Shown here one piece after another: positions 1 to 64,000 of a DNA stretch of 64,000 bases. Made by a program: the position numbers and the translations under genes. How positions within the stretch are numbered: the first letter of the stretch is position 1; every line of letters begins with the position of its first letter. The notes under the pieces were generated by a model. That model was not told the DNA's origin and ran no database searches. It was given only the letters and a program-made list of their open reading frames with translations. This stretch comes from Saprospiraceae bacterium (GTDB taxonomy: Bacteria; Bacteroidota; Bacteroidia; Chitinophagales; Saprospiraceae): assembly GCA_013001595.1 (NCBI GenBank), contig JABDMH010000105.1:1-64000 (forward strand), in the 5' to 3' direction.

Positions 1-182
1 AGTCTCACCGCATGTGCACCAGAAACAATGATCGAATCTTCTGCAACCGCATTTCCTTGTAGAAAAGACCAATCATCTAGAATACCACCTTCAAAATCAT
101 CCACCAAAGTCTGTGTACTAGCCACTCCATGGCAAACGAATGACATCAATAGATATAAAGAAAATCGAATTAACCCCCTCAT
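1..182 (-). CDS. N-terminal part of a secreted protein, cut by window start
   Basis: Reading leftwards from an ATG at 180-182, the frame stays open for 60 codons to the window edge. The first ~22 residues form a signal peptide: a short basic start (MRGLIR), a hydrophobic core, then a small-residue site near VAS. After it comes VDDFEGGILDDWSF, resembling the first strand of a jelly-roll or carbohydrate-binding-type module at the front of secreted Bacteroidota enzymes. An alternative in-frame ATG lies at 198-200; I prefer 182 because it gives a cleaner signal peptide. Function cannot be named from so little sequence. Confidence 0.6.
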   Translation of the reverse strand, partial: MRGLIRFSLYLLMSFVCHGVASTQTLVDDFEGGILDDWSFLQGNAVAEDSIIVSGAHAVR

Positions 183-648
183 CAGTAACAATCTATACAT
201 TAATGCGCTAGATGATATGAGCAAATACCATGCCTCAAACTGTTCCAACACAACGTCTGGCCTGTAAAAACGATCCAATATTTATGCTTATTGCAGGCCC
301 TCGAAAGTACCTTGGGCTTGTTAAATGAGTAGTACCCGATTTATTCGATGCTAATTTGACTTTAGATAACCTGTTCAGGAAGGAGCCAAAGAAAGACATA
401 AAAAATAAGCATAAGGGCTATTAACTTTCTACAATGTGAGTGAGCTTAGGGACTGAAGGAGTAGGCATGTTTGAATATCCGGTACTCCCACCACTAGATT
501 ATGTTTAATAATTCGGCGGCCATTTTTGTGGAAGGCGAGGTGTCAAAATGCAAACAAGTCATTTGTCCTCTTGTCACGATAGCTATCGTGATGCAACGAA
601 GCATTTCGCGAAAAGGGACCATAATTGGTGGTCGGTGAACTGGGTATC
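183..648. other. Intergenic region with an 18-bp palindrome
   Basis: 466 bases between the start of the left-edge secreted gene and the stop of the MDR dehydrogenase, both on the minus strand. It should carry the promoter of the left-edge gene. The only distinct element I see is a perfect 18-bp palindrome at 574-591, annotated separately. The one longer reading frame (494-697, minus) overlaps the dehydrogenase stop and has no family features. Confidence 0.5.
574..591. repeat. Perfect 18-bp palindrome
   Basis: TCACGATAG is followed directly by its reverse complement CTATCGTGA, with no loop. It lies ~60 bases past the dehydrogenase stop. No T-tract follows on either strand, so it is not a standard terminator. 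It could be a dimeric regulator site or one copy of a genome-wide palindromic repeat. Confidence 0.6.
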
Positions 649-1662
649 TTACCACTCCGTCATGGCCTTCATCACTTGGTTTACTGGGTTTCGCCAATAG
701 TCAAAGGAACGAAGGATCTCATCCGCTGGGACCCGGTGGGTGATGTAATCTTCTGCGGGAAAAGACTTATCCTGGAGGCGGGAAATAACTAGGTTAAAAT
801 CTGCCTTGGTTGCATTTCTACTACATACTATGGCCAATTCCTTTCTATGTAAATCTGGGTGGTGAAATGCCAGCTTTCCCTTATTCAAACCAACGAGCAC
901 ATAATATCCTCCTGATCCTACATAGTCTACACCTTGCTCCATAGGTACTTTCGCTCCGGTCGCATCAAATGCCACCGAAACCATTTCACCATTCGTCATC
1001 TCCCCTATTTTTCCTATGGGATCCTCATGGGCATTGAGCACTTCACTAACGCCCAACTTTTCTTTTACAAACGCCAATCGATGCTCCTCAATATCCAGGG
1101 CAATAACCCGCGCCCCCTCTTGCTGTGCCGCCCAAATAATGCCAACTCCTATTGGTCCACAGCCAGACACCGCCACCCAATCTCCTTTTTGCAATGGTAC
1201 GCGATTGACCGCATGCGTGCCGATACACAATGGCTCCACGATGGCCATTTCTTCCAAGGTTAGCCCCTTAGCAGGTAACAGTAAATCATTGGGCACAGCA
1301 ATGAATTCACTCATTCCACCATCAATATGCACACCCAGTACCTCTAAGGTGCTGCAACAATTTGTTCTACCTTGAAGACAGGCCCGACAATGGCCACAAT
1401 GCAGATAAGGAATGATTACAACTTCATCCCCCTCTTTGCAACCGGAAATCAAGCCATTAGCCGCAACAACTTCTCCTGAAAGTTCATGCCCCAGCACGCG
1501 TGGATAATCGAAAAAGGCCTGATTGCCGGCATAGGCATGCAGGTCTGTTCCACAAATGCCTACTCGTTTTATTTTAATCAAAGACTCTTCCTGCCCCAGT
1601 GTTGGCATTGGTTGGTCATTGAGCGTGAACGCGCCGGGCTTCTGACAAGTAATCACTTTCAT
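649..1662 (-). CDS. Zinc-dependent MDR sugar/polyol dehydrogenase (RspB/sorbitol dehydrogenase type)
   Basis: 337-residue cytosolic medium-chain dehydrogenase/reductase, usual length. The catalytic zinc ligands Cys37, His59 and Glu60 are in the expected GICGTD and LGHE contexts. The structural zinc lobe is intact: Cys89, Cys92, Cys95 and Cys103. The NAD-binding Rossmann motif is GCGPIG (167-172), and Asp190 ends the second strand, which favours NAD over NADP. The LGVH-DGG and EP signatures place it with RspB, L-galactonate and L-idonate dehydrogenases rather than ethanol dehydrogenases. It likely oxidises a sugar alcohol or sugar acid at a secondary hydroxyl; the substrate is not readable. 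It starts 13 bases after the stop of the pyruvate kinase-like gene on the same strand, so the two are probably co-transcribed. Confidence 0.85.
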   Translation of the reverse strand: MKVITCQKPGAFTLNDQPMPTLGQEESLIKIKRVGICGTDLHAYAGNQAFFDYPRVLGHELSGEVVAANGLISGCKEGDEVVIIPYLHCGHCRACLQGRTNCCSTLEVLGVHIDGGMSEFIAVPNDLLLPAKGLTLEEMAIVEPLCIGTHAVNRVPLQKGDWVAVSGCGPIGVGIIWAAQQEGARVIALDIEEHRLAFVKEKLGVSEVLNAHEDPIGKIGEMTNGEMVSVAFDATGAKVPMEQGVDYVGSGGYYVLVGLNKGKLAFHHPDLHRKELAIVCSRNATKADFNLVISRLQDKSFPAEDYITHRVPADEILRSFDYWRNPVNQVMKAMTEW

Positions 1663-1675
1663 TTATATAAGATAT

Positions 1676-3211
1676 TTAGCGAGCCAAAATTTTAGGCAAT
1701 GATGATTTCGCTAAACCCAATGGTCTCAATTTGGCCTTTTTCTTTACCTGGTGCTGAGCCATTTTCACTAGAATTTCCTTTAGAAGGTTACAGGTTTTCA
1801 CTATGTAAGGCCCCTTATTCAGCATCACACATTCTGCTCGAGCAGCCATTGCAGCATCTGTCACTTCAGCACGAGATGCACGACCTGTCTTCGCATAATT
1901 TTCAAGTACCTGGGTTGCCCAAATAACAGGAATATGAGCAGCTTCACATAACCACATGATTTGTTCTTGAACTTCAGAAATCCTACTAAAACCCAACTCC
2001 ACGGCTAGGTCTCCTCTTGCGATCATAACACCTACTTTAGGAAAGCGCATGGCGGTTAACAGCAACTCTGGAAGATTATAAAACGCTTCATGATTTTCAA
2101 TCTTCAAGACAATTCCTAAGTTCTTTTTCCCGATTTTTTCTAGTTCCTTGTGCAGAATGAGCACATCACTAGGTCTCCGTACAAAAGAATAACCAAGGAT
2201 ATCGGCATGGTCGGCGGCAAATGCTAGATTATGAAGGTCTGCTGCTGTCAAGGCAGGCAAATCCAATTCAGTGTCAGGAACATTAATCCCCTTTTCAGCT
2301 TTTAGTTTCTCTACTTTGATGCGCTCGCCGGTAACTTTTACCTCTATTTGATCATCACCTTTGTTGATCACCACCGTTTCAATCTTGCCATCGTCAAAAA
2401 ACACGCGGTCGCCCACCTTGGTATTATCAACAATTTCTGGCAAGCTGACACCGATACCTGCAGGACTGACAATCTGTCCAGCACCATTTTCACTAGCTTG
2501 ATATCCGCCAATAGCATCTCGATGTAAGATCAAGTGATCGCCAGTAATTAGAGGTATGAAACTCTTCTTTTTTTTCTTTTTCTTTTTACCCTCGAACTCA
2601 GGAACAGTACCTGTGCGAATCTTAGGTCCTGACAAGTCCAAATAAATCTTACAATTCCTATTCAGTTCCTTTTCTGCCTTCTTAATGTGATCAATCATGC
2701 CTGACCAGATCTGTCGATCGTCGTGGCTTAGATTAATTCGAGCTATGTCCATGCCCTCCTTCATCAAGTCATAAACCAATTTGGGGTCCTCACCAGCGGC
2801 AGTAGGAAGGGTGACCATAATGTGAGAGGCTTTTACGCCCTTATTTTTGCCAAAAATATCATCGGTATGCTTTCTTAGAAGTTGTTGGCTTTTCTTGAAT
2901 CCGATGGCCATTACTTTCTTGCTTGATTTCCATCGCCTTCCCTGCAGTAGGTACAATAGCTTTAGTGCATCTGACACATTCCTATACACATATTTTTCCG
3001 GAGAAGAAAGTGATGAAATGCCGCATTCTGCCAATCCACTGTGCACCTTACGCAAATCAAAAGACCGCAGTAATATGTATCGACACAAATTGACGGCGCT
3101 CGATCGATATTTTTTATGTACTGACTCCCCGATTTTCTTGAAGGCACTGTCACGAGCTAGTAGTCTCTCATGAAGCAATTCAAGTTTTTTGGTCAATTTG
3201 GTGAATTTCAT
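1676..3211 (-). CDS. Aberrant pyruvate kinase-like protein
   Basis: 511 residues. A basic N-terminal region (1-130) of unknown function is followed by a pyruvate kinase barrel from about residue 130. Recognisable elements are DIARINLSHDD, the strand DLSGPKIRTG, KIENHEAFYNL, MIARGDLAVELG (Mg/phosphate site), ATQVLENYAKTGRASRAEV and VMLNKGP. The last replaces the usual MLSGETA loop. An eight-lysine run (GKKKKKKKKS) sits in the insertion leading into the B domain. The C-terminal allosteric domain of ordinary pyruvate kinases is missing; the protein ends in a short basic tail. It belongs to the divergent pyruvate-kinase-like group rather than the main PykF/PykA line. Catalysis is possible but not assured. 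A terminator upstream separates it from the DUF2911 gene, and the dehydrogenase follows closely. Confidence 0.75.
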   Translation of the reverse strand: MKFTKLTKKLELLHERLLARDSAFKKIGESVHKKYRSSAVNLCRYILLRSFDLRKVHSGLAECGISSLSSPEKYVYRNVSDALKLLYLLQGRRWKSSKKVMAIGFKKSQQLLRKHTDDIFGKNKGVKASHIMVTLPTAAGEDPKLVYDLMKEGMDIARINLSHDDRQIWSGMIDHIKKAEKELNRNCKIYLDLSGPKIRTGTVPEFEGKKKKKKKKSFIPLITGDHLILHRDAIGGYQASENGAGQIVSPAGIGVSLPEIVDNTKVGDRVFFDDGKIETVVINKGDDQIEVKVTGERIKVEKLKAEKGINVPDTELDLPALTAADLHNLAFAADHADILGYSFVRRPSDVLILHKELEKIGKKNLGIVLKIENHEAFYNLPELLLTAMRFPKVGVMIARGDLAVELGFSRISEVQEQIMWLCEAAHIPVIWATQVLENYAKTGRASRAEVTDAAMAARAECVMLNKGPYIVKTCNLLKEILVKMAQHQVKKKAKLRPLGLAKSSLPKILAR

Positions 3212-3295
3212 TTATTTCAATTTAATAAAACTCTATCCTTCAAGGAGGAAATAAATCTAAATACTCTCCGAGATCAAAATCATGGGATTTCAAAA

Positions 3296-3322
3296 TAAAA
3301 AGGGCCACAAAACTTGTGGCCC
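3296..3322 (-). terminator. Rho-independent terminator after the DUF2911 gene
   Basis: A perfect 9-bp stem GGGCCACAA/TTGTGGCCC (3302-3310 and 3314-3322) with a 3-base loop. Read on the minus strand it is followed by a T-rich run (CCCTTTTTATTTTG). It lies ~40 bases beyond the DUF2911 stop, so transcription should end before the pyruvate kinase-like gene. Confidence 0.85.
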
Positions 3323-3364
3323 AGTATTTTCATTTATAGTATCAATCTGGAGTATTAATCCTCA

Positions 3365-3892
3365 CTATTTGAGGCCTAAGCTAATAGGTACATAAGTGGT
3401 ACCCCATACCAACCCAAGGGTGGCACTATTGTCTCGCAAATCTGTGAGGTTGATGAGGAAGCTTTCCACCTCGCAGCCAATTTCATCGGCTTCGACCATT
3501 ACCTTAGCAGCAGGATCCTGGCTAGGGTATGAGTTCCAACCTCCTTGATCATAGGTATAAAAATATACTTCCCAGTTTTTCTCACCTGGTTTTGTCAAAA
3601 TCGCATATGATCCAGCAGATAAACTCTTCCCTTCAGCGATGACATCTTTGCTGAAAGAAATCTTAGTGGCAGCATTTGCACCAGTGCGCCAAAACTCACC
3701 ATATTTGTGCATGTCTGGAAAAATGGTCCTTCCTTTCAAAGAGGGTCGTGAATATTCGATGGTGATTTCGGTTGTTCCTGCCATCTGTGTCACTTTTGCC
3801 ATGGGAGATGGAGATGGCTTATCCTGAGCTTGTGCCGACATGAACATCAAGGCAAAAGCAGGAATCATAAATAAAATCAATTTCCTTTTCAT
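3365..3892 (-). CDS. Exported DUF2911 protein
   Basis: 175 residues with a clear signal peptide (MKRKLILFMIPAFALMF, then SAQAQ and a cleavage site near residue 22). The mature part matches the DUF2911 pattern: EITIEYSRPSLKGRTIF, a GEFWRTGANAATKI segment, then SLSAGSYAILTKPG and WEVYFY. Family members are exported or periplasmic Bacteroidota proteins of unknown role, usually one or two domains; this one has a single domain. It lies between deoC (147 bases upstream) and a strong terminator, so it is probably its own unit or the last gene of the deoC transcript. Confidence 0.85.
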   Translation of the reverse strand: MKRKLILFMIPAFALMFMSAQAQDKPSPSPMAKVTQMAGTTEITIEYSRPSLKGRTIFPDMHKYGEFWRTGANAATKISFSKDVIAEGKSLSAGSYAILTKPGEKNWEVYFYTYDQGGWNSYPSQDPAAKVMVEADEIGCEVESFLINLTDLRDNSATLGLVWGTTYVPISLGLK

Positions 3893-4039
3893 TCTAAACT
3901 AAGATTTTGTGAAAAAATTTGATGCGTAAAGATACGTAATATTTAATCCTGTCGAGTCATTCCAAGCCATACTAATACATCACCACAGAGCTGAAGCAGC
4001 ATGATTTTGCGTCCTGTGAATCCACTCGGAATGAATTCA

Positions 4040-4804
4040 CTAGTAGCCTTCCACCGCGCTCCCCTGGATAGCGGTAGGTTTCTCACCCCCAAATCTGTCT
4101 ATCGCTTCATTGATCAAGGAAGCCGTTGCCGATGCACCAAGTCTCGTAGCGCCCAGTTCCTTTACCCTGAGCATTTGATCAAGCGTGCGTACGCCTCCGG
4201 CAGCTTTGATTTGTACCTTAGGATCACTATGCTTCCGCATTAAAATCAGATCGTGTTCAGTAGCACCCTGATAACTATATTTACCATCGGAACCTTTTAC
4301 CATACCATAGCCCGTAGACGTTTTTACAAAATCAACCTTTAGTTGACTGCAAATAGTGCACAACCGGATCTTATCTTCGTCATTGGTCAGAAAATCATTT
4401 TCAAAAATGACTTTCAAGATGGCCCCATGCATATGGGTAGCCCTACAAATCCGATCAATTTCCCGCTCCACATAGTCCCAATCTCCACCTAGGACCTTAC
4501 CGGCATTAACCACCATATCAATTTCTACAGCACCATCCTCGCAAGCTTGTATGGTTTCAGCGACCTTTACCGAAATCCGGCTGTTGCCATGGGGGAATCC
4601 AATAACCGTACCCACCAAGACGTCAGAACCAGTAAGCCATTTTACGGCGTTTTTCACAGCATAAGGCTTAATGCATACTGATGCTGTATTGTACTGACGG
4701 GCCAACAGACACCCCTCCTTCAATTCTTTGTCGGTCAAGGTGGGGTGGAGTAAGGAATGGTCAATCATCTTGGCCAATTCGTGGACTATTGTTGGTTGTT
4801 GCAT
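4040..4804 (-). CDS. deoC: Deoxyribose-phosphate aldolase
   Basis: 254-residue class I aldolase cleaving 2-deoxyribose 5-phosphate to acetaldehyde and glyceraldehyde 3-phosphate in deoxynucleoside salvage. Catalytic residues are in place: Schiff-base Lys161 (VDFVKTSTG), Lys200 (QIKAAGGVRT) and Asp96 (VEIDMVVN). Length matches the E. coli-size DeoC group. It starts 46 bases after the stop of the Gfo/Idh/MocA oxidoreductase on the same strand, suggesting co-transcription. No phosphopentomutase or nucleoside phosphorylase is nearby, so here it may work in general deoxy-sugar use. Confidence 0.93.
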   Translation of the reverse strand: MQQPTIVHELAKMIDHSLLHPTLTDKELKEGCLLARQYNTASVCIKPYAVKNAVKWLTGSDVLVGTVIGFPHGNSRISVKVAETIQACEDGAVEIDMVVNAGKVLGGDWDYVEREIDRICRATHMHGAILKVIFENDFLTNDEDKIRLCTICSQLKVDFVKTSTGYGMVKGSDGKYSYQGATEHDLILMRKHSDPKVQIKAAGGVRTLDQMLRVKELGATRLGASATASLINEAIDRFGGEKPTAIQGSAVEGY

Positions 4805-4850
4805 GTTTCGATTTATAGTTAATAATTTGTTGCCGTGCTATGAGTTTTCC

Positions 4851-6011
4851 CTAGAGGAAGTCATCAATTTCTACCCATTTTTTATGTGTGTGGCTGGACA
4901 ATATAGCCTCGCAGATTGATACCTCGCGATGCCCTTCCTCAAAAGTAGGGTAAATAAACCCGCCGGTCCTCTCCTCACCCAAGATCGCATCATAGAATGA
5001 ACGAAAACATTGTTTAAAGGTATCAGGAAATCCTTCGTGGTGACCTCCGGGGTAATTGATATATGATCGTGTAAAATCACTCGACAAGGCAGGATCCTTT
5101 ACCAATGCTTCATTCGCTTTATCTCGATGTCCCAGCAGCAATTCATTGGGCTGATTACTGTCCCAAGAAATGGACTGTTTGCTCCCAGCAATCTCATAGC
5201 GGATGCGATTTTTCACACCAGCGGTAACCTGAGACACCCAAAGGACTCCTTGACCACCTTCTTCAAACCGAATGGTGATGCAACCAGTATCCTCGGTATC
5301 AATCGACACGGGCTCAAAAGACTTAGGTATGGGTTGCTCACCAGAAAAAGTTTGCACTTCTCCTAAGGGCTTTTTCCGTTCGGGATGCACCGTATTTAAA
5401 TCGGCAAAAACGTGACTGATCTTCAACCCTGTCATCGAAGACACCAAATCTATCCAATGTGTCCCTATATCAGCGACAGCTCGCAGGGGTCCTCCCTTAT
5501 CTGCCCTCACTCTCCAGTTGTAATCGGTTTCATAAAACAGCCAATCCTGCACATAGCTTCCTACCACAGAAAAAATCCTTCCCAACTCTCCACTTTCTAT
5601 CCTAGCTCTAGTCTCTAAGTTCATCGGGTAAAAGCGAATATTATACGTTACAGCTGCTTGCAGTCCACTTTCTCTAGCCAACTTTACCAACACGCTAGAT
5701 TCCGTCGTATTCATGGCCAGTGGTTTCTCACACATTACGTGCTTGCCTGCCTCAAGTGTCTTCACCGCCATTGGATAGTGCAACATGTTTGGAACAGCCA
5801 GGTGAACAGCATCGATGTCCTTGTCCGCCAGAAGATCATTAATATCTTGATATCCCACCTCTAGTCCTAATTTCCTCTTAGCTACTTCAGATTTTTTCGG
5901 TGTACTGCCCATGATACCCTTCACCCTGACACCGAGTCTCTTCAGTGCTTCAACATGCACTGGTCCAATAAAACCAGTGCCTGCTACAGCGGCAGTTATC
6001 TCATTGTACAT
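4851..6011 (-). CDS. Gfo/Idh/MocA family NAD(P)-dependent oxidoreductase
   Basis: 386 residues, usual length. The N-terminal Rossmann fold starts with AVAGTGFIGPVHV (glycine motif 11-16), and the family motif CEKPLAMN contains Glu95-Lys96-Pro97. The C-terminal alpha/beta domain carries the DIGTHWIDL helix. There is no export signal, so it is cytosolic, unlike many secreted Bacteroidota members. Such enzymes oxidise or reduce hydroxyls of sugars, inositols or sugar acids; substrate cannot be read. It is the first gene of a minus-strand run with deoC, DUF2911, pyruvate kinase-like and MDR dehydrogenase genes, which hints at uptake-sugar metabolism. The divergent neighbour at 6274 is a sulfatase. 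Confidence 0.9.
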   Translation of the reverse strand: MYNEITAAVAGTGFIGPVHVEALKRLGVRVKGIMGSTPKKSEVAKRKLGLEVGYQDINDLLADKDIDAVHLAVPNMLHYPMAVKTLEAGKHVMCEKPLAMNTTESSVLVKLARESGLQAAVTYNIRFYPMNLETRARIESGELGRIFSVVGSYVQDWLFYETDYNWRVRADKGGPLRAVADIGTHWIDLVSSMTGLKISHVFADLNTVHPERKKPLGEVQTFSGEQPIPKSFEPVSIDTEDTGCITIRFEEGGQGVLWVSQVTAGVKNRIRYEIAGSKQSISWDSNQPNELLLGHRDKANEALVKDPALSSDFTRSYINYPGGHHEGFPDTFKQCFRSFYDAILGEERTGGFIYPTFEEGHREVSICEAILSSHTHKKWVEIDDFL

Positions 6012-6273
6012 AGACGGTCTTGTTGCTTAATGCAGTAAATTGAACGGCTAATATATAAATATTCATCAGTCCCTTATCAACCATTCCTAAGAGTAAAACA
6101 ACACGTTTTCAGAAGTTTGGTGTTGTACTTCCCCTTTCAGTTATTGGCTCATTAGAACCAAGTCTATGGCTGCGTGTTTATTTAAAAGATCATTTATTTA
6201 CTAATGCTTCCGGATTCCATCGTACTAAGATTTGGGGCACATTCTTACATTTAATAGCCATCACAACTTTCTA

Positions 6274-8064
6274 ATGAGTAAGCCTAATTCTCACAACACC
6301 ATCTATGGCTTGGTTCTGATGCTCTATCTTCCACTGGTAGGTTGTAAACCACCAATAATTGAAGAATTCCACGAGACAAGAAAGCCAAACATCTTACTGA
6401 TCATGGCCGATGATCTGGGATTTGGAGATATCGCCTCGCATGGGAACCCCTACATTCGGACACCACGTTTGAGTGCATTGAAGCAGTCCAGTGTTGTCTT
6501 TGAGCAGTGCTACGTGTCTCCCGTTTGTGCCCCTACCCGTGCTAGCCTCTTGACAGGCAAATACCATCAGCGAGTGGGTGTACAAAGCGTAACTAATGGA
6601 TATGAAGTATTGGATCCTGATGCAGTGACCATTGGAGAATGGTTGGAGGGGCAGGGCTATCGCAATGGGATTTTTGGCAAATGGCACCTCGGGGAATATG
6701 AACCAAGCTTACCCTTAAGTCAGGGTTTTCATGAATTTATTGGCTTTCGAACAGGCCATACCGCTGACTATGTGGATGCGGTCTTAGAACAAAATGGGCA
6801 TAAATACCAAAGCAGAGGATACATCACGCGTGTACTAACTGACGCCGCTTGGGCATTCATGCGTGAAAGCCAAGAGCCCTTTTTCTGCTATCTACCCTAT
6901 AATGTTCCGCATACACCCCTACAGATTGACAGCCATAAATTGATGCCGTATCTGGAGCTGGATTTGGACGAGCGAACAGCTAGGATATACGCGATGATTG
7001 AAGATCTTGACAATGACATCGGGATGCTTATGGATAGTCTGCAAGGCAGAGGAATGCTTGAGAATACCATTATCATATTCATGAGCGACAATGGCCCAAT
7101 CAGCGGTTGGAAAATCCCTCAAGACGAAATGAGGTTTAATGCCGGATTAAGAGATCAGAAGTTTACAGTTTATGAGGGAGGTATTCGTTCTCCCAGTTAT
7201 TGGATGTGGCAAGGCACTTGGCCTGCTCATCAGGTCAGAGGACAAGTCACTGCGCACATCGATGTATTACCCACTTTGCTGGACATAATTGGCGTGACAG
7301 CTGACCCGACCCTTGACGGCATTAGTGTTAGAAAGTATTTAGAGAAAGCCAATGTGCCAGCAAATGAGCGGTTTTTCTTTCAAAAATATGCATTGGGCAC
7401 CCTTGGCAGTCAATCCCCGCAACCAGGTGGCATAGTGCGACACGGTGTCTGGAAAATGGTGAACGGCAATGAACTTTATAAGTTGGATGTTGATAGGGGT
7501 GAAAAATTCAATCTAGCGAACAGAAGACCAGGAAAACTGGATTCACTCAATGTAGCGTATCACCAATGGTGGACGTCGATTTTGGCAGAAAGTGACCTAT
7601 CCATACAGCCAATCAAGGTTGGCCTGGACCTTAAAGCAACTATAGACCTTCAACCCCATCATGGCACCGTAGTTGGAGACCTCAAATATACTGGGCACCG
7701 AGGGCTTTTAGGCGAAAAAATCGGAACCCACCCCCGAGGGGTTGATGGTGATTGGATTGCCAATTGGCAGGAAAGTGGGGATGCCATCAATTGGCACGTA
7801 AATGTCGCCTATGAGGGACCCTATACGCTCGAACTTCGCTACCGTTCTACCGGATCAGACTCCATACCATCTCTCTCAATACTTGCAAATGATGAAGCCT
7901 TAACCAATTTTAAGGCGGTGAATACGGGAACAGACTGGCAATGGAGTAAAATCGATACTGTGCCTTTAGCTGCAGGAAAAGCCAATTTAAGCATACAGCT
8001 TGAAGAGGATGTCGAAACTGGTTTTGAACTCAGATCTCTATCATTACAGAGACTGCGGGAATAG
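6274..8064 (+). CDS. Sulfatase lipoprotein with C-terminal beta-sandwich domain
   Basis: I choose the ATG at 6274 (596 residues) over an in-frame ATG at 6232, because it gives a compact lipoprotein signal ending in LVGC with Cys24 as lipidation site. The S1 sulfatase core follows: LLIMADDLGFGD (Asp46, Asp47 bind calcium), then CAPTR at 85-89, where Cys85 is the formylglycine precursor (C-X-P-X-R with Thr at the fourth place), GKWHLG, and MSDNGP near the second metal site. After the sulfatase fold, about 110 residues (WIANWQESGDAINWHV onward) form a beta-rich region like the C-terminal domain of many arylsulfatase-A-like Bacteroidota enzymes. It probably removes sulfate esters from glycans at the outer membrane or periplasm. 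No sulfatase-maturating enzyme is encoded in the window. Confidence 0.92.
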   Translation: MSKPNSHNTIYGLVLMLYLPLVGCKPPIIEEFHETRKPNILLIMADDLGFGDIASHGNPYIRTPRLSALKQSSVVFEQCYVSPVCAPTRASLLTGKYHQRVGVQSVTNGYEVLDPDAVTIGEWLEGQGYRNGIFGKWHLGEYEPSLPLSQGFHEFIGFRTGHTADYVDAVLEQNGHKYQSRGYITRVLTDAAWAFMRESQEPFFCYLPYNVPHTPLQIDSHKLMPYLELDLDERTARIYAMIEDLDNDIGMLMDSLQGRGMLENTIIIFMSDNGPISGWKIPQDEMRFNAGLRDQKFTVYEGGIRSPSYWMWQGTWPAHQVRGQVTAHIDVLPTLLDIIGVTADPTLDGISVRKYLEKANVPANERFFFQKYALGTLGSQSPQPGGIVRHGVWKMVNGNELYKLDVDRGEKFNLANRRPGKLDSLNVAYHQWWTSILAESDLSIQPIKVGLDLKATIDLQPHHGTVVGDLKYTGHRGLLGEKIGTHPRGVDGDWIANWQESGDAINWHVNVAYEGPYTLELRYRSTGSDSIPSLSILANDEALTNFKAVNTGTDWQWSKIDTVPLAAGKANLSIQLEEDVETGFELRSLSLQRLRE

Positions 8065-8449
8065 GACAAAAGGGCTTGCCAATAGTGAGAACTTGTCCAT
8101 TGAGAGCCAGTCAGAGAACTCTTCCCAAATAGCAAGGAAAGTCGCAGGACCCAAGATCACTGATCGCTCCGGAAACAAAGTTCAATTTGTAGTCTTAGCT
8201 ATAGACTACCAATCTAAATCCTCAAGTCTCTACATGGAGGTGATTGTTGAGCGACTGTCAAATTAGCTGCTGGGCACATCGAAGTTGGAGACCTATTATT
8301 GACAATGCATGCACTTTCGGTTCTGGTTATGAGTATAAGAAGCCATGAAAAATTGCACGATCCCTGGCATGGATTTAACTAACATATAATTAGAAACTAC
8401 CGAAAGTATTTAGGCTCCTTCCATACTTATTAGAGCTGCCGATTTCTCA
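8065..8449. other. Intergenic region, no convincing gene
   Basis: 385 bases between the sulfatase stop and the stop of the small minus-strand gene. A plus-strand frame that starts inside the sulfatase gene runs open to 8266 and ends in coding-like text (KITDRSGNKVQFVVLAID), but it has no credible start and no recognisable family. I see no terminator hairpin. Confidence 0.4.
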
Positions 8450-8740
8450 TTAGTTCATCGAAATGGCAGGAAATTGCAAGTCTATAGACTGATTGTAGGT
8501 ATGAAGTGAAGTGATCAAAGGCTCCGAGACCGCAGCAATCGGTAGATTACACACCATTTCCCATACCTGATAGTCAGATTCAGCAAGCATACTGATCCAC
8601 ATGCGGCTCATATCAACATTGATGCCATAGGTCTGAATCTTCCCATCGGCGAGCATCTGATTCATTAGGGCTGTTGACGACTCGTAGTTTTCACCAAAAC
8701 TGTGCCCTAGTTCTAATTCTATTAGGAAGTAATTCTTCAT
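8450..8740 (-). CDS. Small conserved protein resembling YCII/muconolactone-isomerase-like fold
   Basis: 96 residues from the ATG at 8738-8740; an in-frame ATG three codons upstream is an alternative. The sequence opens with a beta strand (MKNYFLIELELG), then a helix (ALMNQMLADGKI), then TYGINVDMSRMWISMLAESDYQVWEMV. This beta-alpha-beta layout is that of short ferredoxin-like dimeric alpha/beta-barrel proteins such as YCII or muconolactone isomerase-like families. Similar short orphans occur in Bacteroidota. No catalytic residues can be assigned. It is alone, on the strand opposite its neighbours. Confidence 0.65.
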   Translation of the reverse strand: MKNYFLIELELGHSFGENYESSTALMNQMLADGKIQTYGINVDMSRMWISMLAESDYQVWEMVCNLPIAAVSEPLITSLHTYNQSIDLQFPAISMN

Positions 8741-9181
8741 GACGATCAATTTAAGTTCTACCTTAAAGACTATGTTTAGAACAAGTTGAACATCAAATTG
8801 ATGTGCTTTAACAATTTTTTAATCCTTTAGTTAGACAAATCCTAAGAATAGCTCGACCAAGGTCCTAGAGATTAATGTCTACATCATTGGCACTCGAGAA
8901 ATGAACTACTAAAATTTCGGTCGCGAAGATCGACATATTATGAGGGATGAGCTTGCTCATGAAATTGAACTCATCTGAGACCTCATTGACTATTTAGCCG
9001 ATCCCCTTCCCAGGACATTCTTGCATTGGATACTGGCTCCATCAACGAGGCCGTCATGAACCATTCTACTTAGATCTTCCAATTAAAAAAAGAACTATAT
9101 TACCAGTGGCACTCCATTCAAAATCGTAGTTCTGCGAAATGAGCTACCTACTTATAACGTAATCAACTAAACTTATCTATT
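8741..9181. other. Intergenic region with a possible broken reading frame
   Basis: 441 bases between divergent genes; it should hold promoters for the small minus-strand gene and for the secreted protein at 9182. A plus-strand frame from ATG 8940 reads MRDELAHEIELI, hits TGA at 8976-8978, then continues DLIDYLADPLPRTF to a second TGA at 9057-9059. This looks coding-like but broken. No family is recognisable. Confidence 0.35.
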
Positions 9182-9949
9182 ATGAAGACGCTCAAATTTG
9201 TAGTCTGCCTCCTGGCAGCGGCAACCTATTTTTCTCCCCATCTAGTAGCCCAAGATGATGATATGACACAGGCTTTTTGGGTGCACGAAGACCGGGTCTA
9301 TCCCAAAATGGCAGCTGAATATGAATCGGTATCCAAGGAACTCGTAGATCTTGCGCAGGAACATGAAGTCGAGGGATCATGGATTGCCATGAGAACTGAA
9401 GACTATAGATACATCTCGCTATCACCCATCGCAAATATGGCAGATCTGGATAAACGTCCCTTTGCCAAAATCGCAGAAAAAATGGGTAAGGAAAATTTCG
9501 GCAAGGTATTCGATCGCTTCGATGCTTGCTATGATAATCATGGCAGCTATATTCTCGTGCTTGATAAGGAACTCTCCTATCAGCCCACCGGAATTAATAC
9601 GACACCCGCAGGAAAGGATTATCGGGCCATTACTTACTATCACTTTAAAGCAGCCGATACCGACAACGCTCGAGATCTGGCCATGAAATTCAAAAAGCTT
9701 TATACGGACAAGGGCTCTGAATTACATTATAGAGTTTATCGAAGTGGTTTCGGAGTGATGGGACAGTTTTATATGGTTGCAGTTGCTGCTGAAAGTGCCG
9801 AGGCATATGAAAAAATGCAAACTGAAAATCGCATGAAGTTGGGCGCAGAAGGTGCACAGCTATTCGGAGAGTTACAAGAAATGATGCTCAAAGTCGAGTA
9901 TGTGCGTGGCACCATGCTTCCAGACCAGGGCTATTCAAGCTCAAACTAG
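9182..9949 (+). CDS. Exported protein of unknown function
   Basis: 255 residues with a signal peptide (MKTLKFVVCLLAAATYF, cleavage likely after VAQ near residue 23). The mature part is acidic and helical at the start (HEDRVYPKMAAEYESVSKEL). It seems to contain two related segments, each with a conserved aromatic stretch: TEDYRYISLSPIANMADL around 65-80 and RVYRSGFGVMGQFYMVAVAA around 190-210. That suggests two ferredoxin-like or ABM-type halves, but this is only a reading of the pattern. I do not recognise a named family. It has its own terminator at 10026-10060 and is probably monocistronic. Confidence 0.75.
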   Translation: MKTLKFVVCLLAAATYFSPHLVAQDDDMTQAFWVHEDRVYPKMAAEYESVSKELVDLAQEHEVEGSWIAMRTEDYRYISLSPIANMADLDKRPFAKIAEKMGKENFGKVFDRFDACYDNHGSYILVLDKELSYQPTGINTTPAGKDYRAITYYHFKAADTDNARDLAMKFKKLYTDKGSELHYRVYRSGFGVMGQFYMVAVAAESAEAYEKMQTENRMKLGAEGAQLFGELQEMMLKVEYVRGTMLPDQGYSSSN

Positions 9950-10025
9950 TGAGTGTACTGCGGGAAGTGACATATCAGCAATCATGCTAGTCCCGCTCAA
10001 GCACTCATGAAATAGAATACATCTG

Positions 10026-10060
10026 ATGGTCCTCAATTAATCTTGAGGACCATTTCATTT
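10026..10060 (+). terminator. Terminator of the 9182 gene, in a convergent gap
   Basis: A perfect 11-bp stem ATGGTCCTCAA (10026-10036) / TTGAGGACCAT (10043-10053) with a 6-base loop, followed on the plus strand by TTCATTTTG. It sits between the convergent secreted-protein gene and the TonB-dependent receptor gene and may act on both, but the T-richness is on the plus side. Confidence 0.8.
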
Positions 10061-10131
10061 TGTCTTTCTCAGCGCACATGCAAATTGGACTAAAGGGAAT
10101 GCCTATCGGTTCACTATCTTGATGAAACGAC

Positions 10132-13029
10132 CTATCGGATGGTATAGCCAACGCTGGCATTAAGGGTTATGCCCCGTTTAAAATCCTCGTAAGCAAACTC
10201 TGAACCTTCATAATCCGATGCAAGTTTGTATGGGGCATTCAGCAGATTAGCAGCACTTAACTTTACGACCAGGTCTTGGAATCTTTTGGTGATGGTGAAG
10301 TCTAATTGTGATCGACCTCGATTAAATACATCCGGGGTATTATCTCGTCCAAAAATACTAAGACGATCACCTATGGTATTGAGTGATAGAATGGCCTCAA
10401 AACTGCCACTTGCTGGGCTGTATAATAAGGCGGCATTGGCAATGAATGGAGCTTGACCTTCGAAAGGTCGTGAGGTTCGATCTGTACTTGAGTTTTCTTC
10501 TCTCACATCAGAACTTGCTTCAATAAATGAGAAATTCGTATTGATTTTAAAGTTAGCCAGTTGGGGTGAGATAAAACCTAAATCTTTTCTCAGCTCAAAT
10601 TCCACACCATAGAGTTCTGCCGAGGGTACATTGGTATATTGCAAGGTTGGATTAGGGGTCCGCAAATAGAACAAGGTTATGGGGTTGGTAAATTTCTTAT
10701 AATACCCACTCACAGAAACCAACTCTCCGGCTCCAAGAAACCATTCCCAACGCAGATCATAGTTTGAGATATTTGTTCTGTCGAGATTGGGATTGCCACT
10801 GATGGTGAACTTTGTGGGTGGGTCGAAGGAACTGAAATTGGCTATTTCTCTTAGATTTGGTCTTGCCAGGGTTCGAGAAAAGGAGGCCCTCAAGTTCATC
10901 GTTTCATTCAATTCATAGATGAAATTAGCTGAGGGCAAGATGTCGTTTACATCAATGTTGCCAAATCGATCTTCATCATCCAAAAACGTATCCAGACTCT
11001 CCACGGAAATGTCCGTTGATTCATACCGGGCACCTCCAATAAATTTGAGCCGTTCCGAAATGGCAAAATTAACCATGGCATAGGCTGCAACTACATTTTC
11101 GGAACCGATGTAACTATTACGGGGGACGGTTACATCAAAATTTCGATTTCCCAGGATGTATCTGGTTTCTTCAGAACCAGAATCTTCAATTCTCTGAACA
11201 ATCCCAATATTATCTTCTGCTAGATAAGCATCAATATCACCATTTACTTCGGAGAATGATTTGGAAGCAAGTAGTTCACCCCGGAAAAAATATGGTGATT
11301 CGCGTAGGATTTGATACCGCAATTCATTAAACGTTCTGTCTTTCTGTGAAAAAAGACCACCCACCTTAAGCTTATTGGTGTTTTCCGAACCAAAAGGCAG
11401 GGTAAAATCCAACTTAAAATCTTTTTGCTCATCTTGAAGGTCACGCCAAAAATGGAACGGCAACTGGATATCCGAGGCAGGAATATTGTAGAAATCCAGA
11501 TCGGTGTTATAAACGTATTCAAAGAACCGCGTGTCTGGCTCTTCTTGAGTAATATTAGCGAGGCTTCCCTTCCACTCGAGACGGGCATTGCGCAGACCAG
11601 TAAAAATATGGTCGCCACCCAATTGATAGTTAATCATTTCCCGCTCGGTCCAAACCAGTGAATGCCCCTCCAAGAATCTCGGAAAAACAAGGTTGTCAGG
11701 ACGTTCGCCTTCAATAAAGCGACCCACCTTATCTGCCTGGTGGCTATAGATGGTATTAAATGTCATTGTATTGGCCTCTCCTATCTTATAGGATAAACCA
11801 GCCATTCCACTAACAGATGGAGTTTGCGTGCTCAAAGTCTCACGAAAATCTCCTTGATTGAAGAGTGATCCCGATGTCACGTCATCTAAGAACCAATTTG
11901 CCTTATTATATCCGGTGAGTTGGGTATAGTTTTGCTTGAAAGATCCTGTCAATATAACCCCAAGTGCATTATTGCCCATGTCATATTTGTTTCCATACGA
12001 AAATGAAAAACCATGATCTAGTGGCGTGCCAGCATTGTTTGAGGTGAAATTATTATTGGATTCCCTAATCACACGGTCAGTCAGGTTTGCCATTTCTCCT
12101 GCGCCAGCCCTACCATCTCTGGGCCGAGGAAACAGGGATTGTTCCAATATCCCGAGCTCTTGCACCCTTGCATCATTGTATATACTGGGAAGATCGCGAG
12201 TGCCATCATCATAGCCCCAATAGTCATTTTTTCCTCCATCATAACTGAGGAAATCAGAAATTAGATTGTTCTGTCTATTGTAACCTGCTGACACCGCAAA
12301 TGTCAAGGTTTTTTGCTCTGGAAAAGATTTAGTTTTAATATCAACACTTCCTCCGGTGAACGTGCCTGGCAAATCAGGTGTAAACGTTTTGGAGGTGATG
12401 ATGTTGTCCAAAAGGTTGGTAGGGATCAAATCCAATTGGGCACTGTTTCGGTACGGATCTGCACTAGGTATCACCATTCCATTCAGCTGTGAGAGAGAAT
12501 ATCGATCACCTAGGCCTCGTATGTATACATACTTACCCCCACTGATCGTTGCTCCCGTGACCTTTTTCATAGCTCCCGCAGCATCACTAATGGGATATCG
12601 GTTCATTTCTTGAGAAGAAATCCCGTCTTGAATTTTGTCAGACTTTCTTCGCAACATCAATAATGCATTCTCAGATCTTTCGACGGCCTTTGCGGTCACC
12701 ACCACATCGAGTTTTAGATCTACTGCTTGATCCGAAAGAGTGACATCCAAGATCTGCATCTGCCCTTCATCAATCTCTACTTCTGAAACGGTCTTATCCT
12801 GGTATCCAACATAACTATACACCAATGCATATTGACCAGGAGATAATTCCAATTGATATTTACCATCCATATCTGTGCTGACACCAGTGGTTGTGCCAGC
12901 TACAGCAACATTCGCAAACATAAGCGGCTCACCACTATTCTCATCCAGTAAGGTTCCACTGACTACTCCTTGAGCAACAGCTGCTGTGGTGCCAAACATT
13001 AAAATAATCAGAACGATATAACTACGCAT
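10132..13029 (-). CDS. TonB-dependent outer-membrane receptor with CarboxypepD_reg-like N-terminal domain
   Basis: About 965 residues from the ATG at 13027-13029, which gives a clean signal peptide (MRSYIVLIILMFG, cleavage after VAQ); an upstream in-frame start adds nine non-signal residues. A carboxypeptidase-regulatory-like fold follows (VVSGTLLDENSGEPL, FANVAVAGT, YSYVGYQDKTV). Next is the plug domain, with GGKYVYIRGLGDRYSLSQLNG and a PGTFTGGSVDIKTK segment, then a 22-strand-type barrel ending in GITLNASVGYTIR. The plug text resembles receptors paired with secreted partner proteins rather than SusC, and no SusD gene is adjacent. The upstream gene on the same strand encodes a T9SS beta-helix protein, but a strong terminator lies between them. 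The ligand is unknown. Confidence 0.9.
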   Translation of the reverse strand: MRSYIVLIILMFGTTAAVAQGVVSGTLLDENSGEPLMFANVAVAGTTTGVSTDMDGKYQLELSPGQYALVYSYVGYQDKTVSEVEIDEGQMQILDVTLSDQAVDLKLDVVVTAKAVERSENALLMLRRKSDKIQDGISSQEMNRYPISDAAGAMKKVTGATISGGKYVYIRGLGDRYSLSQLNGMVIPSADPYRNSAQLDLIPTNLLDNIITSKTFTPDLPGTFTGGSVDIKTKSFPEQKTLTFAVSAGYNRQNNLISDFLSYDGGKNDYWGYDDGTRDLPSIYNDARVQELGILEQSLFPRPRDGRAGAGEMANLTDRVIRESNNNFTSNNAGTPLDHGFSFSYGNKYDMGNNALGVILTGSFKQNYTQLTGYNKANWFLDDVTSGSLFNQGDFRETLSTQTPSVSGMAGLSYKIGEANTMTFNTIYSHQADKVGRFIEGERPDNLVFPRFLEGHSLVWTEREMINYQLGGDHIFTGLRNARLEWKGSLANITQEEPDTRFFEYVYNTDLDFYNIPASDIQLPFHFWRDLQDEQKDFKLDFTLPFGSENTNKLKVGGLFSQKDRTFNELRYQILRESPYFFRGELLASKSFSEVNGDIDAYLAEDNIGIVQRIEDSGSEETRYILGNRNFDVTVPRNSYIGSENVVAAYAMVNFAISERLKFIGGARYESTDISVESLDTFLDDEDRFGNIDVNDILPSANFIYELNETMNLRASFSRTLARPNLREIANFSSFDPPTKFTISGNPNLDRTNISNYDLRWEWFLGAGELVSVSGYYKKFTNPITLFYLRTPNPTLQYTNVPSAELYGVEFELRKDLGFISPQLANFKINTNFSFIEASSDVREENSSTDRTSRPFEGQAPFIANAALLYSPASGSFEAILSLNTIGDRLSIFGRDNTPDVFNRGRSQLDFTITKRFQDLVVKLSAANLLNAPYKLASDYEGSEFAYEDFKRGITLNASVGYTIR

Positions 13030-13107
13030 TTTACCTTGCTTTTGTCCGCACCACAAAAGTAGAATCTTGACATGAACTTTTTCGAAACTCAGTATTACGT
13101 TAATATT

Positions 13108-13139
13108 AAAAAAGGTCGCATTTCCGAAGAAATACGACC
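13108..13139 (-). terminator. Terminator after the beta-helix gene
   Basis: An 11-bp stem with one mismatch (13114-13124 against 13129-13139) and a 4-base CGAA loop on the plus strand. Read on the minus strand it is followed by six Ts (complement of the A-run 13108-13113). It lies 27 bases past the beta-helix gene stop and ~80 bases before the receptor start, so the receptor needs read-through or its own promoter. Confidence 0.82.
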
Positions 13140-13165
13140 CATAGGAGATAAATTCACTTGCTATT

Positions 13166-14788
13166 TTACATAGAGCTTACAACTACTTTTTGAGTGGCAA
13201 CTCCTTCATTTGTAACCAAGGATATCACATAAGTTCCCGGCAAAAGCTGAGATGCGTTTAACCGAATGTTGTTAGTTCCTGCTGGTGCATAACCCAATTG
13301 ATTGCTCCTTATTAACCTTCCTGTAAGATCATATAAGCACACAGTTAGGTCTGAGCCTTGCTTTAAGGTGAATTGTATACGTGCTTCACCAGTATAGATG
13401 GGATTTGGAGATGTGATCATCCCAAGTCCATTTTCTACGACTTCCTTGGTATTAACGGTACGAAGGTCACCTAAAAATCCATACTCATCTAGGGCAGTCC
13501 AGCCCAAGGCCCAGTTATTTTCGTTGTCAAAGGCACCCCTGTATTCAGTGTCTTCTACGAAATCAGCAGCGTCAGGATCTTGAGCTGCACCACTCAATGC
13601 CGGTGAACCCGCATTCGGCCTGGGGTCAAGTTGTTGTCCATTGGGGATTCTGCTGATACCACCGAGTTGTGGATCAACATTCTCTGTACCACCAGCTTCA
13701 AGAGCCATCAATAAGGTATCTTCATCACTGAGGGCCAGATCCGTGTAGCCAAAGATGATGTTGTTCTTAAAGGCACTTTCCCCTGCAGCAAGGCGATCAA
13801 TCGATGTGGATTCAACACCCACTGCGTATCCGCCTGATTCCAAAATCAAACTATTCCATATCTGTGCCGCTCCATCACTTTTTAAAATGATGCCATCACT
13901 CTCTCCATTGGCACTACCGACGCCTGCTCCAATAAATGTAGCATTGTATATACGTCCTACTGTCTTGGGTTCTTTATCCTCAGCTTCTGAACCATCATAC
14001 TCTATCGCGTGGTCCCCGCCAAATTCACCATCCACATTTTGCTGCAAGGAGAATAGATACTGCATCGATCCTTCCCAGCTCTCATCAAAATCATAGGAGT
14101 CATCTCCAATGTAAGCAACTACCGCATGGGTAATATTCACGGCGCCACCAAATATCTCTATTCCGTCATCCTTTCCGGAAAACACCTCTATATAATCAAT
14201 CTCTGTACCCGATCCCACGCCACCAAGGGTAAGACCATTGATCTCATTATCCTGTTCTAACACCGCTCCTCCATGCCTTATGGATACGTACTTTAATACT
14301 CCAGAATCATCGCTATTGTCCATTCCACCATATTGGCTCCTGTTGTCGCCTTCGGGTATACCTTCTACAAAGTCAGTTCCACCGTCTTCACCCACAATAC
14401 CATTGCCCAAAATCACGATCCCACCCCACTTCTGAAAATCAAGGGGAGTCAAGTCTTCTGGATTTGACAGATCGTCCTCATCGCTGGTAAATATGATCGG
14501 AGCATCTACTGTGCCTTCTGCAAAAATCTGCCCTCCTCTACTCACGATAAGTGCACTACTGGGATCACCGGTTGTAGTGGTGCCCTTTGCTTTAATGACC
14601 GTGCCTGGTTCGATCATCATTACAGCGCCATCTTCAACATATACGTAGCCATCAAGGGTATAATCCATCCCAGCCACCAAACGCAGCGTATCACCAGCTT
14701 CAATACTGGCATCAGTAATCTCTGTCTGAGCCGCTATGTAAGCTACGTGGGTTAACAAATAAGCAATTAATAGGTAAACTTTTTTCAT
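13166..14788 (-). CDS. Secreted beta-helix protein with T9SS sorting domain
   Basis: 540 residues from the ATG at 14786-14788, chosen because it opens the signal peptide directly (MKKVYLLIAYLL, cleavage after IAAQ). The body has the repetitive text of a right-handed beta-helix: GYVYVEDGAVMMIEPGTVIK, SALIVSRGGQIFAEGT, APIIFTSDEDD, GGIVILGNG, LKYVSIRHGG, IDYIEVFSGKDDGIEIFGG. Many Asp and Gly residues could bind calcium. The last ~85 residues (MITSPNPIYTGEARIQFTL through GTYVISLVTNEGVATQKVVV) are a type A T9SS C-terminal signal, so the protein is exported across the outer membrane and probably anchored. It precedes a TonB-dependent receptor on the same strand; related pairs occur in Bacteroidota, but their substrate is not settled. 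Confidence 0.88.
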   Translation of the reverse strand: MKKVYLLIAYLLTHVAYIAAQTEITDASIEAGDTLRLVAGMDYTLDGYVYVEDGAVMMIEPGTVIKAKGTTTTGDPSSALIVSRGGQIFAEGTVDAPIIFTSDEDDLSNPEDLTPLDFQKWGGIVILGNGIVGEDGGTDFVEGIPEGDNRSQYGGMDNSDDSGVLKYVSIRHGGAVLEQDNEINGLTLGGVGSGTEIDYIEVFSGKDDGIEIFGGAVNITHAVVAYIGDDSYDFDESWEGSMQYLFSLQQNVDGEFGGDHAIEYDGSEAEDKEPKTVGRIYNATFIGAGVGSANGESDGIILKSDGAAQIWNSLILESGGYAVGVESTSIDRLAAGESAFKNNIIFGYTDLALSDEDTLLMALEAGGTENVDPQLGGISRIPNGQQLDPRPNAGSPALSGAAQDPDAADFVEDTEYRGAFDNENNWALGWTALDEYGFLGDLRTVNTKEVVENGLGMITSPNPIYTGEARIQFTLKQGSDLTVCLYDLTGRLIRSNQLGYAPAGTNNIRLNASQLLPGTYVISLVTNEGVATQKVVVSSM

Positions 14789-15206
14789 AGTCATTTCTAA
14801 ATTTTATGATCGAAATTCAATAGGCTCCATCCATTCAATAAAGAACTTAATGACAACCTTAAATCAGCCGTAAAAGTACCCTGTGTTTGTTAAGCACCTT
14901 TGAATGCTATTTTAAATTTAGGTCAACAAAATTCTAGAAATATCCATGTTTATTTAATGTTAATTTAACGGCGCATCCGCTTGATTAGGTCATTTGTTTA
15001 CACTGCGAATTCGAAGGCCAATCAAATGGGATTCTTCGTTTTGGATCCCTGGCCAACATGATTCCAAGGTATATTGACCTAAGTATCCGGATTATCCATA
15101 TATATGCATTATAATAATTTGTAATATTTAAGGCAGCAATAATATCGAGTTAATCCCTACTTAATATTGTGAATCGATATTTGACCAAATAAAATCACAA
15201 AAACTG
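14789..15206. other. Divergent promoter region
   Basis: 418 AT-rich bases between the divergently transcribed beta-helix gene and the phosphohydrolase gene. It must contain promoters for both. I see no strong hairpin, small ORF or clear repeat. No exact Bacteroidota TAnnTTTG element stands out at the expected distance. Confidence 0.4.
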
Positions 15207-16040
15207 ATGGTCAAGAGAGCATTAGATATTGCAATCATCTCGGATGTGCACCTAGGCACCTTCGCATGTCATGCAAAAGAGTTGCTGCAATATCTGCATA
15301 GTATTCATCCCAAAAAATTAGTCCTCAATGGCGACTTCATAGACATCTGGGAGTTTAGAAAACGCTCTTTCCCAAAAGAACATGTTGAGATTCTTCATCA
15401 AGTAATGAAAATGGCTTCCCAGGGTACCAAAGTCTACTACCTTACTGGAAACCACGATGATATAATGCGAAAGTTTAGTCCTTTCCAAGCAGGCAATATC
15501 ATCCTTAGAGACAAACTTGTATTACAAATCGACCAAAAAAGATATTGGATTTTCCATGGTGATGTATTTGATGCAACTGTGACCATCTCTCCCCTTATTG
15601 CCAAACTTGGTGGACGTGGATACAACTGGCTTATCAGGCTAAACAGATTGATCAACAAGTTGAGAAAAAGACTGGGTTACCTGCCACTATCTTTAGCCAA
15701 CAAGGTCAAACATAGTGTCAAACGTGCTTCGAAATACATTTCTGATTTTGAGTCTGCCGCCATAGCACATGCAAAAGAGCAAAACTATGACTATGTGATA
15801 TGTGGTCACATTCACCTCCCGCAAATGCGGCATATACCCGAAAGTGGGCTAACTTATATGAATGCAGGCGATTGGGTAGAAAATCTAACTGCCTTAGAAT
15901 ATCGAAATAAGAACTGGGCACTATACCACTACGACCCTGCAGATTACAAACAACGAAATTCACGACTACACCCGACTAATTTATATAAGCTAAATAATAC
16001 TGCCACCAAATTAAAGAAAGACTTGGCAGATCTATTATAA
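15207..16040 (+). CDS. LpxH-like metallophosphoesterase (UDP-2,3-diacylglucosamine hydrolase family)
   Basis: 277 residues with the full calcineurin-like metal signature: Asp13 and His15 (SDVHLG), Asp43 (NGDFID), Asn82-His83 (GNHDD), His117-Asp119 (FHGD) and His201/His203 (GHIHLP). The length and the inserted helical lid between residues 120 and 180 fit the LpxH-type branch common in Bacteroidota, which cleaves UDP-2,3-diacylglucosamine to lipid X in lipid A synthesis. The same branch also includes uncharacterised phosphodiesterases, so the exact substrate is an inference. No signal peptide; cytosolic or membrane-peripheral. It is followed after 320 bases by a response regulator on the same strand. 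Confidence 0.85.
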   Translation: MVKRALDIAIISDVHLGTFACHAKELLQYLHSIHPKKLVLNGDFIDIWEFRKRSFPKEHVEILHQVMKMASQGTKVYYLTGNHDDIMRKFSPFQAGNIILRDKLVLQIDQKRYWIFHGDVFDATVTISPLIAKLGGRGYNWLIRLNRLINKLRKRLGYLPLSLANKVKHSVKRASKYISDFESAAIAHAKEQNYDYVICGHIHLPQMRHIPESGLTYMNAGDWVENLTALEYRNKNWALYHYDPADYKQRNSRLHPTNLYKLNNTATKLKKDLADLL

Positions 16041-16360
16041 CCCTTTCCAGAAACAATTGTTGAGAAGATGTGTGAAGACCCATTCTTATCTGAAACTTAA
16101 GTTTGAGGGCGGGCAATTTAACCAGAGCTTACGAGTTCGATCTAGTACTCCGACTAGTGGAATATCTTGAATAATTCTGAGTTCAATTTTGTGATGCACA
16201 CAGCCTGCCACACCTCGGCGACGCGTCAGAACGCAGGAAGGGACTATCATCTTTCAGTAGTTGGAGCACTAGCTTGTTAACCCCAGATTAAGTTTGCATT
16301 AATTCCCGCGTTGGATCTTCTCTGAACATATGTAATGCATTTATTTTGTAGGAAATTTTC
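16041..16360. other. Intergenic region, nothing distinct
   Basis: 320 bases between the phosphohydrolase and the response-regulator genes. No open frame of note and no T-tailed hairpin. The response-regulator promoter is expected near the right end; an AGGA close to its ATG is a plausible ribosome site. Confidence 0.4.
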
Positions 16361-17062
16361 ATGGAAATGCTGAGCTCTGATAGATCGCTTTATAAGATTT
16401 TAATTGTAGATGACGAACCAGATATCTTGGAATTCGTAGGATATAATTTGCAGCGCGAGGGCTACCAAATCGCGCAGGCTGAAAATGGCCATGATGCGGT
16501 TACTTTGGCCAGTGAGATCGAACCCCACTTGATCTTGTTGGATATTATGATGCCAGAAATGGATGGGGTTACCACATGCCACAAGATCAGGCAAGAGACG
16601 GCTTGTAAAGATACAGTCATTGCATTTCTCACAGCCCGACACGAGGAGTACAGTGAAATAGCTGGCTTTGATGCTGGAGCTGATGACTACATCCGTAAAC
16701 CAGTTTCTCCAAGTGTCTTAAAAAGCAGAGTAGGAGCCTTATTGAGAAGATACAAGCACCTGGGAGTTGATGTAGAAAGCCGAAGAGAACATCTAGATTT
16801 AGCCCTAGACCAAGAAAAATTCGAAGCCCGCATCGGTTCGGAAAGACTGGACCTGGCTAAAAAAGAGTTTGAGATTCTGTGGCTAATGACTGAAAAACCA
16901 GGCAAAGTATATTCACGTGAAGAAATCTATCGACATGTTTGGGGCAGCGATGTTATTGTAGGTAATCGCACCATTGATGTGCATGTCTCCAAACTCCGTC
17001 AGAAATTAGGTCAGCGATTTATCAAAACTGTCAAAGGCATCGGATACAAGTTAGAGGACTAG
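16361..17062 (+). CDS. OmpR/PhoB-family response regulator
   Basis: 233-residue DNA-binding response regulator. Receiver domain 11-128: acidic pair Asp17-Asp18, phospho-acceptor Asp61 (LILLDIMMPEMDG), Thr91 and Lys113 (RKPVSP). A winged-helix output domain occupies ~135-231, with LAKKEFEILWLM, VYSREEIYRHVWG and NRTIDVHVSKLRQKLG followed by KTVKGIGYKL. This is the PhoB-like Bacteroidota type, but no histidine kinase is next to it, so partner and signal are unknown. The start is preceded by AGGAAATTTTC, giving reasonable ribosome-site spacing. Nearby phosphoesterase and beta-helix/TonB genes make a phosphate link tempting but unproven. Confidence 0.92.
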   Translation: MEMLSSDRSLYKILIVDDEPDILEFVGYNLQREGYQIAQAENGHDAVTLASEIEPHLILLDIMMPEMDGVTTCHKIRQETACKDTVIAFLTARHEEYSEIAGFDAGADDYIRKPVSPSVLKSRVGALLRRYKHLGVDVESRREHLDLALDQEKFEARIGSERLDLAKKEFEILWLMTEKPGKVYSREEIYRHVWGSDVIVGNRTIDVHVSKLRQKLGQRFIKTVKGIGYKLED

Positions 17063-17228
17063 TACTATTACTCTTGCTTTGATTTCTGGGTCACCTGCCA
17101 TCTAGATAAGGTGACAAGTCATATCCAGCAATCATTCTTCCAGTCTTCTTCATATATAAGTCATACCGCACTACACCCAGACTATATTTGCACCTGGCCT
17201 ACTCCTAATTTGTTTACTATTGCCTTTC

Positions 17229-18242
17229 ATGTGGCGCTTAGACAATCTTCTGCAACTGGCACATATCGCCTTACCTTTCCTCAAAATCTACTTTACTCAT
17301 AGACAAGGTTCATCTAATCGACGACAAGTAGCATTTTGGTCAGAAGCGCTTCAAGTTATTCCCGAACTCAAACACCTACCAGACTTCCTACGATCTCGAA
17401 TTAGACATTATCAATTTGCAAATAGTCTGACCATGCAATGGTTTAATGTGCTACACAATAAGAAACCTAGTGCGCATGAGCGGAATGCCGGATGGTACCT
17501 TGCTGTGGCTACACCAATCGCAGATTTCTTGGTAGATGAGCTGGGAAAGAACGCGAAGGAGATTACAAGCATGATGGAAAAACCAGAAAATACCATCTAC
17601 GACCAAATGGCACATAAACTACTTGGTCAGTCTCAGAGACTCAACTCCAATAAGAGATTTATGGATTTTCTCTATCAAACACTGAGGGCACAGGAAAAGA
17701 GTCTACTGCAAAAAACGGGCATGCAAAATGTAGACACAGTAAAACAAATCACTTGGGAAAAGGGAGGATTTGCATTATTACTATATCGGACAGCATTGTC
17801 CATTCCAATTTCTAGTCAAGAAGAGAAGGCCATCTTTCAAATAGGTGGTTTAATGCAACTGCACAATGATATTTTTGATTTATTTCGTGATACTCGAGAC
17901 GACATTCAGACCCTACCAACACATATTGAATCTGTGAATACCCTGAAAAGTATTTATGAAAAAGAAGTTAGAACGACCATTGAAATGGTAGATGCCATTC
18001 CCGTGGCTAAACATCAAAGGAAAAGATTCCTGCTTCTAGTTTTATTAGCGGTCAACACCGGGTACGTTTGTCTGGCGCAGTATGAAGCTTTAGAAAAAAG
18101 ATCAAAAGGAAAATTTACCCCAAAAAACTATACCAAACATGAGCTAATTTGCGACATGGATCAATGGTCAAAAATCGCATGGGTAGTTTGGAAAACTATT
18201 AATTATAAGATTGCAGTGACGAAGTTTGATGAGGCCGTCTAA
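17229..18242 (+). CDS. Class I isoprenoid-synthase-like all-helical protein
   Basis: 337 residues from the ATG at 17229; a TTG at 17220 is the alternative. The protein is predicted almost wholly helical and has no signal peptide. Two acidic motifs lie at positions expected for a class I terpenoid-synthase fold: ADFLVDE (Asp99, Asp103, Glu104) and LHNDIFDLFRDTRDD (Asp214, Asp217, then Asp221, Asp224-225). Between them is WEKGGFALLLYRTAL, which recalls the lysine-bearing helix of prenyl synthases. This matches Bacteroidota proteins generically called class 1 isoprenoid biosynthesis enzymes, whose reaction I do not know. No carotenoid or quinone genes are adjacent. Catalytic role is an inference from motif layout. 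Confidence 0.6.
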   Translation: MWRLDNLLQLAHIALPFLKIYFTHRQGSSNRRQVAFWSEALQVIPELKHLPDFLRSRIRHYQFANSLTMQWFNVLHNKKPSAHERNAGWYLAVATPIADFLVDELGKNAKEITSMMEKPENTIYDQMAHKLLGQSQRLNSNKRFMDFLYQTLRAQEKSLLQKTGMQNVDTVKQITWEKGGFALLLYRTALSIPISSQEEKAIFQIGGLMQLHNDIFDLFRDTRDDIQTLPTHIESVNTLKSIYEKEVRTTIEMVDAIPVAKHQRKRFLLLVLLAVNTGYVCLAQYEALEKRSKGKFTPKNYTKHELICDMDQWSKIAWVVWKTINYKIAVTKFDEAV

Positions 18243-18420
18243 ATACGACCTTGTAATTTCCATATTTATTGACCAAGTCAGAATCACTCTGATCTGAATG
18301 ACAAGACAGTCTATTGATGAAATCAAGTTGATGGTCAAATACCAAATCTATCCCTTTCGCACCGATGGTCTGAAATCTTGCTTGAAGGGCAAAAGGCACT
18401 AAAATTTCTGATATTTGCCC

Positions 18421-20919
18421 ATGCTCATCAGGAAAGTGACGTTTTTGGTACTCACCGCATTACTTGGTCTGCTTATAGATCTTACTACGGTGATGGCTCA
18501 AGCCACTTATCCGGATGGATTCACTGATGAGTTGATTAGTGAAGACTTCTTTGCACCAGTAGGTATTGCCTTTCCAGATTCACACCTGATCTATGTTTGG
18601 GAACAACATGGGCTCATTCATAGTCTAAAAGACGGCATCAAGTTAGACACTCCCCTACTGGATATTCAAGCGGAGGTATCCGCAGCAGGCGAACATGGGA
18701 TGCTGGGTATGGTATTGGATCCAAATTTTAAAAACAATGGATACCTCTATGTCTCATATGTGGTCGATCCACACCACCTAAATTACTTCGGTACCCCAGA
18801 GTATGATTCTACAGATACAGACAGTTGGAATGCGACCATTGGTCGAGTGGCCCGCTTTCAAGTGAATGTGACCAGTTTTACGGAGGTAATCCCAGGAAGT
18901 AGAAAAGTACTACTGGGTTCCGAACCTAGCAATGGGATACCAGTGCTCGCTCCTTCCCATGGTGTTGGCGGGCTAGATTTTGGCACAGATGGCACACTCC
19001 TGGTAGGCAGTGGTGATGGCACAACCTGGGTGGGCCACCACACCGGAGGAGAGGAATACCAAGAGTTCGGATATGACAGCCTAGGCAAAGCAATCGGAAT
19101 TATTGATCAGTTGCAGGATGTAGGCTCGCTACGTGCCCAGCAAATAGAGAGCTATAGTGGTAAAATTCTGAGAATTGATCCAGCAACAGGCTTTGGCTTA
19201 CCAAGCAATCCATTTTATGATGCCACTGCACCAGATGCCGCCCAATCCAAGGTGTGGGCAATGGGTCTTCGTAGCCCCTTTCGCATTAGAGTTCGACCTA
19301 GTAGCGGCAGCATAGACCCGGGGGATGGCCGTCCCGGAGTGATCTACATTGGAGATGTTGGAAGCAATCAGTATGAGGAACTAAACATTGCAGGAGAAGC
19401 AGGTAAAAATTTTGGCTGGCCGCTTTATGAAGGCATGGAGATAAATCGGGGCTTTTGGGATCAGTGGGTAGAAAATCCGTATGCGATAAATACGCAAACC
19501 CAGCATTGTGAAATTGACTTTTATCGATTCAATGACTTACTGGTTCCTCCCAGCAAAGATCACTCCCTGAATTCGGTACACCCCTGCAACACCAATGCAG
19601 ACATTCAAAAAGATCATCCCGTATTCATACATGAGCGACCGGCTTTCTCCTACGGAAATACAAAGAACAACCCTGAACAAACCTACGTAGCTTCATTTTC
19701 TGCCGAGGGAAAACCAACGGCACATCAGGTTAGTGATCCACGCTCATCAATTGCAGCCCTACCTTTCGATGGAATCTCAAGTATTGCAGGAGATTTCTAC
19801 ATGGGTCAACGATTCCCAAAATCCTATCATCAAGTATATTTCCATGCAGATCATTCAGGTTGGATCAAGGCCATGGAGTATGATACCCATAACATCGACG
19901 AAATACACACCATACGTTCCTTCAAGGAAGGAGGCCTTTATATAGTTTATATCCGGTATAATCCATTTGATCAAGCGTTCTACTATGTTGTTATTGATTA
20001 CAGCACAAAACCCACCATATATCAAATTCGTAAGGTTTTTTACGGTGGAAATGCAAAGCCAATTGCCAACATCACAGCCAATGTTTCCTATGGCACAGCT
20101 CCACTTACGGTAAATATTTCGGCAGTTTCATCCTTTGATCCTGCCGGAGAACCCTTGACCTACTTTTGGAGCGGGCCGAATTTGAAATCTCAACGCAGAG
20201 ATACAATCCTTATACTGCTCTCTTCGGATGACACACCACAAAATGACACCATTCGATTGACTGTCATTGACTCCACAGGATTGAAAGACTCCACTTATCA
20301 AATAATATCGCTGAATAACACACCTCCGGAAGTCGAAATTACATCGATTAGTGAGGGTAACCAATACCCTTTGGATCAGGGCTTAGTTGAAACGCCTTTA
20401 CAGGCAGATGTGCACGATATTGAACACGAAAATGATCAGCTTTCTTACTACTGGGAGATTAAACTGAAACACAACGATCATTTTCATCTGGAGCATATAG
20501 ATACCAATGTATCTGCCGTTGTAACCCTATTCCCGCTAGGTAGCACCGCTCTTGACGAGCACTCGTATTTGATCGAACTGACGGTCACCGACCCGTTGGG
20601 ACTGAGTAGTTTTGACGAGGTCACCATCCAGCCTGACCTCACGACTCATCTTGGTACTATCCTGTCAAATGAGCAAATACTAACTTATCCGAATCCTGTG
20701 CTTGATCATCTAAATATAGATATTACTTCTACGCTCAAGTCTGCCCCATACTCGGTAACACTTTATGACCTTTCGGGTAAAGTATACCTATCAGAAACTT
20801 TCCAGTCCAACCGATTGTCGTCTCATCACGATCTGCAAAAGCTTCCTGCCGGACTATACATTTTGCTCTTGACCAGCAAGAATGAAATCATGGACATCAG
20901 AAAAATAATTAAAGAATAA
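18421..20919 (+). CDS. Secreted PQQ-type sugar dehydrogenase (GSDH) with Ig-like repeats and T9SS domain
   Basis: 832 residues from the ATG at 18421 (an upstream TTG adds two residues). Signal peptide to about residue 27 (ending VMAQA). The glucose/sorbosone dehydrogenase six-bladed propeller spans ~35-525: FFAPVGIAFPD, EHGMLGMVLDPNFKNNGYLY, GGLDFGTDGTLLVGSGDG, YSGKILRIDP, KVWAMGLRSPFRIR, IYIGDVGSNQYEELN, GKNFGWPLYEG. Two PKD/Ig-like beta domains follow (ANITANVSYGTAPLTVNISA and the next ~100 residues), then a T9SS type A C-terminal signal (ILTYPNPVLDHLNID through DIRKIIKE). It likely oxidises sugars at the cell surface using PQQ. The next gene starts 4 bases after its stop. Confidence 0.88.
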   Translation: MLIRKVTFLVLTALLGLLIDLTTVMAQATYPDGFTDELISEDFFAPVGIAFPDSHLIYVWEQHGLIHSLKDGIKLDTPLLDIQAEVSAAGEHGMLGMVLDPNFKNNGYLYVSYVVDPHHLNYFGTPEYDSTDTDSWNATIGRVARFQVNVTSFTEVIPGSRKVLLGSEPSNGIPVLAPSHGVGGLDFGTDGTLLVGSGDGTTWVGHHTGGEEYQEFGYDSLGKAIGIIDQLQDVGSLRAQQIESYSGKILRIDPATGFGLPSNPFYDATAPDAAQSKVWAMGLRSPFRIRVRPSSGSIDPGDGRPGVIYIGDVGSNQYEELNIAGEAGKNFGWPLYEGMEINRGFWDQWVENPYAINTQTQHCEIDFYRFNDLLVPPSKDHSLNSVHPCNTNADIQKDHPVFIHERPAFSYGNTKNNPEQTYVASFSAEGKPTAHQVSDPRSSIAALPFDGISSIAGDFYMGQRFPKSYHQVYFHADHSGWIKAMEYDTHNIDEIHTIRSFKEGGLYIVYIRYNPFDQAFYYVVIDYSTKPTIYQIRKVFYGGNAKPIANITANVSYGTAPLTVNISAVSSFDPAGEPLTYFWSGPNLKSQRRDTILILLSSDDTPQNDTIRLTVIDSTGLKDSTYQIISLNNTPPEVEITSISEGNQYPLDQGLVETPLQADVHDIEHENDQLSYYWEIKLKHNDHFHLEHIDTNVSAVVTLFPLGSTALDEHSYLIELTVTDPLGLSSFDEVTIQPDLTTHLGTILSNEQILTYPNPVLDHLNIDITSTLKSAPYSVTLYDLSGKVYLSETFQSNRLSSHHDLQKLPAGLYILLLTSKNEIMDIRKIIKE

Positions 20920-20923
20920 GAAC

Positions 20924-21439
20924 GTGATACGATTTGTGCTAAACTGCTTGCTCTGGGCGATGGGTATTTCATGTCTTACAGCCCAATCTAAGGACTCCTG
21001 TGCCTGCTGTGATGCTACATATCGACAGTTTGATTTTTGGGTAGGCAATTGGCAAGCTGTGGTTAATGATACCGTCCGAGGACACAATGACATAATCCTC
21101 CTACAAGATGGTTGTCTCATTCAGGAAAATTGGAGGAGTGCAAAAGGGAACTATACTGGTACCTCCTACAATTACTTCGATGCCACGACCCAGAACTGGA
21201 ATCAAGTATGGATTGATAATCAGGGACAAAGTTCGCGATTAAGTGGTGGAATACAAGGTAAGGCAATGATCTTGACCAGCGAAAAGGACACCAATTCTGC
21301 TACCGATTCCCTCATTCATCGCATCACCTGGACTCCCCTATCTCCCGATCGGGTACGACAGCTTTGGCAAAGTCGTTCAAGACACAGTGAGGAATGGAAA
21401 ACATTATTTGATGGCGAATACCAACGTTTGACGAAATAA
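20924..21439 (+). CDS. Exported lipocalin-like (DUF1579-type) protein
   Basis: 171 residues, GTG start 4 bases after the dehydrogenase stop, so translationally linked. Signal peptide MIRFVLNCLLWAMG, cleavage after LTAQ. The mature part has FDFWVGNWQAVV near its start, the signature of the DUF1579/nitrobindin-like beta-barrel group, and strand-rich text to the end (GTSYNYFDATTQNWNQVWID, TWTPLSPDRVRQLWQ). A CACC cluster follows the cleavage site. Members are small beta-barrel proteins, some binding heme or lipid; role unknown. Context suggests an accessory of the secreted sugar dehydrogenase. Confidence 0.7.
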   Translation: MIRFVLNCLLWAMGISCLTAQSKDSCACCDATYRQFDFWVGNWQAVVNDTVRGHNDIILLQDGCLIQENWRSAKGNYTGTSYNYFDATTQNWNQVWIDNQGQSSRLSGGIQGKAMILTSEKDTNSATDSLIHRITWTPLSPDRVRQLWQSRSRHSEEWKTLFDGEYQRLTK

Positions 21440-21510
21440 TGACAGATTTACATCACAATCAGACCCATTTAAACGATTGAACTTTCTAGGTCAATAGTCC
21501 GTTAGCTAAG

Positions 21511-22542
21511 ATGTATAGAGATCGCAAATTTCATGACACTCAAACACTGCCTACTTTCAACACCTCGCTAACTCCGAATGGCTTTATCGACCGAGTCAAT
21601 CAACTCGCCAAAGACAGCATACCCTTTTTCTTCTTAGTAGACTTTGAGAAATCATTTCCTGTAGTCATGACGCTGCCAGAAATTTCTCAAAGCAAAATAC
21701 AGTTCGACATTCCCAATCAACCGGGTCAAGTTGCTGCAACCGAAAAAAACCCGCAGGACCTAAGCTTGAATATTGCCCCTGTGCGGTTACGTACTTATAG
21801 TTCTTCGTTTGAGAGGGTTAAAAAACATCTATTGGATGGTGACTCTTACCTCGTAAATCTCACTTTTCCAACTAGACTACATAATAACTATACACTGGAA
21901 GAAATCTATGATCATGCCCAGGCACCATACAAGCTACTGTATCCTACTAAGTTTGTAACCTTCTCACCTGAATCATTCATCAAGATAGTGGATGATCAAA
22001 TTTTCGCTTATCCTATGAAGGGTACCATAGATGCTAACATGCCTAATGCAGAGGAGTCTATCCTCAACAATCAAAAGGAAGCTTGGGAGCACAACACCAT
22101 CGTAGACCTACTGAGAAATGATCTTTCCATGGTGGCAGACCGCGTTGAAGTGACGCGTTTTCGATACCTCGATCAAATCCGTACCAATAATAAAGACCTG
22201 CTGCAAGTGAGCTCTGAAATAAAGGGATCGTTGCCAAGAGTATGGCAACATCGCCTAGGAAACATACTGTGGCAATTGCTACCTGCGGGCTCAATTAGTG
22301 GTGCTCCCAAAGAAAAGACGCTTGAAATCATCAAGTGTTCGGAAATATCGCCACGAGGATTCTATACCGGTGTTTTTGGTTTTTTTGATGGAAGCAACCT
22401 TGACAGTGCCGTAAACATCCGCTTTATCGAAGAATACGAGGATGGTTTAAGATATCGTAGTGGTGGAGGCATCACCGCTTCGAGTCAATTGCATGAAGAA
22501 TACCAAGAGATGCTAGACAAAATATATGTTCCCACTATTTGA
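21511..22542 (+). CDS. pabB: Aminodeoxychorismate synthase component I
   Basis: 343 residues, the compact form without a long N-terminal domain. It converts chorismate with ammonia to 4-amino-4-deoxychorismate for folate. Chorismate-binding signatures: FAYPMKGTID (the Lys of the PxKGT motif typical of PabB), NTIVDLLRNDLS, LLPAGSISGAPKEKT, FYTGVFGFFDG and the C-terminal YRSGGGITASS. The gene overlaps the next, an aminotransferase class IV gene, by 17 bases, the usual pabB-pabC pairing. No glutaminase subunit (pabA) is adjacent; it may be shared with trpG elsewhere. Confidence 0.9.
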   Translation: MYRDRKFHDTQTLPTFNTSLTPNGFIDRVNQLAKDSIPFFFLVDFEKSFPVVMTLPEISQSKIQFDIPNQPGQVAATEKNPQDLSLNIAPVRLRTYSSSFERVKKHLLDGDSYLVNLTFPTRLHNNYTLEEIYDHAQAPYKLLYPTKFVTFSPESFIKIVDDQIFAYPMKGTIDANMPNAEESILNNQKEAWEHNTIVDLLRNDLSMVADRVEVTRFRYLDQIRTNNKDLLQVSSEIKGSLPRVWQHRLGNILWQLLPAGSISGAPKEKTLEIIKCSEISPRGFYTGVFGFFDGSNLDSAVNIRFIEEYEDGLRYRSGGGITASSQLHEEYQEMLDKIYVPTI

Positions 22543-23125
22543 GACCATCCGCATCGTAGATGGTGCTGCACAGCAGTTGGCTTACCATCAGATACGGATG
22601 GAACAGGCCACTGAAGCACACTATGGAGTTCCTTTAGAATTGAATCTAGCACAAGTAGTCGACGTCCCGAAAAAGTTCAGTAAGGGCCTCGTCAAATTAA
22701 GACTGGATTACGGAGTCCATGCATGTTCCCAAGCATATGCTCATTATAAAGCAAGGTCAATAAAGACACTGAGAACTATCAAGGACGAAGACATCAGCTA
22801 CAAAATCAAAGCCACAGACAGATCCCATATCGATAGACTTTGGTCTCAGCGCGGCCCATGTGATGATATCCTAATTGTCAAGGACGGAATGGTAACAGAT
22901 TCCTCGTACACCAACATTCTATTCTTAAAAGGTAATGATTGGATCACCCCCAATACACCTTTACTCAAAGGTACTCAACGTGCATATTTGTTGGATGCAG
23001 GCCTGATCACCGAAGCTTCTGTTCATCTTGATGCCATCGGTGATTACGATGGTTTTCAGCTGGTCAATGCCATGATGCCCTTTCAGGAAAACTACGTTAT
23101 GAATGTCCGTGGAATCCATTATTGA
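22526..23125 (+). CDS. pabC: Class IV aminotransferase-fold lyase, probable aminodeoxychorismate lyase
   Basis: 199 residues, somewhat short for the family. It opens with FETIRIVDG, as in branched-chain transaminase/PabC proteins. The PLP-lysine region reads YKIKATDRSHI, and the downstream cofactor loop DGMVTDSSYTNIL corresponds to the family motif with Asp where many members have Glu. PLLKGTQRAYLLDAG is the third signature. Overlap with pabB supports 4-amino-4-deoxychorismate lyase (p-aminobenzoate plus pyruvate) rather than branched-chain transamination. The short length and Asp substitution are shared by other Bacteroidota members. Confidence 0.8.
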   Translation: MFPLFETIRIVDGAAQQLAYHQIRMEQATEAHYGVPLELNLAQVVDVPKKFSKGLVKLRLDYGVHACSQAYAHYKARSIKTLRTIKDEDISYKIKATDRSHIDRLWSQRGPCDDILIVKDGMVTDSSYTNILFLKGNDWITPNTPLLKGTQRAYLLDAGLITEASVHLDAIGDYDGFQLVNAMMPFQENYVMNVRGIHY

Positions 23126-23309
23126 AAGGTGAAGGCACCGATACTTACCAAGTATTCCAGGATCATATCATCTGCCATCTCGATGACCAGAAAGGTTGAA
23201 AAAGGTATAAGCTTTTTGAACATGCCTCAGCCTCCTGAGCTAATTCATATCACAGAAACTTTGTATATTTAGAATTTAAATACATTTTTCAATTCTCTAA
23301 AATCAACTA

Positions 23310-23645
23310 ATGAGCAAATTAGACGAAAAACTTGAACATTATACCAAAGAGATGCGTAAGCTCGGTATCCCAGTGAATGCTGCCTTATTGAAAGGAGTGA
23401 CTAAGGCATGTGGTCCATCTATTTATACTAGAGATGGAGAAACTGTGTCTTCTTCTAGTGCTTCTGAATTAAATCGTGTTAAGGCAAATTTCATGACGAA
23501 AAAACTAGGTCTATCTGGAGCTGACCTGGACAAAGGAGTAGCTCATGCTATTGACAAGATGGGCAAAGGAAATCGATCTAAGTATCGAGCTATTTTCTAT
23601 TACCTTATCGTAAAGAAGTTTAAGAAAGATTCGCTTTTCGTGTAA
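23310..23645 (+). CDS. DUF2853 family protein
   Basis: 111 residues, full family length. Recognisable by MSKLDEKLEHYTKEMRKLG, LLKGVTKACGPSIYTRDGE, ELNRVKANFMTKKLGL and the C-terminal IFYYLIVKKFKKDS. DUF2853 proteins are small, soluble, helical and of unknown function. The gene stands alone with a strong terminator 31 bases after its stop, indicating a monocistronic and probably well-expressed unit. Confidence 0.9.
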   Translation: MSKLDEKLEHYTKEMRKLGIPVNAALLKGVTKACGPSIYTRDGETVSSSSASELNRVKANFMTKKLGLSGADLDKGVAHAIDKMGKGNRSKYRAIFYYLIVKKFKKDSLFV

Positions 23646-23991
23646 GGAAATATTTAGAAAACCATTTTTAGTGTTAAAGAGCAGTAATCTACTGCTCTTT
23701 TTTATTTGGCACACTGTAATAGCGTTTGTTAGAAAAAGTAAAATGCATAGAGTTAATAAAGCGCTATTGGACTGTAACATTCAGATGAGTAGTATCAATT
23801 GAAATTGTTTTGTGCCAAATCAAATCTCGATGCCGACCGAAGCGTCGGTAGAAGCGATGCCGTGCATAGCCAAGTTAAGTAAGGTTATTGATGATGATGA
23901 GTTGGTGCAAAAGAAATCAATTGATATACTTAATTTGAGTGCTACAATCCACTAGAATTAATTCATAATACTTACGTTCCCTAAACATTGT
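23646..23991. other. Intergenic region: terminator plus weak small ORF
   Basis: 346 bases between the DUF2853 gene and the dehydratase gene. It holds the terminator at 23676-23703. An ATG at 23830 opens 41 codons to TAG at 23953-23955 (MPTEASVEAMPCIAKLSKVI onward), overlapping a small inverted repeat (CCGAC/GTCGG). I have no basis to call it a gene. Confidence 0.4.
23676..23703 (+). terminator. Terminator of the DUF2853 gene
   Basis: AAAGAGCAGTA / TACTGCTCTTT form a perfect 11-bp stem with a 3-base ATC loop, followed by a T-run to 23703. A textbook intrinsic terminator. Confidence 0.92.
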
Positions 23992-24948
23992 ATGCCAGAC
24001 AATAGTTTTCCAATCACCCTAAGCGATATCCTCAGTGCACATGAAGAAATTGCACCAGTAATACATCGTACACCGATATTCACTAGCCAAGGCATCAATA
24101 AGATGGTCAACAGCAACGTCTTTTTTAAATGTGAGAATCTTCAACATGTTGGTGCTTTCAAAATGCGGGGAACGAGCTATACCATTAGCACCCTAAACGA
24201 TGAACAACTTTCTAATGGTGTTTGCACACACTCATCTGGCAACCATGCTCAAGCTGTGGCCAAGTGTGCTCAGATGTACGGAATACCTGCACACATTGTG
24301 ATGCCACGAAATGCACCAGCGGTAAAGCGTCAGGCGGTTCAGGGATATGGTGCCACCATCTATGATTGTAGTGCGCACATTGAAGACCGAGAAAAAACCC
24401 TTGCCATCGTGCAAGACCAAACTGGGGCCCATTTCATTCACCCTTATAATGATTATCGAGTCATCACCGGACAAGCCACAGCGGCCAAAGAATTACTGGA
24501 AGAAGCCCCAAATCTAAATATAATCGTTGCTCCTGTAGGCGGAGGAGGCCTACTTAGTGGTACCGGCCTGATCACCTCATTCGTTTCTCCAACCACAAAA
24601 GTATATGGGGCTGAACCGAAAATGGTGGATGATGCTTTTCGATCATTTCATTCTGGCAAGCTGGAGAAAAACACCACAATTGACACGATTGCCGATGGAC
24701 TACTCACACTATTGGGCGACAAGACACTACCAATCATCCGAAGTACTGCACAAGATATTCTTACTGTAAGTGAAGCATCCATTATCCTGGCGATGCGTAT
24801 GATTTGGGAAAGAATGAAATTGATTGTTGAGCCCTCGGCTGCTGTACCTCTAGCTGCGGTAATCACCCATCCACAAGTCTTCAAAGAGCAAACCGTTGGC
24901 ATCATCTTATCGGGTGGTAATGTTGATCTCTCTAAACTCCCCTTCTGA
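23992..24948 (+). CDS. PLP-dependent threonine/serine dehydratase or serine racemase
   Basis: 318 residues of fold-type II PLP enzyme. Lys57 in GAFKMRGTSY is the Schiff-base lysine; SSGNHAQ (81-87) binds the substrate carboxylate; PVGGGGLLSGTGL is the phosphate-binding loop; ILSGGNVDL near the end is the C-terminal cofactor signature. There is no C-terminal ACT regulatory domain, so it is the short catabolic or racemase type (threonine to 2-oxobutyrate plus ammonia, or serine deamination/racemisation) rather than biosynthetic IlvA. No isoleucine genes are nearby. A terminator lies ~250 bases downstream. Confidence 0.88.
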   Translation: MPDNSFPITLSDILSAHEEIAPVIHRTPIFTSQGINKMVNSNVFFKCENLQHVGAFKMRGTSYTISTLNDEQLSNGVCTHSSGNHAQAVAKCAQMYGIPAHIVMPRNAPAVKRQAVQGYGATIYDCSAHIEDREKTLAIVQDQTGAHFIHPYNDYRVITGQATAAKELLEEAPNLNIIVAPVGGGGLLSGTGLITSFVSPTTKVYGAEPKMVDDAFRSFHSGKLEKNTTIDTIADGLLTLLGDKTLPIIRSTAQDILTVSEASIILAMRMIWERMKLIVEPSAAVPLAAVITHPQVFKEQTVGIILSGGNVDLSKLPF

Positions 24949-25257
24949 AGCCATTCGTTGTGTGATCCAATCACACTGTACCATAGTGATAAAATCAGTA
25001 AACACAACATCATGCCGACTACTGAATGCACCATCAGGTACCTCAATGTAGGTAACCGATATGACGCATACAATGTGCCGTGGGTAGTTAAACTGGTCTG
25101 TCAAGGATAAAAGATGACTATCATTGTGTATCTTCAACCTTCTAAAAATTTACCCTGTATTTCCACAGGACTGGATAGAACAATATCAATGAGACTCTTT
25201 GGCCCTTGGCCAAAGGGTTTTTTTATATTCGATTGATCAATCATTTCTTACCCACTC
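24949..25257. other. Intergenic region with terminator
   Basis: 309 bases between the dehydratase and xdhC-like genes. It contains the terminator at 25197-25224. A minus-strand frame (24907-25137, TTG start) reads in a coding-like way (VISVTYIEVPDGAFSS) but overlaps the dehydratase 3' end and has no recognisable family, so I leave it uncalled. Confidence 0.4.
25197..25224 (+). terminator. Intrinsic terminator upstream of the XdhC gene
   Basis: Stem CTTTGGCC / GGCCAAAG (8 bp, 3-base CTT loop) followed by GG and seven Ts. It insulates the xdhC-like gene from upstream transcription and lies 250 bases after the dehydratase stop. Confidence 0.88.
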
Positions 25258-26298
25258 ATGAAAGACATTTTTCAGCAGGTGCTGCACTGGGAAAAGCAGG
25301 GTAAAGAATTTGCCATTGCTACAGTTGTTGACACCTGGCGATCTGCGCCCAGATCTGTTGGGTCATCCATGATTATCGACAGTAAGATGAATATCGTCGG
25401 ATCGGTCAGTGGTGGTTGTGTGGAAGGCGCTGTAATTAAAGTGGCTCAGGAGGTGATCAAAGACCAAGTGGCGGTAAGGAAGAAATACGGAGTCTCTAAT
25501 GAAGATGCTTGGTCTGCTGGCCTGAGTTGCGGTGGAGCCATCGAAGTGTTCACTTATCCCTTTTTCAACGTTTCCTCCGATTTGGTACAGATGGAAATCT
25601 GGAAGGAATTATCTATGTCGCTTACGAACAATCGGCCTTGTCTTTTGGCGACTCGCATCAGTAATGATGCTCCCCATTTGCTGCTCTCCCATGAAGGAGA
25701 ACTCACCGGAAGTACTGATGGTTTTCCTCCAAAAACACGGCTGAACAAGATTCTGGCTTCAGGTAAAAGTAGCATCGTAAGGTATCGAGATCGAGCGTTT
25801 TTCATTCATGTTTTTCCTGCCAATGACCATCTCCTTATTATCGGAGCATCTCACATCAGTGTTCCACTTGTACAGCTAGCAGGTATACATGGATTCGACA
25901 TTACCATTGTTGATCCTCGCGGTGTCTTTGCGGATAGCCTAGGGGCCATATGTGCTCCAGATAAACTTTTGACTTCATGGCCAGCAGAAGTACTACCCAA
26001 TCTCAAACTCGATAGCAATGTTTATGCGGTGACATTAACCCACGATCCAAAGATTGACGACCAAGCTTTGAAAATTCTTTTGGATAGTGAGGTAAGCTAC
26101 ATTGGGGCATTGGGAAGTACACGTACCCACACCAAACGTATGAAGCGCTTGCAAGAGGCGGGAATTGATGCACGTGAGATTGAACGGATTTATGCACCAG
26201 TAGGACTGAATATTTCTGCCGGTAGCCCAGATGAAATTGCCTTAAGTATTATGGCTCAAATCATTCAGGTCAAGAATGCCCGATTATCCAGTGACTAG
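25258..26298 (+). CDS. XdhC/CoxI family molybdenum-hydroxylase maturation factor
   Basis: 346 residues. The N-terminal XdhC_CoxI domain shows ATVVDTWRSAPRSVGSSM and GSVSGGCVEGAV; the C-terminal Rossmann domain shows LLIIGASHISVPLVQLAG, a VDPR turn, SYIGALGSTRTHTKRM and NISAGSPDEIALSIMAQII. XdhC proteins bind the molybdenum cofactor, protect it and help sulfurate it before insertion into xanthine-dehydrogenase-type enzymes. No molybdenum hydroxylase gene is in the window, but a MocA-like nucleotidyltransferase lies at 29114, and a cysteine desulfurase is between them. Its 3' end overlaps that of the convergent TIM-barrel gene by 15 bases. Confidence 0.88.
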   Translation: MKDIFQQVLHWEKQGKEFAIATVVDTWRSAPRSVGSSMIIDSKMNIVGSVSGGCVEGAVIKVAQEVIKDQVAVRKKYGVSNEDAWSAGLSCGGAIEVFTYPFFNVSSDLVQMEIWKELSMSLTNNRPCLLATRISNDAPHLLLSHEGELTGSTDGFPPKTRLNKILASGKSSIVRYRDRAFFIHVFPANDHLLIIGASHISVPLVQLAGIHGFDITIVDPRGVFADSLGAICAPDKLLTSWPAEVLPNLKLDSNVYAVTLTHDPKIDDQALKILLDSEVSYIGALGSTRTHTKRMKRLQEAGIDAREIERIYAPVGLNISAGSPDEIALSIMAQIIQVKNARLSSD

Positions 26299-27252
26299 GG
26301 CAAAAGCCTTTGCCATGGCGTCGTAAGTGGCTTTCACTGCAGCCTCGTCATCCATATCTCGAAGCGGCTGGTTGAAAGGCTCGGCTCGCAGGGGACCATC
26401 GTAACCGATGATTACGAGGGCGTCCATAAAGTCCTGCAAGGGTATCACTCCTGTCGCCATTGGCAATTCCCTCTTTCCATCAATCTGATCCGCCACATCA
26501 AAACCGCTACGTGCGTCATTTAGATCTACAGCGATGATATCCCTATTATCAAGAGTAAGCAAATCTGTCTTGGATTCCTCGGCACAATACCAATGAAAGG
26601 AATCCAGCACAACACCGACATTTTCATCAATGGCGGCAATTAGTTCCTTAGTCTCAACCAGGGTTCTTACGAATGGAAACCTACTTCGTGTCAACAGGGT
26701 TTTAGGACCCACATATTCGAGCCCCAGTCTCACTCCGTGATGTCCAGCAATATTTGCCGCATCCTTCAGCCTGCTTTGATGCAGAGAAAAATTTGTTCGA
26801 TAGGTGTAGTGAGCATTGGAAGGCATAATCCATGTATTCATTCTAGTGGCACCTGCCTTTTCCATTGCAGCACAAGTGGCAGGCATCTTAGCTAGACCCT
26901 CTTTAAATGTTGCTTCATCTTTCCGGAAATCAATGGGCAGACCTGCTGAACCCCATGATATTTTATGAGTTTTCATTTTTGCTAAGAAAGCATCCATTTC
27001 GCCTGAATCCATCGCGCTCAAATCATTGGGTAAACAAGTGATCGCACTATAGCCGAACTTGATGGCCAGGTCCAAAATTTCCGATTGGTTAAATTTGGCA
27101 CCAATGGCTCCTGGGTTAAGGCTCATGGTAAAGTTGAGTTTATCCAGTGTTGAACGGTTACCTACCTCAAATCCTTTTAAAGTCCAAGGCGCTACTGCCA
27201 AACCCGCCATAGATACTGCTTGATTTCTTACAAAGCCTCTTCTTGATATCAT
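26284..27252 (-). CDS. Sugar phosphate isomerase/epimerase-type TIM-barrel protein with export signal
   Basis: 322 residues. The start (MISRRGFVRNQAVSMAGLA) has the double-arginine and mild hydrophobic stretch of a Tat-type signal. The body is an AP-endonuclease-2/xylose-isomerase-like TIM barrel: YSAITCLPNDL, LGLEYVGPKT, VGVVLDSFHWYCA, IIAVDLNDAR, YDGPLRAEPFN, with Glu, Asp, His and Glu residues suited to a divalent metal site. Substrate unknown; such proteins isomerise or epimerise sugars or inositols. Its ATG overlaps the sufU stop by 4 bases, so it is the third gene of the sufS-sufU transcript, which is functionally unexpected. Confidence 0.82.
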   Translation of the reverse strand: MISRRGFVRNQAVSMAGLAVAPWTLKGFEVGNRSTLDKLNFTMSLNPGAIGAKFNQSEILDLAIKFGYSAITCLPNDLSAMDSGEMDAFLAKMKTHKISWGSAGLPIDFRKDEATFKEGLAKMPATCAAMEKAGATRMNTWIMPSNAHYTYRTNFSLHQSRLKDAANIAGHHGVRLGLEYVGPKTLLTRSRFPFVRTLVETKELIAAIDENVGVVLDSFHWYCAEESKTDLLTLDNRDIIAVDLNDARSGFDVADQIDGKRELPMATGVIPLQDFMDALVIIGYDGPLRAEPFNQPLRDMDDEAAVKATYDAMAKAFALVTG

Positions 27253-27677
27253 GATGTTATCTTTTCACTATTAAAAAAAACGTCCCATGCATTAGCAGCC
27301 AATCTAACGCAATCCATTCTTTCTGGATACTCGCGAATTGCTTCAAAGGCTACAAATTCCTCGTACGGCGACCCCGCGTCGCCTGCTAATATGGCAAAAA
27401 AATGCTGCAACAGTTGCTCAGCTTGTTTCATACTGGTCTTTTGCAAATACTTGATCAACATGGAGCTGGCAGCCTTTGAAAGTGCACAACCATAACCATC
27501 GAAGGATGACTGGAGGATTTGACCTTGTTCAATTTTACAATACAGATGGAAGCGATCTCCACAAAGTGGATTATATGCCAACAAGATATGGGTAGCGTCC
27601 TCCATCTTAAAAAAATGACAGGGATCCCTCTGATGCTCCAAAATGGCAGGTGAATAAAGTCCTTCAGATCGGCTCAT
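27249..27677 (-). CDS. sufU: SufU-type iron-sulfur scaffold / sulfur-transfer protein
   Basis: 142 residues. Zinc/sulfur ligands are conserved: Cys39 and Asp41 in NPLCGDR, Cys64 in GYGCALSKAASSML, and Cys123 in RMDCVRLAANAW. The insertion between the second and third cysteines is typical of SufU rather than IscU. It accepts sulfur from the partner desulfurase SufS, whose gene is immediately upstream and overlaps by 4 bases. No sufB/C/D genes are present here. Confidence 0.9.
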   Translation of the reverse strand: MSRSEGLYSPAILEHQRDPCHFFKMEDATHILLAYNPLCGDRFHLYCKIEQGQILQSSFDGYGCALSKAASSMLIKYLQKTSMKQAEQLLQHFFAILAGDAGSPYEEFVAFEAIREYPERMDCVRLAANAWDVFFNSEKITS

Positions 27678-28867
27678 GATGAGAATACTCGCTTTACTTT
27701 GTTTAGGCCCATTACCAACTTATGTATATCTTCTTTGTCCGTATATATCCCCACTGATGCGCGCATTGTAGATGGAACACCGAGTGCTTGATGAAGTGGC
27801 TGAGCACAATGATGGCCAGCTCGAATGCATATGCGATGCTCTCCCAATATAGTGGCTGCATCGTGGGGATGGACATCATCCAGGGTGAAAGAAACGCATC
27901 CCAACTTTGGAACAGCAGCAGCCAAAACTTCAACACCTGATGCTTGTAGAGTCTCAGTCAAGTAGTGAGTGATTTCCTTCGCATGATCATAGACCATATC
28001 GAGACCAAGTTCTTCCATAAAATCCATAGCTGCCTGTAAGCCAAGGGCTCCAGCTAGGTGTTTTGATCCCGGTTCGAGTCGCTGCGGCAGCGACAACATG
28101 TCGAACGATCCTTCATTTACTTGTCCTACCATCCCTCCGCCAAAAGCAGTTGGTCTGATTTCTTGCAGCGCTGCTCGCCTACCAAAAAGTACCCCAATAC
28201 CTGTAGGTCCATATAGTTTATGGCCAGAGAACACTAAAAAATCACAGCCGAGGGCTTGTACATCAATCTCCATGCGTCCGATACTCTGCGCAGCATCTAC
28301 CAATGTCAAGGCATTCATCTTTCTGGCCGCAGGTACAATAACATCAATGGGATTAACTACTCCAAGTACATTAGACACTTGAGTCACTGCCACCATCTTG
28401 GTCAAGCGATCGATCATCAAGAGTCCTCTATCTAAATCCAATGTACCATCCTTCTGTAGTGGTATCACTCGCAGCTCCGCTCCAGTTTTATTAGACAGTT
28501 CCAACCATGGGATATAGTTGGCATGATGTTCCATTTGCGAGATCACAATATTGAACCCACGTTCAAACAGATGTGCCAAACCATTGGCAACCAAGTTGAT
28601 GGAAGCAGTAGTTCCAGCAGTGAATATGATTTGATTGTGCGCTTCAGCATTGATGAAGTGCTGTACCGAGGTTCTCGCATCTTCAAAAGCCTGCGTAGCT
28701 CTCGCCGCCAGTGGATACAAGCCACGTTGTACGCTGCCATATCCCTGCGTATATGCATGATGAATTCGGTCTATGACCACTTGTGGTTTATGAGCCGTGG
28801 CCGCTGTATCTAAGTATACGTGTGGATACGTACTGAAGATGGGAAAGGCCGACTTGATGTTTTGCAA
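27674..28867 (-). CDS. sufS: Cysteine desulfurase, SufS group
   Basis: 397-residue PLP-dependent class V aminotransferase-fold enzyme releasing sulfur from cysteine. Lys217 in FSGHKLYGPTG binds PLP; His114 (MEHHAN), Asp191 and Gln194 (VDAAQS) contact the cofactor; Cys354 in RAGHHCAQPLH carries the persulfide, in the short-loop SufS context. Length fits the group. It is the first gene of a tight three-gene unit (4-base overlaps) with sufU and the TIM-barrel gene. Besides Fe-S assembly it could supply sulfur for molybdenum-cofactor sulfuration, given XdhC next door. Confidence 0.93.
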   Translation of the reverse strand: MQNIKSAFPIFSTYPHVYLDTAATAHKPQVVIDRIHHAYTQGYGSVQRGLYPLAARATQAFEDARTSVQHFINAEAHNQIIFTAGTTASINLVANGLAHLFERGFNIVISQMEHHANYIPWLELSNKTGAELRVIPLQKDGTLDLDRGLLMIDRLTKMVAVTQVSNVLGVVNPIDVIVPAARKMNALTLVDAAQSIGRMEIDVQALGCDFLVFSGHKLYGPTGIGVLFGRRAALQEIRPTAFGGGMVGQVNEGSFDMLSLPQRLEPGSKHLAGALGLQAAMDFMEELGLDMVYDHAKEITHYLTETLQASGVEVLAAAVPKLGCVSFTLDDVHPHDAATILGEHRICIRAGHHCAQPLHQALGVPSTMRASVGIYTDKEDIHKLVMGLNKVKRVFSS

Positions 28868-29113
28868 TAGAGCACCTTTTTATTGGACTTAAAGTTAGGG
28901 AATGTTGGTGACGTTATTCAAGAACCGGATTACAGTCACTATCGCAGAATGCAGTGATAAATACCTTCCTGTAACCTGATGCAAATTAGCGCTCTGGCGA
29001 AAGTCGAGATCCCTCTACTGGATTTAGCACCAATGTTGCCAAAAAGTGCTTCGGAAAATGGTTTTAGAATTGCCATACATTATTGCTATAAATGAAGATT
29101 TTGTCATTAGAAA

Positions 29114-29749
29114 ATGATGATCTTAGATCCAGACATGGATGAGAAAGGAATCGCAGACAAAAAAGAAGAGCCAACTGCACAGCATCTCACAGCCCTCGTC
29201 CTGGCTGCTGGCCTTTCAAAGCGTATGGGTATCATTAACAAGTTACTATTGCTAGTGGATGGTGAGCCTATGCTGCAGCATGTGATCCACGCGCTGATCG
29301 CTTCGACCATCGATCAGATAATCGTAGTTCTCGGACATGAAGCTGACCAGGTACAAACGATTGTACCAAATCATCCCAAACTGTCCACCATTATAAATGT
29401 TGACTATCGGCTCGGTATGTCAACTTCCATCAAAGCCGGAGTAAGTCAATTAGATCCTGCTACGGAAGGATGCTTGATTTGCTTAGGTGACATGCCCTAT
29501 CTAAGCACATCCGAATACAACCAACTGCTTGAATATGCGAGCACTAATTCCGACCCTGGTATGATACTGCGGCCTAGATTTGAGCAAATGGGGGGCCACC
29601 CAGTTTTCTTTGGTAAAGCTTACTTCCCCTTTCTCAAAAACCTGGGGGATAGGGATCTGGGAGCACAAGTCATTTTACGTGAACATGTCAACTCCATTCA
29701 GTACATCGAGATGACGTCAGATCACTGCCTACTCGATATTGATCAGTAG
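29114..29749 (+). CDS. MocA/MobA-like molybdenum-cofactor nucleotidyltransferase
   Basis: 211 residues. Nucleotide-binding start ALVLAAGLSKRMG (27-39) with INKLLLLVDGEPML, then CLGDMPYLS (metal/NTP site) and GGHPVFFGKAYF. This is the MobA-like NTP transferase pattern of MocA, which makes molybdopterin cytosine dinucleotide for hydroxylases of the xanthine dehydrogenase family. About 25 N-terminal residues precede the fold and are charged; a later start near residue 26 is possible. The gene stands alone on the plus strand, 2.8 kb from the XdhC gene; the two probably serve the same enzyme encoded elsewhere. Confidence 0.85.
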   Translation: MMILDPDMDEKGIADKKEEPTAQHLTALVLAAGLSKRMGIINKLLLLVDGEPMLQHVIHALIASTIDQIIVVLGHEADQVQTIVPNHPKLSTIINVDYRLGMSTSIKAGVSQLDPATEGCLICLGDMPYLSTSEYNQLLEYASTNSDPGMILRPRFEQMGGHPVFFGKAYFPFLKNLGDRDLGAQVILREHVNSIQYIEMTSDHCLLDIDQ

Positions 29750-29773
29750 CATTGTCAAATGACCTAATTCCGT

Positions 29774-30901
29774 CTAAAATGTGATGACTCCCTTGGCAAT
29801 CCTTCCGTTTAGCATATCATCAAAAGCCGCATGCAAATCACGTGGTGAATACTCTTTGGATATCAATTCATCTAATTTCAATCGCCCTTGATCATAGAAT
29901 TCAAGTATCTGCGGAAAATCTTTCGTTGGATCGCACTTGCCGTAGAGTGGATTGATATAAATCTTATCCCACTCAAATAAATTCATATCGATGGTAAGGT
30001 CTTGTTCTATGCCACTTACCTGGACCGCCATGCCAGCATTTCTTACCATCATTAGTGGAGCGGCACCAAGTGCCGGCACGCCGGTACATTCAAAAGCGTA
30101 GTCGGCACCTCTCCCGGTCAGTTGCCATACCTCCGCTTTCACTTTATCCAAAACATGTTCACCATCATCTACCTTAACCTGATAAGTGCTACCGAACTCT
30201 TCACTTAACTGTAGTCTATGAGCTGATCGATCCACAGCTATGATTTGCTCAGCTCCTGATATCTTAGCACCCTGGATGATGTTAAGACCAACCCCACCTA
30301 CCCCAATGACAACGACTGAGGCTCCTCGTTCTACCTTAGCGGTATTGAGTACAGACCCGACTCCTGTCATCACCCCACAACCAATAATACTTGCTGGAGC
30401 AAATGATATATTGGTGTCAAAGGGAATGGCTGCCGCAGCTTTAACCACGGTATGCTGAGCCATGGTGCCTAAATTGAATGACCTTAGGATGCCCTCATCG
30501 CGAAAACGGGTACGATCCAGGTCAGCATGACCAGCATTCCATTTCCCACCGTGCACCACAGGAGAATTTCGCTCACAAATGTTGGTCTGTCCCTGTAAAC
30601 ACTGAAAGCACGAGCCACAGGGTATGGCCCAATTGAGAATCACACGATCACCTACTTTCAGGTGTGAGACCTTCTCACCCACTTCCAGAACTACCCCGGC
30701 ACCTTCATGACCTACAATAAATGGGCCCTCCCAATGCATCACAGAATCGTAATCAGTATGACAGATGCCCGAGGCCTTTACTTCAACCAGTACCTCGTCT
30801 TCCCCGGGAGGAAAAACTTCGATGTCCTCATAAGAAAACTTTCCCTTGCCGTCAGCAATAATCGCTTGTGATGTCAGCATATCTATGGTTGTCAAAATCA
30901 C
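29774..30901 (-). CDS. Zinc-dependent alcohol dehydrogenase (class III-like MDR)
   Basis: 375 residues. Catalytic zinc ligands Cys47 (GICHTD), His65 and Glu66 (VGHEGAGVV); structural zinc ligands Cys95, Cys98, Cys101 and Cys109 (PCGSCFQC onward). The NAD-binding loop is VIGVGGVGLNII. The GVMTGVGSVLNTAKVERG segment is that of the class III/formaldehyde-dehydrogenase-like and aryl-alcohol dehydrogenase branch. Substrate unknown, probably a primary or aromatic alcohol or an aldehyde adduct. An ATG seven codons downstream (30878-30880) is an alternative start. It is convergent with the MocA-like gene (24 bases between stops). Confidence 0.87.
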   Translation of the reverse strand: MILTTIDMLTSQAIIADGKGKFSYEDIEVFPPGEDEVLVEVKASGICHTDYDSVMHWEGPFIVGHEGAGVVLEVGEKVSHLKVGDRVILNWAIPCGSCFQCLQGQTNICERNSPVVHGGKWNAGHADLDRTRFRDEGILRSFNLGTMAQHTVVKAAAAIPFDTNISFAPASIIGCGVMTGVGSVLNTAKVERGASVVVIGVGGVGLNIIQGAKISGAEQIIAVDRSAHRLQLSEEFGSTYQVKVDDGEHVLDKVKAEVWQLTGRGADYAFECTGVPALGAAPLMMVRNAGMAVQVSGIEQDLTIDMNLFEWDKIYINPLYGKCDPTKDFPQILEFYDQGRLKLDELISKEYSPRDLHAAFDDMLNGRIAKGVITF

Positions 30902-31021
30902 TAAAATAATGAACCTTCAATAGTAAAATGGATTCATTACGATGCATCAATAAAAATGTCACAAAATGGTCAGTATCCAGCTGCACTTCACAGTGTAGCA
31001 AAGTTTTCGAATCGGCCATTC

Positions 31022-31029
31022 TATATTTG
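31022..31029 (+). promoter_or_regulatory. Possible Bacteroidota-type promoter element for hemH
   Basis: TATATTTG matches the Bacteroidota -7 consensus TAnnTTTG and lies 20 bases before the hemH ATG, which would leave a short leader. No clear TTTG -33 element is present at the normal distance, so the call is tentative. Confidence 0.35.
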
Positions 31030-31049
31030 TCCACATAAATCATGGATAC

Positions 31050-32072
31050 ATGCTGCGCAAAACAGGAATACTACTCATCAACCTTGGCACTCCCGACCGT
31101 CCTACCAAAAAAGGTGTTCGTAAATACCTCACCCAATTTCTCACTGATGGGCGTGTCATCGACTATCCATGGTTGAGCCGCCAACTATTGGTGCGCGGGG
31201 TCATTATTCCAAGACGCAATGCAAATTCGACTTCTCTATATCAGCAGCTTTGGACATCGGAGGGATCACCCTTGAAGATATATGGTGAAGCTGTCGCATC
31301 CGCAATCAAACAAAGACATCCTGAAATATCTGTGGCTTTAGGTATGCGCTATCAACATCCATCGATCTCCTCTGCCATCGCATCACTCATGGAAGCCCAA
31401 GTAACGGACATCGTTGTGTTTCCGCTCTTTCCTCACTATGCCTCCGCCTCCACTGGATCAAGTTTTGAGGAAGTGATGCGGGTCATAAAATCCCAACAAG
31501 TAATTCCCAGTTTGTATTTTATCCAGGACTACTATGACCACGATGCCTTTCTGGATGTGATCGAAAAACGCAGCCAGTCTTTTGATCTCGCTGCCTATGA
31601 TCACATACTATTCAGCTATCACGGCATTCCCCAACGTCAACTCAAAAAGGCAGATCTAGGAAATCACTGCCTTGCCTCAGAAGACTGTTGCCAGCAACAA
31701 GACCTCTCGAATCGACACTGTTACAGTGCTCAGAGCTATGCAACCACTTTCGCCTTAGCCAAAAAACTTAATTTAGCACCAGATCGGTATACTACATGTT
31801 TTCAATCTCGCTTAGGTAGAGACCCCTGGACCCAACCTTATACTTCAGCAATCATCCAGCGCAGAGCTGAGATGGGAGATAAGAGGTTGTTGGTTTTCAG
31901 TCCAGCTTTTGTTGCTGATTGCCTAGAAACCACCATCGAAGTAGGCGTGGAGTACCAGGAAGAATTTACATCCTTGGGTGGTGATAAAATCGATCTTGTA
32001 CCAAGTCTAAATGATGACCCAGCTTGGATTGAGGCCATTATGACCATCATATCAGAAAGAATAAATCTGTAG
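31050..32072 (+). CDS. hemH: Ferrochelatase
   Basis: 340 residues inserting ferrous iron into porphyrin, the last step of heme synthesis. Start GILLINLGTPDRP; catalytic His191 in FSYHGIPQRQ; Glu in VADCLETTIE. After the active His there is a cysteine group Cys207, Cys213, Cys214 and Cys224 (C-X5-CC-X9-C). That is compatible with the class of bacterial ferrochelatases having an internal four-cysteine [2Fe-2S] site. No transmembrane anchor. holA follows after 3 bases, so the two are co-transcribed. Confidence 0.93.
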   Translation: MLRKTGILLINLGTPDRPTKKGVRKYLTQFLTDGRVIDYPWLSRQLLVRGVIIPRRNANSTSLYQQLWTSEGSPLKIYGEAVASAIKQRHPEISVALGMRYQHPSISSAIASLMEAQVTDIVVFPLFPHYASASTGSSFEEVMRVIKSQQVIPSLYFIQDYYDHDAFLDVIEKRSQSFDLAAYDHILFSYHGIPQRQLKKADLGNHCLASEDCCQQQDLSNRHCYSAQSYATTFALAKKLNLAPDRYTTCFQSRLGRDPWTQPYTSAIIQRRAEMGDKRLLVFSPAFVADCLETTIEVGVEYQEEFTSLGGDKIDLVPSLNDDPAWIEAIMTIISERINL

Positions 32073-32075
32073 ATT

Positions 32076-33080
32076 TTGAAGTACGATCAAATACTTAAGG
32101 AGCTAAAGGCAAACCAATATAAGCCAGTATACTTCTTGCACGGAAATGAACCTTATTACATTGATCAACTGGCTAACTTTTTTGAGGATAATATTTTAGA
32201 CGAGACAGAAAAAGCATTTAACCTAACCATACTTTATGGCAAAGACATTGACCATAAACAAGTTGTAGATCAAGCAAGGAGATTTCCAATGATGGCATCT
32301 CATCAGGTGGTCATCATAAAGGAGGCACAATCCATGTCGGGACTTCAACAATTACAAACCTATATAGAAAACCCTCTGGAAACCACCATTCTAGTCATTT
32401 GCCATAAACATAAAAAATTCGACGGTCGCACTAAGCTGGCCAATGTCGTCAAGAAAAATGCAGTCCTATTTGAATCCAAAAAACCTTACGATAACCAAAT
32501 GCCCGCTTGGATTACCTCCTATCTAACTGGTATAAAACTAAAAATTGGCCCTAAGGAAGCTGCTTTAATTGCAGAATACCTAGGTAATGATTTAGGCAAA
32601 GTGGCCAATGAATTGGATAAATTAGCCATTAATCTATCCAAAGGTCATACCGTAACCGCCGACAACATCCAGGAACACATTGGCATCAGCAAAGATTATA
32701 ACATTTTCGAATTGCAGGATGCCCTGACAGCTCGCAATCACACAAAAGCCTATCAGATCCTTAAATATTTTCAAGCCAATCCACGAAATAATCCCTTGGT
32801 TATGGTGGTTGCCGCACTCTTCGGCTTTTTTTCCAAGGTCTATTTAATGCATACCTTACGCAACGCCCCTGACCGTGAGGTCCAAAAAGTTCTGGGCCTG
32901 CCCACACCCTATTTTGTAAAAGACTATCGTAAAGCAGCTCAACAATTCAATCGTCGCCAAACGGAGAAAATTATCCATCTGCTCAAAAATTACGACCTTA
33001 AATCAAAAGGCGTAGGAAATGCCAGTTCATCAGATCAGTCAATGATGCAAGAAATGATGTATCATATTTTGAGTGTTTGA
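32076..33080 (+). CDS. holA: DNA polymerase III delta subunit
   Basis: 334 residues, TTG start directly after the hemH stop. HolA opens the sliding clamp during loading. Family text: YDQILKELKANQYKPVYFLHGNEPYYIDQL, the segment FPMMASHQVVIIKEAQ, PLETTILVICHKHKKFDGRT, AALIAEYLGNDLGKVANELDKL and the C-terminal collar region (HTKAYQILKYF, NNPLVMVVAALFGFFSK). Length matches the family. The TTG start is supported by conserved N-terminal text with no better start nearby. Confidence 0.92.
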   Translation: MKYDQILKELKANQYKPVYFLHGNEPYYIDQLANFFEDNILDETEKAFNLTILYGKDIDHKQVVDQARRFPMMASHQVVIIKEAQSMSGLQQLQTYIENPLETTILVICHKHKKFDGRTKLANVVKKNAVLFESKKPYDNQMPAWITSYLTGIKLKIGPKEAALIAEYLGNDLGKVANELDKLAINLSKGHTVTADNIQEHIGISKDYNIFELQDALTARNHTKAYQILKYFQANPRNNPLVMVVAALFGFFSKVYLMHTLRNAPDREVQKVLGLPTPYFVKDYRKAAQQFNRRQTEKIIHLLKNYDLKSKGVGNASSSDQSMMQEMMYHILSV

Positions 33081-33228
33081 ATGCTTAACCTCAAAGGTAA
33101 CTCCTAACCATCATTGAACGAAAAATTCGACTATTTTAATAGGAAGGAACCAGGCAGTTTGACACACAACTATTATGCCCACAATATGGTCTCGACCGAG
33201 AAACAATTTCGCATGCTATGCCGATCAA

Positions 33229-34203
33229 TTACCGAGTTGATTTAATTAAATCTGCAAAAGCCCGATCGATCAACATCTCATGGCCACCTTCAAACACATA
33301 AACAAATACGTCATCATTAAAGCTCCGTTGAAAATGAATGTCTCCCCTATTCGACTCACCAACCATCCGGTATCTGGCATTTCTACGTTCCAATAAACTC
33401 AGCATCTCACCTATAGAAATGGTTGCCGATTTTTCCTGACTGGCAAAATCTCGGACCACTTTGTTGTAAAATTTCAAACTCTGAGTAATGGGCACACTGC
33501 CCTCATATCCGTCGTGAATGCCCGCATATATGCTAAGCTGACTACCCTCTCTTTCCAAAATTGGAGTCTGCATATAATATGGAGATCTACTCTTAGCCTC
33601 AGAAACATTTAATACAAATGTGCCCTCTTTCACTCCTTCAGGATTGGTTACTTGAGCGATGTCGTTAGCATACTTGTTCTCTCGACCCACAGATTCATAA
33701 TACCAATCCACAAGGTTTGAAATGGGCACCCATGCTGAATATGATCGAGCACGATATCGACTCTTCATGTAGGACAGCAGCGTCGCATACCCCCCACCAC
33801 TGCTTCCAATGATGTGGATCTGGGAGGTGTCAACATTTCCATGTTCGATTGCGAATGCTATGGCATCATCCATATCGTGGATGGCTTGTACACTGCCGCA
33901 TGCCATTGGATTGTCATTCGGACCTCGAAAATGAGGGTGAATGTAATTGAAACCTTTCTCATAAGATTTCCAAGCCAACGAATCAGCTTGATCATAGCCA
34001 GCACTCCAACTATGAAGACTTACAATAAGTGGTTGCTGTACATCACTGTCACTAGTAAAGAAATAGGCAGGTTGTCTGACCTGATCAAGGGAAGAGGTAA
34101 TCTCCACAACCTCGCAACCTGGTGGCCAATCGAATGCTACTGGAGTCAAGTCAAATTGTTGGCCCATCAACAGTATCAAACAAATGAAAGAATAGGAAAA
34201 CAT
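33229..34203 (-). CDS. Exported alpha/beta hydrolase (esterase/prolyl-oligopeptidase type)
   Basis: 324 residues with a signal peptide (MFSYSFICLILLMG). The alpha/beta hydrolase fold shows HSWSAGYDQ, FRGPNDNPMACGS, the nucleophile elbow HIIGSSGGGYATLL (second Ser of GSSGG), and SIYAGIHDGYEG with an acidic residue and a late His in FEGGHEMLID. The text resembles the S9-like esterase group found beside polysaccharide genes, including feruloyl or acetyl esterase-like proteins. It lies 128 bases downstream of araA on the same strand. Substrate unknown. Confidence 0.78.
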   Translation of the reverse strand: MFSYSFICLILLMGQQFDLTPVAFDWPPGCEVVEITSSLDQVRQPAYFFTSDSDVQQPLIVSLHSWSAGYDQADSLAWKSYEKGFNYIHPHFRGPNDNPMACGSVQAIHDMDDAIAFAIEHGNVDTSQIHIIGSSGGGYATLLSYMKSRYRARSYSAWVPISNLVDWYYESVGRENKYANDIAQVTNPEGVKEGTFVLNVSEAKSRSPYYMQTPILEREGSQLSIYAGIHDGYEGSVPITQSLKFYNKVVRDFASQEKSATISIGEMLSLLERRNARYRMVGESNRGDIHFQRSFNDDVFVYVFEGGHEMLIDRAFADLIKSTR

Positions 34204-34330
34204 AATGCAACTATTTTAATACGTCCTCCTTAAAGGACTAGTATTAGCCCAGAAGGAAATAAAATACCCCGCTAATATTTTTGCGCATTTCTTATCAGGA
34301 CAACCTAAGTCCTGCTACCCAAACTACTAT

Positions 34331-35824
34331 TTAATAACTTCCCTCATTCCAACGCAATTCATTTTTAATTCCACGGAGATCGGCACCCTCATCAATGACA
34401 ATAAGTTCGATACCAGCCATTTCCGAAAAATCCTCCATGGAGGCAACGCTAAGTGCCTGGCTAAAACAAGTATGATGGGCTCCGCCAGCTAGGATCCATG
34501 CCGCTGCGGCTGTCGCCAAACTTGGTTCTGGTTTCCATAATGCTCTTGCTACAGGAAGATTGGGCATATTCATTTCTTCTTCAACAACCTCAACAGTATT
34601 GACGAGTAATCTAAACCTATGTCCAAGATCGATTAGCGCTACATTTAGGGCTCTGCCAGGACGACTATTAAATACCAACCTCACTGGGTCCTTCTTACCT
34701 CCTATACTTAGTGGATGAATTTCACAAGAAGGTTTAGATCCTGCAATCGAGGGACAAATCTCCAACATGTGCGCCCCAAGCACCAACTTGTTGCCCGGTG
34801 CAAAATGATACGTATAATCCTCCATAAAAGAAGTGCCACCGGATAATCCAGATGACATTAGTTTCATAGTACGTAATAGTGCCGCTGTTTTCCAATCTCC
34901 CTCAGCTCCAAAACCATACCCATCGGCCATCAAACGCTGTACCGCGATGCCCGGCAATTGATGTAATCCGTGCAAATTTTCAAAGGTGGTGGTGAAAGCC
35001 GAAAATTCTCCTTCCTCTAAAAATCTGCGCAATCCCAACTCTATCTTCGCTGCATCTCGTAAAGAACTATGTTTCTCTTTGCCTTTTCTTAATTCACCTG
35101 CCAGGTGATAGATGTCCTGATACTCATCGACCAGGTGATCAACATCTTTTTCCTCAATGGATTCAACCCTGTTAACCAAATCACCGAGTCCAAAACCATC
35201 TACGCTAAATCCGAATTGTATCTGGGCACTTACTTTATTCCCTTCCGTTACGGCCACTTCCCTCATGTTATCCCCAAATCTAACTACCTTCATGCATTGC
35301 ATCATTTGCCATCCCCTAGCAACCCTTGACCAACTCGATATCTGCTGGATCACATGATCATCCGTCCAGTGCCCTACCACCACTTTGCGCCTGGTGCCCA
35401 TTACAGCATTCAGAAACCCAAATTCTCGACCCCCATGTGCTGTCTGATTGAGATTCATGAAATCCATATCGATGGTTGACCATGGAATATCTCGATTGTA
35501 CTGCGTATGGAGATGCAGCATCGGCTTTTGCAAAATCTTTAGGCCGTTGATCCACATCTTTGCGGGCGAAAAGGTATGCATCCATAAGATCAGACCAACA
35601 CAACAATCTGCTGCATTAGCTTGATGACAAAGTGATACAATATCTGATGTGTTCGTCATTACGGACTTACCAACAATATCAACTGCGATCTCACTTTCGT
35701 TCGTCAGGCCCTTGACGATTGCTTCCGTATGTGCTTTGACCTTGATTAAGGTTTCTTCCCCATAGAGATGCTGGCTTCCAGTCACAAACCAAATTTGTAG
35801 GCCTTCTTGTAAAAGATGTTTCAT
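34331..35824 (-). CDS. araA: L-arabinose isomerase
   Basis: 497 residues converting L-arabinose to L-ribulose. Metal and catalytic residues match the known enzyme: Glu308 (GFGAEGDWK), Glu335 (TSFMEDYTY), His352 (GAHMLEICP) and a His at 450-451 (GGAHHTCFS). Length and N-terminal text ([14 protein letters not shown]) are standard. No araB or araD is adjacent. It starts 38 bases after a sulfatase lipoprotein gene on the same strand, suggesting co-expression. A GH51 arabinofuranosidase gene, currently frameshifted, lies 8 kb away and could supply arabinose. Confidence 0.96.
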
Positions 35825-35862
35825 CTTTACTGCTTGTTTGACAGGGTCTAACGATATTATGA

Positions 35863-37224
35863 TTATTCAGGTCCAGCCCACCAATCATCGAGCAATTGTG
35901 TAAGTGCTTCCACGTGATCATCTTCCTGTGCTGCCAAATTTGTCATCTCCGACTTGTCTTTACTGAGGTCGTAGAGCTCAGCTGGCGCTTCCTCAAGATA
36001 GTCGAGATTTGGAAGAATTAATTTCCAGGGATATTGTAGAGCAATCCGATATTGTAGACTTTCATTGGGTTGCTGGACATCGACAATATCATGATCAAAG
36101 ACTTCTGCGAAAATCGTCTTGCGATCTTCCCGGACCTGTGTATTCAGCAGATTGATTCCGGGTAATTGATCATAAGTAACATCGCAGGCAGAGAGAATAG
36201 TGGGCACTATGTCTATGTTACTAACTTGCGTCTGCCTGTCTAATTTGGCATCAATATTTCCTGGCCAGTGTAGCATCAATGGTGTCCTGATTCCCCCTTC
36301 ATAAGGAGAACGTTTTGAACGTGGAGCATATCTATTGATTACATCTGGTCGCTGGATCCAACCATTGTCTGAAGTATAGATAACCAGTGTTTCCTCATCT
36401 AGACCTTCGGCTCGGAGAAAATCAATCAGTGCCCCACAAGTGTGATCAAACCACTCACACATGGCATAGTACCTGGCCAATGCTTCTGAATCTGTCCGTT
36501 CCATATATTTTTCTAATAAGGAATCTGGAGGCGTATGCGGTGCATGTGGGAGAAATGGAGCATACCAAATAAAAAATGGCGCCTCTTGAGCCTGGCTCTC
36601 CTGCACAAAATCATAAACGGGTTGTAATCCTTCCCTACCGATGACCAGTCCATCATCTCCATGCCGACCTCCTCTGCTGGGGTCGCCATGGGTCATACCT
36701 GCATCAAAATGTCCTTCTTTCCAGGATCCCAACCACCATTTTCCAGTTTGCATGGATCGATAGCCTTGGTCACCCAAATACTGGGTCAACAACTTGTTTT
36801 TATAAAATCGCTGTTTCAAGGTATCGTAGAAAGGTACCCTTGTCCTTCTCCACTCGTCACCGTAGCGATTACCTTCGAAATCAAATGATGGATCGTTTCC
36901 GGTGATGCCATGCTGATAGGCGTACAGTCCTGTGATCAGGGATGCCAATGAAGGGCTACAAAGGGGTGCGGTTACATAGCCGCGGGTAAAGGTCAGTGAT
37001 TGCTCTGCAAGTGCATCTAAACGAGGTGTTTCTATGTCAGGATGACCCATAAATCCATAATCCGTATATGCCTGATCGTCTGATATAATTAACAGAACAT
37101 TCGGAGGCCGTTCCAATGCCTCCTCAGGAGCTTGACACCCTATAAAACACTGGGCTACTAAGCACGAGAATATGGTAGCTCTTAGCCAATAACCAACGGT
37201 ACTATTTCCTCTTTGTCTTATCAT
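35863..37224 (-). CDS. Sulfatase lipoprotein with variant active-site motif
   Basis: 453 residues from the ATG at 37222-37224. I reject an upstream start at 37317 because residues before it do not look like an export signal; the chosen start gives a lipobox FIGC with Cys30. The S1 sulfatase core: [14 protein letters not shown] (Asp49, Asp50) and then CSPSL at 89-93. Cys89 would be the formylglycine residue, but the usual Arg at position 5 of C-X-P-X-R is Leu93. GKWWLG, TSDNGW and YEGGIRTPL are the other sulfatase motifs. Similar C-X-P-S-L sulfatases exist in Bacteroidota and Planctomycetes as I recall; activity here is not certain. araA follows directly. Confidence 0.88.
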
Positions 37225-37343
37225 GCTAAGCGAAATATTAAAAAAATGAAAAAGTATTATGGTCATAACCGGCCTAAAATGAGCCCTTATAAGCTCATTG
37301 TCTGTCAGGATCAGCAAGTTCTATACCTACTACTTGTCTTTGG

Positions 37344-38495
37344 CTAATTCATCAATGGCAAATTAGAACCCTCAGATTGCTCCCCGCCTTCTGCTATGGC
37401 TGTGGAGGCATCTGCCAACTGAGCCGCTTCCTTCTTCAAGCTATTATAAGTGAAAGGAGCCAGCATTAGGCCTATGAATGTCTTTGGATAATTAGGCATG
37501 TCGCCAATGCCAATATCGTCACTTGGTTCTTGGTCCTTTGGCAAATAGAACGTACCGAATAAAATATCCCAGAAAATAACATCACCTCCATAATTAGAAT
37601 TACTTTCCTCGATCTTTTTCGAGTGATGATAGCGATGATTTTTGGGTGAGGAGAAGATGTAATCAAATGGGCCCAGAATCACATCTAGATTGGTGTGTTG
37701 AAATCTGCCTATCGTCCGGCTCAATAATCCAGTCATAAAGACAACCTCCACTGGCGCCTGCACAAAAGCGAGTGGAATAGCCCAAAGTACTCCAGACACC
37801 ATGCCCTCTAGAGGATGCGACCTAGTACCATTAAACCAATATAATCTTTCGGAAGAATGATGGATGGCATGCCACCTCCACATGAATTCTGACTCATGCA
37901 TCCACCGGTGATACCAATATCTAAAAAAGTCGCGGATGGATAAGAGAATAAATACCTGAACGACCAGAGGCAATTGAGAGGGCCAGATTCCCTGACCGAT
38001 CTCAGGTGATATCTCCTGCACGATGACAGCTACGGTAGCGAGCCTAAATGGCTTGCTGATATAATCACCCCAAAACTTTCCACCAAAAAACAACATGATG
38101 TCGGTTGGAGTATCTTCATCACCTAGCCACTTCCTGCTAAAAGGCATTAGTCTTTCTAAAGGAGCAAAAATAAAGCCTAGAATAATGAACATTAGAATCG
38201 TTCCTAAGAAGCTGCGAAAGGTAAATCCGTTCTCTACCAATTTATAACCTACGATCAAGGTTAAGGTCATGAAAAGCGGATAGATGACCACCTGCATGAT
38301 CCTCCGCAGCAGTGTTCCTTCAAGTTTATAACTCAGTGGATCTATCCATTCCAAAAACAAACTGAAGGGTTTCAAAATGATGTGATGTCCGATCCATTCG
38401 ATCGGCCGGAACAGGGTTTCTAAGCCAGTATAGATTTGCTTCCAGAAAGATCCGATGGGCCTTTTGGCCTCCTCATGATTAATTCGATTGTTCAT
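37344..38495 (-). CDS. Sterol desaturase / fatty acid hydroxylase family membrane protein
   Basis: 383 residues. Several transmembrane segments lie between ~70 and 240 (LMQVVIYPLFMTLTLIVG-like, ILMFIILGFIFAPL). The diiron histidine clusters are complete: YHRWMHE, WHAIHHSS, then HRYHHSKK near residue 310. These proteins use diiron-oxo chemistry to hydroxylate or desaturate lipid chains at the membrane. No lipid genes are adjacent; the role may be membrane lipid or carotenoid/hopanoid modification, not readable. It ends ~120 bases before the sulfatase start on the same strand. Confidence 0.88.
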   Translation of the reverse strand: MNNRINHEEAKRPIGSFWKQIYTGLETLFRPIEWIGHHIILKPFSLFLEWIDPLSYKLEGTLLRRIMQVVIYPLFMTLTLIVGYKLVENGFTFRSFLGTILMFIILGFIFAPLERLMPFSRKWLGDEDTPTDIMLFFGGKFWGDYISKPFRLATVAVIVQEISPEIGQGIWPSQLPLVVQVFILLSIRDFFRYWYHRWMHESEFMWRWHAIHHSSERLYWFNGTRSHPLEGMVSGVLWAIPLAFVQAPVEVVFMTGLLSRTIGRFQHTNLDVILGPFDYIFSSPKNHRYHHSKKIEESNSNYGGDVIFWDILFGTFYLPKDQEPSDDIGIGDMPNYPKTFIGLMLAPFTYNSLKKEAAQLADASTAIAEGGEQSEGSNLPLMN

Positions 38496-38987
38496 TTTTT
38501 TCAGCTAGTGCTTGATCCAATAAATCCACATAGAGGTTAGCTGGCTATTTTGGCTTGCCTTGCAGAAATGCCTTTGCTATGGTCTGCCCCGATTGTAATC
38601 GGGCTGCATCTTGTCAATGCACAAAATAGCTGCGCCACTGCCATACATCCATCTGCCTGACAAAACACTGGTCTGTAGCCCGCCGTTCCTACAAAAGTTA
38701 ACTCACCACTGCTAACGACAATTAAGATAGGAAATCTTCAGAAATGCAAGTGATTTGACATGCGCCATGCATCCACTTGAGTTAGCGTCACATTTGTTAG
38801 TCCTTCAAGCGCATGGCTTCACAGTCGTTATTGCCCATGATCCGAAAGGTCGGCTCTACACACACTTTGCCCTCCAGATAGCCGAATGTCCCTTATTCTC
38901 ATAATCTACTGGAGTCAAAGATCAATCACTGAAAAATTATCCATATTTTGAGATCAGCCATTACGGCAGGAAAGTTTTAAGGTACAT
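38496..38987. other. Divergent intergenic region with palindrome and coding remnant
   Basis: 492 bases between the desaturase-like gene (minus) and the cyclase gene (plus). It contains a CCCGATT/AATCGGG palindrome at 38588-38603. A minus-strand coding-like tail at 38797-38892 (31 codons, ending NNDCEAMRLKD then TAA) is bounded upstream by another stop, so it is a remnant, not a gene. Confidence 0.45.
38588..38603. repeat. Short palindrome CCCGATT-GT-AATCGGG
   Basis: Seven-base arms around a 2-base centre. No T-run follows on either side. Elements of this type are commonly iterated in Bacteroidota genomes, as I recall; only one copy is seen here. Confidence 0.5.
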
Positions 38988-41900
38988 ATGACACCAGACT
39001 TACCACAGGATCTAGGAGAAGATTTCACCCGTCCTTTGACTTCGGCAGGGTTGCTATGTCCATCATGTCAGAATCCTATAACTAAAGATGCCAAATTTTG
39101 CAGCGAATGTGGCCAAAAGCTGTCTTCATCAACCCAAAAAGATCAGAAAAATCGGGCAGAAAAAAGGCTATTGACAGTCATGTTTACCGATGTCACGGGG
39201 TATACATCGATGACCGAAAAGCTCGATCCTGAAGAAGTCCAGGAAGTATTGAGATCGATCTATCGTGCATCCAAAAAAGTAGTAGATGCCTACGGAGGAG
39301 TCGTACACGAAATTATTGGAGATTGTGCAGTGATATTATTTGGAGAGCCACACGCTAACGAAGACGATGGTCAGCGAGCTATACTTGCCGCACAAGGGAT
39401 ACATAAGGCGGTTCGCGACCTTAACACACCCGTCTTAGAAGCTAAGATCGGCAGACAATTGTCCATGCATACGGGTATAAATACTGGTACTGTCCTCATT
39501 GGTTATGATGAACTAACGGGCAACCGTCAGCTCGTTGGCGACACAGTCAATGTAGCTGCACGTTTAGATAGCCTCGCCACTCCTGATGAGATTATTGTGA
39601 GTAAGTCAACTTATCAAATTACCAAAAATCAGTTTCTCTTTGAGGCTCTTGACGGGCAATCCCTCAAAGGCAAATCTGAGGCGCAAGATGTATTTAGGCT
39701 CCTCGGTCATAAAACAGAGCTACTAGCCACTCAAAGTGCACCGCGGACTAAGTTTATTGGCCGTGAATGGGAAATGGCCAGTTTAAAAAATGCCGTCAAA
39801 ATAATGAGTCAAGGTGAGTCCAGCTTGATCACCGTCCATGGTGAATCTGGAGGTGGCAAAAGCCGGTTAATCTCCACCTGGAAAGAAGATCTTCCAACTG
39901 ACGTGATTATTCATGAAGCAAATGCCTATTCCATATCTAGGCACAATTCATATGCACTTTGGACGAACTTTTTCCAGCGCCAAGTCGGTGCTCAACAAGG
40001 AAAGCTAAGTTTGCAAGTCTTAGAAGAGAAATTTATAGAATGGGAACTTGATAAACAGGATGTGAAATGGCTGAGTTGGATTTTGGGTCACCAACACCCT
40101 GATCTGAAGAATCTGGATTCCTCTCTATTAAAAGAGCAGCTATTTAAAACAATCCAACATGTGCTGAGCTGCCTGTCCCAAAGATCAGAAACAGTTTTCC
40201 TCTTCGAAGATCTGCATTGGGCAGATCCCTCTTCATTAGAGCTCCTAAGTAATCTCCTTTCCAAGCTACAGCATGTCTGTACGATCATTGTATCCTTTCG
40301 CTCAAATTTCAACTTATCCTCCATCTATAAGAAAGAAAGAAGTCAATTCAGGCACGTGGATATTAACCTGCGGCCCTTTACGAAGGAACAGGGTGAGGCT
40401 ATGCTGCAATCGATACTGAATACCATCGAAGTGCCTCAGCCATTAAATCAGTACGTTCATGATAAAATATCTGGTAACCCTTTCTATATAGAAGAGTTCG
40501 TTAATCATTTGTTGGATACTAAGAAATTAAACAAGAACGGTATTTGGAGACTTGAAGTTGATTTAAATGACGAAGATATTCCCAATACTATTGAAGGAGT
40601 TATTCGCGCTAGGCTAGATCAACTGGAAAAGGAAACCATGCGACTATTGGAACAGGCCGCGGTTATCGGACGATCTTTTTTCCATGATGTACTAGAACGC
40701 GTTGTTACTAGTAAAAATGATCTAGAAACTCAATTAGATCGATTGAAAAACAGTGAAATCATTCTTGAAAATCTCCTCGAAAGTCGCAAAGAATATACCT
40801 TCAGACACGCGCTTACGCAGGAGATTGCCTACAACACCATGCTCCGAAAAGAGCGTAAATCCATCCACGCCAAAGTAGCTCATTCTATAGAAGAACAGTT
40901 CTCAGATCAACTCAATGAATACTATGAGATCCTTGCGCACCACTATGTTCAGGCCGAAGATCTCTACAAAGCCATCGACTATCTATTGTTGGCAGGTAAA
41001 AAGAAACTGGCAGAGTTGGCTTCTGAAGAATCAGATGCTTATTTTGAGCAAGCCTACCAACTGCTATTAGAGCGTACCCTGACAGCAAAAGATGAATCTC
41101 TCCTCTTGGAGATCTTGATAGAATGGGCCTTTGCCCTTTATCATCGTGGACGTGGTGTCACAATGTGTAACCTATTCAAAAAACATATATCCATTGCTGA
41201 GACAAGTACTAGCCATAAGCAAAAAGCTTGGTTTTATGGCTGGTTGATGTTGTCCCAAACTTTCTCTGTCGAACATGCAGATTTAGTGGTTGAATGGGCT
41301 GACCGTTCGATAACAGAAGCAGAGCTCTCGCGAGACGATCGAACACGAGCGTATGTGTATGCCTGGTATGCTAGTAATCGGTCAGTGCTGGTGCAGGACT
41401 CAAAGATGGGTTCAGCCTATGGACTTGAGGCCATAGAATTATCTAAAGGATTACCACCAGACCTCTATCTCATCGGAAAATCGCGATATGGTGCTGGACT
41501 TTCACTTGCTATGCAAGGCAAATGGCAGTCGGCTCATCGTATTATTCAAGAGTCCATCTCCTTGGGGAAACAACTGAAAAGTCCGCGCATATCTTCCCTG
41601 GCCTATACATCCATGGGAATTTTCCACTTGTATAAGGGGCAGTATAAGAAAGCAGCGGAAGCTTTAATTCGTGCTGCCGAAGAGGCACCAGATACCTTAT
41701 ATAAATTGCTTGGATATGGATTTGGCACCTTTGCAGGATCACTGATTGAAAACAACTCGACCACCTACAGGTCATTACAAGATTATCTCAAAATTGACAA
41801 CCAGGAATATCCCACCACACTACTCATGGTTGAATTCGCTCAGGCAAATCTCGATATAGAGCGTGGTCAATACAGATCAGGATTTCTCAAATGCACTTCT

Positions 41901-42296
41901 ATTTTAGAACAAATAAAAGAGGCTGGCTACCTCAATTTGTACTTACCTGGTCAGATCATTTTTGGAAATAAGCTTATAGAAATCTCAAATCGGAAAAAGC
42001 TACCACCACTTAATCACATGTTGGGAAACTTCAGGTTCCTATTAGGCATGCTGCCATCTCTACAAAAACGCATCAAAGTCGTTTTTGATGAGATCATCGA
42101 GCTAGCTGCGACGAACGACTGCGCCTCTGCAGAGGCGCTGGGCAACTATTATTTATTCAAATGGTATGATGAAAATGGCAGAAAGCATAAGGCCACACCC
42201 TATCGAGATAAATCCATTAAATTATTGCAAAACTTGGAAATGCCCGACTTATTGGAACATGCTCGGACAATGAGTGCTAATAGTGAAGCTAAGTGA
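38988..42296 (+). CDS. Adenylate/guanylate cyclase fused to zinc ribbon, ATPase and TPR domains
   Basis: 1102 residues. A zinc ribbon comes first (Cys24, Cys27, Cys38, Cys41). The class III nucleotide cyclase domain spans ~58-245, with metal aspartates Asp68 (MFTDVTGYTS) and Asp112 (HEIIGDCAVILFG) and Asn188/Arg192 in NVAARLD. An AAA-type ATPase/regulator domain follows (~255-530) with Walker A GESGGGKS (285-292) and a Walker B-like FLFEDLHWAD. The last ~470 residues are helical TPR-like repeats. The layout is that of large signal-integrating cyclases (similar to MalT/AfsR-type STAND ATPases fused to CHD). Input and output partners are unknown. The gene is alone and divergent from the desaturase-like gene. 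Confidence 0.9.
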   Translation: MTPDLPQDLGEDFTRPLTSAGLLCPSCQNPITKDAKFCSECGQKLSSSTQKDQKNRAEKRLLTVMFTDVTGYTSMTEKLDPEEVQEVLRSIYRASKKVVDAYGGVVHEIIGDCAVILFGEPHANEDDGQRAILAAQGIHKAVRDLNTPVLEAKIGRQLSMHTGINTGTVLIGYDELTGNRQLVGDTVNVAARLDSLATPDEIIVSKSTYQITKNQFLFEALDGQSLKGKSEAQDVFRLLGHKTELLATQSAPRTKFIGREWEMASLKNAVKIMSQGESSLITVHGESGGGKSRLISTWKEDLPTDVIIHEANAYSISRHNSYALWTNFFQRQVGAQQGKLSLQVLEEKFIEWELDKQDVKWLSWILGHQHPDLKNLDSSLLKEQLFKTIQHVLSCLSQRSETVFLFEDLHWADPSSLELLSNLLSKLQHVCTIIVSFRSNFNLSSIYKKERSQFRHVDINLRPFTKEQGEAMLQSILNTIEVPQPLNQYVHDKISGNPFYIEEFVNHLLDTKKLNKNGIWRLEVDLNDEDIPNTIEGVIRARLDQLEKETMRLLEQAAVIGRSFFHDVLERVVTSKNDLETQLDRLKNSEIILENLLESRKEYTFRHALTQEIAYNTMLRKERKSIHAKVAHSIEEQFSDQLNEYYEILAHHYVQAEDLYKAIDYLLLAGKKKLAELASEESDAYFEQAYQLLLERTLTAKDESLLLEILIEWAFALYHRGRGVTMCNLFKKHISIAETSTSHKQKAWFYGWLMLSQTFSVEHADLVVEWADRSITEAELSRDDRTRAYVYAWYASNRSVLVQDSKMGSAYGLEAIELSKGLPPDLYLIGKSRYGAGLSLAMQGKWQSAHRIIQESISLGKQLKSPRISSLAYTSMGIFHLYKGQYKKAAEALIRAAEEAPDTLYKLLGYGFGTFAGSLIENNSTTYRSLQDYLKIDNQEYPTTLLMVEFAQANLDIERGQYRSGFLKCTSILEQIKEAGYLNLYLPGQIIFGNKLIEISNRKKLPPLNHMLGNFRFLLGMLPSLQKRIKVVFDEIIELAATNDCASAEALGNYYLFKWYDENGRKHKATPYRDKSIKLLQNLEMPDLLEHARTMSANSEAK

Positions 42297-42584
42297 TGCT
42301 ACGTCTCTAGGGGAGATTGGGATTTCAAGAAATAAAGGCATAAATCTTTAATAGAAGCAGGACACCTTTGCGTTGACCTAGGTTTCGCTACCACATGACA
42401 GATTTTCATACTGACATTTTAAAATCAGTTGACCACAGTGACATTGCGCCCATTTCGATAAGCTCAGTCTAAATTTCTTAGTAAAGACCTCCAAGACCCC
42501 ATAGGGTTTGATATATTAGCCCACTCGTAAACCGGGGGTTGACTGAAGATTTACGTGTGATTGACAAACTATGTTCTGACTCTT

Positions 42585-43505
42585 TCAGATTATTTTACCG
42601 TAGCGTATATCGGTCTGTTCTTCAGACAATTCCCAGAGCCGCTTAGCATGGGAAACATTTTGTGACATAGCGCTAGATTTCACGATAATGGGGCTTCCCT
42701 TCATTTCCATAAATCCCGAGGGTCCAAAGTAATCCCCGGGCTGTGCTCCTGGGTCAATTGCGGCTCTGAGAGTAGGCAAGACACCTTGTTCTACGGACTG
42801 AGAAAAGATCGGGTTTAGCATTCTGAACGGGAGAGAATGTCTCTGCAAGTCCGTACTTGTCCAGCCGGGATGAGCAGCTGTAACCATTGGTGCATTGGTA
42901 ACTCCATTGAGTTTCCTTGCCAATTCAAAGGTAAAATATAGGTTGGCCAATTTGCTGTCCCCATATGCTTTCCCAGTAACATAGGGTCGCTTCTCCCAGT
43001 TGAGGTCATCAAAATCAATATTTCCCCGCCGATGGGCAATGCTTGAGGTAGCCACGATTCGAGATCCTGTTGTGTCCTGCAATAAAGGCATCAAATATCC
43101 CGTCAAAGCGAAGTGTCCCAAATGATTGACTCCCATTTGTATCTCAAAGCCGTCTTCGGTTCTGGAAAAGGGGCAAGCCATTACCCCAGCATTGTTGATC
43201 AAAACATCCAATTGGCTATAAGCAGTCGTCACTTCGTCGGCGAAAGACTTGACCGAACGCAAACTACTCAGGTCGAGCATGCGCACATCCATGCTTGCAG
43301 CTGGAAAGACCTGCTTAATTTCTTTGGCAACACTTTCTCCTTTTTGCACATTTCTCACAGCCAGCATTACATGAGCATTTTTATTTGCAAATACTTTGGT
43401 GGCTTCTTTACCTAAGCCGCTAGTTGCTCCTGTAATGATGACTACCCTACCCCCTTGATCGGGCATATGGTGCACTTTCCATTTCAATTTTGACATGATT
43501 TCCAT
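42585..43505 (-). CDS. Short-chain dehydrogenase/reductase (retinol-dehydrogenase-like)
   Basis: 306 residues. NAD(P)-binding motif TGATSGLG near residue 22; MLDLSSLRSVKSF, LINNAGVMACP, the catalytic Ser in ATSSIAHRRG, and Tyr/Lys in YGDSKLAN. The Asn of the NNAG motif and the overall pattern fit the RDH11-14/WWOX-like branch of classical SDRs, which reduce or oxidise lipophilic alcohols. NAD(P) preference is likely NADP given basic Arg after strand 2 (LAVRN). An ATG three codons downstream (43494-43496) is an alternative start. It follows 55 bases after the frameshifted GH51 gene, same strand. Confidence 0.87.
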   Translation of the reverse strand: MEIMSKLKWKVHHMPDQGGRVVIITGATSGLGKEATKVFANKNAHVMLAVRNVQKGESVAKEIKQVFPAASMDVRMLDLSSLRSVKSFADEVTTAYSQLDVLINNAGVMACPFSRTEDGFEIQMGVNHLGHFALTGYLMPLLQDTTGSRIVATSSIAHRRGNIDFDDLNWEKRPYVTGKAYGDSKLANLYFTFELARKLNGVTNAPMVTAAHPGWTSTDLQRHSLPFRMLNPIFSQSVEQGVLPTLRAAIDPGAQPGDYFGPSGFMEMKGSPIIVKSSAMSQNVSHAKRLWELSEEQTDIRYGKII

Positions 43506-43560
43506 TTAGATATGATGAATAACATTTCTCTATTGCATTTGAAATAGTCTCGGTAAGATG

Positions 43561-45131
43561 CTACTTGTTTTCGCCTTGTACATGAACAATTATCAAAGAG
43601 TGAGGAGGTAGCTTTACAGCACCATTTTCAAAGATTAACTCCGTCCTTTTCGGAGCCACCCTATTTGGATGTTCAATATCGTTGAATGCTTGGGGCGTCC
43701 CTCCAGTCAAGATGGTCGCTTCATATTTGCCATCTAACATTCTATTCCCCAAATTTATGGTACATACTACGTCTTCTCTTGGGTGCCGGTTAATTAGGGA
43801 GATGGCCCAGTTTTCTGCATTTTCATCGACCGTAGCTACAGCATCCACCACGGCCACCGAGCCTGTCTCATGGACGAGTTTATCTGTGGTAATTTGAATG
43901 GGTGCCACCTGGCTTTCCAATTCGTTGGTATACATAAACATCGCATGAAAATGGGTACGCTTAACGATCCCTTTTGGGTGGACATACAGTGGACCCCGTG
44001 TATTGACAAGCGGTGCGATATTGCCCATGGTCACCCTTTCGGAATTACGTAGACAGGCGTTTAAGAATGACGCAGCAAAAAGCGCATCGGCCATGGTGTA
44101 GTGACTGTTCAGGTCATTGCCTGCTATCCTTTCTTCAACCAGTCTAAGAACTTCAGGGTCTTCATAATCATTCATCTTGTTCCTTGGAAACCCCGGATGT
44201 TGCCAGGCACGTAGGTTCCATTCGTCAAAGGCAATTTTGAGCCGGCCCATGTTTTTATCATCGAGAGACTTGCTTACAATCTTTATATACTTCTCCGGGT
44301 TTTCTGACTGGGCAATTGCCGTCATATAATCATACCTGGGCAGGTCGTTTCCTCGTGGAAGCCAGTAGTTGTGAACCGAGATATAGTCTAGGTAATCACC
44401 TGCCGTCTCCATCAGATAGGACTGAACCCCGGGCATCTTTTTCCCCTGATTCCCTTGAGATCCAGAACAGGTTATTTGAATATCCGGATAAAGCTCTTTC
44501 ATGGCTTTGGCGGTATTGCGTACTCTGTTGACATAGGCAGTGTCATAGCGCTCATTACCAACACTCCAGAACTTTACATCAAAGGGCTTAGGGTTTCCAT
44601 TTGCCTTACGCATATCAGCAAATTTCCCATCGGTCGCATTGCAATAAGCCACCCAGTCAAGATTCTCCTGAACGTCAGCTAATCCATTGTGGCAGATGTA
44701 AGGCTCAGCACCAATCATTCGGCAAAATTCAACAAACTCGTCTGTCCCAAAGGTATTGGGTTCTATCACCCCCCATCGGAAATCGCCATAAGCCGCACGT
44801 TTTTCTCCAACTCCCTTTTGCCAGTGATAGGCATCCACAAGCATCCTCCTGGCCATCGAAGAACAGGCACTTTCAGCTCCGTTAATGCTTCAACAACATC
44901 TATGCGAAAGCCCTTTACATCAGCCAACGGAGACCCGGGTTCAAATACACCGCCGTAGATTTGTCTTCCGAAATGTTCAATAAAGCCACCGAATATCATT
45001 GGGTCATATGCCTCGGGCGAGCTTTCTGTACCGATGGCAATGGTTGTTTTTCGCATCGCTGATTGCTCTGCGGGAGGTCTACAAGACAGCATGCACAAGG
45101 AAAGGCTCACTATTAATGTTATTGTTCTCAT
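43561..45131 (-). pseudogene. GH51-type alpha-L-arabinofuranosidase, one-base frameshift
   Basis: Two overlapping minus-strand frames form one enzyme of ~523 residues. The first (45131 down to ~44840) has a lipobox signal (LCMLSC) and reads IFGGFIEHFGRQIYGG and VPVLRWPGGC. The second resumes with VDAYHWQKGVG and continues to the C terminus with YICHNG, VGNERYD, AFDEWNLRAW and a beta-sandwich tail. At 44839-44841 the reading TGCTT-GTGGAT needs one more pyrimidine to give the expected WPGGCFVDAYHW. Family GH51 enzymes release L-arabinose from arabinans and arabinoxylans; acid/base Glu (GNE) and nucleophile Glu (DEW) are present. Either a real recent mutation or a sequencing/assembly slip in a short T tract. 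Confidence 0.85.
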
Positions 45132-45421
45132 TGGCTTTATATATCGGGTTATACCTGCTCCCTTCTTTCACCTCCCTATGGTTCAACACTAAAAACAAAT
45201 AAGCTGGCAACCCATTAACACAAAACAACTAGGATGCGCTGTTGGAACTTGTACCTCGGTTCGGAGGCCCTTCTCTGTGATATCCTCCTATGATTGATGG
45301 TGTCCTGAAATCGCCAAATTAAGTACCTGTACTCAACTCCGTAACATCTTGCTTAAAAGGGGAGCCTCCATTGCGCAAAACCCGCTGTAGGTGGATCTTA
45401 TTGCACTGATGTCAGTGGTTT

Positions 45422-45808
45422 TTATTCAATATGTCTGTACATCCAACTGGTCAAGTTACCATTTCGACACCATTTCATGGCTTTTTCTATCTCTCCTTTA
45501 CATAGACCACTATTCCTGTTGCATGGACTTTTTTCTTTAGTTTGCGTATTCAACTGTTCTAGAAACGGCAATGCCTCTTGATCAGCTAACTGCCCGAGTG
45601 CCCAGATGGCTGAATTCTTTTCTTCATAGCTGTGATTCTCAGATTCAATGAGTTTTGTCAATGATCCAATGGCATCCAGTCTATATGCTGTCACAGCAAT
45701 CGTTGTTATATCCTCAACTTGATGGTGAATTTTGGTAAATGTGAATATGGCCACGATTGCAAAAATGAAAGTACCCGTGATTAGAACCACCAACCATGTT
45801 TTTCTCAT
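45422..45808 (-). CDS. Membrane-anchored HEAT-repeat-like protein
   Basis: 128 residues. An N-terminal transmembrane helix (WLVVLITGTFIFAIVAIF) follows MRKT. The rest is one HEAT/armadillo-type repeat pair: RLDAIGSLTKLIES, then KNSAIWALGQLADQEALPFLEQL, which is the classic A/B helix text. A cysteine pair (PCNRNSGLCKGEIEKAMKWC) is near the C terminus and may form a disulfide if outside. Likely a protein-interaction scaffold. I do not recognise a specific family. Confidence 0.7.
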   Translation of the reverse strand: MRKTWLVVLITGTFIFAIVAIFTFTKIHHQVEDITTIAVTAYRLDAIGSLTKLIESENHSYEEKNSAIWALGQLADQEALPFLEQLNTQTKEKSPCNRNSGLCKGEIEKAMKWCRNGNLTSWMYRHIE

Positions 45809-46192
45809 AACTGCACTTTTATATTGACCTACTCATTTTAACTACCCCTAGGGCAATCTTCCGCGATAACACCTTCTTCATACTTGCAGACCATTCTAAG
45901 CACCAGTGAAGCATCTGTGTGATGATCTCTTATGGAACAGATCCATTTCGGAAAGCGCTACCAGTGATTTAAAAACGGAAAGTGAGCCATCGCAATTGCT
46001 CTTACCGAGGATAGTGCATTGTCCCATAAACAAATACGCACTCACCAATGGTCTTTTCGCCAGCTCATCATTATCAAGCCGCCAATTATTTATCTGAACT
46101 GGAGGTAACCTTTTCTGACAAGACGCAATCAAGGACTAAACAATCCAAGAATTTATGCCCTGGAGGCAAGTTAACTTCTAAAACTCTAACCA
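45809..46192. other. Divergent intergenic region with a possible decayed lipoprotein frame
   Basis: 384 bases. It must hold promoters for the HEAT-like gene (minus) and the giant surface-protein gene (plus). A minus-strand frame at 45896-46132 begins abruptly with LIASCQKR, like a lipobox whose signal core is missing, and runs 78 codons (WRLDNDELAKRPLVSAYL). It lacks a start with a signal peptide, so I do not call a gene. Confidence 0.4.
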
Positions 46193-49100
46193 ATGATAAG
46201 AACCATACTCCCCCTCATTCTTTGTGCCGCATCGTTGGCAAGTTATACAAGCATATTTGCTCAGGGGTTCACGTACAACCTGTATTCCGGGAGTGACTAC
46301 TACATGTATGTGGATCATAAAACCGACAAATTTTGTGACTGTAGCAATAAGTACAGCTTTTCCGTCTATAAAAACAGCGTCAGAGCATCCAACCTCCTAG
46401 GAAGTAGCACCAAGAAATCAGGAAAGATCACGATGAAGGTCGGACCATCAGTCAATCAGAAGTACGCATTTGCCGTGACTGTTAATGGAAAAAATAATTT
46501 CATTTTTGATTGTGCAGCAAACTGTTCGGGTACCGGAAGTGCAAGTAAGAGCTCCAAGACATCTCGTATCAGGACACCCAGAGGTGCACAAGCTTCCCAG
46601 GACAAAGACTACATTGATCTGAGTTGGAGCTCGGCTACAGACATACCAGCCAAGGATCACTTCTATCGCATTGCTAGGGATGAGCCGGACAATTTTATCG
46701 GTACAGCTAGTGGCGTTGCGAAAAATGGAATCCAGACATTTACAGACGAATATGTAGGTCCAGATGAAACACATACATACTATATTTTTACAGCAACCAA
46801 TGGCTGGGGAGGTCATATTTCCAATGCCCGCTCAACCAGGGGAAGAACTAGGCCCCGTCAAATGCTTGCATCGGTTGGTTTGGCTCGAAAGGTATCTTTG
46901 AGTTGGGATGACATTTCGGAAATCACAGATGAGGCCGTCATCAAAAGAGATGGACAGCAAATTGCAGAAATAAACATCAACAGTGCAGCAGACACGGCAT
47001 TTTCTGACAGTGATCCAGCCCTGATTCCTGGTGAAAAGTACATGTACTCCGTTTCTTGGACCAAGGGTGACGTGATCTATGCATTGTCGGCTACCGGTGC
47101 GAGTCAGCCCAATGGTCGAATCAGTGGAACCATACAAACGCCGTTAACGCAACTGCCCATCTCCGGGGTAGAAGTATGCGTGATCCAGGAATCAGCATTG
47201 GCACAGAGTCCATCTGGAACCATGTATTGTGATACCAGTGATGAATTTGGTCATTATGAAATTAGACGCATTTATTATGGCCCGGAAGCCACCTATACGG
47301 TCATTCCAAAAAAGGAAAATCATGCCTTTGACCCTGCACGATATGAGGGGCAAAGATTAGAACTTGAATTCCCCAGCATCAATGTAAACTTTGATGATAC
47401 CACCGCATTCCTGGCCAGCGGTAAAGTCATTCAGACGCTGCATGGAGACACCTGTGGTCTGCCGGGTGTGGAACTTTGGATCAATGATCTGTTTCGGGGA
47501 ACCAGGACGGATAAAGATGGCTATTACTCCCTGGGTGTGGAAGAATCCGGCACGTACAAAATCGAACCCAGATTGGCAGGACATGCCATTACGCCAGCTT
47601 CCCAATCCATATTGATTGATAAAGATGTAAAGGATATCAATTTTATGGACACCAATACCAACATCATCGAAGGACTCGTCAAAGCAGGTTGTGATCTTTT
47701 CATAGGACAAGCTCAGGTCAGGATATATTCCGGCAATGAGCGCATTTGCTTTGATACGACCGTGACCACGGATACTTCCGGATACTACAAGCTGGAGCTT
47801 CCTGCTCGATCCTACCAAGTCGAGGTGACGCAATTTACGCCATCGGATGACCTAACGATAGATCCCGACCAGGTGCTTTCCTATTTCAATACGGAAGAAG
47901 CCGACCTCACCTTCGAGCCACAGGAAATCAATTTCATTTTTAGGAGACCGCCGGCCATACAAGTTACCGGCCTACCGGCCATCAAATGCACTGCACTGGG
48001 AGCCCCCATCGTTGAGCAATATGAATATTATGCGGTGGACATCGCTGTGTCCGAGACGTTTGGTGATCGAAGTTGTTTTGTCGAGTCCGGTTATGTGGTC
48101 ATCTTCGATGAGGTCGGCGACAAAGATGGTCGTCCGGATACGATCGAACTGGAGGGTGGTAAAGCCAGCTACAGTCTTAGGGCAGGCGCACCAAACTTAA
48201 TTGCCCCACATCATAAGTTACTGCAAGTGGTCGCGTACGTCGATGATGAGGTATCGGATTGGTCCATGCCAATATTGGTCACTGGGTTGAGAGCTCGCGA
48301 GCAAACATTTGCAACCGTCATGCCAGAGATTCCTTTTATGATCCTCCACGACCCTCCTGGCGATGCGAGTTACAGTTTTCGAGAAGAAGGATTTGAGTCA
48401 GAACTGGCCATGCGTATGTTTGCCAAAACCGAAGCCAGCGTAGAAGCCAGGACCGAAGTCAAACTTGGATCAAGGTTTTCGATCAGCGATCCAACCGGTA
48501 TTATCTCTACAGAAACGGAAGCATGGGGATTGCTGGGAGGATCGCTAGAAATTGGAGCCCGCTTGGCCACGCAAGGGGAGCTAATTCTCAACACACAGAC
48601 GGTAGAGCGATTTTCGACTTCAAATAATCCGCAAATAACCGGTACAGAAGGAGATCTATACATCGGCGCTGCGATGAATATGGTCTATGCCTTGGCAGAT
48701 GTCCTATCGGTTGATCCCAACACGTGTGAGGCAGACCTGAGTCAAAGTATGGTTATGGGAAACGATGGTTTTGCCACCACATTTATGTATACGGAAGACC
48801 ACATCAATAATTCACTCATACCACAATTACAGCAGATTAGAGATCTGTACATCGAACAGCAGTCAGACTCAGCAGAAATCTATCGAAACCAAATTTCCGT
48901 TTGGCAGCAAGTCGTAGATAACAACCGTCGAAATAAGCAAAAAGCCAAAGCGATCGAAAATCGGTCTTTTAGTGCTGGTGCTGCCTACACATCTTCCACC
49001 ACCATACAATCTCAAGCCATCTCCTCGATCGAAGCCAGTGCATTCATTGATGCCGGTGTACTCATAGGAGCCGGATTCGAAGTAGCAGGATCTGGCGTAA

Positions 49101-50947
49101 GTGGGTTTTTAGAAACCCGCATCAGTGTCGAACTCGGTGCCTCCCTTACTGGCACCAGTCTTCAGGCCGTCACTACTGGATTCGAACTCAATGATGATGA
49201 TCAGGGCGACTTTTTTAGCTTAAATATTAAAGAAGATCCCGTGTATGGAACACCTGTTTTTGATGTCGTCAGTGGCAGGAGCAGCTGTCCCCGCGAAGAC
49301 TTCACACAACCTCGGGAGTCCTTGCAATTACTATCGGACAGCTATGCCCAATTTGATATTCCCACAGACGGCCAGGCAGTATTTAAACTTGATCTGGGCA
49401 ACATCAGCCAATCGGATGAACCACGTACCTATTTGCTGAAATTTCTCCAGGAAAGCAATCCCGATGGAGCCATTGTCACCATAGGTGGTAGTCAGGCACA
49501 AGCTCCCATACCCTATACCATACCAGCCGGAGGAAAACGCAATGCCACGATCACGGTGCAAAGAGGTGCACGCGCCTTCAATTACAACAATCTCCAGTTT
49601 GTACTCACCTCAGGATGTGAAGATGATCAGATTGCCGACACCGTAAATCTTTCCGTGTCTTTCGAGAGTATTTTTCCAGATATCAACATCATCAAACCCA
49701 ATCTGACGTGGACGGCCACCCAGCACGAGTCGGACCTTGTGTTGGCAAGGTTTGCCGGATTTGACCTCAGTGCATTAAAAAAAGTACAGCTTCAATATGC
49801 GCCTACGGGCACCTTTGCCTGGGAAGTAGGCAAGGAATGGTTACCTGCTGCCTTGGAGGGGTTTGACGGAGACTATACTGATGAGTGGGCAATAAATGAC
49901 ATCCCGGATGGCACCTATGATATCAGATATCGGGCTGATTACGGTGAGGGCGATATGTATTCTGACATTCATACGGGCACCATCGACCGTCAGGGACCGC
50001 AAGTCCTGGGTCTACCAGAACCCTCAGATGGTGAGCTGGTACTGGGTGATGTCATATCCATTCAATTTAATGAAAACATCAGCTGCTTCTACCTAAGTCC
50101 AGCCAATGTAACCATGACCAATGTCGATACAGAGGAAACATATCCGGTGCAGCTGGGTTGTGCTGAAAACAGGCTCATCATTCAGCCCTTGTGGAACCTG
50201 AGTACCCATGTCGGTGAAGAAATCAACATCGAACTAAGGGGTGTCACCGATGGCTATGGAAATAAAGCACTCGATACGATGCTTACCTGGTCATTTATTG
50301 TGGGCGGAGCAGCCGGTCTGGAAGATAACGACGTGGATCAAGATGGTGTAGAGAACCTTTTTGACAATTGCTCGATTGCCTTCAATCCCGAGCAAAAGGA
50401 TATGGATGGCGATGGCATTGGCGATCTATGTGATGACGACATCGATGGTGACGGACTGATCAACATCGAAGACAATTGCGCTAGCCTGGCATCAGAAGAC
50501 CAATCGGATATCGATGGGGATGGCATCGGGGACCTCTGCGATGACGACATGGATGGCGATGGCATTGTGAATATCCTGGACAATTGTCCCACCACCAGCA
50601 ATCCCGATCAATCCGACGTCGACGCTGATAGCATAGGCGACGTCTGTGATGAGGTGGCTACCTTTACGCAAGAGCTGAGAAAATCGGTGCAAAAGATCCA
50701 GGTATTCCCAAATCCTGCCTATCTCCGCACCTTTGTCAAACACGATAACATGACCGATGGCAACTATCGCTTGCTCATTTCCGATCTCAGGGGCCAGCAC
50801 ATACAAACGCTGCAATACCCTTCAGGCAGTTGTATGCAGGATTGTCTGATCGAGCTCGATGTTTCGACCTTAATCAATGGTACCTATATTATTACGGTCA
50901 CCAACTCCAGCCAATTGTGGCATGGAAAGCTCAATGTCGTAAGGTGA
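46193..50947 (+). CDS. Giant T9SS-exported surface protein with FnIII-, CarboxypepD- and TSP3-type repeats
   Basis: 1584 residues. Signal peptide to ~24 (ending SIFAQ). A Cys-containing N-terminal module ([20 protein letters not shown]) is followed by fibronectin-III-like regions to ~300. Three carboxypeptidase-regulatory-like modules follow at ~310-580 ([62 protein letters not shown]). A long central beta/helix region shows alanine-rich stretches. Then an Ig-like Big_5 module ([27 protein letters not shown]), three thrombospondin type 3 calcium repeats (~1377-1490; [15 protein letters not shown]) and a type A T9SS sorting domain (~1510-1584). Likely a cell-surface adhesin or a structural or matrix protein. 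A decayed copy of its 5' end lies downstream at 51606-51811. Confidence 0.88.
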
Positions 50948-51816
50948 GATTATCCACTTTCGAATTTCAAATAACCGGTGTCTAGCGTAGACGATTGAAA
51001 ACGTTATGATGAGCCACTTGCGCAAATAGATGCAGACCGACTAGGTTGTTTATCTAGTTAACTCAAACTCGAACTCTTTCCCAGAATGGATAGACCACAT
51101 TATAAAAGCGGATCATGGACGTTCTTAACCACTTTGCGAGATCATTAGTGCTCTTCATCTCCAAATTTCCCATGCAAACTGTCCAATATTGCGGGAGGCA
51201 TTTCAAATTTGATCCGTGAAGCTTTCTTTTGTCTAAGTGCTCCCAAACTATGTGACCATCAAATCGCCGCTCAACTTCCGGACTTTACTCCTTCAAATCA
51301 ACAATATAGCCATTAACCGTCAAGCAACATAAAACTAACAGATCAGATATCGAAGCAAGACAGGCCATCATGAGAATATGGGTTCACCAAAAAGGACGCA
51401 GGGCTTAAAAGTTCAGCGGTTGCCAGAAAAAAAATAGACCCAGGGTAACCCTTACTGGATTTATGCAATTAAAGGGTGATAAGAGATTGACTTTTGCAAC
51501 GCCTCTCTTTGAAACTCTGGATGCCTGAGTACCATATAAAATCTTTAACATGTCTAAAACTGTGCACCTTTTCTCCTGCTAGCCACTAAATCCTTTGACT
51601 AGACAACCAACATCTACACCCAAGGATATACCTAGATCTTTACCCAGAAGTGACTAATACATGTATGTGGAGCACAAAACTGATAAAATTTGTGATTGCA
51701 GCATTAAGTATAGCTTTTCCGCCTTAAGAATAGCGTCAAAGCATCCAATCTCTTAGGAAGTAGCACTGAGAAATCAGGCAAGATCAAGATGAAAGTCGGA
51801 CAATACATAGATTAGC
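50948..51816. other. Long intergenic region rich in gene remnants
   Basis: 869 bases between the giant gene and the Na/Pi cotransporter gene. It contains a broken copy of the giant gene's beginning (51606-51811, plus) and a minus-strand coding-like tail at 51145-51258 (LGALRQKKASRIKFEM, then PPAILDSLHGKFGDEEH and TAA) with an upstream stop. Nothing intact is encoded. Confidence 0.6.
51606..51811 (+). pseudogene. Decayed duplicate of the 5' end of the giant surface-protein gene
   Basis: This stretch aligns base by base with about 46250-46456, the first codons after the signal peptide of the gene at 46193. Reading from 51658 gives YMYVEHKTDKICDCSIKYSF, matching [20 protein letters not shown]. 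The copy is ~2 bases shorter before that point, has in-frame stops, and loses a further base near 51722-51726 (GCCTTAAG against GTCTATAAA), shifting frame. By eye ~80% of bases agree. Only the N-terminal module is present; the rest of the gene is absent. It ends 5 bases before the opposing cotransporter stop. Confidence 0.88.
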
Positions 51817-53712
51817 CTACTTTTTACTTTTCTCCTTTTTCTTAATCTTTCGCGGCCCCCGCTTGGCCTTTTCTTTCTCCGTCAACACCATATTACTGTC
51901 AATGTTGATGTACAACAATTCCGCAGTCTCCACGAGGTTACTCGTTATTTTGGCAACGATCTCACTATCATTAGCCAAAGAAGTGGCCATCACACTAGAG
52001 ATCTTATTCCCTCGTATCAGTTCATCCAATGACCCATCAACCAAAACATCACTTTTTCTAGCCTTCTCTTTTAACTCCTCCAACCGACTAATATGACTTT
52101 CAGGATCTTCGTCATTTCTAGTCAGATGAATTTCACGCAAAATAAGTGAAACTTTTTTTCTAAGTCGATCATACTCCTTTTGTATATATGGATTCTCCGG
52201 CATAATATACTTCCTCACGTTAACTTGAAGCCCTCCCAAGTATTTGATTACTTCGACCATATTACGATTGGCTAACTTTATATGTGTAATCGCATCATTG
52301 GCTTTTGGTGTGAGGGAAAAATTACTCTGAATCAATGTGGCGTATTTAATTATTTTGCTATAAATTATTTTTACACGATTGTAATACAGTTCATCCGTAT
52401 CAACTTCTATTTCTTCGCGAGATCTTCTTACTACTTTTTTTAACTTCTCACTACCTTCAATGTCTTGGCGATGGATATTTAGGCTGTGTGCAACAGCTTC
52501 ATAAACGACCTTATCAAAGAGGCGTCTGGTTTCGTTGTATAGGGCTAAAAAAGCCGCTTGGGGATAAGCTAGCGTACTTTCATTAAGATATCTAGGATAA
52601 TCAATACCATCTACTATGGGTTTCTCAATAAAGATCCTGTTTAGCACCCTCACTAAAGGATCAATGAATGGCACCATTATAAACACGCCCAACAAATTAA
52701 ATAATGTATGAAATACCGATAATTTAAGTACGTAATTGTCCTCAGCAATATCAGTTTTTTCAGCTATCAAGTTGACTAAATAATCTATTTGAGTAATAAA
52801 TATCAATGCCACTAGACCAGTCACAAGATTGAATACAAAATGCGCACCAGCTAGTCGCTTTCCAGCAATATTGGCACCGAGCGCACTCAGTATTGCAGTG
52901 ATGGTTGTACCAACATTTGCCCCAATGGCCAAAGCCAGTGAATTAAAATAAGATATCTGGCCAGCCGCCAAGGCTGTCAAAATCAATGCCATTGTAGCAC
53001 TACTAGACTGCAATATAACCGTCAACGCTATACCCAAGAGTGTGAACACCACCAATCCCCAGAAACCGGGCCAACCGTAACTAGCCAAGTCTAGCCCTTG
53101 TTTATAGCTATCAAATCCCTCCTTCATGAAATGAATACCCAAGAAGAAGAATCCCAGACCGGCCAACACATTGCCAATCCCCTTTAAGCTCCTAGACTTT
53201 TGAAAAGTAAAGACTATTCCAAATGCCAAAATCGGCATTGCCAATGAAGATACTTTGATCTTCAGACCAAAAACAGAAACCAGCCATGCCGTCGCTGTCG
53301 TCCCAAGATTGGCACCAAATATTATCCCTATACCAGCATGAAGACCGATAAGTCCAGCACTAATGAAAGAAATGGTGATTACGGATATAAGCGAACTTGA
53401 CTGTAGAAGTGCCGTAACCACAAAACCTAAAGAAAGGCTTTTACGTAATTTATTTGTTGCTCTTTGTAAGAGCTTTTGAAGTGGTCCATTGACGAACGCA
53501 TTAAATCCATTTTCCAGCATAATCATGCCAAATAATAGAATGGCCACGCCAGCAGAAACTTCTTTTAGAATGGGACTAAGGAAGAATGCAAGGCCAAGGA
53601 GGATAAGAATGATGGGCAGCAAAAATCTCCTTATCACAGTAAGTCTCCCGTTTTTTAAATTATATACCAACTTCTCTCTATTCTTGGCCCAGGAATCAGT
53701 GCGGCACAACAA
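51817..53712 (-). CDS. Na+/phosphate cotransporter family protein with PhoU-like tail
   Basis: 631 residues from the ATG at 53710-53712; a GTG at 53635-53637 (25 codons later) would start closer to the first membrane helix. Two inverted PNaS repeats each carry the QSSS and GAN-GTT signatures: LLQSSSLISVITISFISAG with IIFGANLGTTATA, then LQSSSATMALILTALAAG with LAIGANVGTTITA. About 8-10 membrane helices end near residue 345. The cytosolic C-terminal half is helical and PhoU-like (LANRNMVEVIKYLGG; KVSLILREIHLTRN), ending in a lysine-rich tail. It imports phosphate with sodium or regulates phosphate flux. Same strand as the following genes, 317-base gap. Confidence 0.9.
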   Translation of the reverse strand: MLCRTDSWAKNREKLVYNLKNGRLTVIRRFLLPIILILLGLAFFLSPILKEVSAGVAILLFGMIMLENGFNAFVNGPLQKLLQRATNKLRKSLSLGFVVTALLQSSSLISVITISFISAGLIGLHAGIGIIFGANLGTTATAWLVSVFGLKIKVSSLAMPILAFGIVFTFQKSRSLKGIGNVLAGLGFFFLGIHFMKEGFDSYKQGLDLASYGWPGFWGLVVFTLLGIALTVILQSSSATMALILTALAAGQISYFNSLALAIGANVGTTITAILSALGANIAGKRLAGAHFVFNLVTGLVALIFITQIDYLVNLIAEKTDIAEDNYVLKLSVFHTLFNLLGVFIMVPFIDPLVRVLNRIFIEKPIVDGIDYPRYLNESTLAYPQAAFLALYNETRRLFDKVVYEAVAHSLNIHRQDIEGSEKLKKVVRRSREEIEVDTDELYYNRVKIIYSKIIKYATLIQSNFSLTPKANDAITHIKLANRNMVEVIKYLGGLQVNVRKYIMPENPYIQKEYDRLRKKVSLILREIHLTRNDEDPESHISRLEELKEKARKSDVLVDGSLDELIRGNKISSVMATSLANDSEIVAKITSNLVETAELLYINIDSNMVLTEKEKAKRGPRKIKKKEKSKK

Positions 53713-54029
53713 GCCATGAATCGGATCTATGTGACTTCACAATTTTGCTAACGTAAGATAAACATTAAGCCAATTTTTGCCAAGAGTCCTGTAAACGCGA
53801 GGGTCAGCCATTCCAAGTGATTTTTCAGGTATCTTGATCTCTTCCTATGGACCAGCCTCGGTTGTTGATCTTTGCTGTGAAACAATTTGCACGAGATCAA
53901 GAATTGACAACGTAAGAAAATTATGCAGGTTAGGAAGATGATACGAATCTGATAAATCTCCTAGATTTTATGGAAAAATGATCAATGGAACTTGTATAGT
54001 CAAACATTGGACTAACATACCAGTGAAAA
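53713..54029. other. Intergenic region with a start-less coding-like frame
   Basis: 317 bases. On the minus strand, 53748-53960 is open for 70 codons without an ATG or GTG. It reads like a small membrane or lipoprotein (IIFLTCIIFLRCQFLISCK, then LKNHLEWLTLAFTGLLAKIG). A TTG just before the ISC segment is the only near-standard start. Not called as a gene; see findings. Confidence 0.4.
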
Positions 54030-55094
54030 TCATTCAACTACTTTGAGCTCTGCGATCTCATCAGCCAATTCGTGATCTTCACTTAGCGCATTGAGTGACT
54101 CATTTTCTTCGACCTCTTCATCTCGTAAGGCTAGGGTAATGAACAAAGGGAGGTGATCTGAGCCAAAATTGGGTCCGACCTCTATCTCTTTCAACATAAA
54201 ATGTGGTGAGCAGAAAACTTGATCTATTGGACAACGTAGTAAAGGCAATGCTGCAGGAAAAGTCGCATAGAATCCCCTTCCCCGACGTGGATCTAAAAGG
54301 CCGCTGATCTTCTGAAACACTCTAGTAACCTTACTCCAAGCTACATCATTTAAGTCTCCTCCGACTATCACAGGGGATTCATTATCCCTTTCTACAATCA
54401 ACTTAGCCGTACTGATCAACTCTTTATCTTTCGGAATTGCATCATCATGCTCTGTTGGACTGGGAGGCCTAGGATGAATACCATAAAAATCAAATATACG
54501 CCCCTTTGCGGTTTGCATCTTTGAGAAAAAAGAGGGGATGTCCTCTTGAACTTGAAATAAAGTATCTTTCTCCATAACCCCTAGCTTGGTATATAAGGCC
54601 ATGCCATACAAGTTGTCTTGCGATTGTATTTGAGATGCTTTATATGCCTTACCAAGCGATTTGGATAAGGATTCTACCCAATAATCGTCGGTTTCTACAG
54701 CAAGAACAATATCAGGCTGCTTCCTGAGAATGAAATCAATCAATAGATCTGAGTCCCTGTTTGACTGTAAGACATTGGTGAACAGAATAGAAATCAACTC
54801 TCCATCCACCACTTCATTCTGACCACTTGCCACCTCCTTGGTGGCAATCGGCAAGTATGGAAAAATGCGTTTAAGAAGATAGAGGAAGAAAAATATGTTG
54901 AACATTAATGCACCGAACTGCCATGGCCCCAGGGATTTCCATAGGAACAACGCACTTATGATGCACCCGAGGTGCAGTAGACAAAGGGATTGATATGCAT
55001 AGATCCAGCCAACTACATACCACTTTCGCGAAGGAAAAAACGAAATAATTACGCCAAGTGAAATCAGGATTGAAAAAATCTGCCAGACGATCAT
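54030..55094 (-). CDS. Membrane-anchored endonuclease/exonuclease/phosphatase family protein
   Basis: 354 residues. Three N-terminal membrane segments (about 1-95) are followed by an EEP fold: LISILFTNVLQSNR (metal Asn), ADIVLAVETDDYW-like text with catalytic Glu, FYGIHPRPPSP, IVGGDLNDVAWS (GDxN motif) and FGSDHLPLFITLAL (SDHxP motif). An acidic C-terminal tail rich in Glu follows. This membrane-anchored arrangement is common in Bacteroidota; substrates could be phosphodiesters, lipids or nucleic acids. It starts 31 bases after the SRPBCC gene on the same strand. Confidence 0.87.
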   Translation of the reverse strand: MIVWQIFSILISLGVIISFFPSRKWYVVGWIYAYQSLCLLHLGCIISALFLWKSLGPWQFGALMFNIFFFLYLLKRIFPYLPIATKEVASGQNEVVDGELISILFTNVLQSNRDSDLLIDFILRKQPDIVLAVETDDYWVESLSKSLGKAYKASQIQSQDNLYGMALYTKLGVMEKDTLFQVQEDIPSFFSKMQTAKGRIFDFYGIHPRPPSPTEHDDAIPKDKELISTAKLIVERDNESPVIVGGDLNDVAWSKVTRVFQKISGLLDPRRGRGFYATFPAALPLLRCPIDQVFCSPHFMLKEIEVGPNFGSDHLPLFITLALRDEEVEENESLNALSEDHELADEIAELKVVE

Positions 55095-55125
55095 AAGTGC
55101 TAGGTGTGCACCTTAAGATATTGAT

Positions 55126-55590
55126 TTAGGAACGTTCGCAGTAATTGCAAAACTCATTGAGCAGATAAGACCACCCGTAGGGCCCATCCATCATCGACCT
55201 GTATGCACTCCCTTCTGCACCGTGATTCGAAAAGTCACGATGAGTCAAAGTCACCTCACACTTGCTCTCATCCACTTTATGGAAGCGCACTTCGACGCTA
55301 CTAGCTTGAGAAGGATTGGGAATCGGTTCGCGTTTGCTACTGATCTGCCATAAAAAGATGATGTGATGTCCTGGTGAAATATCCGTCACTCTACCCCAAT
55401 CACAACGAAATCCATGTGGCCCGATTTCAGTACACTGTGCTCCCTTCTCAGTCCCTAGATCAATTCGAACCAATGCATCTTGCGACCAGGTGTAGGCTGG
55501 AGGCCACCACTCATTAAAGCTGTAGACAAATCTTTTGTAAGCCACCTCAGCGGACATTCCAACCGATAAAGCCTTAGTTATTTCTTGCAT
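55126..55590 (-). CDS. SRPBCC/AHSA1-like domain protein
   Basis: 154 residues, the normal size for an Aha1/START-like SRPBCC protein. Landmarks: VAYKRFVYSFNEWWPPAYTW, CTEIGPHGFRCDWGRVTDISPGHHIIFLW-like strands, VEVRFHKVDESKCEVTLTHR and the C-terminal helix SMMDGPYGWSYLLNEFC. These proteins bind hydrophobic ligands or act in stress responses; specific role unknown. Lies 45 bases after the MscS gene, same strand, and is followed by the EEP gene. Confidence 0.85.
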   Translation of the reverse strand: MQEITKALSVGMSAEVAYKRFVYSFNEWWPPAYTWSQDALVRIDLGTEKGAQCTEIGPHGFRCDWGRVTDISPGHHIIFLWQISSKREPIPNPSQASSVEVRFHKVDESKCEVTLTHRDFSNHGAEGSAYRSMMDGPYGWSYLLNEFCNYCERS

Positions 55591-55634
55591 TCTGGAAATG
55601 AATTAATGGCAAGGTACGCATCTGAACTGAAGAC

Positions 55635-56513
55635 CTAGGCTTCTAGTTTCTTTGTGCTTCCATCAAAAGTTTTCTCGTTCTTAATTTCAATAACATCACC
55701 AGGCAGGTAAAACCCTTCACTTTGAAGGCCTTCCAGGACGGTATTCACTGCAGCTATCTTAACCTTGGCCCCACTAATTTCCTTGTCGAAAGTATCTAAC
55801 CAATAATAAACCGCAAGTTTCACGACCTGTGAGCCTACGGAAGCTACATTGACAAAGGGAGCCTTTTCTTCTTGCAAAACGCCATTGACAGTCTGCAAGC
55901 CTTGGATTATCACTTCACTCGCTCGTTCTAGGTCAGCTCCGAATTCTAAGCCTACATCAAAATCCTGACGCAGAAAACCGTCGATCGTATAGTTTCTAAA
56001 GGCATTCTTTATGATATTGCCGTTTGGAATATACACATCTTGTCCATTGAACGACTTAATGTGCGTGTTTCTCATATTGAGGGCTACTACAGTTCCTTCA
56101 TTTCCATCAAGCTCCACTATATCCCCAATGCGGAATGGTCGATTGAAGGCCAAAAGAAACCCTGCAAGAAAATGCTCAAAAATATCTTTGAGCGCAAAAC
56201 CGATGACAAATGCGCTCACACCAGCCGTACCCAAGATCCCGGCAGCAATTCCCGAAAAACCAATAATGTGCAGAAATAAGAGGAAGCCGATGATAAAAAA
56301 TGTGACCTTGACAATCCGGACTAAGAACCTGGCCAAGAGTGGATCATCCATTTTCTCCTGTAGCAATGGCCTTAGTTTTCGCAAAACAAAGCCAGAAATT
56401 GCCCGGAATACCAATAGTACAATGATACCTATCATCAATTTGGGAAAAAAAGCTACCAATTGATCGTAATAGTTTTCAAAGTAGCTCCAGACATCTGCGA
56501 AAAATTGATCCAT
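55635..56513 (-). CDS. Small-conductance mechanosensitive channel (MscS family)
   Basis: 292 residues, compact MscS. An N-terminal helix, two more membrane helices and the pore-lining third helix (ILGTAGVSAFVIGFALKDI) are followed by the beta domain FRIGDIVELDGNEGTVVALNMRNT and IPNGNIIKNAFRN, then the C-terminal alpha/beta domain. It releases solutes on hypo-osmotic shock. It begins the minus-strand run MscS - SRPBCC - EEP. A terminator-like hairpin at 56546-56585 separates it from the upstream coiled-coil gene. Confidence 0.92.
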   Translation of the reverse strand: MDQFFADVWSYFENYYDQLVAFFPKLMIGIIVLLVFRAISGFVLRKLRPLLQEKMDDPLLARFLVRIVKVTFFIIGFLLFLHIIGFSGIAAGILGTAGVSAFVIGFALKDIFEHFLAGFLLAFNRPFRIGDIVELDGNEGTVVALNMRNTHIKSFNGQDVYIPNGNIIKNAFRNYTIDGFLRQDFDVGLEFGADLERASEVIIQGLQTVNGVLQEEKAPFVNVASVGSQVVKLAVYYWLDTFDKEISGAKVKIAAVNTVLEGLQSEGFYLPGDVIEIKNEKTFDGSTKKLEA

Positions 56514-56545
56514 AATATGTTCTCTATTATTTAATTTACCCTACA

Positions 56546-56585
56546 AAAATGACCAACCACCCTACTATATTAATAAGGTGGTCAG
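56546..56585 (-). terminator. Imperfect terminator after the coiled-coil protein gene
   Basis: On the minus strand TGACCACC pairs imperfectly with GGTGGTTGGTCA across an AT-rich loop and is followed by TTTTTG. It lies ~30 bases past the stop at 56615 and before the MscS start at 56513. Two extra bases in one arm weaken the stem. Confidence 0.5.
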
Positions 56586-56614
56586 ATCCATCTAACTTCA
56601 AGTTTCTAGTGCAA

Positions 56615-57328
56615 CTACCGCGAACGTAAAATCGCAGATAACCTTTCTTGAGCATCACTATGTCGTTCTTTCTCTTCTTCTAGCTCTTCCTTCTTCTTCA
56701 TCATAGTCCGCTCTCGAGTCTTAAGTTCGTTTTCATTTTCGCTTATTTCACTCTCCTTTTCTACGATATCCCGCTTAAGGTCGCGCAAGTCTTCCTTACT
56801 CTTTTGCAATTCCTTCTTCACCTTCTCAACGTCTGATAGAGCATTCTCATAGGCGTCATTGGACTCCTCTAGCTTCTCCGCATAATAACCAGGAACATAG
56901 TATTCCAAGAAATCTCGAGCCACATCAAAAAGCTTTTGAAAGGTGAGTTCCTGGTTTTTCTTGGAGACAAAACTGTTGTCTTCCCACTGAGCAAGTAAAT
57001 AAAGCTGTGTTTCGCTACCCCTCTCCTTAAAACTTCCAATCAACTTGATGGCTTGGTCAGCAAGCAAGGGCATTTCCTCAAACTCCGTATATACCTCATC
57101 CTTTCGGGCTAAGAAGCCGTATCCCTTTAGATTTGTGTTAAAGTGATCCCTAACAAAATCATTGAAACCACCCTTCACTTCATCCTTCGGAATGTCAACT
57201 GTGATGAGCGCAGCATCACGTAGTTTCTCCTCATACTTGACCTGCCCTTCTGTAATATCGCTCTTCTGGGCATGGATTACCCCAAAAGTCAAAAATATTA
57301 ACGCAACTAAATTTATTTTGTTCTTCAT
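56615..57328 (-). CDS. Exported protein with long C-terminal coiled coil
   Basis: 237 residues from the ATG at 57326-57328, chosen because MKNKINLVALIFLTFG plus VIHAQ is a complete signal peptide; an upstream start adds 17 residues. A globular part follows (GGFNDFVRDHFNTNLKGYGF; LYLLAQWEDNSFVS). From ~residue 145 there is a charged heptad-like coiled coil rich in Lys, Glu and Arg to the end. No recognisable enzyme motif. Probably periplasmic or outer-membrane-associated. It could be linked with the MscS gene downstream or the coiled-coil lipoprotein at 58088, but this is only neighbourhood. Confidence 0.75.
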   Translation of the reverse strand: MKNKINLVALIFLTFGVIHAQKSDITEGQVKYEEKLRDAALITVDIPKDEVKGGFNDFVRDHFNTNLKGYGFLARKDEVYTEFEEMPLLADQAIKLIGSFKERGSETQLYLLAQWEDNSFVSKKNQELTFQKLFDVARDFLEYYVPGYYAEKLEESNDAYENALSDVEKVKKELQKSKEDLRDLKRDIVEKESEISENENELKTRERTMMKKKEELEEEKERHSDAQERLSAILRSR

Positions 57329-58087
57329 ATTATTTATTCTAATTTTTATGTAAATATTAACTATCTGTACCCTAGTCACTATCGGTCTTTCCTAGATTAT
57401 ACTAATATCTCATTATGGCATTAAGGACTTTATTTACTTCTAACATGTCAGTAAGATCTCGAAACTCAATAGTGGAACCATTTGATCTGGCATACAAAAT
57501 GCTTCTGTCGATGACCATCGCCCCTCACAATGGAATACTTGTCACAAAATCTTGCCTGATGATTTGCGTACCTATACGGTATTGTTTAGCATGCTGCCTA
57601 AAATCTTCCAATGAGGATGAAGTTTAGCCATTGACCTGCATCAGTTAATAGAGCTTTGTCGTCGACCTTTAGGCTCATGTATTTCCTATTTAATTATTTC
57701 GCAAGACAATTCATGGAGCACAAGGGGATCTTCTTCAAAATGATAACCTGATACCCTTCTTTCTAAGATATTACGGTAGCAAGATATTTCTTCATACCTA
57801 GTGCATAGACTGTCTCCATCGGTCAGGATCATTGGCGGCCCTGAAGGTGGAAATATTGGAAATATATAAACTCACAATGGGAACAAATCGATCTTGTAGC
57901 AACCGATCGAATCTACCTTTGGATAAAATCATTGACATTTAATTCCTTATTCAGCTTAAGACACGCGTAGCATGCAGATTGTTCACCTTATGAAGCATTC
58001 CTATTTCCTATTACTTCGATCAACAAAAAAAGGGAGCATTTGCTCAGGCTATCTATCAAATCTGAGATTAGCTAAATTCTGAGAATC
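57329..58087. other. Intergenic region with one possible small ORF
   Basis: 759 bases between the coiled-coil gene and the small lipoprotein gene, both minus strand. A minus-strand frame 57686-57832 (48 codons, ATG to TAG) reads MILTDGDSLCTRYEEISCYR and on; upstream it is open only to a TGA about nine codons earlier. It looks coding-like but no family is evident. A plus-strand frame at 57415-57627 has no supporting features. Confidence 0.4.
57686..57832 (-). CDS. Possible small protein or gene tail, 48 residues
   Basis: ATG at 57830-57832, TAG at 57686-57688. Balanced, charged composition with three cysteines (LCTRYEEISCYRNILERR; VLHELSCEIIK). The frame upstream of the ATG reads PIFPPSGPP before a stop, so it could also be the last piece of a decayed gene. 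No family recognised; weak call. Confidence 0.25.
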   Translation of the reverse strand: MILTDGDSLCTRYEEISCYRNILERRVSGYHFEEDPLVLHELSCEIIK

Positions 58088-58495
58088 CTAGGCATCGTCC
58101 CTCAAAGCATCATCAAAATCGTCAAAGAACTCCTTACCATCTTCTTTGAAGGCTTGCCAGTCCTTCACCATGATGTCTACTAATTTTTGCATTTTGAGTC
58201 CTATTTTATTGCTCCAGTCCTGCAATTCTGCCTTTCGTTCCTCCAGGTCAGCTTTCATGTCTGCAGAAGCAGTTTCCATTTTGGCATCTATTTTTTTTAT
58301 CTCCTTTTCCACCTTTGACTTAGCTTGCTGCAGGTTAGCTTTCATAGCCCTCATTTCTTGTTGGATATCATCACCCATTTCCTCCGTTACATGTGCAACA
58401 TCGTCTGCCACATCTTCCAATTTACTCTCATTTTGGTTATTGCAGGCTGAGGACAATAGTCCTATAGCCAATATAATTACCGCTAATTTTTTCAT
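58088..58495 (-). CDS. Small coiled-coil lipoprotein
   Basis: 135 residues from the ATG at 58493-58495 (eight residues shorter than the longest frame), which puts the lipobox LSSAC near residue 18 behind MKKLAVIILAIGL. The mature protein is almost entirely charged helix with heptad spacing (EEMGDDIQQEMRAMKANLQQ; KSKVEKEIKKIDAKMET; DLEERKAELQDWSNKIG) and an acidic C terminus (FFDDFDDALRDDA). Resembles short periplasmic coiled-coil lipoproteins of unknown role. Three 94-99 bp degenerate repeats lie just upstream. Confidence 0.75.
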   Translation of the reverse strand: MKKLAVIILAIGLLSSACNNQNESKLEDVADDVAHVTEEMGDDIQQEMRAMKANLQQAKSKVEKEIKKIDAKMETASADMKADLEERKAELQDWSNKIGLKMQKLVDIMVKDWQAFKEDGKEFFDDFDDALRDDA

Positions 58496-58587
58496 TTTTT
58501 CTTCTATTTTAATTTTCACAATTTGGTGTTAAGACAGGATGAATGGAGGAAATGTTTGTTTCCATTTGAATCAGCAGGTCAGATGTT

Positions 58588-58831
58588 CGCTCTCTGTATC
58601 CGAGAGCGCAGGTTCCCCTACCTTCGTTTGCTAAATTCTTGACTGAACCTCTATTAATAAACATCCCCAGCAAAATATTGCCGCTCTCTCTATCTTTTCA
58701 GAGAGCACAGGTTCCCATATTTGCTCAGATAAATCGGACTCTAATTTTATGGACATCCGCTGTAGAAGGATGCTGCTCTGCTCTAAGTGTGTCCGGTAGC
58801 GCAGATTCCCTTACATGCGTTTACCAAATTT
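58588..58831. repeat. Three degenerate tandem repeats of ~94-99 bp
   Basis: Units at 58588-58638, 58682-58735 and 58774-58831, with core GCGCAGGTTCCC or close variants at 58606, 58705 and 58799. Units 1 and 2 carry self-complementary arms before the core (GCTCTC...GAGAGC and GCTCTCT...AGAGAGC), so the hairpin is kept although loop lengths differ. Unit 3 is more eroded but keeps the core and the TTTACCAAATTT-like end matching TTTGCTAAATTC of unit 1. Confidence 0.65.
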
Positions 58832-59010
58832 AACACAAAGCATCTCCTTGACACTGCCTGGTGGGACATGAAGGCGATTGGTGAATCGCAGTGTCTATTA
58901 ATGGCTACCTATGATAGATTTGATAAGTTGGATTTATTCAGTTGAATAACGGTAGTAGACAGAATCCCCTCCTTGTAAGCCCCGAATTCTTTCTGAATGG
59001 CGATCTCAAT

Positions 59011-59059
59011 AGACCCCATTTTTGGGGTCTACTATTATTTGCCCCGGTAAAACCCGGGG
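59011..59059. other. Two adjacent GC-rich hairpins
   Basis: AGACCCC/GGGGTCT (59011-59017 and 59024-59030, loop ATTTTT) followed by CCCCGG/CCGGGG (59042-59047 and 59054-59059). They lie ~140-180 bases downstream of the sulfatase stop in minus-strand direction. No strong T-tract follows on that strand, so they may be processing or attenuation structures rather than a classic terminator. Confidence 0.45.
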
Positions 59060-59194
59060 TTAGTTTAAGGATCCTCTCTCGGATTGGCGGGATTTTTGAA
59101 TAAAATCATGACAATCCTTCATACAGATTTTCATCGGTATTTCTGTCACTACCCTCTTTTCATTTTTGAAAAAAATGTATGAACTCAGCTAGAC

Positions 59195-60673
59195 TTATCG
59201 CTCAGCGTTGTATGCCGTAGCACTGAATTTAAATACCGGTGAATCGGAGCGTGCCCCTCGCATCAAGTCCATCAACTCAGCCACCTTATCCGGAGCAGAA
59301 GATGATAAATCAGTAGTCTCTCCTGGGTCTTCAGCAAGGTTATACAATTCAGGTTTTCCCGGCACTTCAGCATTGATATCATACAACACCAGCTTCCAGT
59401 CGCCTTGTCTCAAAGCTTGCCTACCCCCTCTCTCATGAAACTCCCAGTAGAGGTAATCGTGCTTTTCTTGAATCCCCTGATTAAGTAAGGTGGGTAAAAA
59501 AGAAATACCATCTGTTTCAATTTCAAGATCAGCGTCCAAAAGATCTGCCACCGTAGGTAGGAAATCCCAAAATGCCGATGGGTGATCAGTGGTAGTGCCC
59601 GCTTCAATCATTCTCGGCCAGACTGCCAAAGTCGGTACTCGTATACCCCCTTCATACAGATCGCGCTTATAGCCTCTGAACGGACCATTGCTATTAAAAA
59701 AGTCTGGATCCGCGCCTCCTTCCAGGTGAGGGCCGTTGTCGGAGCTAAACAGGACCAGCGTATTCGCTGATAGATTTAATTCATCCAGTTTGTTGATGAT
59801 GTCACCTACCTGCTGATCCAGTAGGGTGACCATGGCAGCAAAGGCCGCATGGCTCTCCGGTTGCGAAGCATACGGTCCGTTGCGAAAATTTTCTTCTCCA
59901 AAATCAACCCCTTCGTACACACGTTCAGGTGCAAACTCACCCCTGAATTTCTCCATATCCTCCTCTGGAGCAAAAAGCTCTGCATGCGGTATGAGAGATG
60001 GTACAAATAGAAAAAAGGAGGTATCCTGATGCTCTTCTATGAAATTTAGCGCTCGATTATGAATAGCGATCGGTGCGTAATTACCTTTCTTATCACCTTC
60101 ATTTTCATTCAGCATAATTTTCTCCTCATTATGCCACAGGTGGTAAGGATAGTAGTGATGGGCTATTCGTTGGCAGTTGTATCCATAAAACTCATCAAAT
60201 CCTTGCTTGGTTGGGTCTCCTTCTGATGCTGGGTAGCCCAGACCCCATTTTCCAAAAGCACCGGTGACATAACCTTGTGCTTTCAAAAATTCTGGAAGGG
60301 TATAAGTATCATCCGGCAAAGGCCATTGACCCTCAGGTCTAACTTCCTTGTTACCCCGCACCGGCGTATGTCCTGTATGTAGACCTGTCATCAGCGCCGA
60401 TCGCGACGGGGCACAAACGGTGGATCCCGAATAGTGAGCGGTCAGGACCATACCTGCCGCTGCCATGGCATCCAGGTTTGGCGTAGCGAACTGATCCTGA
60501 CCATGCAGACTCAGGTCGCCATAGCCAAGGTCATCTGCCAGGATGAACACAATGTTGGGTCGATCGGGCTCTTGCTGGAAATCATCAACTGTTCCCCCTT
60601 TACATCCCATTCCGATCATGACTAAGGATGTCAGGAATAGCAATAGGAGCCGGCATTTATCTAGCAAGTTCAT
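59195..60673 (-). CDS. Arylsulfatase lipoprotein
   Basis: 492 residues. Lipobox IGMGC with Cys24. S1 sulfatase core: VFILADDLGYGDL (Asp47, Asp48), active-site CAPSR at 87-91 (Cys87 becomes formylglycine), LMTGLHTGHTPVRGN, GKWGLG, YGYNCQRIAHHYYP, SSDNGPH (second metal site) and YEGGIRVPTL. The C-terminal subdomain WEFHERGGRQALRQGDWKL is standard. The RGN and CQR-HHYYP segments match those of the sulfatase at 63043, suggesting a common substrate family and duplication. Divergent from the alpha/beta hydrolase gene at 60840 across a 166-base gap. Confidence 0.94.
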   Translation of the reverse strand: MNLLDKCRLLLLFLTSLVMIGMGCKGGTVDDFQQEPDRPNIVFILADDLGYGDLSLHGQDQFATPNLDAMAAAGMVLTAHYSGSTVCAPSRSALMTGLHTGHTPVRGNKEVRPEGQWPLPDDTYTLPEFLKAQGYVTGAFGKWGLGYPASEGDPTKQGFDEFYGYNCQRIAHHYYPYHLWHNEEKIMLNENEGDKKGNYAPIAIHNRALNFIEEHQDTSFFLFVPSLIPHAELFAPEEDMEKFRGEFAPERVYEGVDFGEENFRNGPYASQPESHAAFAAMVTLLDQQVGDIINKLDELNLSANTLVLFSSDNGPHLEGGADPDFFNSNGPFRGYKRDLYEGGIRVPTLAVWPRMIEAGTTTDHPSAFWDFLPTVADLLDADLEIETDGISFLPTLLNQGIQEKHDYLYWEFHERGGRQALRQGDWKLVLYDINAEVPGKPELYNLAEDPGETTDLSSSAPDKVAELMDLMRGARSDSPVFKFSATAYNAER

Positions 60674-60839
60674 TGTGCAGAATATTTGCGAGCAAGATAC
60701 ACTTTTCCAATTCTGTGCTCAGCCATACCTAAAACTGGTATCAACTGTATAATGATCAATCTCAATCAACAACGGATCTTCATGATCCAAGGCCAACCAG
60801 GGTATTCTTCGTATATTTCAATGGCAAAAAATAAAACCT

Positions 60840-62945
60840 ATGCGCGGAATATTGATGATCTTATTTTGCTGTTTTCTAGGAATGATATCGGTAAATGCCC
60901 AAGAAGAGTTGGATGTATTTCCCATCTGGAAATACCAATCGCAGCATAAGGATCCTTTATATCAGCACCTGGTGGCGATGGCAGAAACAGAATTGGCTCT
61001 GCGTAATAAAAAGTCAAGAAGTATTATAACTACAGGTGCTGCTACAACCCGAAAATCTGAAATCCAGGCCTTATTGCAAGAAATTGTGGGGCCTTTTCCG
61101 GAAAAGAATGCATTAAATCCCCAAATCACTGGTCGCATCGATTTGCCAGAAATGACAATCGAAAAACTATATTTCGAATCTCGACCCAACTATTATGTGA
61201 CTGCTGCTTTATTTATTCCTAAGGTACGGCAAGACCCTGCTCCGGCCATCTTGTATTGTAGTGGGCATACAACTTCAGGTTTTCGCAGCGACACCTATCA
61301 ACACATCATTTTAAACTATGTCAAAAAGGGATTCATCGTTTTTGCCTTTGATCCCATTGGCCAAGGAGAACGCATTCAATATCGGGATGCACAGGGAGAT
61401 CCAATTTTTGGCAGTACCCACGAGCATTCTTACCCAGGAACCCAAGCATTCGTAGCCGGTATAAATCCCGCAAATTATTTTATCTGGGATGGCATCCGCG
61501 CCATCGACTATATGGTATCCCGAGATGAAATTGATGCGAATAGGATTGGTGTAGCCGGCAGATCAGGTGGTGGCACCCAAACCACGTACATAGCAGCCAT
61601 CGACGAACGCGTAGCAGCTGCCGCTCCAGAATGCTATTTGACAACTTTTGCAAAACTGCTCAGATCTGAAGGACCTCAGGACGCAGAGCAAAACATGATA
61701 GGACTCATAAGCAAAGGTCTAGATCTGACCGACTTCGTGCTGGCCAGAGCTCCCAAACCCACCTTAATGGTCACCACCACGCGTGATATTTTTAACATTC
61801 AGGGAGCCCGAGATTTGTATCAAGAGGCACAAAAATTCTATGGTCTCCTAGGAGCAGCAGCGCATATCCAAATGGTCGAAGATGAAGCAGGACATGCTTC
61901 AACCAAAAAGAATCGGGAAGCTAGCTATGCCTTTTTTCAAGAACACCTGGGTAATCCCGGATCCTCAATGGATGAGATGGTCGACACCTTAGACATGGAA
62001 CAACTCTGGGTAACGAATGATGGAAAAGTATATCCTGCGCTGGGAGGCGAGACCATGCATAGCCTCATCCAAAAAGATTTGGCAGCGATGCAACATCCCC
62101 GTAAGTTGTCACCAAGTCAACTGCAAGAGGCCATACGAACCTATACTGGCTACGAATCGCCAGCTTTACCCAATGAGCCAATTCTGTCCGGAACCCTGGC
62201 TTATAACGACCACAAAATCGAGCAATATCTAATACAAGGAGCAAGTGATTACCACTTCCCCTATTTAGTAATGCAACCAACCCATCCGAATGGGAAAACC
62301 ATCCTCATCCTGGATGAAGAAGGAAAAAGTCATGCTTGTGGGCATAACTCTCTGGGGCGCGACCTGGTGGCATTGGGCTATCAAGTGGTGGCCCCCGATC
62401 TAAGTGGATATGGCGAAATGAAGGGAGATCATACAGGGGATGCCTTCATCCGAAAATCCTCCCTAAACCTATGGTATGCGGGACTACTGACAAATAAGAG
62501 TTTGGTTGGAATTCGTATGCAGGAATTGGCAGGACTCATACAGACCATGGATGTAAATATCGAAGCCACCATTGCTACCGGTACCTTGGGCGCCGATTTG
62601 CTGCAACTGCGGTGTTTACATCCAAGCCTGGGAAAGGTGGCCTTAGTCAACCCACTTATATCCCAGCAAAACCTCATCGCTACCAGCGACTACGATACCA
62701 GATATGCTTTATCTGCCACAGCAGGTTCCTTACTTGCCTATGATTTTCCCGATCTGATACGGCATCTTAAAAATCAAAATGATGTCTTGGTCATAAATCC
62801 ACTAGGCGCTGGCAATAATCTCATAGACAAATGGGACGCGGCAAAGATGTATGACCAAACCGAAGCCATGGGAAACCTAATCCTCCACGTTGGTGGAGCC
62901 ATTGATCAGAAAAAGTTGATTAGAAAATGGTTATCAAATAATTAA
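60840..62945 (+). CDS. Exported tandem alpha/beta hydrolase, acetyl-xylan-esterase-like
   Basis: 701 residues; signal peptide MRGILMILFCCFLGM, cleavage near VNAQ. The N-terminal hydrolase domain has the strand text APAILYCSGHTTSG, FAFDPIGQGER, nucleophile Ser242 in GRSGGGTQT, an Asp in TTTRDIFN and His in EDEAGHAS, a complete triad. Residues ~400-700 form a second hydrolase-like domain (KTILILDEEGKSHACGHNSLG, VVAPDLSGYGEMKG) whose elbow reads ATGTLGADLL, with no serine nucleophile. Such proteins occur beside sulfatases and glycosidases and probably remove acyl or uronoyl esters from polysaccharide. It lies between two sulfatase genes and is followed by one on the same strand. Confidence 0.82.
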   Translation: MRGILMILFCCFLGMISVNAQEELDVFPIWKYQSQHKDPLYQHLVAMAETELALRNKKSRSIITTGAATTRKSEIQALLQEIVGPFPEKNALNPQITGRIDLPEMTIEKLYFESRPNYYVTAALFIPKVRQDPAPAILYCSGHTTSGFRSDTYQHIILNYVKKGFIVFAFDPIGQGERIQYRDAQGDPIFGSTHEHSYPGTQAFVAGINPANYFIWDGIRAIDYMVSRDEIDANRIGVAGRSGGGTQTTYIAAIDERVAAAAPECYLTTFAKLLRSEGPQDAEQNMIGLISKGLDLTDFVLARAPKPTLMVTTTRDIFNIQGARDLYQEAQKFYGLLGAAAHIQMVEDEAGHASTKKNREASYAFFQEHLGNPGSSMDEMVDTLDMEQLWVTNDGKVYPALGGETMHSLIQKDLAAMQHPRKLSPSQLQEAIRTYTGYESPALPNEPILSGTLAYNDHKIEQYLIQGASDYHFPYLVMQPTHPNGKTILILDEEGKSHACGHNSLGRDLVALGYQVVAPDLSGYGEMKGDHTGDAFIRKSSLNLWYAGLLTNKSLVGIRMQELAGLIQTMDVNIEATIATGTLGADLLQLRCLHPSLGKVALVNPLISQQNLIATSDYDTRYALSATAGSLLAYDFPDLIRHLKNQNDVLVINPLGAGNNLIDKWDAAKMYDQTEAMGNLILHVGGAIDQKKLIRKWLSNN

Positions 62946-63042
62946 TAGAATGGAGGGTAGGTTCGGAAGCTAACTAATTTTGGGAGACACCCTGTAGTAA
63001 ATCCATCGACAAAATCAGGAGTTTATAAATAATAAAGCATCC

Positions 63043-64000
63043 ATGAAAGCCATATTTTTTTTCATCCTCTCGTTATTGGTGACGGCTCAGATCACACATG
63101 ACGAAAAGCCCATTGCTCCTGACCGACCAAATGTTATCATCATTTTAAGTGATGATTTGGGCTGGGGAGATTTGGGTTGCTTTGGTCAACAGAAAATACA
63201 GACACCCCATATCGACCGACTGGCACATGAGGGGATGATCTTCACTCAAGCATATGCCGGCAGTTCGGTATGTGCGCCTTCGCGTTCCTCACTGATGCAA
63301 GGTTTGCATCAGGGACATGCAAGGGTCCGTGGCAACTCATTCCATTCCTATCGAGAATCTTTACAACCAGAGGACTACACCCTGGCTATTTTTATGCAGG
63401 AGGCCGGATACAAAACCGGCTTATTTGGAAAATGGGGCTTAGCCAATCATGATCAACCCGGAATTCCAACTAACAAAGGTTTTGATGAGTTCTTTGGTTA
63501 TTTAAATCAACGACATGCCCATTGCTTTTATCCGGAGTTTCTCTATGACAATACCCGGCGAGTGTTTTATCCTGAAAACGGTGATCATCATCTCCATAAG
63601 AATTATTCAAGAATCAGCGAGTACAATCCAGAGGGCTCTGTTCAACCAAATGGCATACTGGATCCCAAGGAGGCCAAAAATGCTTTTGACGAGTACAGTG
63701 CGAGGTCTTTGGCTTTTGTACGGGAGAATTATGCATCGCCCTTCTTTCTCTATTTAGCTTACACCTTACCGCATGGACCACTCATTGCACCCTCACTGAG
63801 TTTCTATCAATATAAAAATTGGCCACAGCCATATAAAGAGTGGGCTGCCATGGTCTCGCATATGGATGCTGCTGTAGGTGAGTTGATGCGATTGCTTGAG
63901 GAACTCAATATTGACGAAAACACCCTGATTATTTTCGCCTCAGACAATGGCGATTCTTCACATGGCTATGAACCCAGATATAAACAGGAAGATCCCAACA
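63043..64000 (+). CDS. Sulfatase, 3' end cut by the window
   Basis: 319 codons visible from the ATG at 63043. Signal peptide MKAIFFFILSLLVTAQ. S1 sulfatase core: VIIILSDDLGWGDLG (Asp37, Asp38), CAPSR at 77-81 with Cys77 as formylglycine precursor, LMQGLHQGHARVRGN, GKWGLANHD, FGYLNQRHAHCFYPEF, LAYTLPHGP and FASDNGDSS at the second metal site. Close in text to the 59195 sulfatase. It starts 97 bases after the hydrolase gene on the same strand, likely co-transcribed. The C-terminal subdomain lies outside the window. Confidence 0.93.
   Translation, partial: MKAIFFFILSLLVTAQITHDEKPIAPDRPNVIIILSDDLGWGDLGCFGQQKIQTPHIDRLAHEGMIFTQAYAGSSVCAPSRSSLMQGLHQGHARVRGNSFHSYRESLQPEDYTLAIFMQEAGYKTGLFGKWGLANHDQPGIPTNKGFDEFFGYLNQRHAHCFYPEFLYDNTRRVFYPENGDHHLHKNYSRISEYNPEGSVQPNGILDPKEAKNAFDEYSARSLAFVRENYASPFFLYLAYTLPHGPLIAPSLSFYQYKNWPQPYKEWAAMVSHMDAAVGELMRLLEELNIDENTLIIFASDNGDSSHGYEPRYKQEDPN

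Follow-up and report, generated by a model that had tools for sequence, protein, structure and literature searches.

In the window, the whole 64,000-nucleotide stretch of Saprospiraceae DNA that was analysed, a single very large gene is followed by the remains of what appears to have been a second. The intact gene (46193–50947, plus strand) encodes a secreted protein of 1584 residues, as assigned by domain search and alignment, with a signal peptide recognised by eye. Pfam places carboxypeptidase-regulatory-like domains and thrombospondin type 3 repeats in this protein, and its C-terminal sorting domain (Por_Secre_tail) scores 25.5 bits, just below the Pfam cut-off of 27. Type IX secreted multidomain surface proteins occur in Bacteroidota; the signal peptide, the repeats and the sorting-domain match make the protein resemble them, whereas its N-terminal four-cysteine module, for which no Pfam family was found, sets it apart. 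This module, which lies in the region 46193–46600 and carries a GSDY motif, retains its four cysteines in all six aligned sequences, and structure prediction for the N-terminal region is poor (mean pLDDT 35.4). A plasmid collection searched with the 1584-residue protein returned two records, with distant and partial matches. Upstream, on the minus strand, an alpha-L-arabinofuranosidase gene appears divided between two overlapping frames (43561–44856 and 44766–45131); by eye the split looks like a frameshift in or near the overlap, and Pfam matched only the 3' part.

The relic and its leader

Between the intact gene and a convergent Na+/Pi cotransporter gene (51817–53712, minus strand, its stop codon beginning at 51817) lies the relic (51443–51816, plus strand), which comprises a leader element, a degraded start codon and signal region, and the first half of the N-terminal module. 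When 45800–47000 is aligned locally with 50948–51816, 46292–46448 pairs with 51649–51804 through 134 identities, 22 mismatches and one 1-base gap (86% over 156 bases); the score is 197, and none of 500 mononucleotide shuffles exceeds 36. This result confirms the proposal of an earlier note that a decayed second copy of the beginning of the giant surface-protein gene lies beside it. Nor is the likeness confined to a short segment translating as YMYV-HKTDK, since 51725–51804 is 86% identical to the intact gene over 80 ungapped bases.

The extent and the damage of the relic differ from what the earlier note described. It had the match begin at 51606, but the strong match begins at 51649; from the degraded start codon to the end of the signal region (51550–51648) only 45 of 96 bases agree with the intact gene. 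As a limit of the whole relic, 51606 likewise does not hold, for the relic reaches further upstream, to the leader element at 51443–51473. Stops and small deletions had been described, and disabling changes are indeed present, but not several: the strongly conserved part has one in-frame stop (TAA at 51655–51657, where the intact gene has TAC) and one base missing relative to the intact gene, a frameshift between 51724 and 51725. This part corresponds to residues 34–85 of the intact protein only, and so two of the four conserved cysteines are kept (48 and 50, not 107 and 111). The cysteine-bearing module is thus preserved as its first half rather than whole, and in company with a promoter-like leader. 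Homology stops somewhere from 51804 up to the cotransporter stop codon at 51817, with 12 bases between the end of the strong match and that codon.

No other part of the second copy was recovered. The 1584-residue protein finds two places only in its own genome (6.2 Mb, 161 contigs), the intact gene and the relic. When the window is searched at protein level and low stringency, with the intact gene masked out, two relic pieces are recovered (E 2e-15) and no other part of the protein scores below E 3; the genome likewise yields no further piece at E 0.001. The intergenic stretches far upstream of the two copies (45809–46095 and 50948–51430) are unrelated, with 517 of 1000 shuffles reaching their alignment score. 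An Rfam scan of 45400–52200 found no family at gathering score. Scans for sigma-70 promoters and for terminators returned fewer sites than shuffles did (6 against 10.2 and 3 against 5.7, respectively), with no terminator listed between the relic leader and the cotransporter.

Upstream, the two copies share the leader element. At the intact gene it reads AGGTAACC-N14-GCAATCAAG (46103–46133, plus strand) and ends 59 bases before the ATG; at the relic it reads GGGTAACC-N14-GCAATTAAA (51443–51473, plus strand), with no difference between the two in any of the 12 core bases. The core, GGTAACC-N14-GCAAT, occurs exactly at 46104 and 51444 and nowhere else in the window, where its chance mean is 0.01, an optimistic figure in that the pattern was chosen after the sites were seen. 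From core to module the distance is 188 bases in the intact gene and 205 bases in the relic. The same element (GGTAACC, 14 bases, GCAAT) also precedes the orthologue in another species (genome G001), whose leader agrees with that of the relic at 35 of 50 bases, a match reached by 0 of 1000 shuffles when only the near leader is considered and by 22 of 1000 for the whole intergenic stretch. Permissive scoring of these upstream alignments was mostly no better than shuffles, and stricter scoring was used instead. Aligned over their whole length, the relic and intact leaders score no better than shuffles (279 of 1000 reach the score), and the case for their collinearity therefore depends on the core, on how far it stands from the module and on the match to G001.

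Divergence, relatives and rival origins

The search for relatives bears on whether the two copies were once a full pair. In the family, the module is found in 8 of 398 genomes, and among the best candidates per genome (up to 10) only the genome under study has a second match. The search for two full paralogues in related genomes thus returned seven other carriers among 397 genomes, with one match each. In a survey of 150 genomes, in which all candidates were scored for the 24 genomes listed, four genomes match, and again only this one does so in more than one place. A scan of named genomes gave six loci in six records, all assembled bins titled Saprospiraceae or Bacteroidia. Within the genus the module is present in three of six genomes, and the relic-bearing intergenic stretch, used as a query, retrieves only its own genome and the G001 orthologue. 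The surroundings of the orthologues vary: in G001 the next gene appears, by eye, to start about 46 bases past the stop codon, the contig ends about 200 bases later, and a cotransporter homologue (63% identical) lies on a different contig, while in genome G005 another gene follows after 174 bases. Among the relatives examined, none has two copies in one genome.

The relic and the intact gene have diverged unevenly. Their identity is 49% in the leader (49/100), 47% in the signal region (45/96) and 83% in the module (135/162). Between the intact gene and its G001 orthologue the corresponding values are 54% (47/87), 60% (59/98) and 83% (136/163). The profile of the relic thus resembles that of two genes that were functional for long, and is much like that of the intact gene against an orthologue from another species. 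Had the intact gene been duplicated in tandem only recently, and had the additional copy then undergone loss and neutral decay, the relic would lie where it does, on the same strand, immediately downstream and in this genome only. Uniform identity is expected of such a recent neutral duplicate, however, and the profile is not uniform (94 of 196 bases in leader and signal region against 135 of 162 in the module), which suggests that the downstream copy probably functioned for most of its existence and died later. Sites at which the relic agrees with the intact gene do exceed those at which it agrees with G001 in the leader (16 against 12) and in the module (17 against 6), as a recent duplication would have it; the best tree, on the other hand, pairs the relic with G001, if not significantly, and two full copies in relatives, which would have supported a recent event without being required by it, were not found in the seven other carriers. 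We consider a recent duplication improbable.

That best tree, built from four sequences, groups the relic with G001 weakly, and the approximately unbiased test gives P 0.12–0.15 for the two alternatives. It is the grouping that would be expected if the relic were what is left of the resident gene and today's intact gene had come later from a relative and been inserted upstream, and the signal region agrees with it (13 sites shared by the relic and G001, 10 by the relic and the intact gene). The preference of the tree is not significant, the leader and module sites point the opposite way, and the sites informative with G005 split 11, 13 and 12 over the three groupings. Moreover, the downstream neighbours differ in G001 and G005, so that a resident place is not indicated. 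Such a replacement appears to us slightly less probable still than a recent duplication. No branching order among relic, intact copy and G001 is significantly favoured, and so the age of the split is approximate.

Changes in the module can nevertheless be assigned to a lineage by using G001 to polarise them. Besides the stop and the gap, the relic carries 14 changes, 8 non-synonymous and 6 synonymous, and the intact gene carries 5, all synonymous; three sites, the stop among them, are unassigned to either copy. As a measure of relaxed constraint on the relic, the contrast between the relic (8 or 9 non-synonymous and 6 synonymous) and the intact gene (0 and 5) gives a Fisher P of 0.04, whereas the relic and the G001 side do not differ in this respect (P 0.48). 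The share of non-synonymous changes is below that expected with no constraint at P 0.007 to 0.16 over six settings, and at P below 0.1 in five of them; where a setting has 17 changes, the remaining two unassigned sites are taken as synonymous relic changes.

As an alternative, the earlier note had offered a cassette, left by recombination, that could donate variant N-terminal sequence. A same-strand partial copy confined to the 5' end, with only the module well conserved, might invite the reading of a silent donor whose variants enter the intact gene through recombination. This is very unlikely given that this genome has a single fragment and each of the seven other carriers a single match, that shared module sites are unclustered (28 runs against a shuffled mean of 26.2, with P 0.80 for a run count this low), that tracts of near-identity are absent (longest identical run 14 bases), and that the five changes in the intact gene over this stretch are all synonymous, the opposite of diversification. 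Silent cassettes serve antigenic variation, and the relic is like them in being a partial copy of a surface gene; unlike them it is single and diverged, has its own promoter-like element and lacks signs of exchange.

A probable truncated pseudogene of an old paralogue

Based on the homology, the disablements, the common leader core and the single match in each of the other carriers, we find it highly likely that the relic is a truncated pseudogene, derived from another copy of the giant secreted-protein gene that diverged long ago. We propose that this second copy once stood downstream of the present intact gene in the same direction and that, as the identity profile suggests, coding constraint acted on it through most of its existence. 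It would then have been broken by the stop and the frameshift, and the 3' part, about 1500 codons, would have been lost by a deletion reaching the 3' end of the cotransporter gene. Only the promoter-like leader, the start region and codons 34 to roughly 86 would have survived, a remainder that should yield no surface protein. The order of these events, the deletion and the role of the leader as a promoter are steps that we infer. The same holds for the full second gene, since two complete copies turned up in none of the genomes searched. The suggestion that the locus once held paralogues, one of which was lost but for its 5' end, thus fares well as to the loss, and a former pair is plausible and probably old; the two copies sought in relatives did not appear.

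Gene remnants in the form of truncated duplicate pseudogenes occur in bacterial genomes. Like them, the relic is an incomplete homologue that carries a stop and a frameshift and lies next to an intact copy; it differs from them in that an exact promoter-like core is kept and that the split from the intact copy looks about as old as a split between species. In itself the relic is a case of ordinary gene decay. By providing another instance of a conserved leader, it pointed the way to a sigma factor and a promoter that are candidate partners, and this by-product is of more interest than the relic.

The leader element as a candidate promoter

In its own genome, the motif GGTAACC-N14-GCAATCAAG with up to 3 mismatches has 54 matches against 36 for a reversed control, so the weak matches are mostly chance. 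The exact 12-base core is present in 5 of the 54, a list from which core sites with more than 3 tail mismatches would be missing: the intact gene, the relic, two sites on contig 5 (8641 and 10176; L033:642 and L033:2177) and one on contig 146 (2116–2146). By eye, the gene at one of the contig 5 sites is outer-membrane-type and that on contig 146 secreted LamG-like; the other contig 5 site stands 46 bases before a sigma-factor gene. The product of this gene has a Pfam match to Sigma70 region 2, and from this match and the usual promoter layout we take the factor to be of ECF type. On the same contig, the second gene after the motif (L033:2926–4539) encodes a 537-residue protein that matches Pfam Thiol_cytolysin.

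Across the six genomes of the genus, the longer motif with up to 2 mismatches has 21 matches against 2 in the reversed control, or 16 against 1 without the genome under study, the 16 including the G001 orthologue leader, which helped to define the motif. Inspected by eye, 14 of these 21 matches are closely followed by a gene for a secreted-type protein or a sigma factor, one is the relic, and six lack such a gene. One of the 14 (L068, in genome G004) precedes a sigma-factor gene whose product is 48% identical to the contig 5 factor. Among 100 family genomes, one per genus, the exact form GGGTAACC-N14-GCAATMAA is found only in the genome under study and in G093, a genome from another genus, which also has the closest relative of the contig 5 sigma factor (59%, 249 bits; the next scores 170 bits). 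The two motifs of G093 lie 44 bases before that sigma-factor gene and 26 bases before a 125-residue open frame. Another 33 of the 100 genomes contain weaker relatives of the factor (E up to 1e-25) and lack the exact motif. The motif thus lies ahead of the sigma factor's own gene on contig 5, in G004 and in G093. This placement, together with the relatives and the secreted-type genes, suggests that the element is probably the promoter of the contig 5 sigma factor.

The predicted promoter core is unchanged between the relic and the intact gene, while the surrounding leader is about half identical. Because the relic retains this core, a transcript could still run into the convergent cotransporter gene. 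The relic may even have been kept as a live promoter, in which case the same sigma factor would drive both the giant protein and a short RNA from about 51475; this RNA would run antisense into the Na+/Pi cotransporter gene, and expression of the surface protein would dampen phosphate transport. We regard this proposal as a long shot.

A related form of control has been described in Porphyromonas gingivalis, where the ECF sigma factor SigP controls type IX secretion genes and the motif C(T)AAA(G/C/T)A(T)A(C)T(A/G)A is suggested upstream of secretion-machine genes (PMC4800418). The two cases would be alike in that a sigma factor acts on secretion-related genes; here, by contrast, the element is GGGTAACC-N14-GCAAT, it stands before secreted-type proteins, and it is known from sequence alone. 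Among the papers listed in literature searches on the motif and on pseudogenes of such proteins, none bears on the gene or the motif, and GGGTAACC does not occur in those listed by a motif search; we claim nothing wider.

Not only does the relic record a probable former paralogue, its leader also hints, through the signal it has in common with the intact gene, at a possible regulator of such surface proteins. What emerges, within a single Saprospiraceae genus, is a candidate sigma factor whose candidate promoter, GGGTAACC-N14-GCAAT, would serve genes of secreted type. If this pairing is true, it would amount to a testable regulon for giant surface proteins in these little-studied bacteria.
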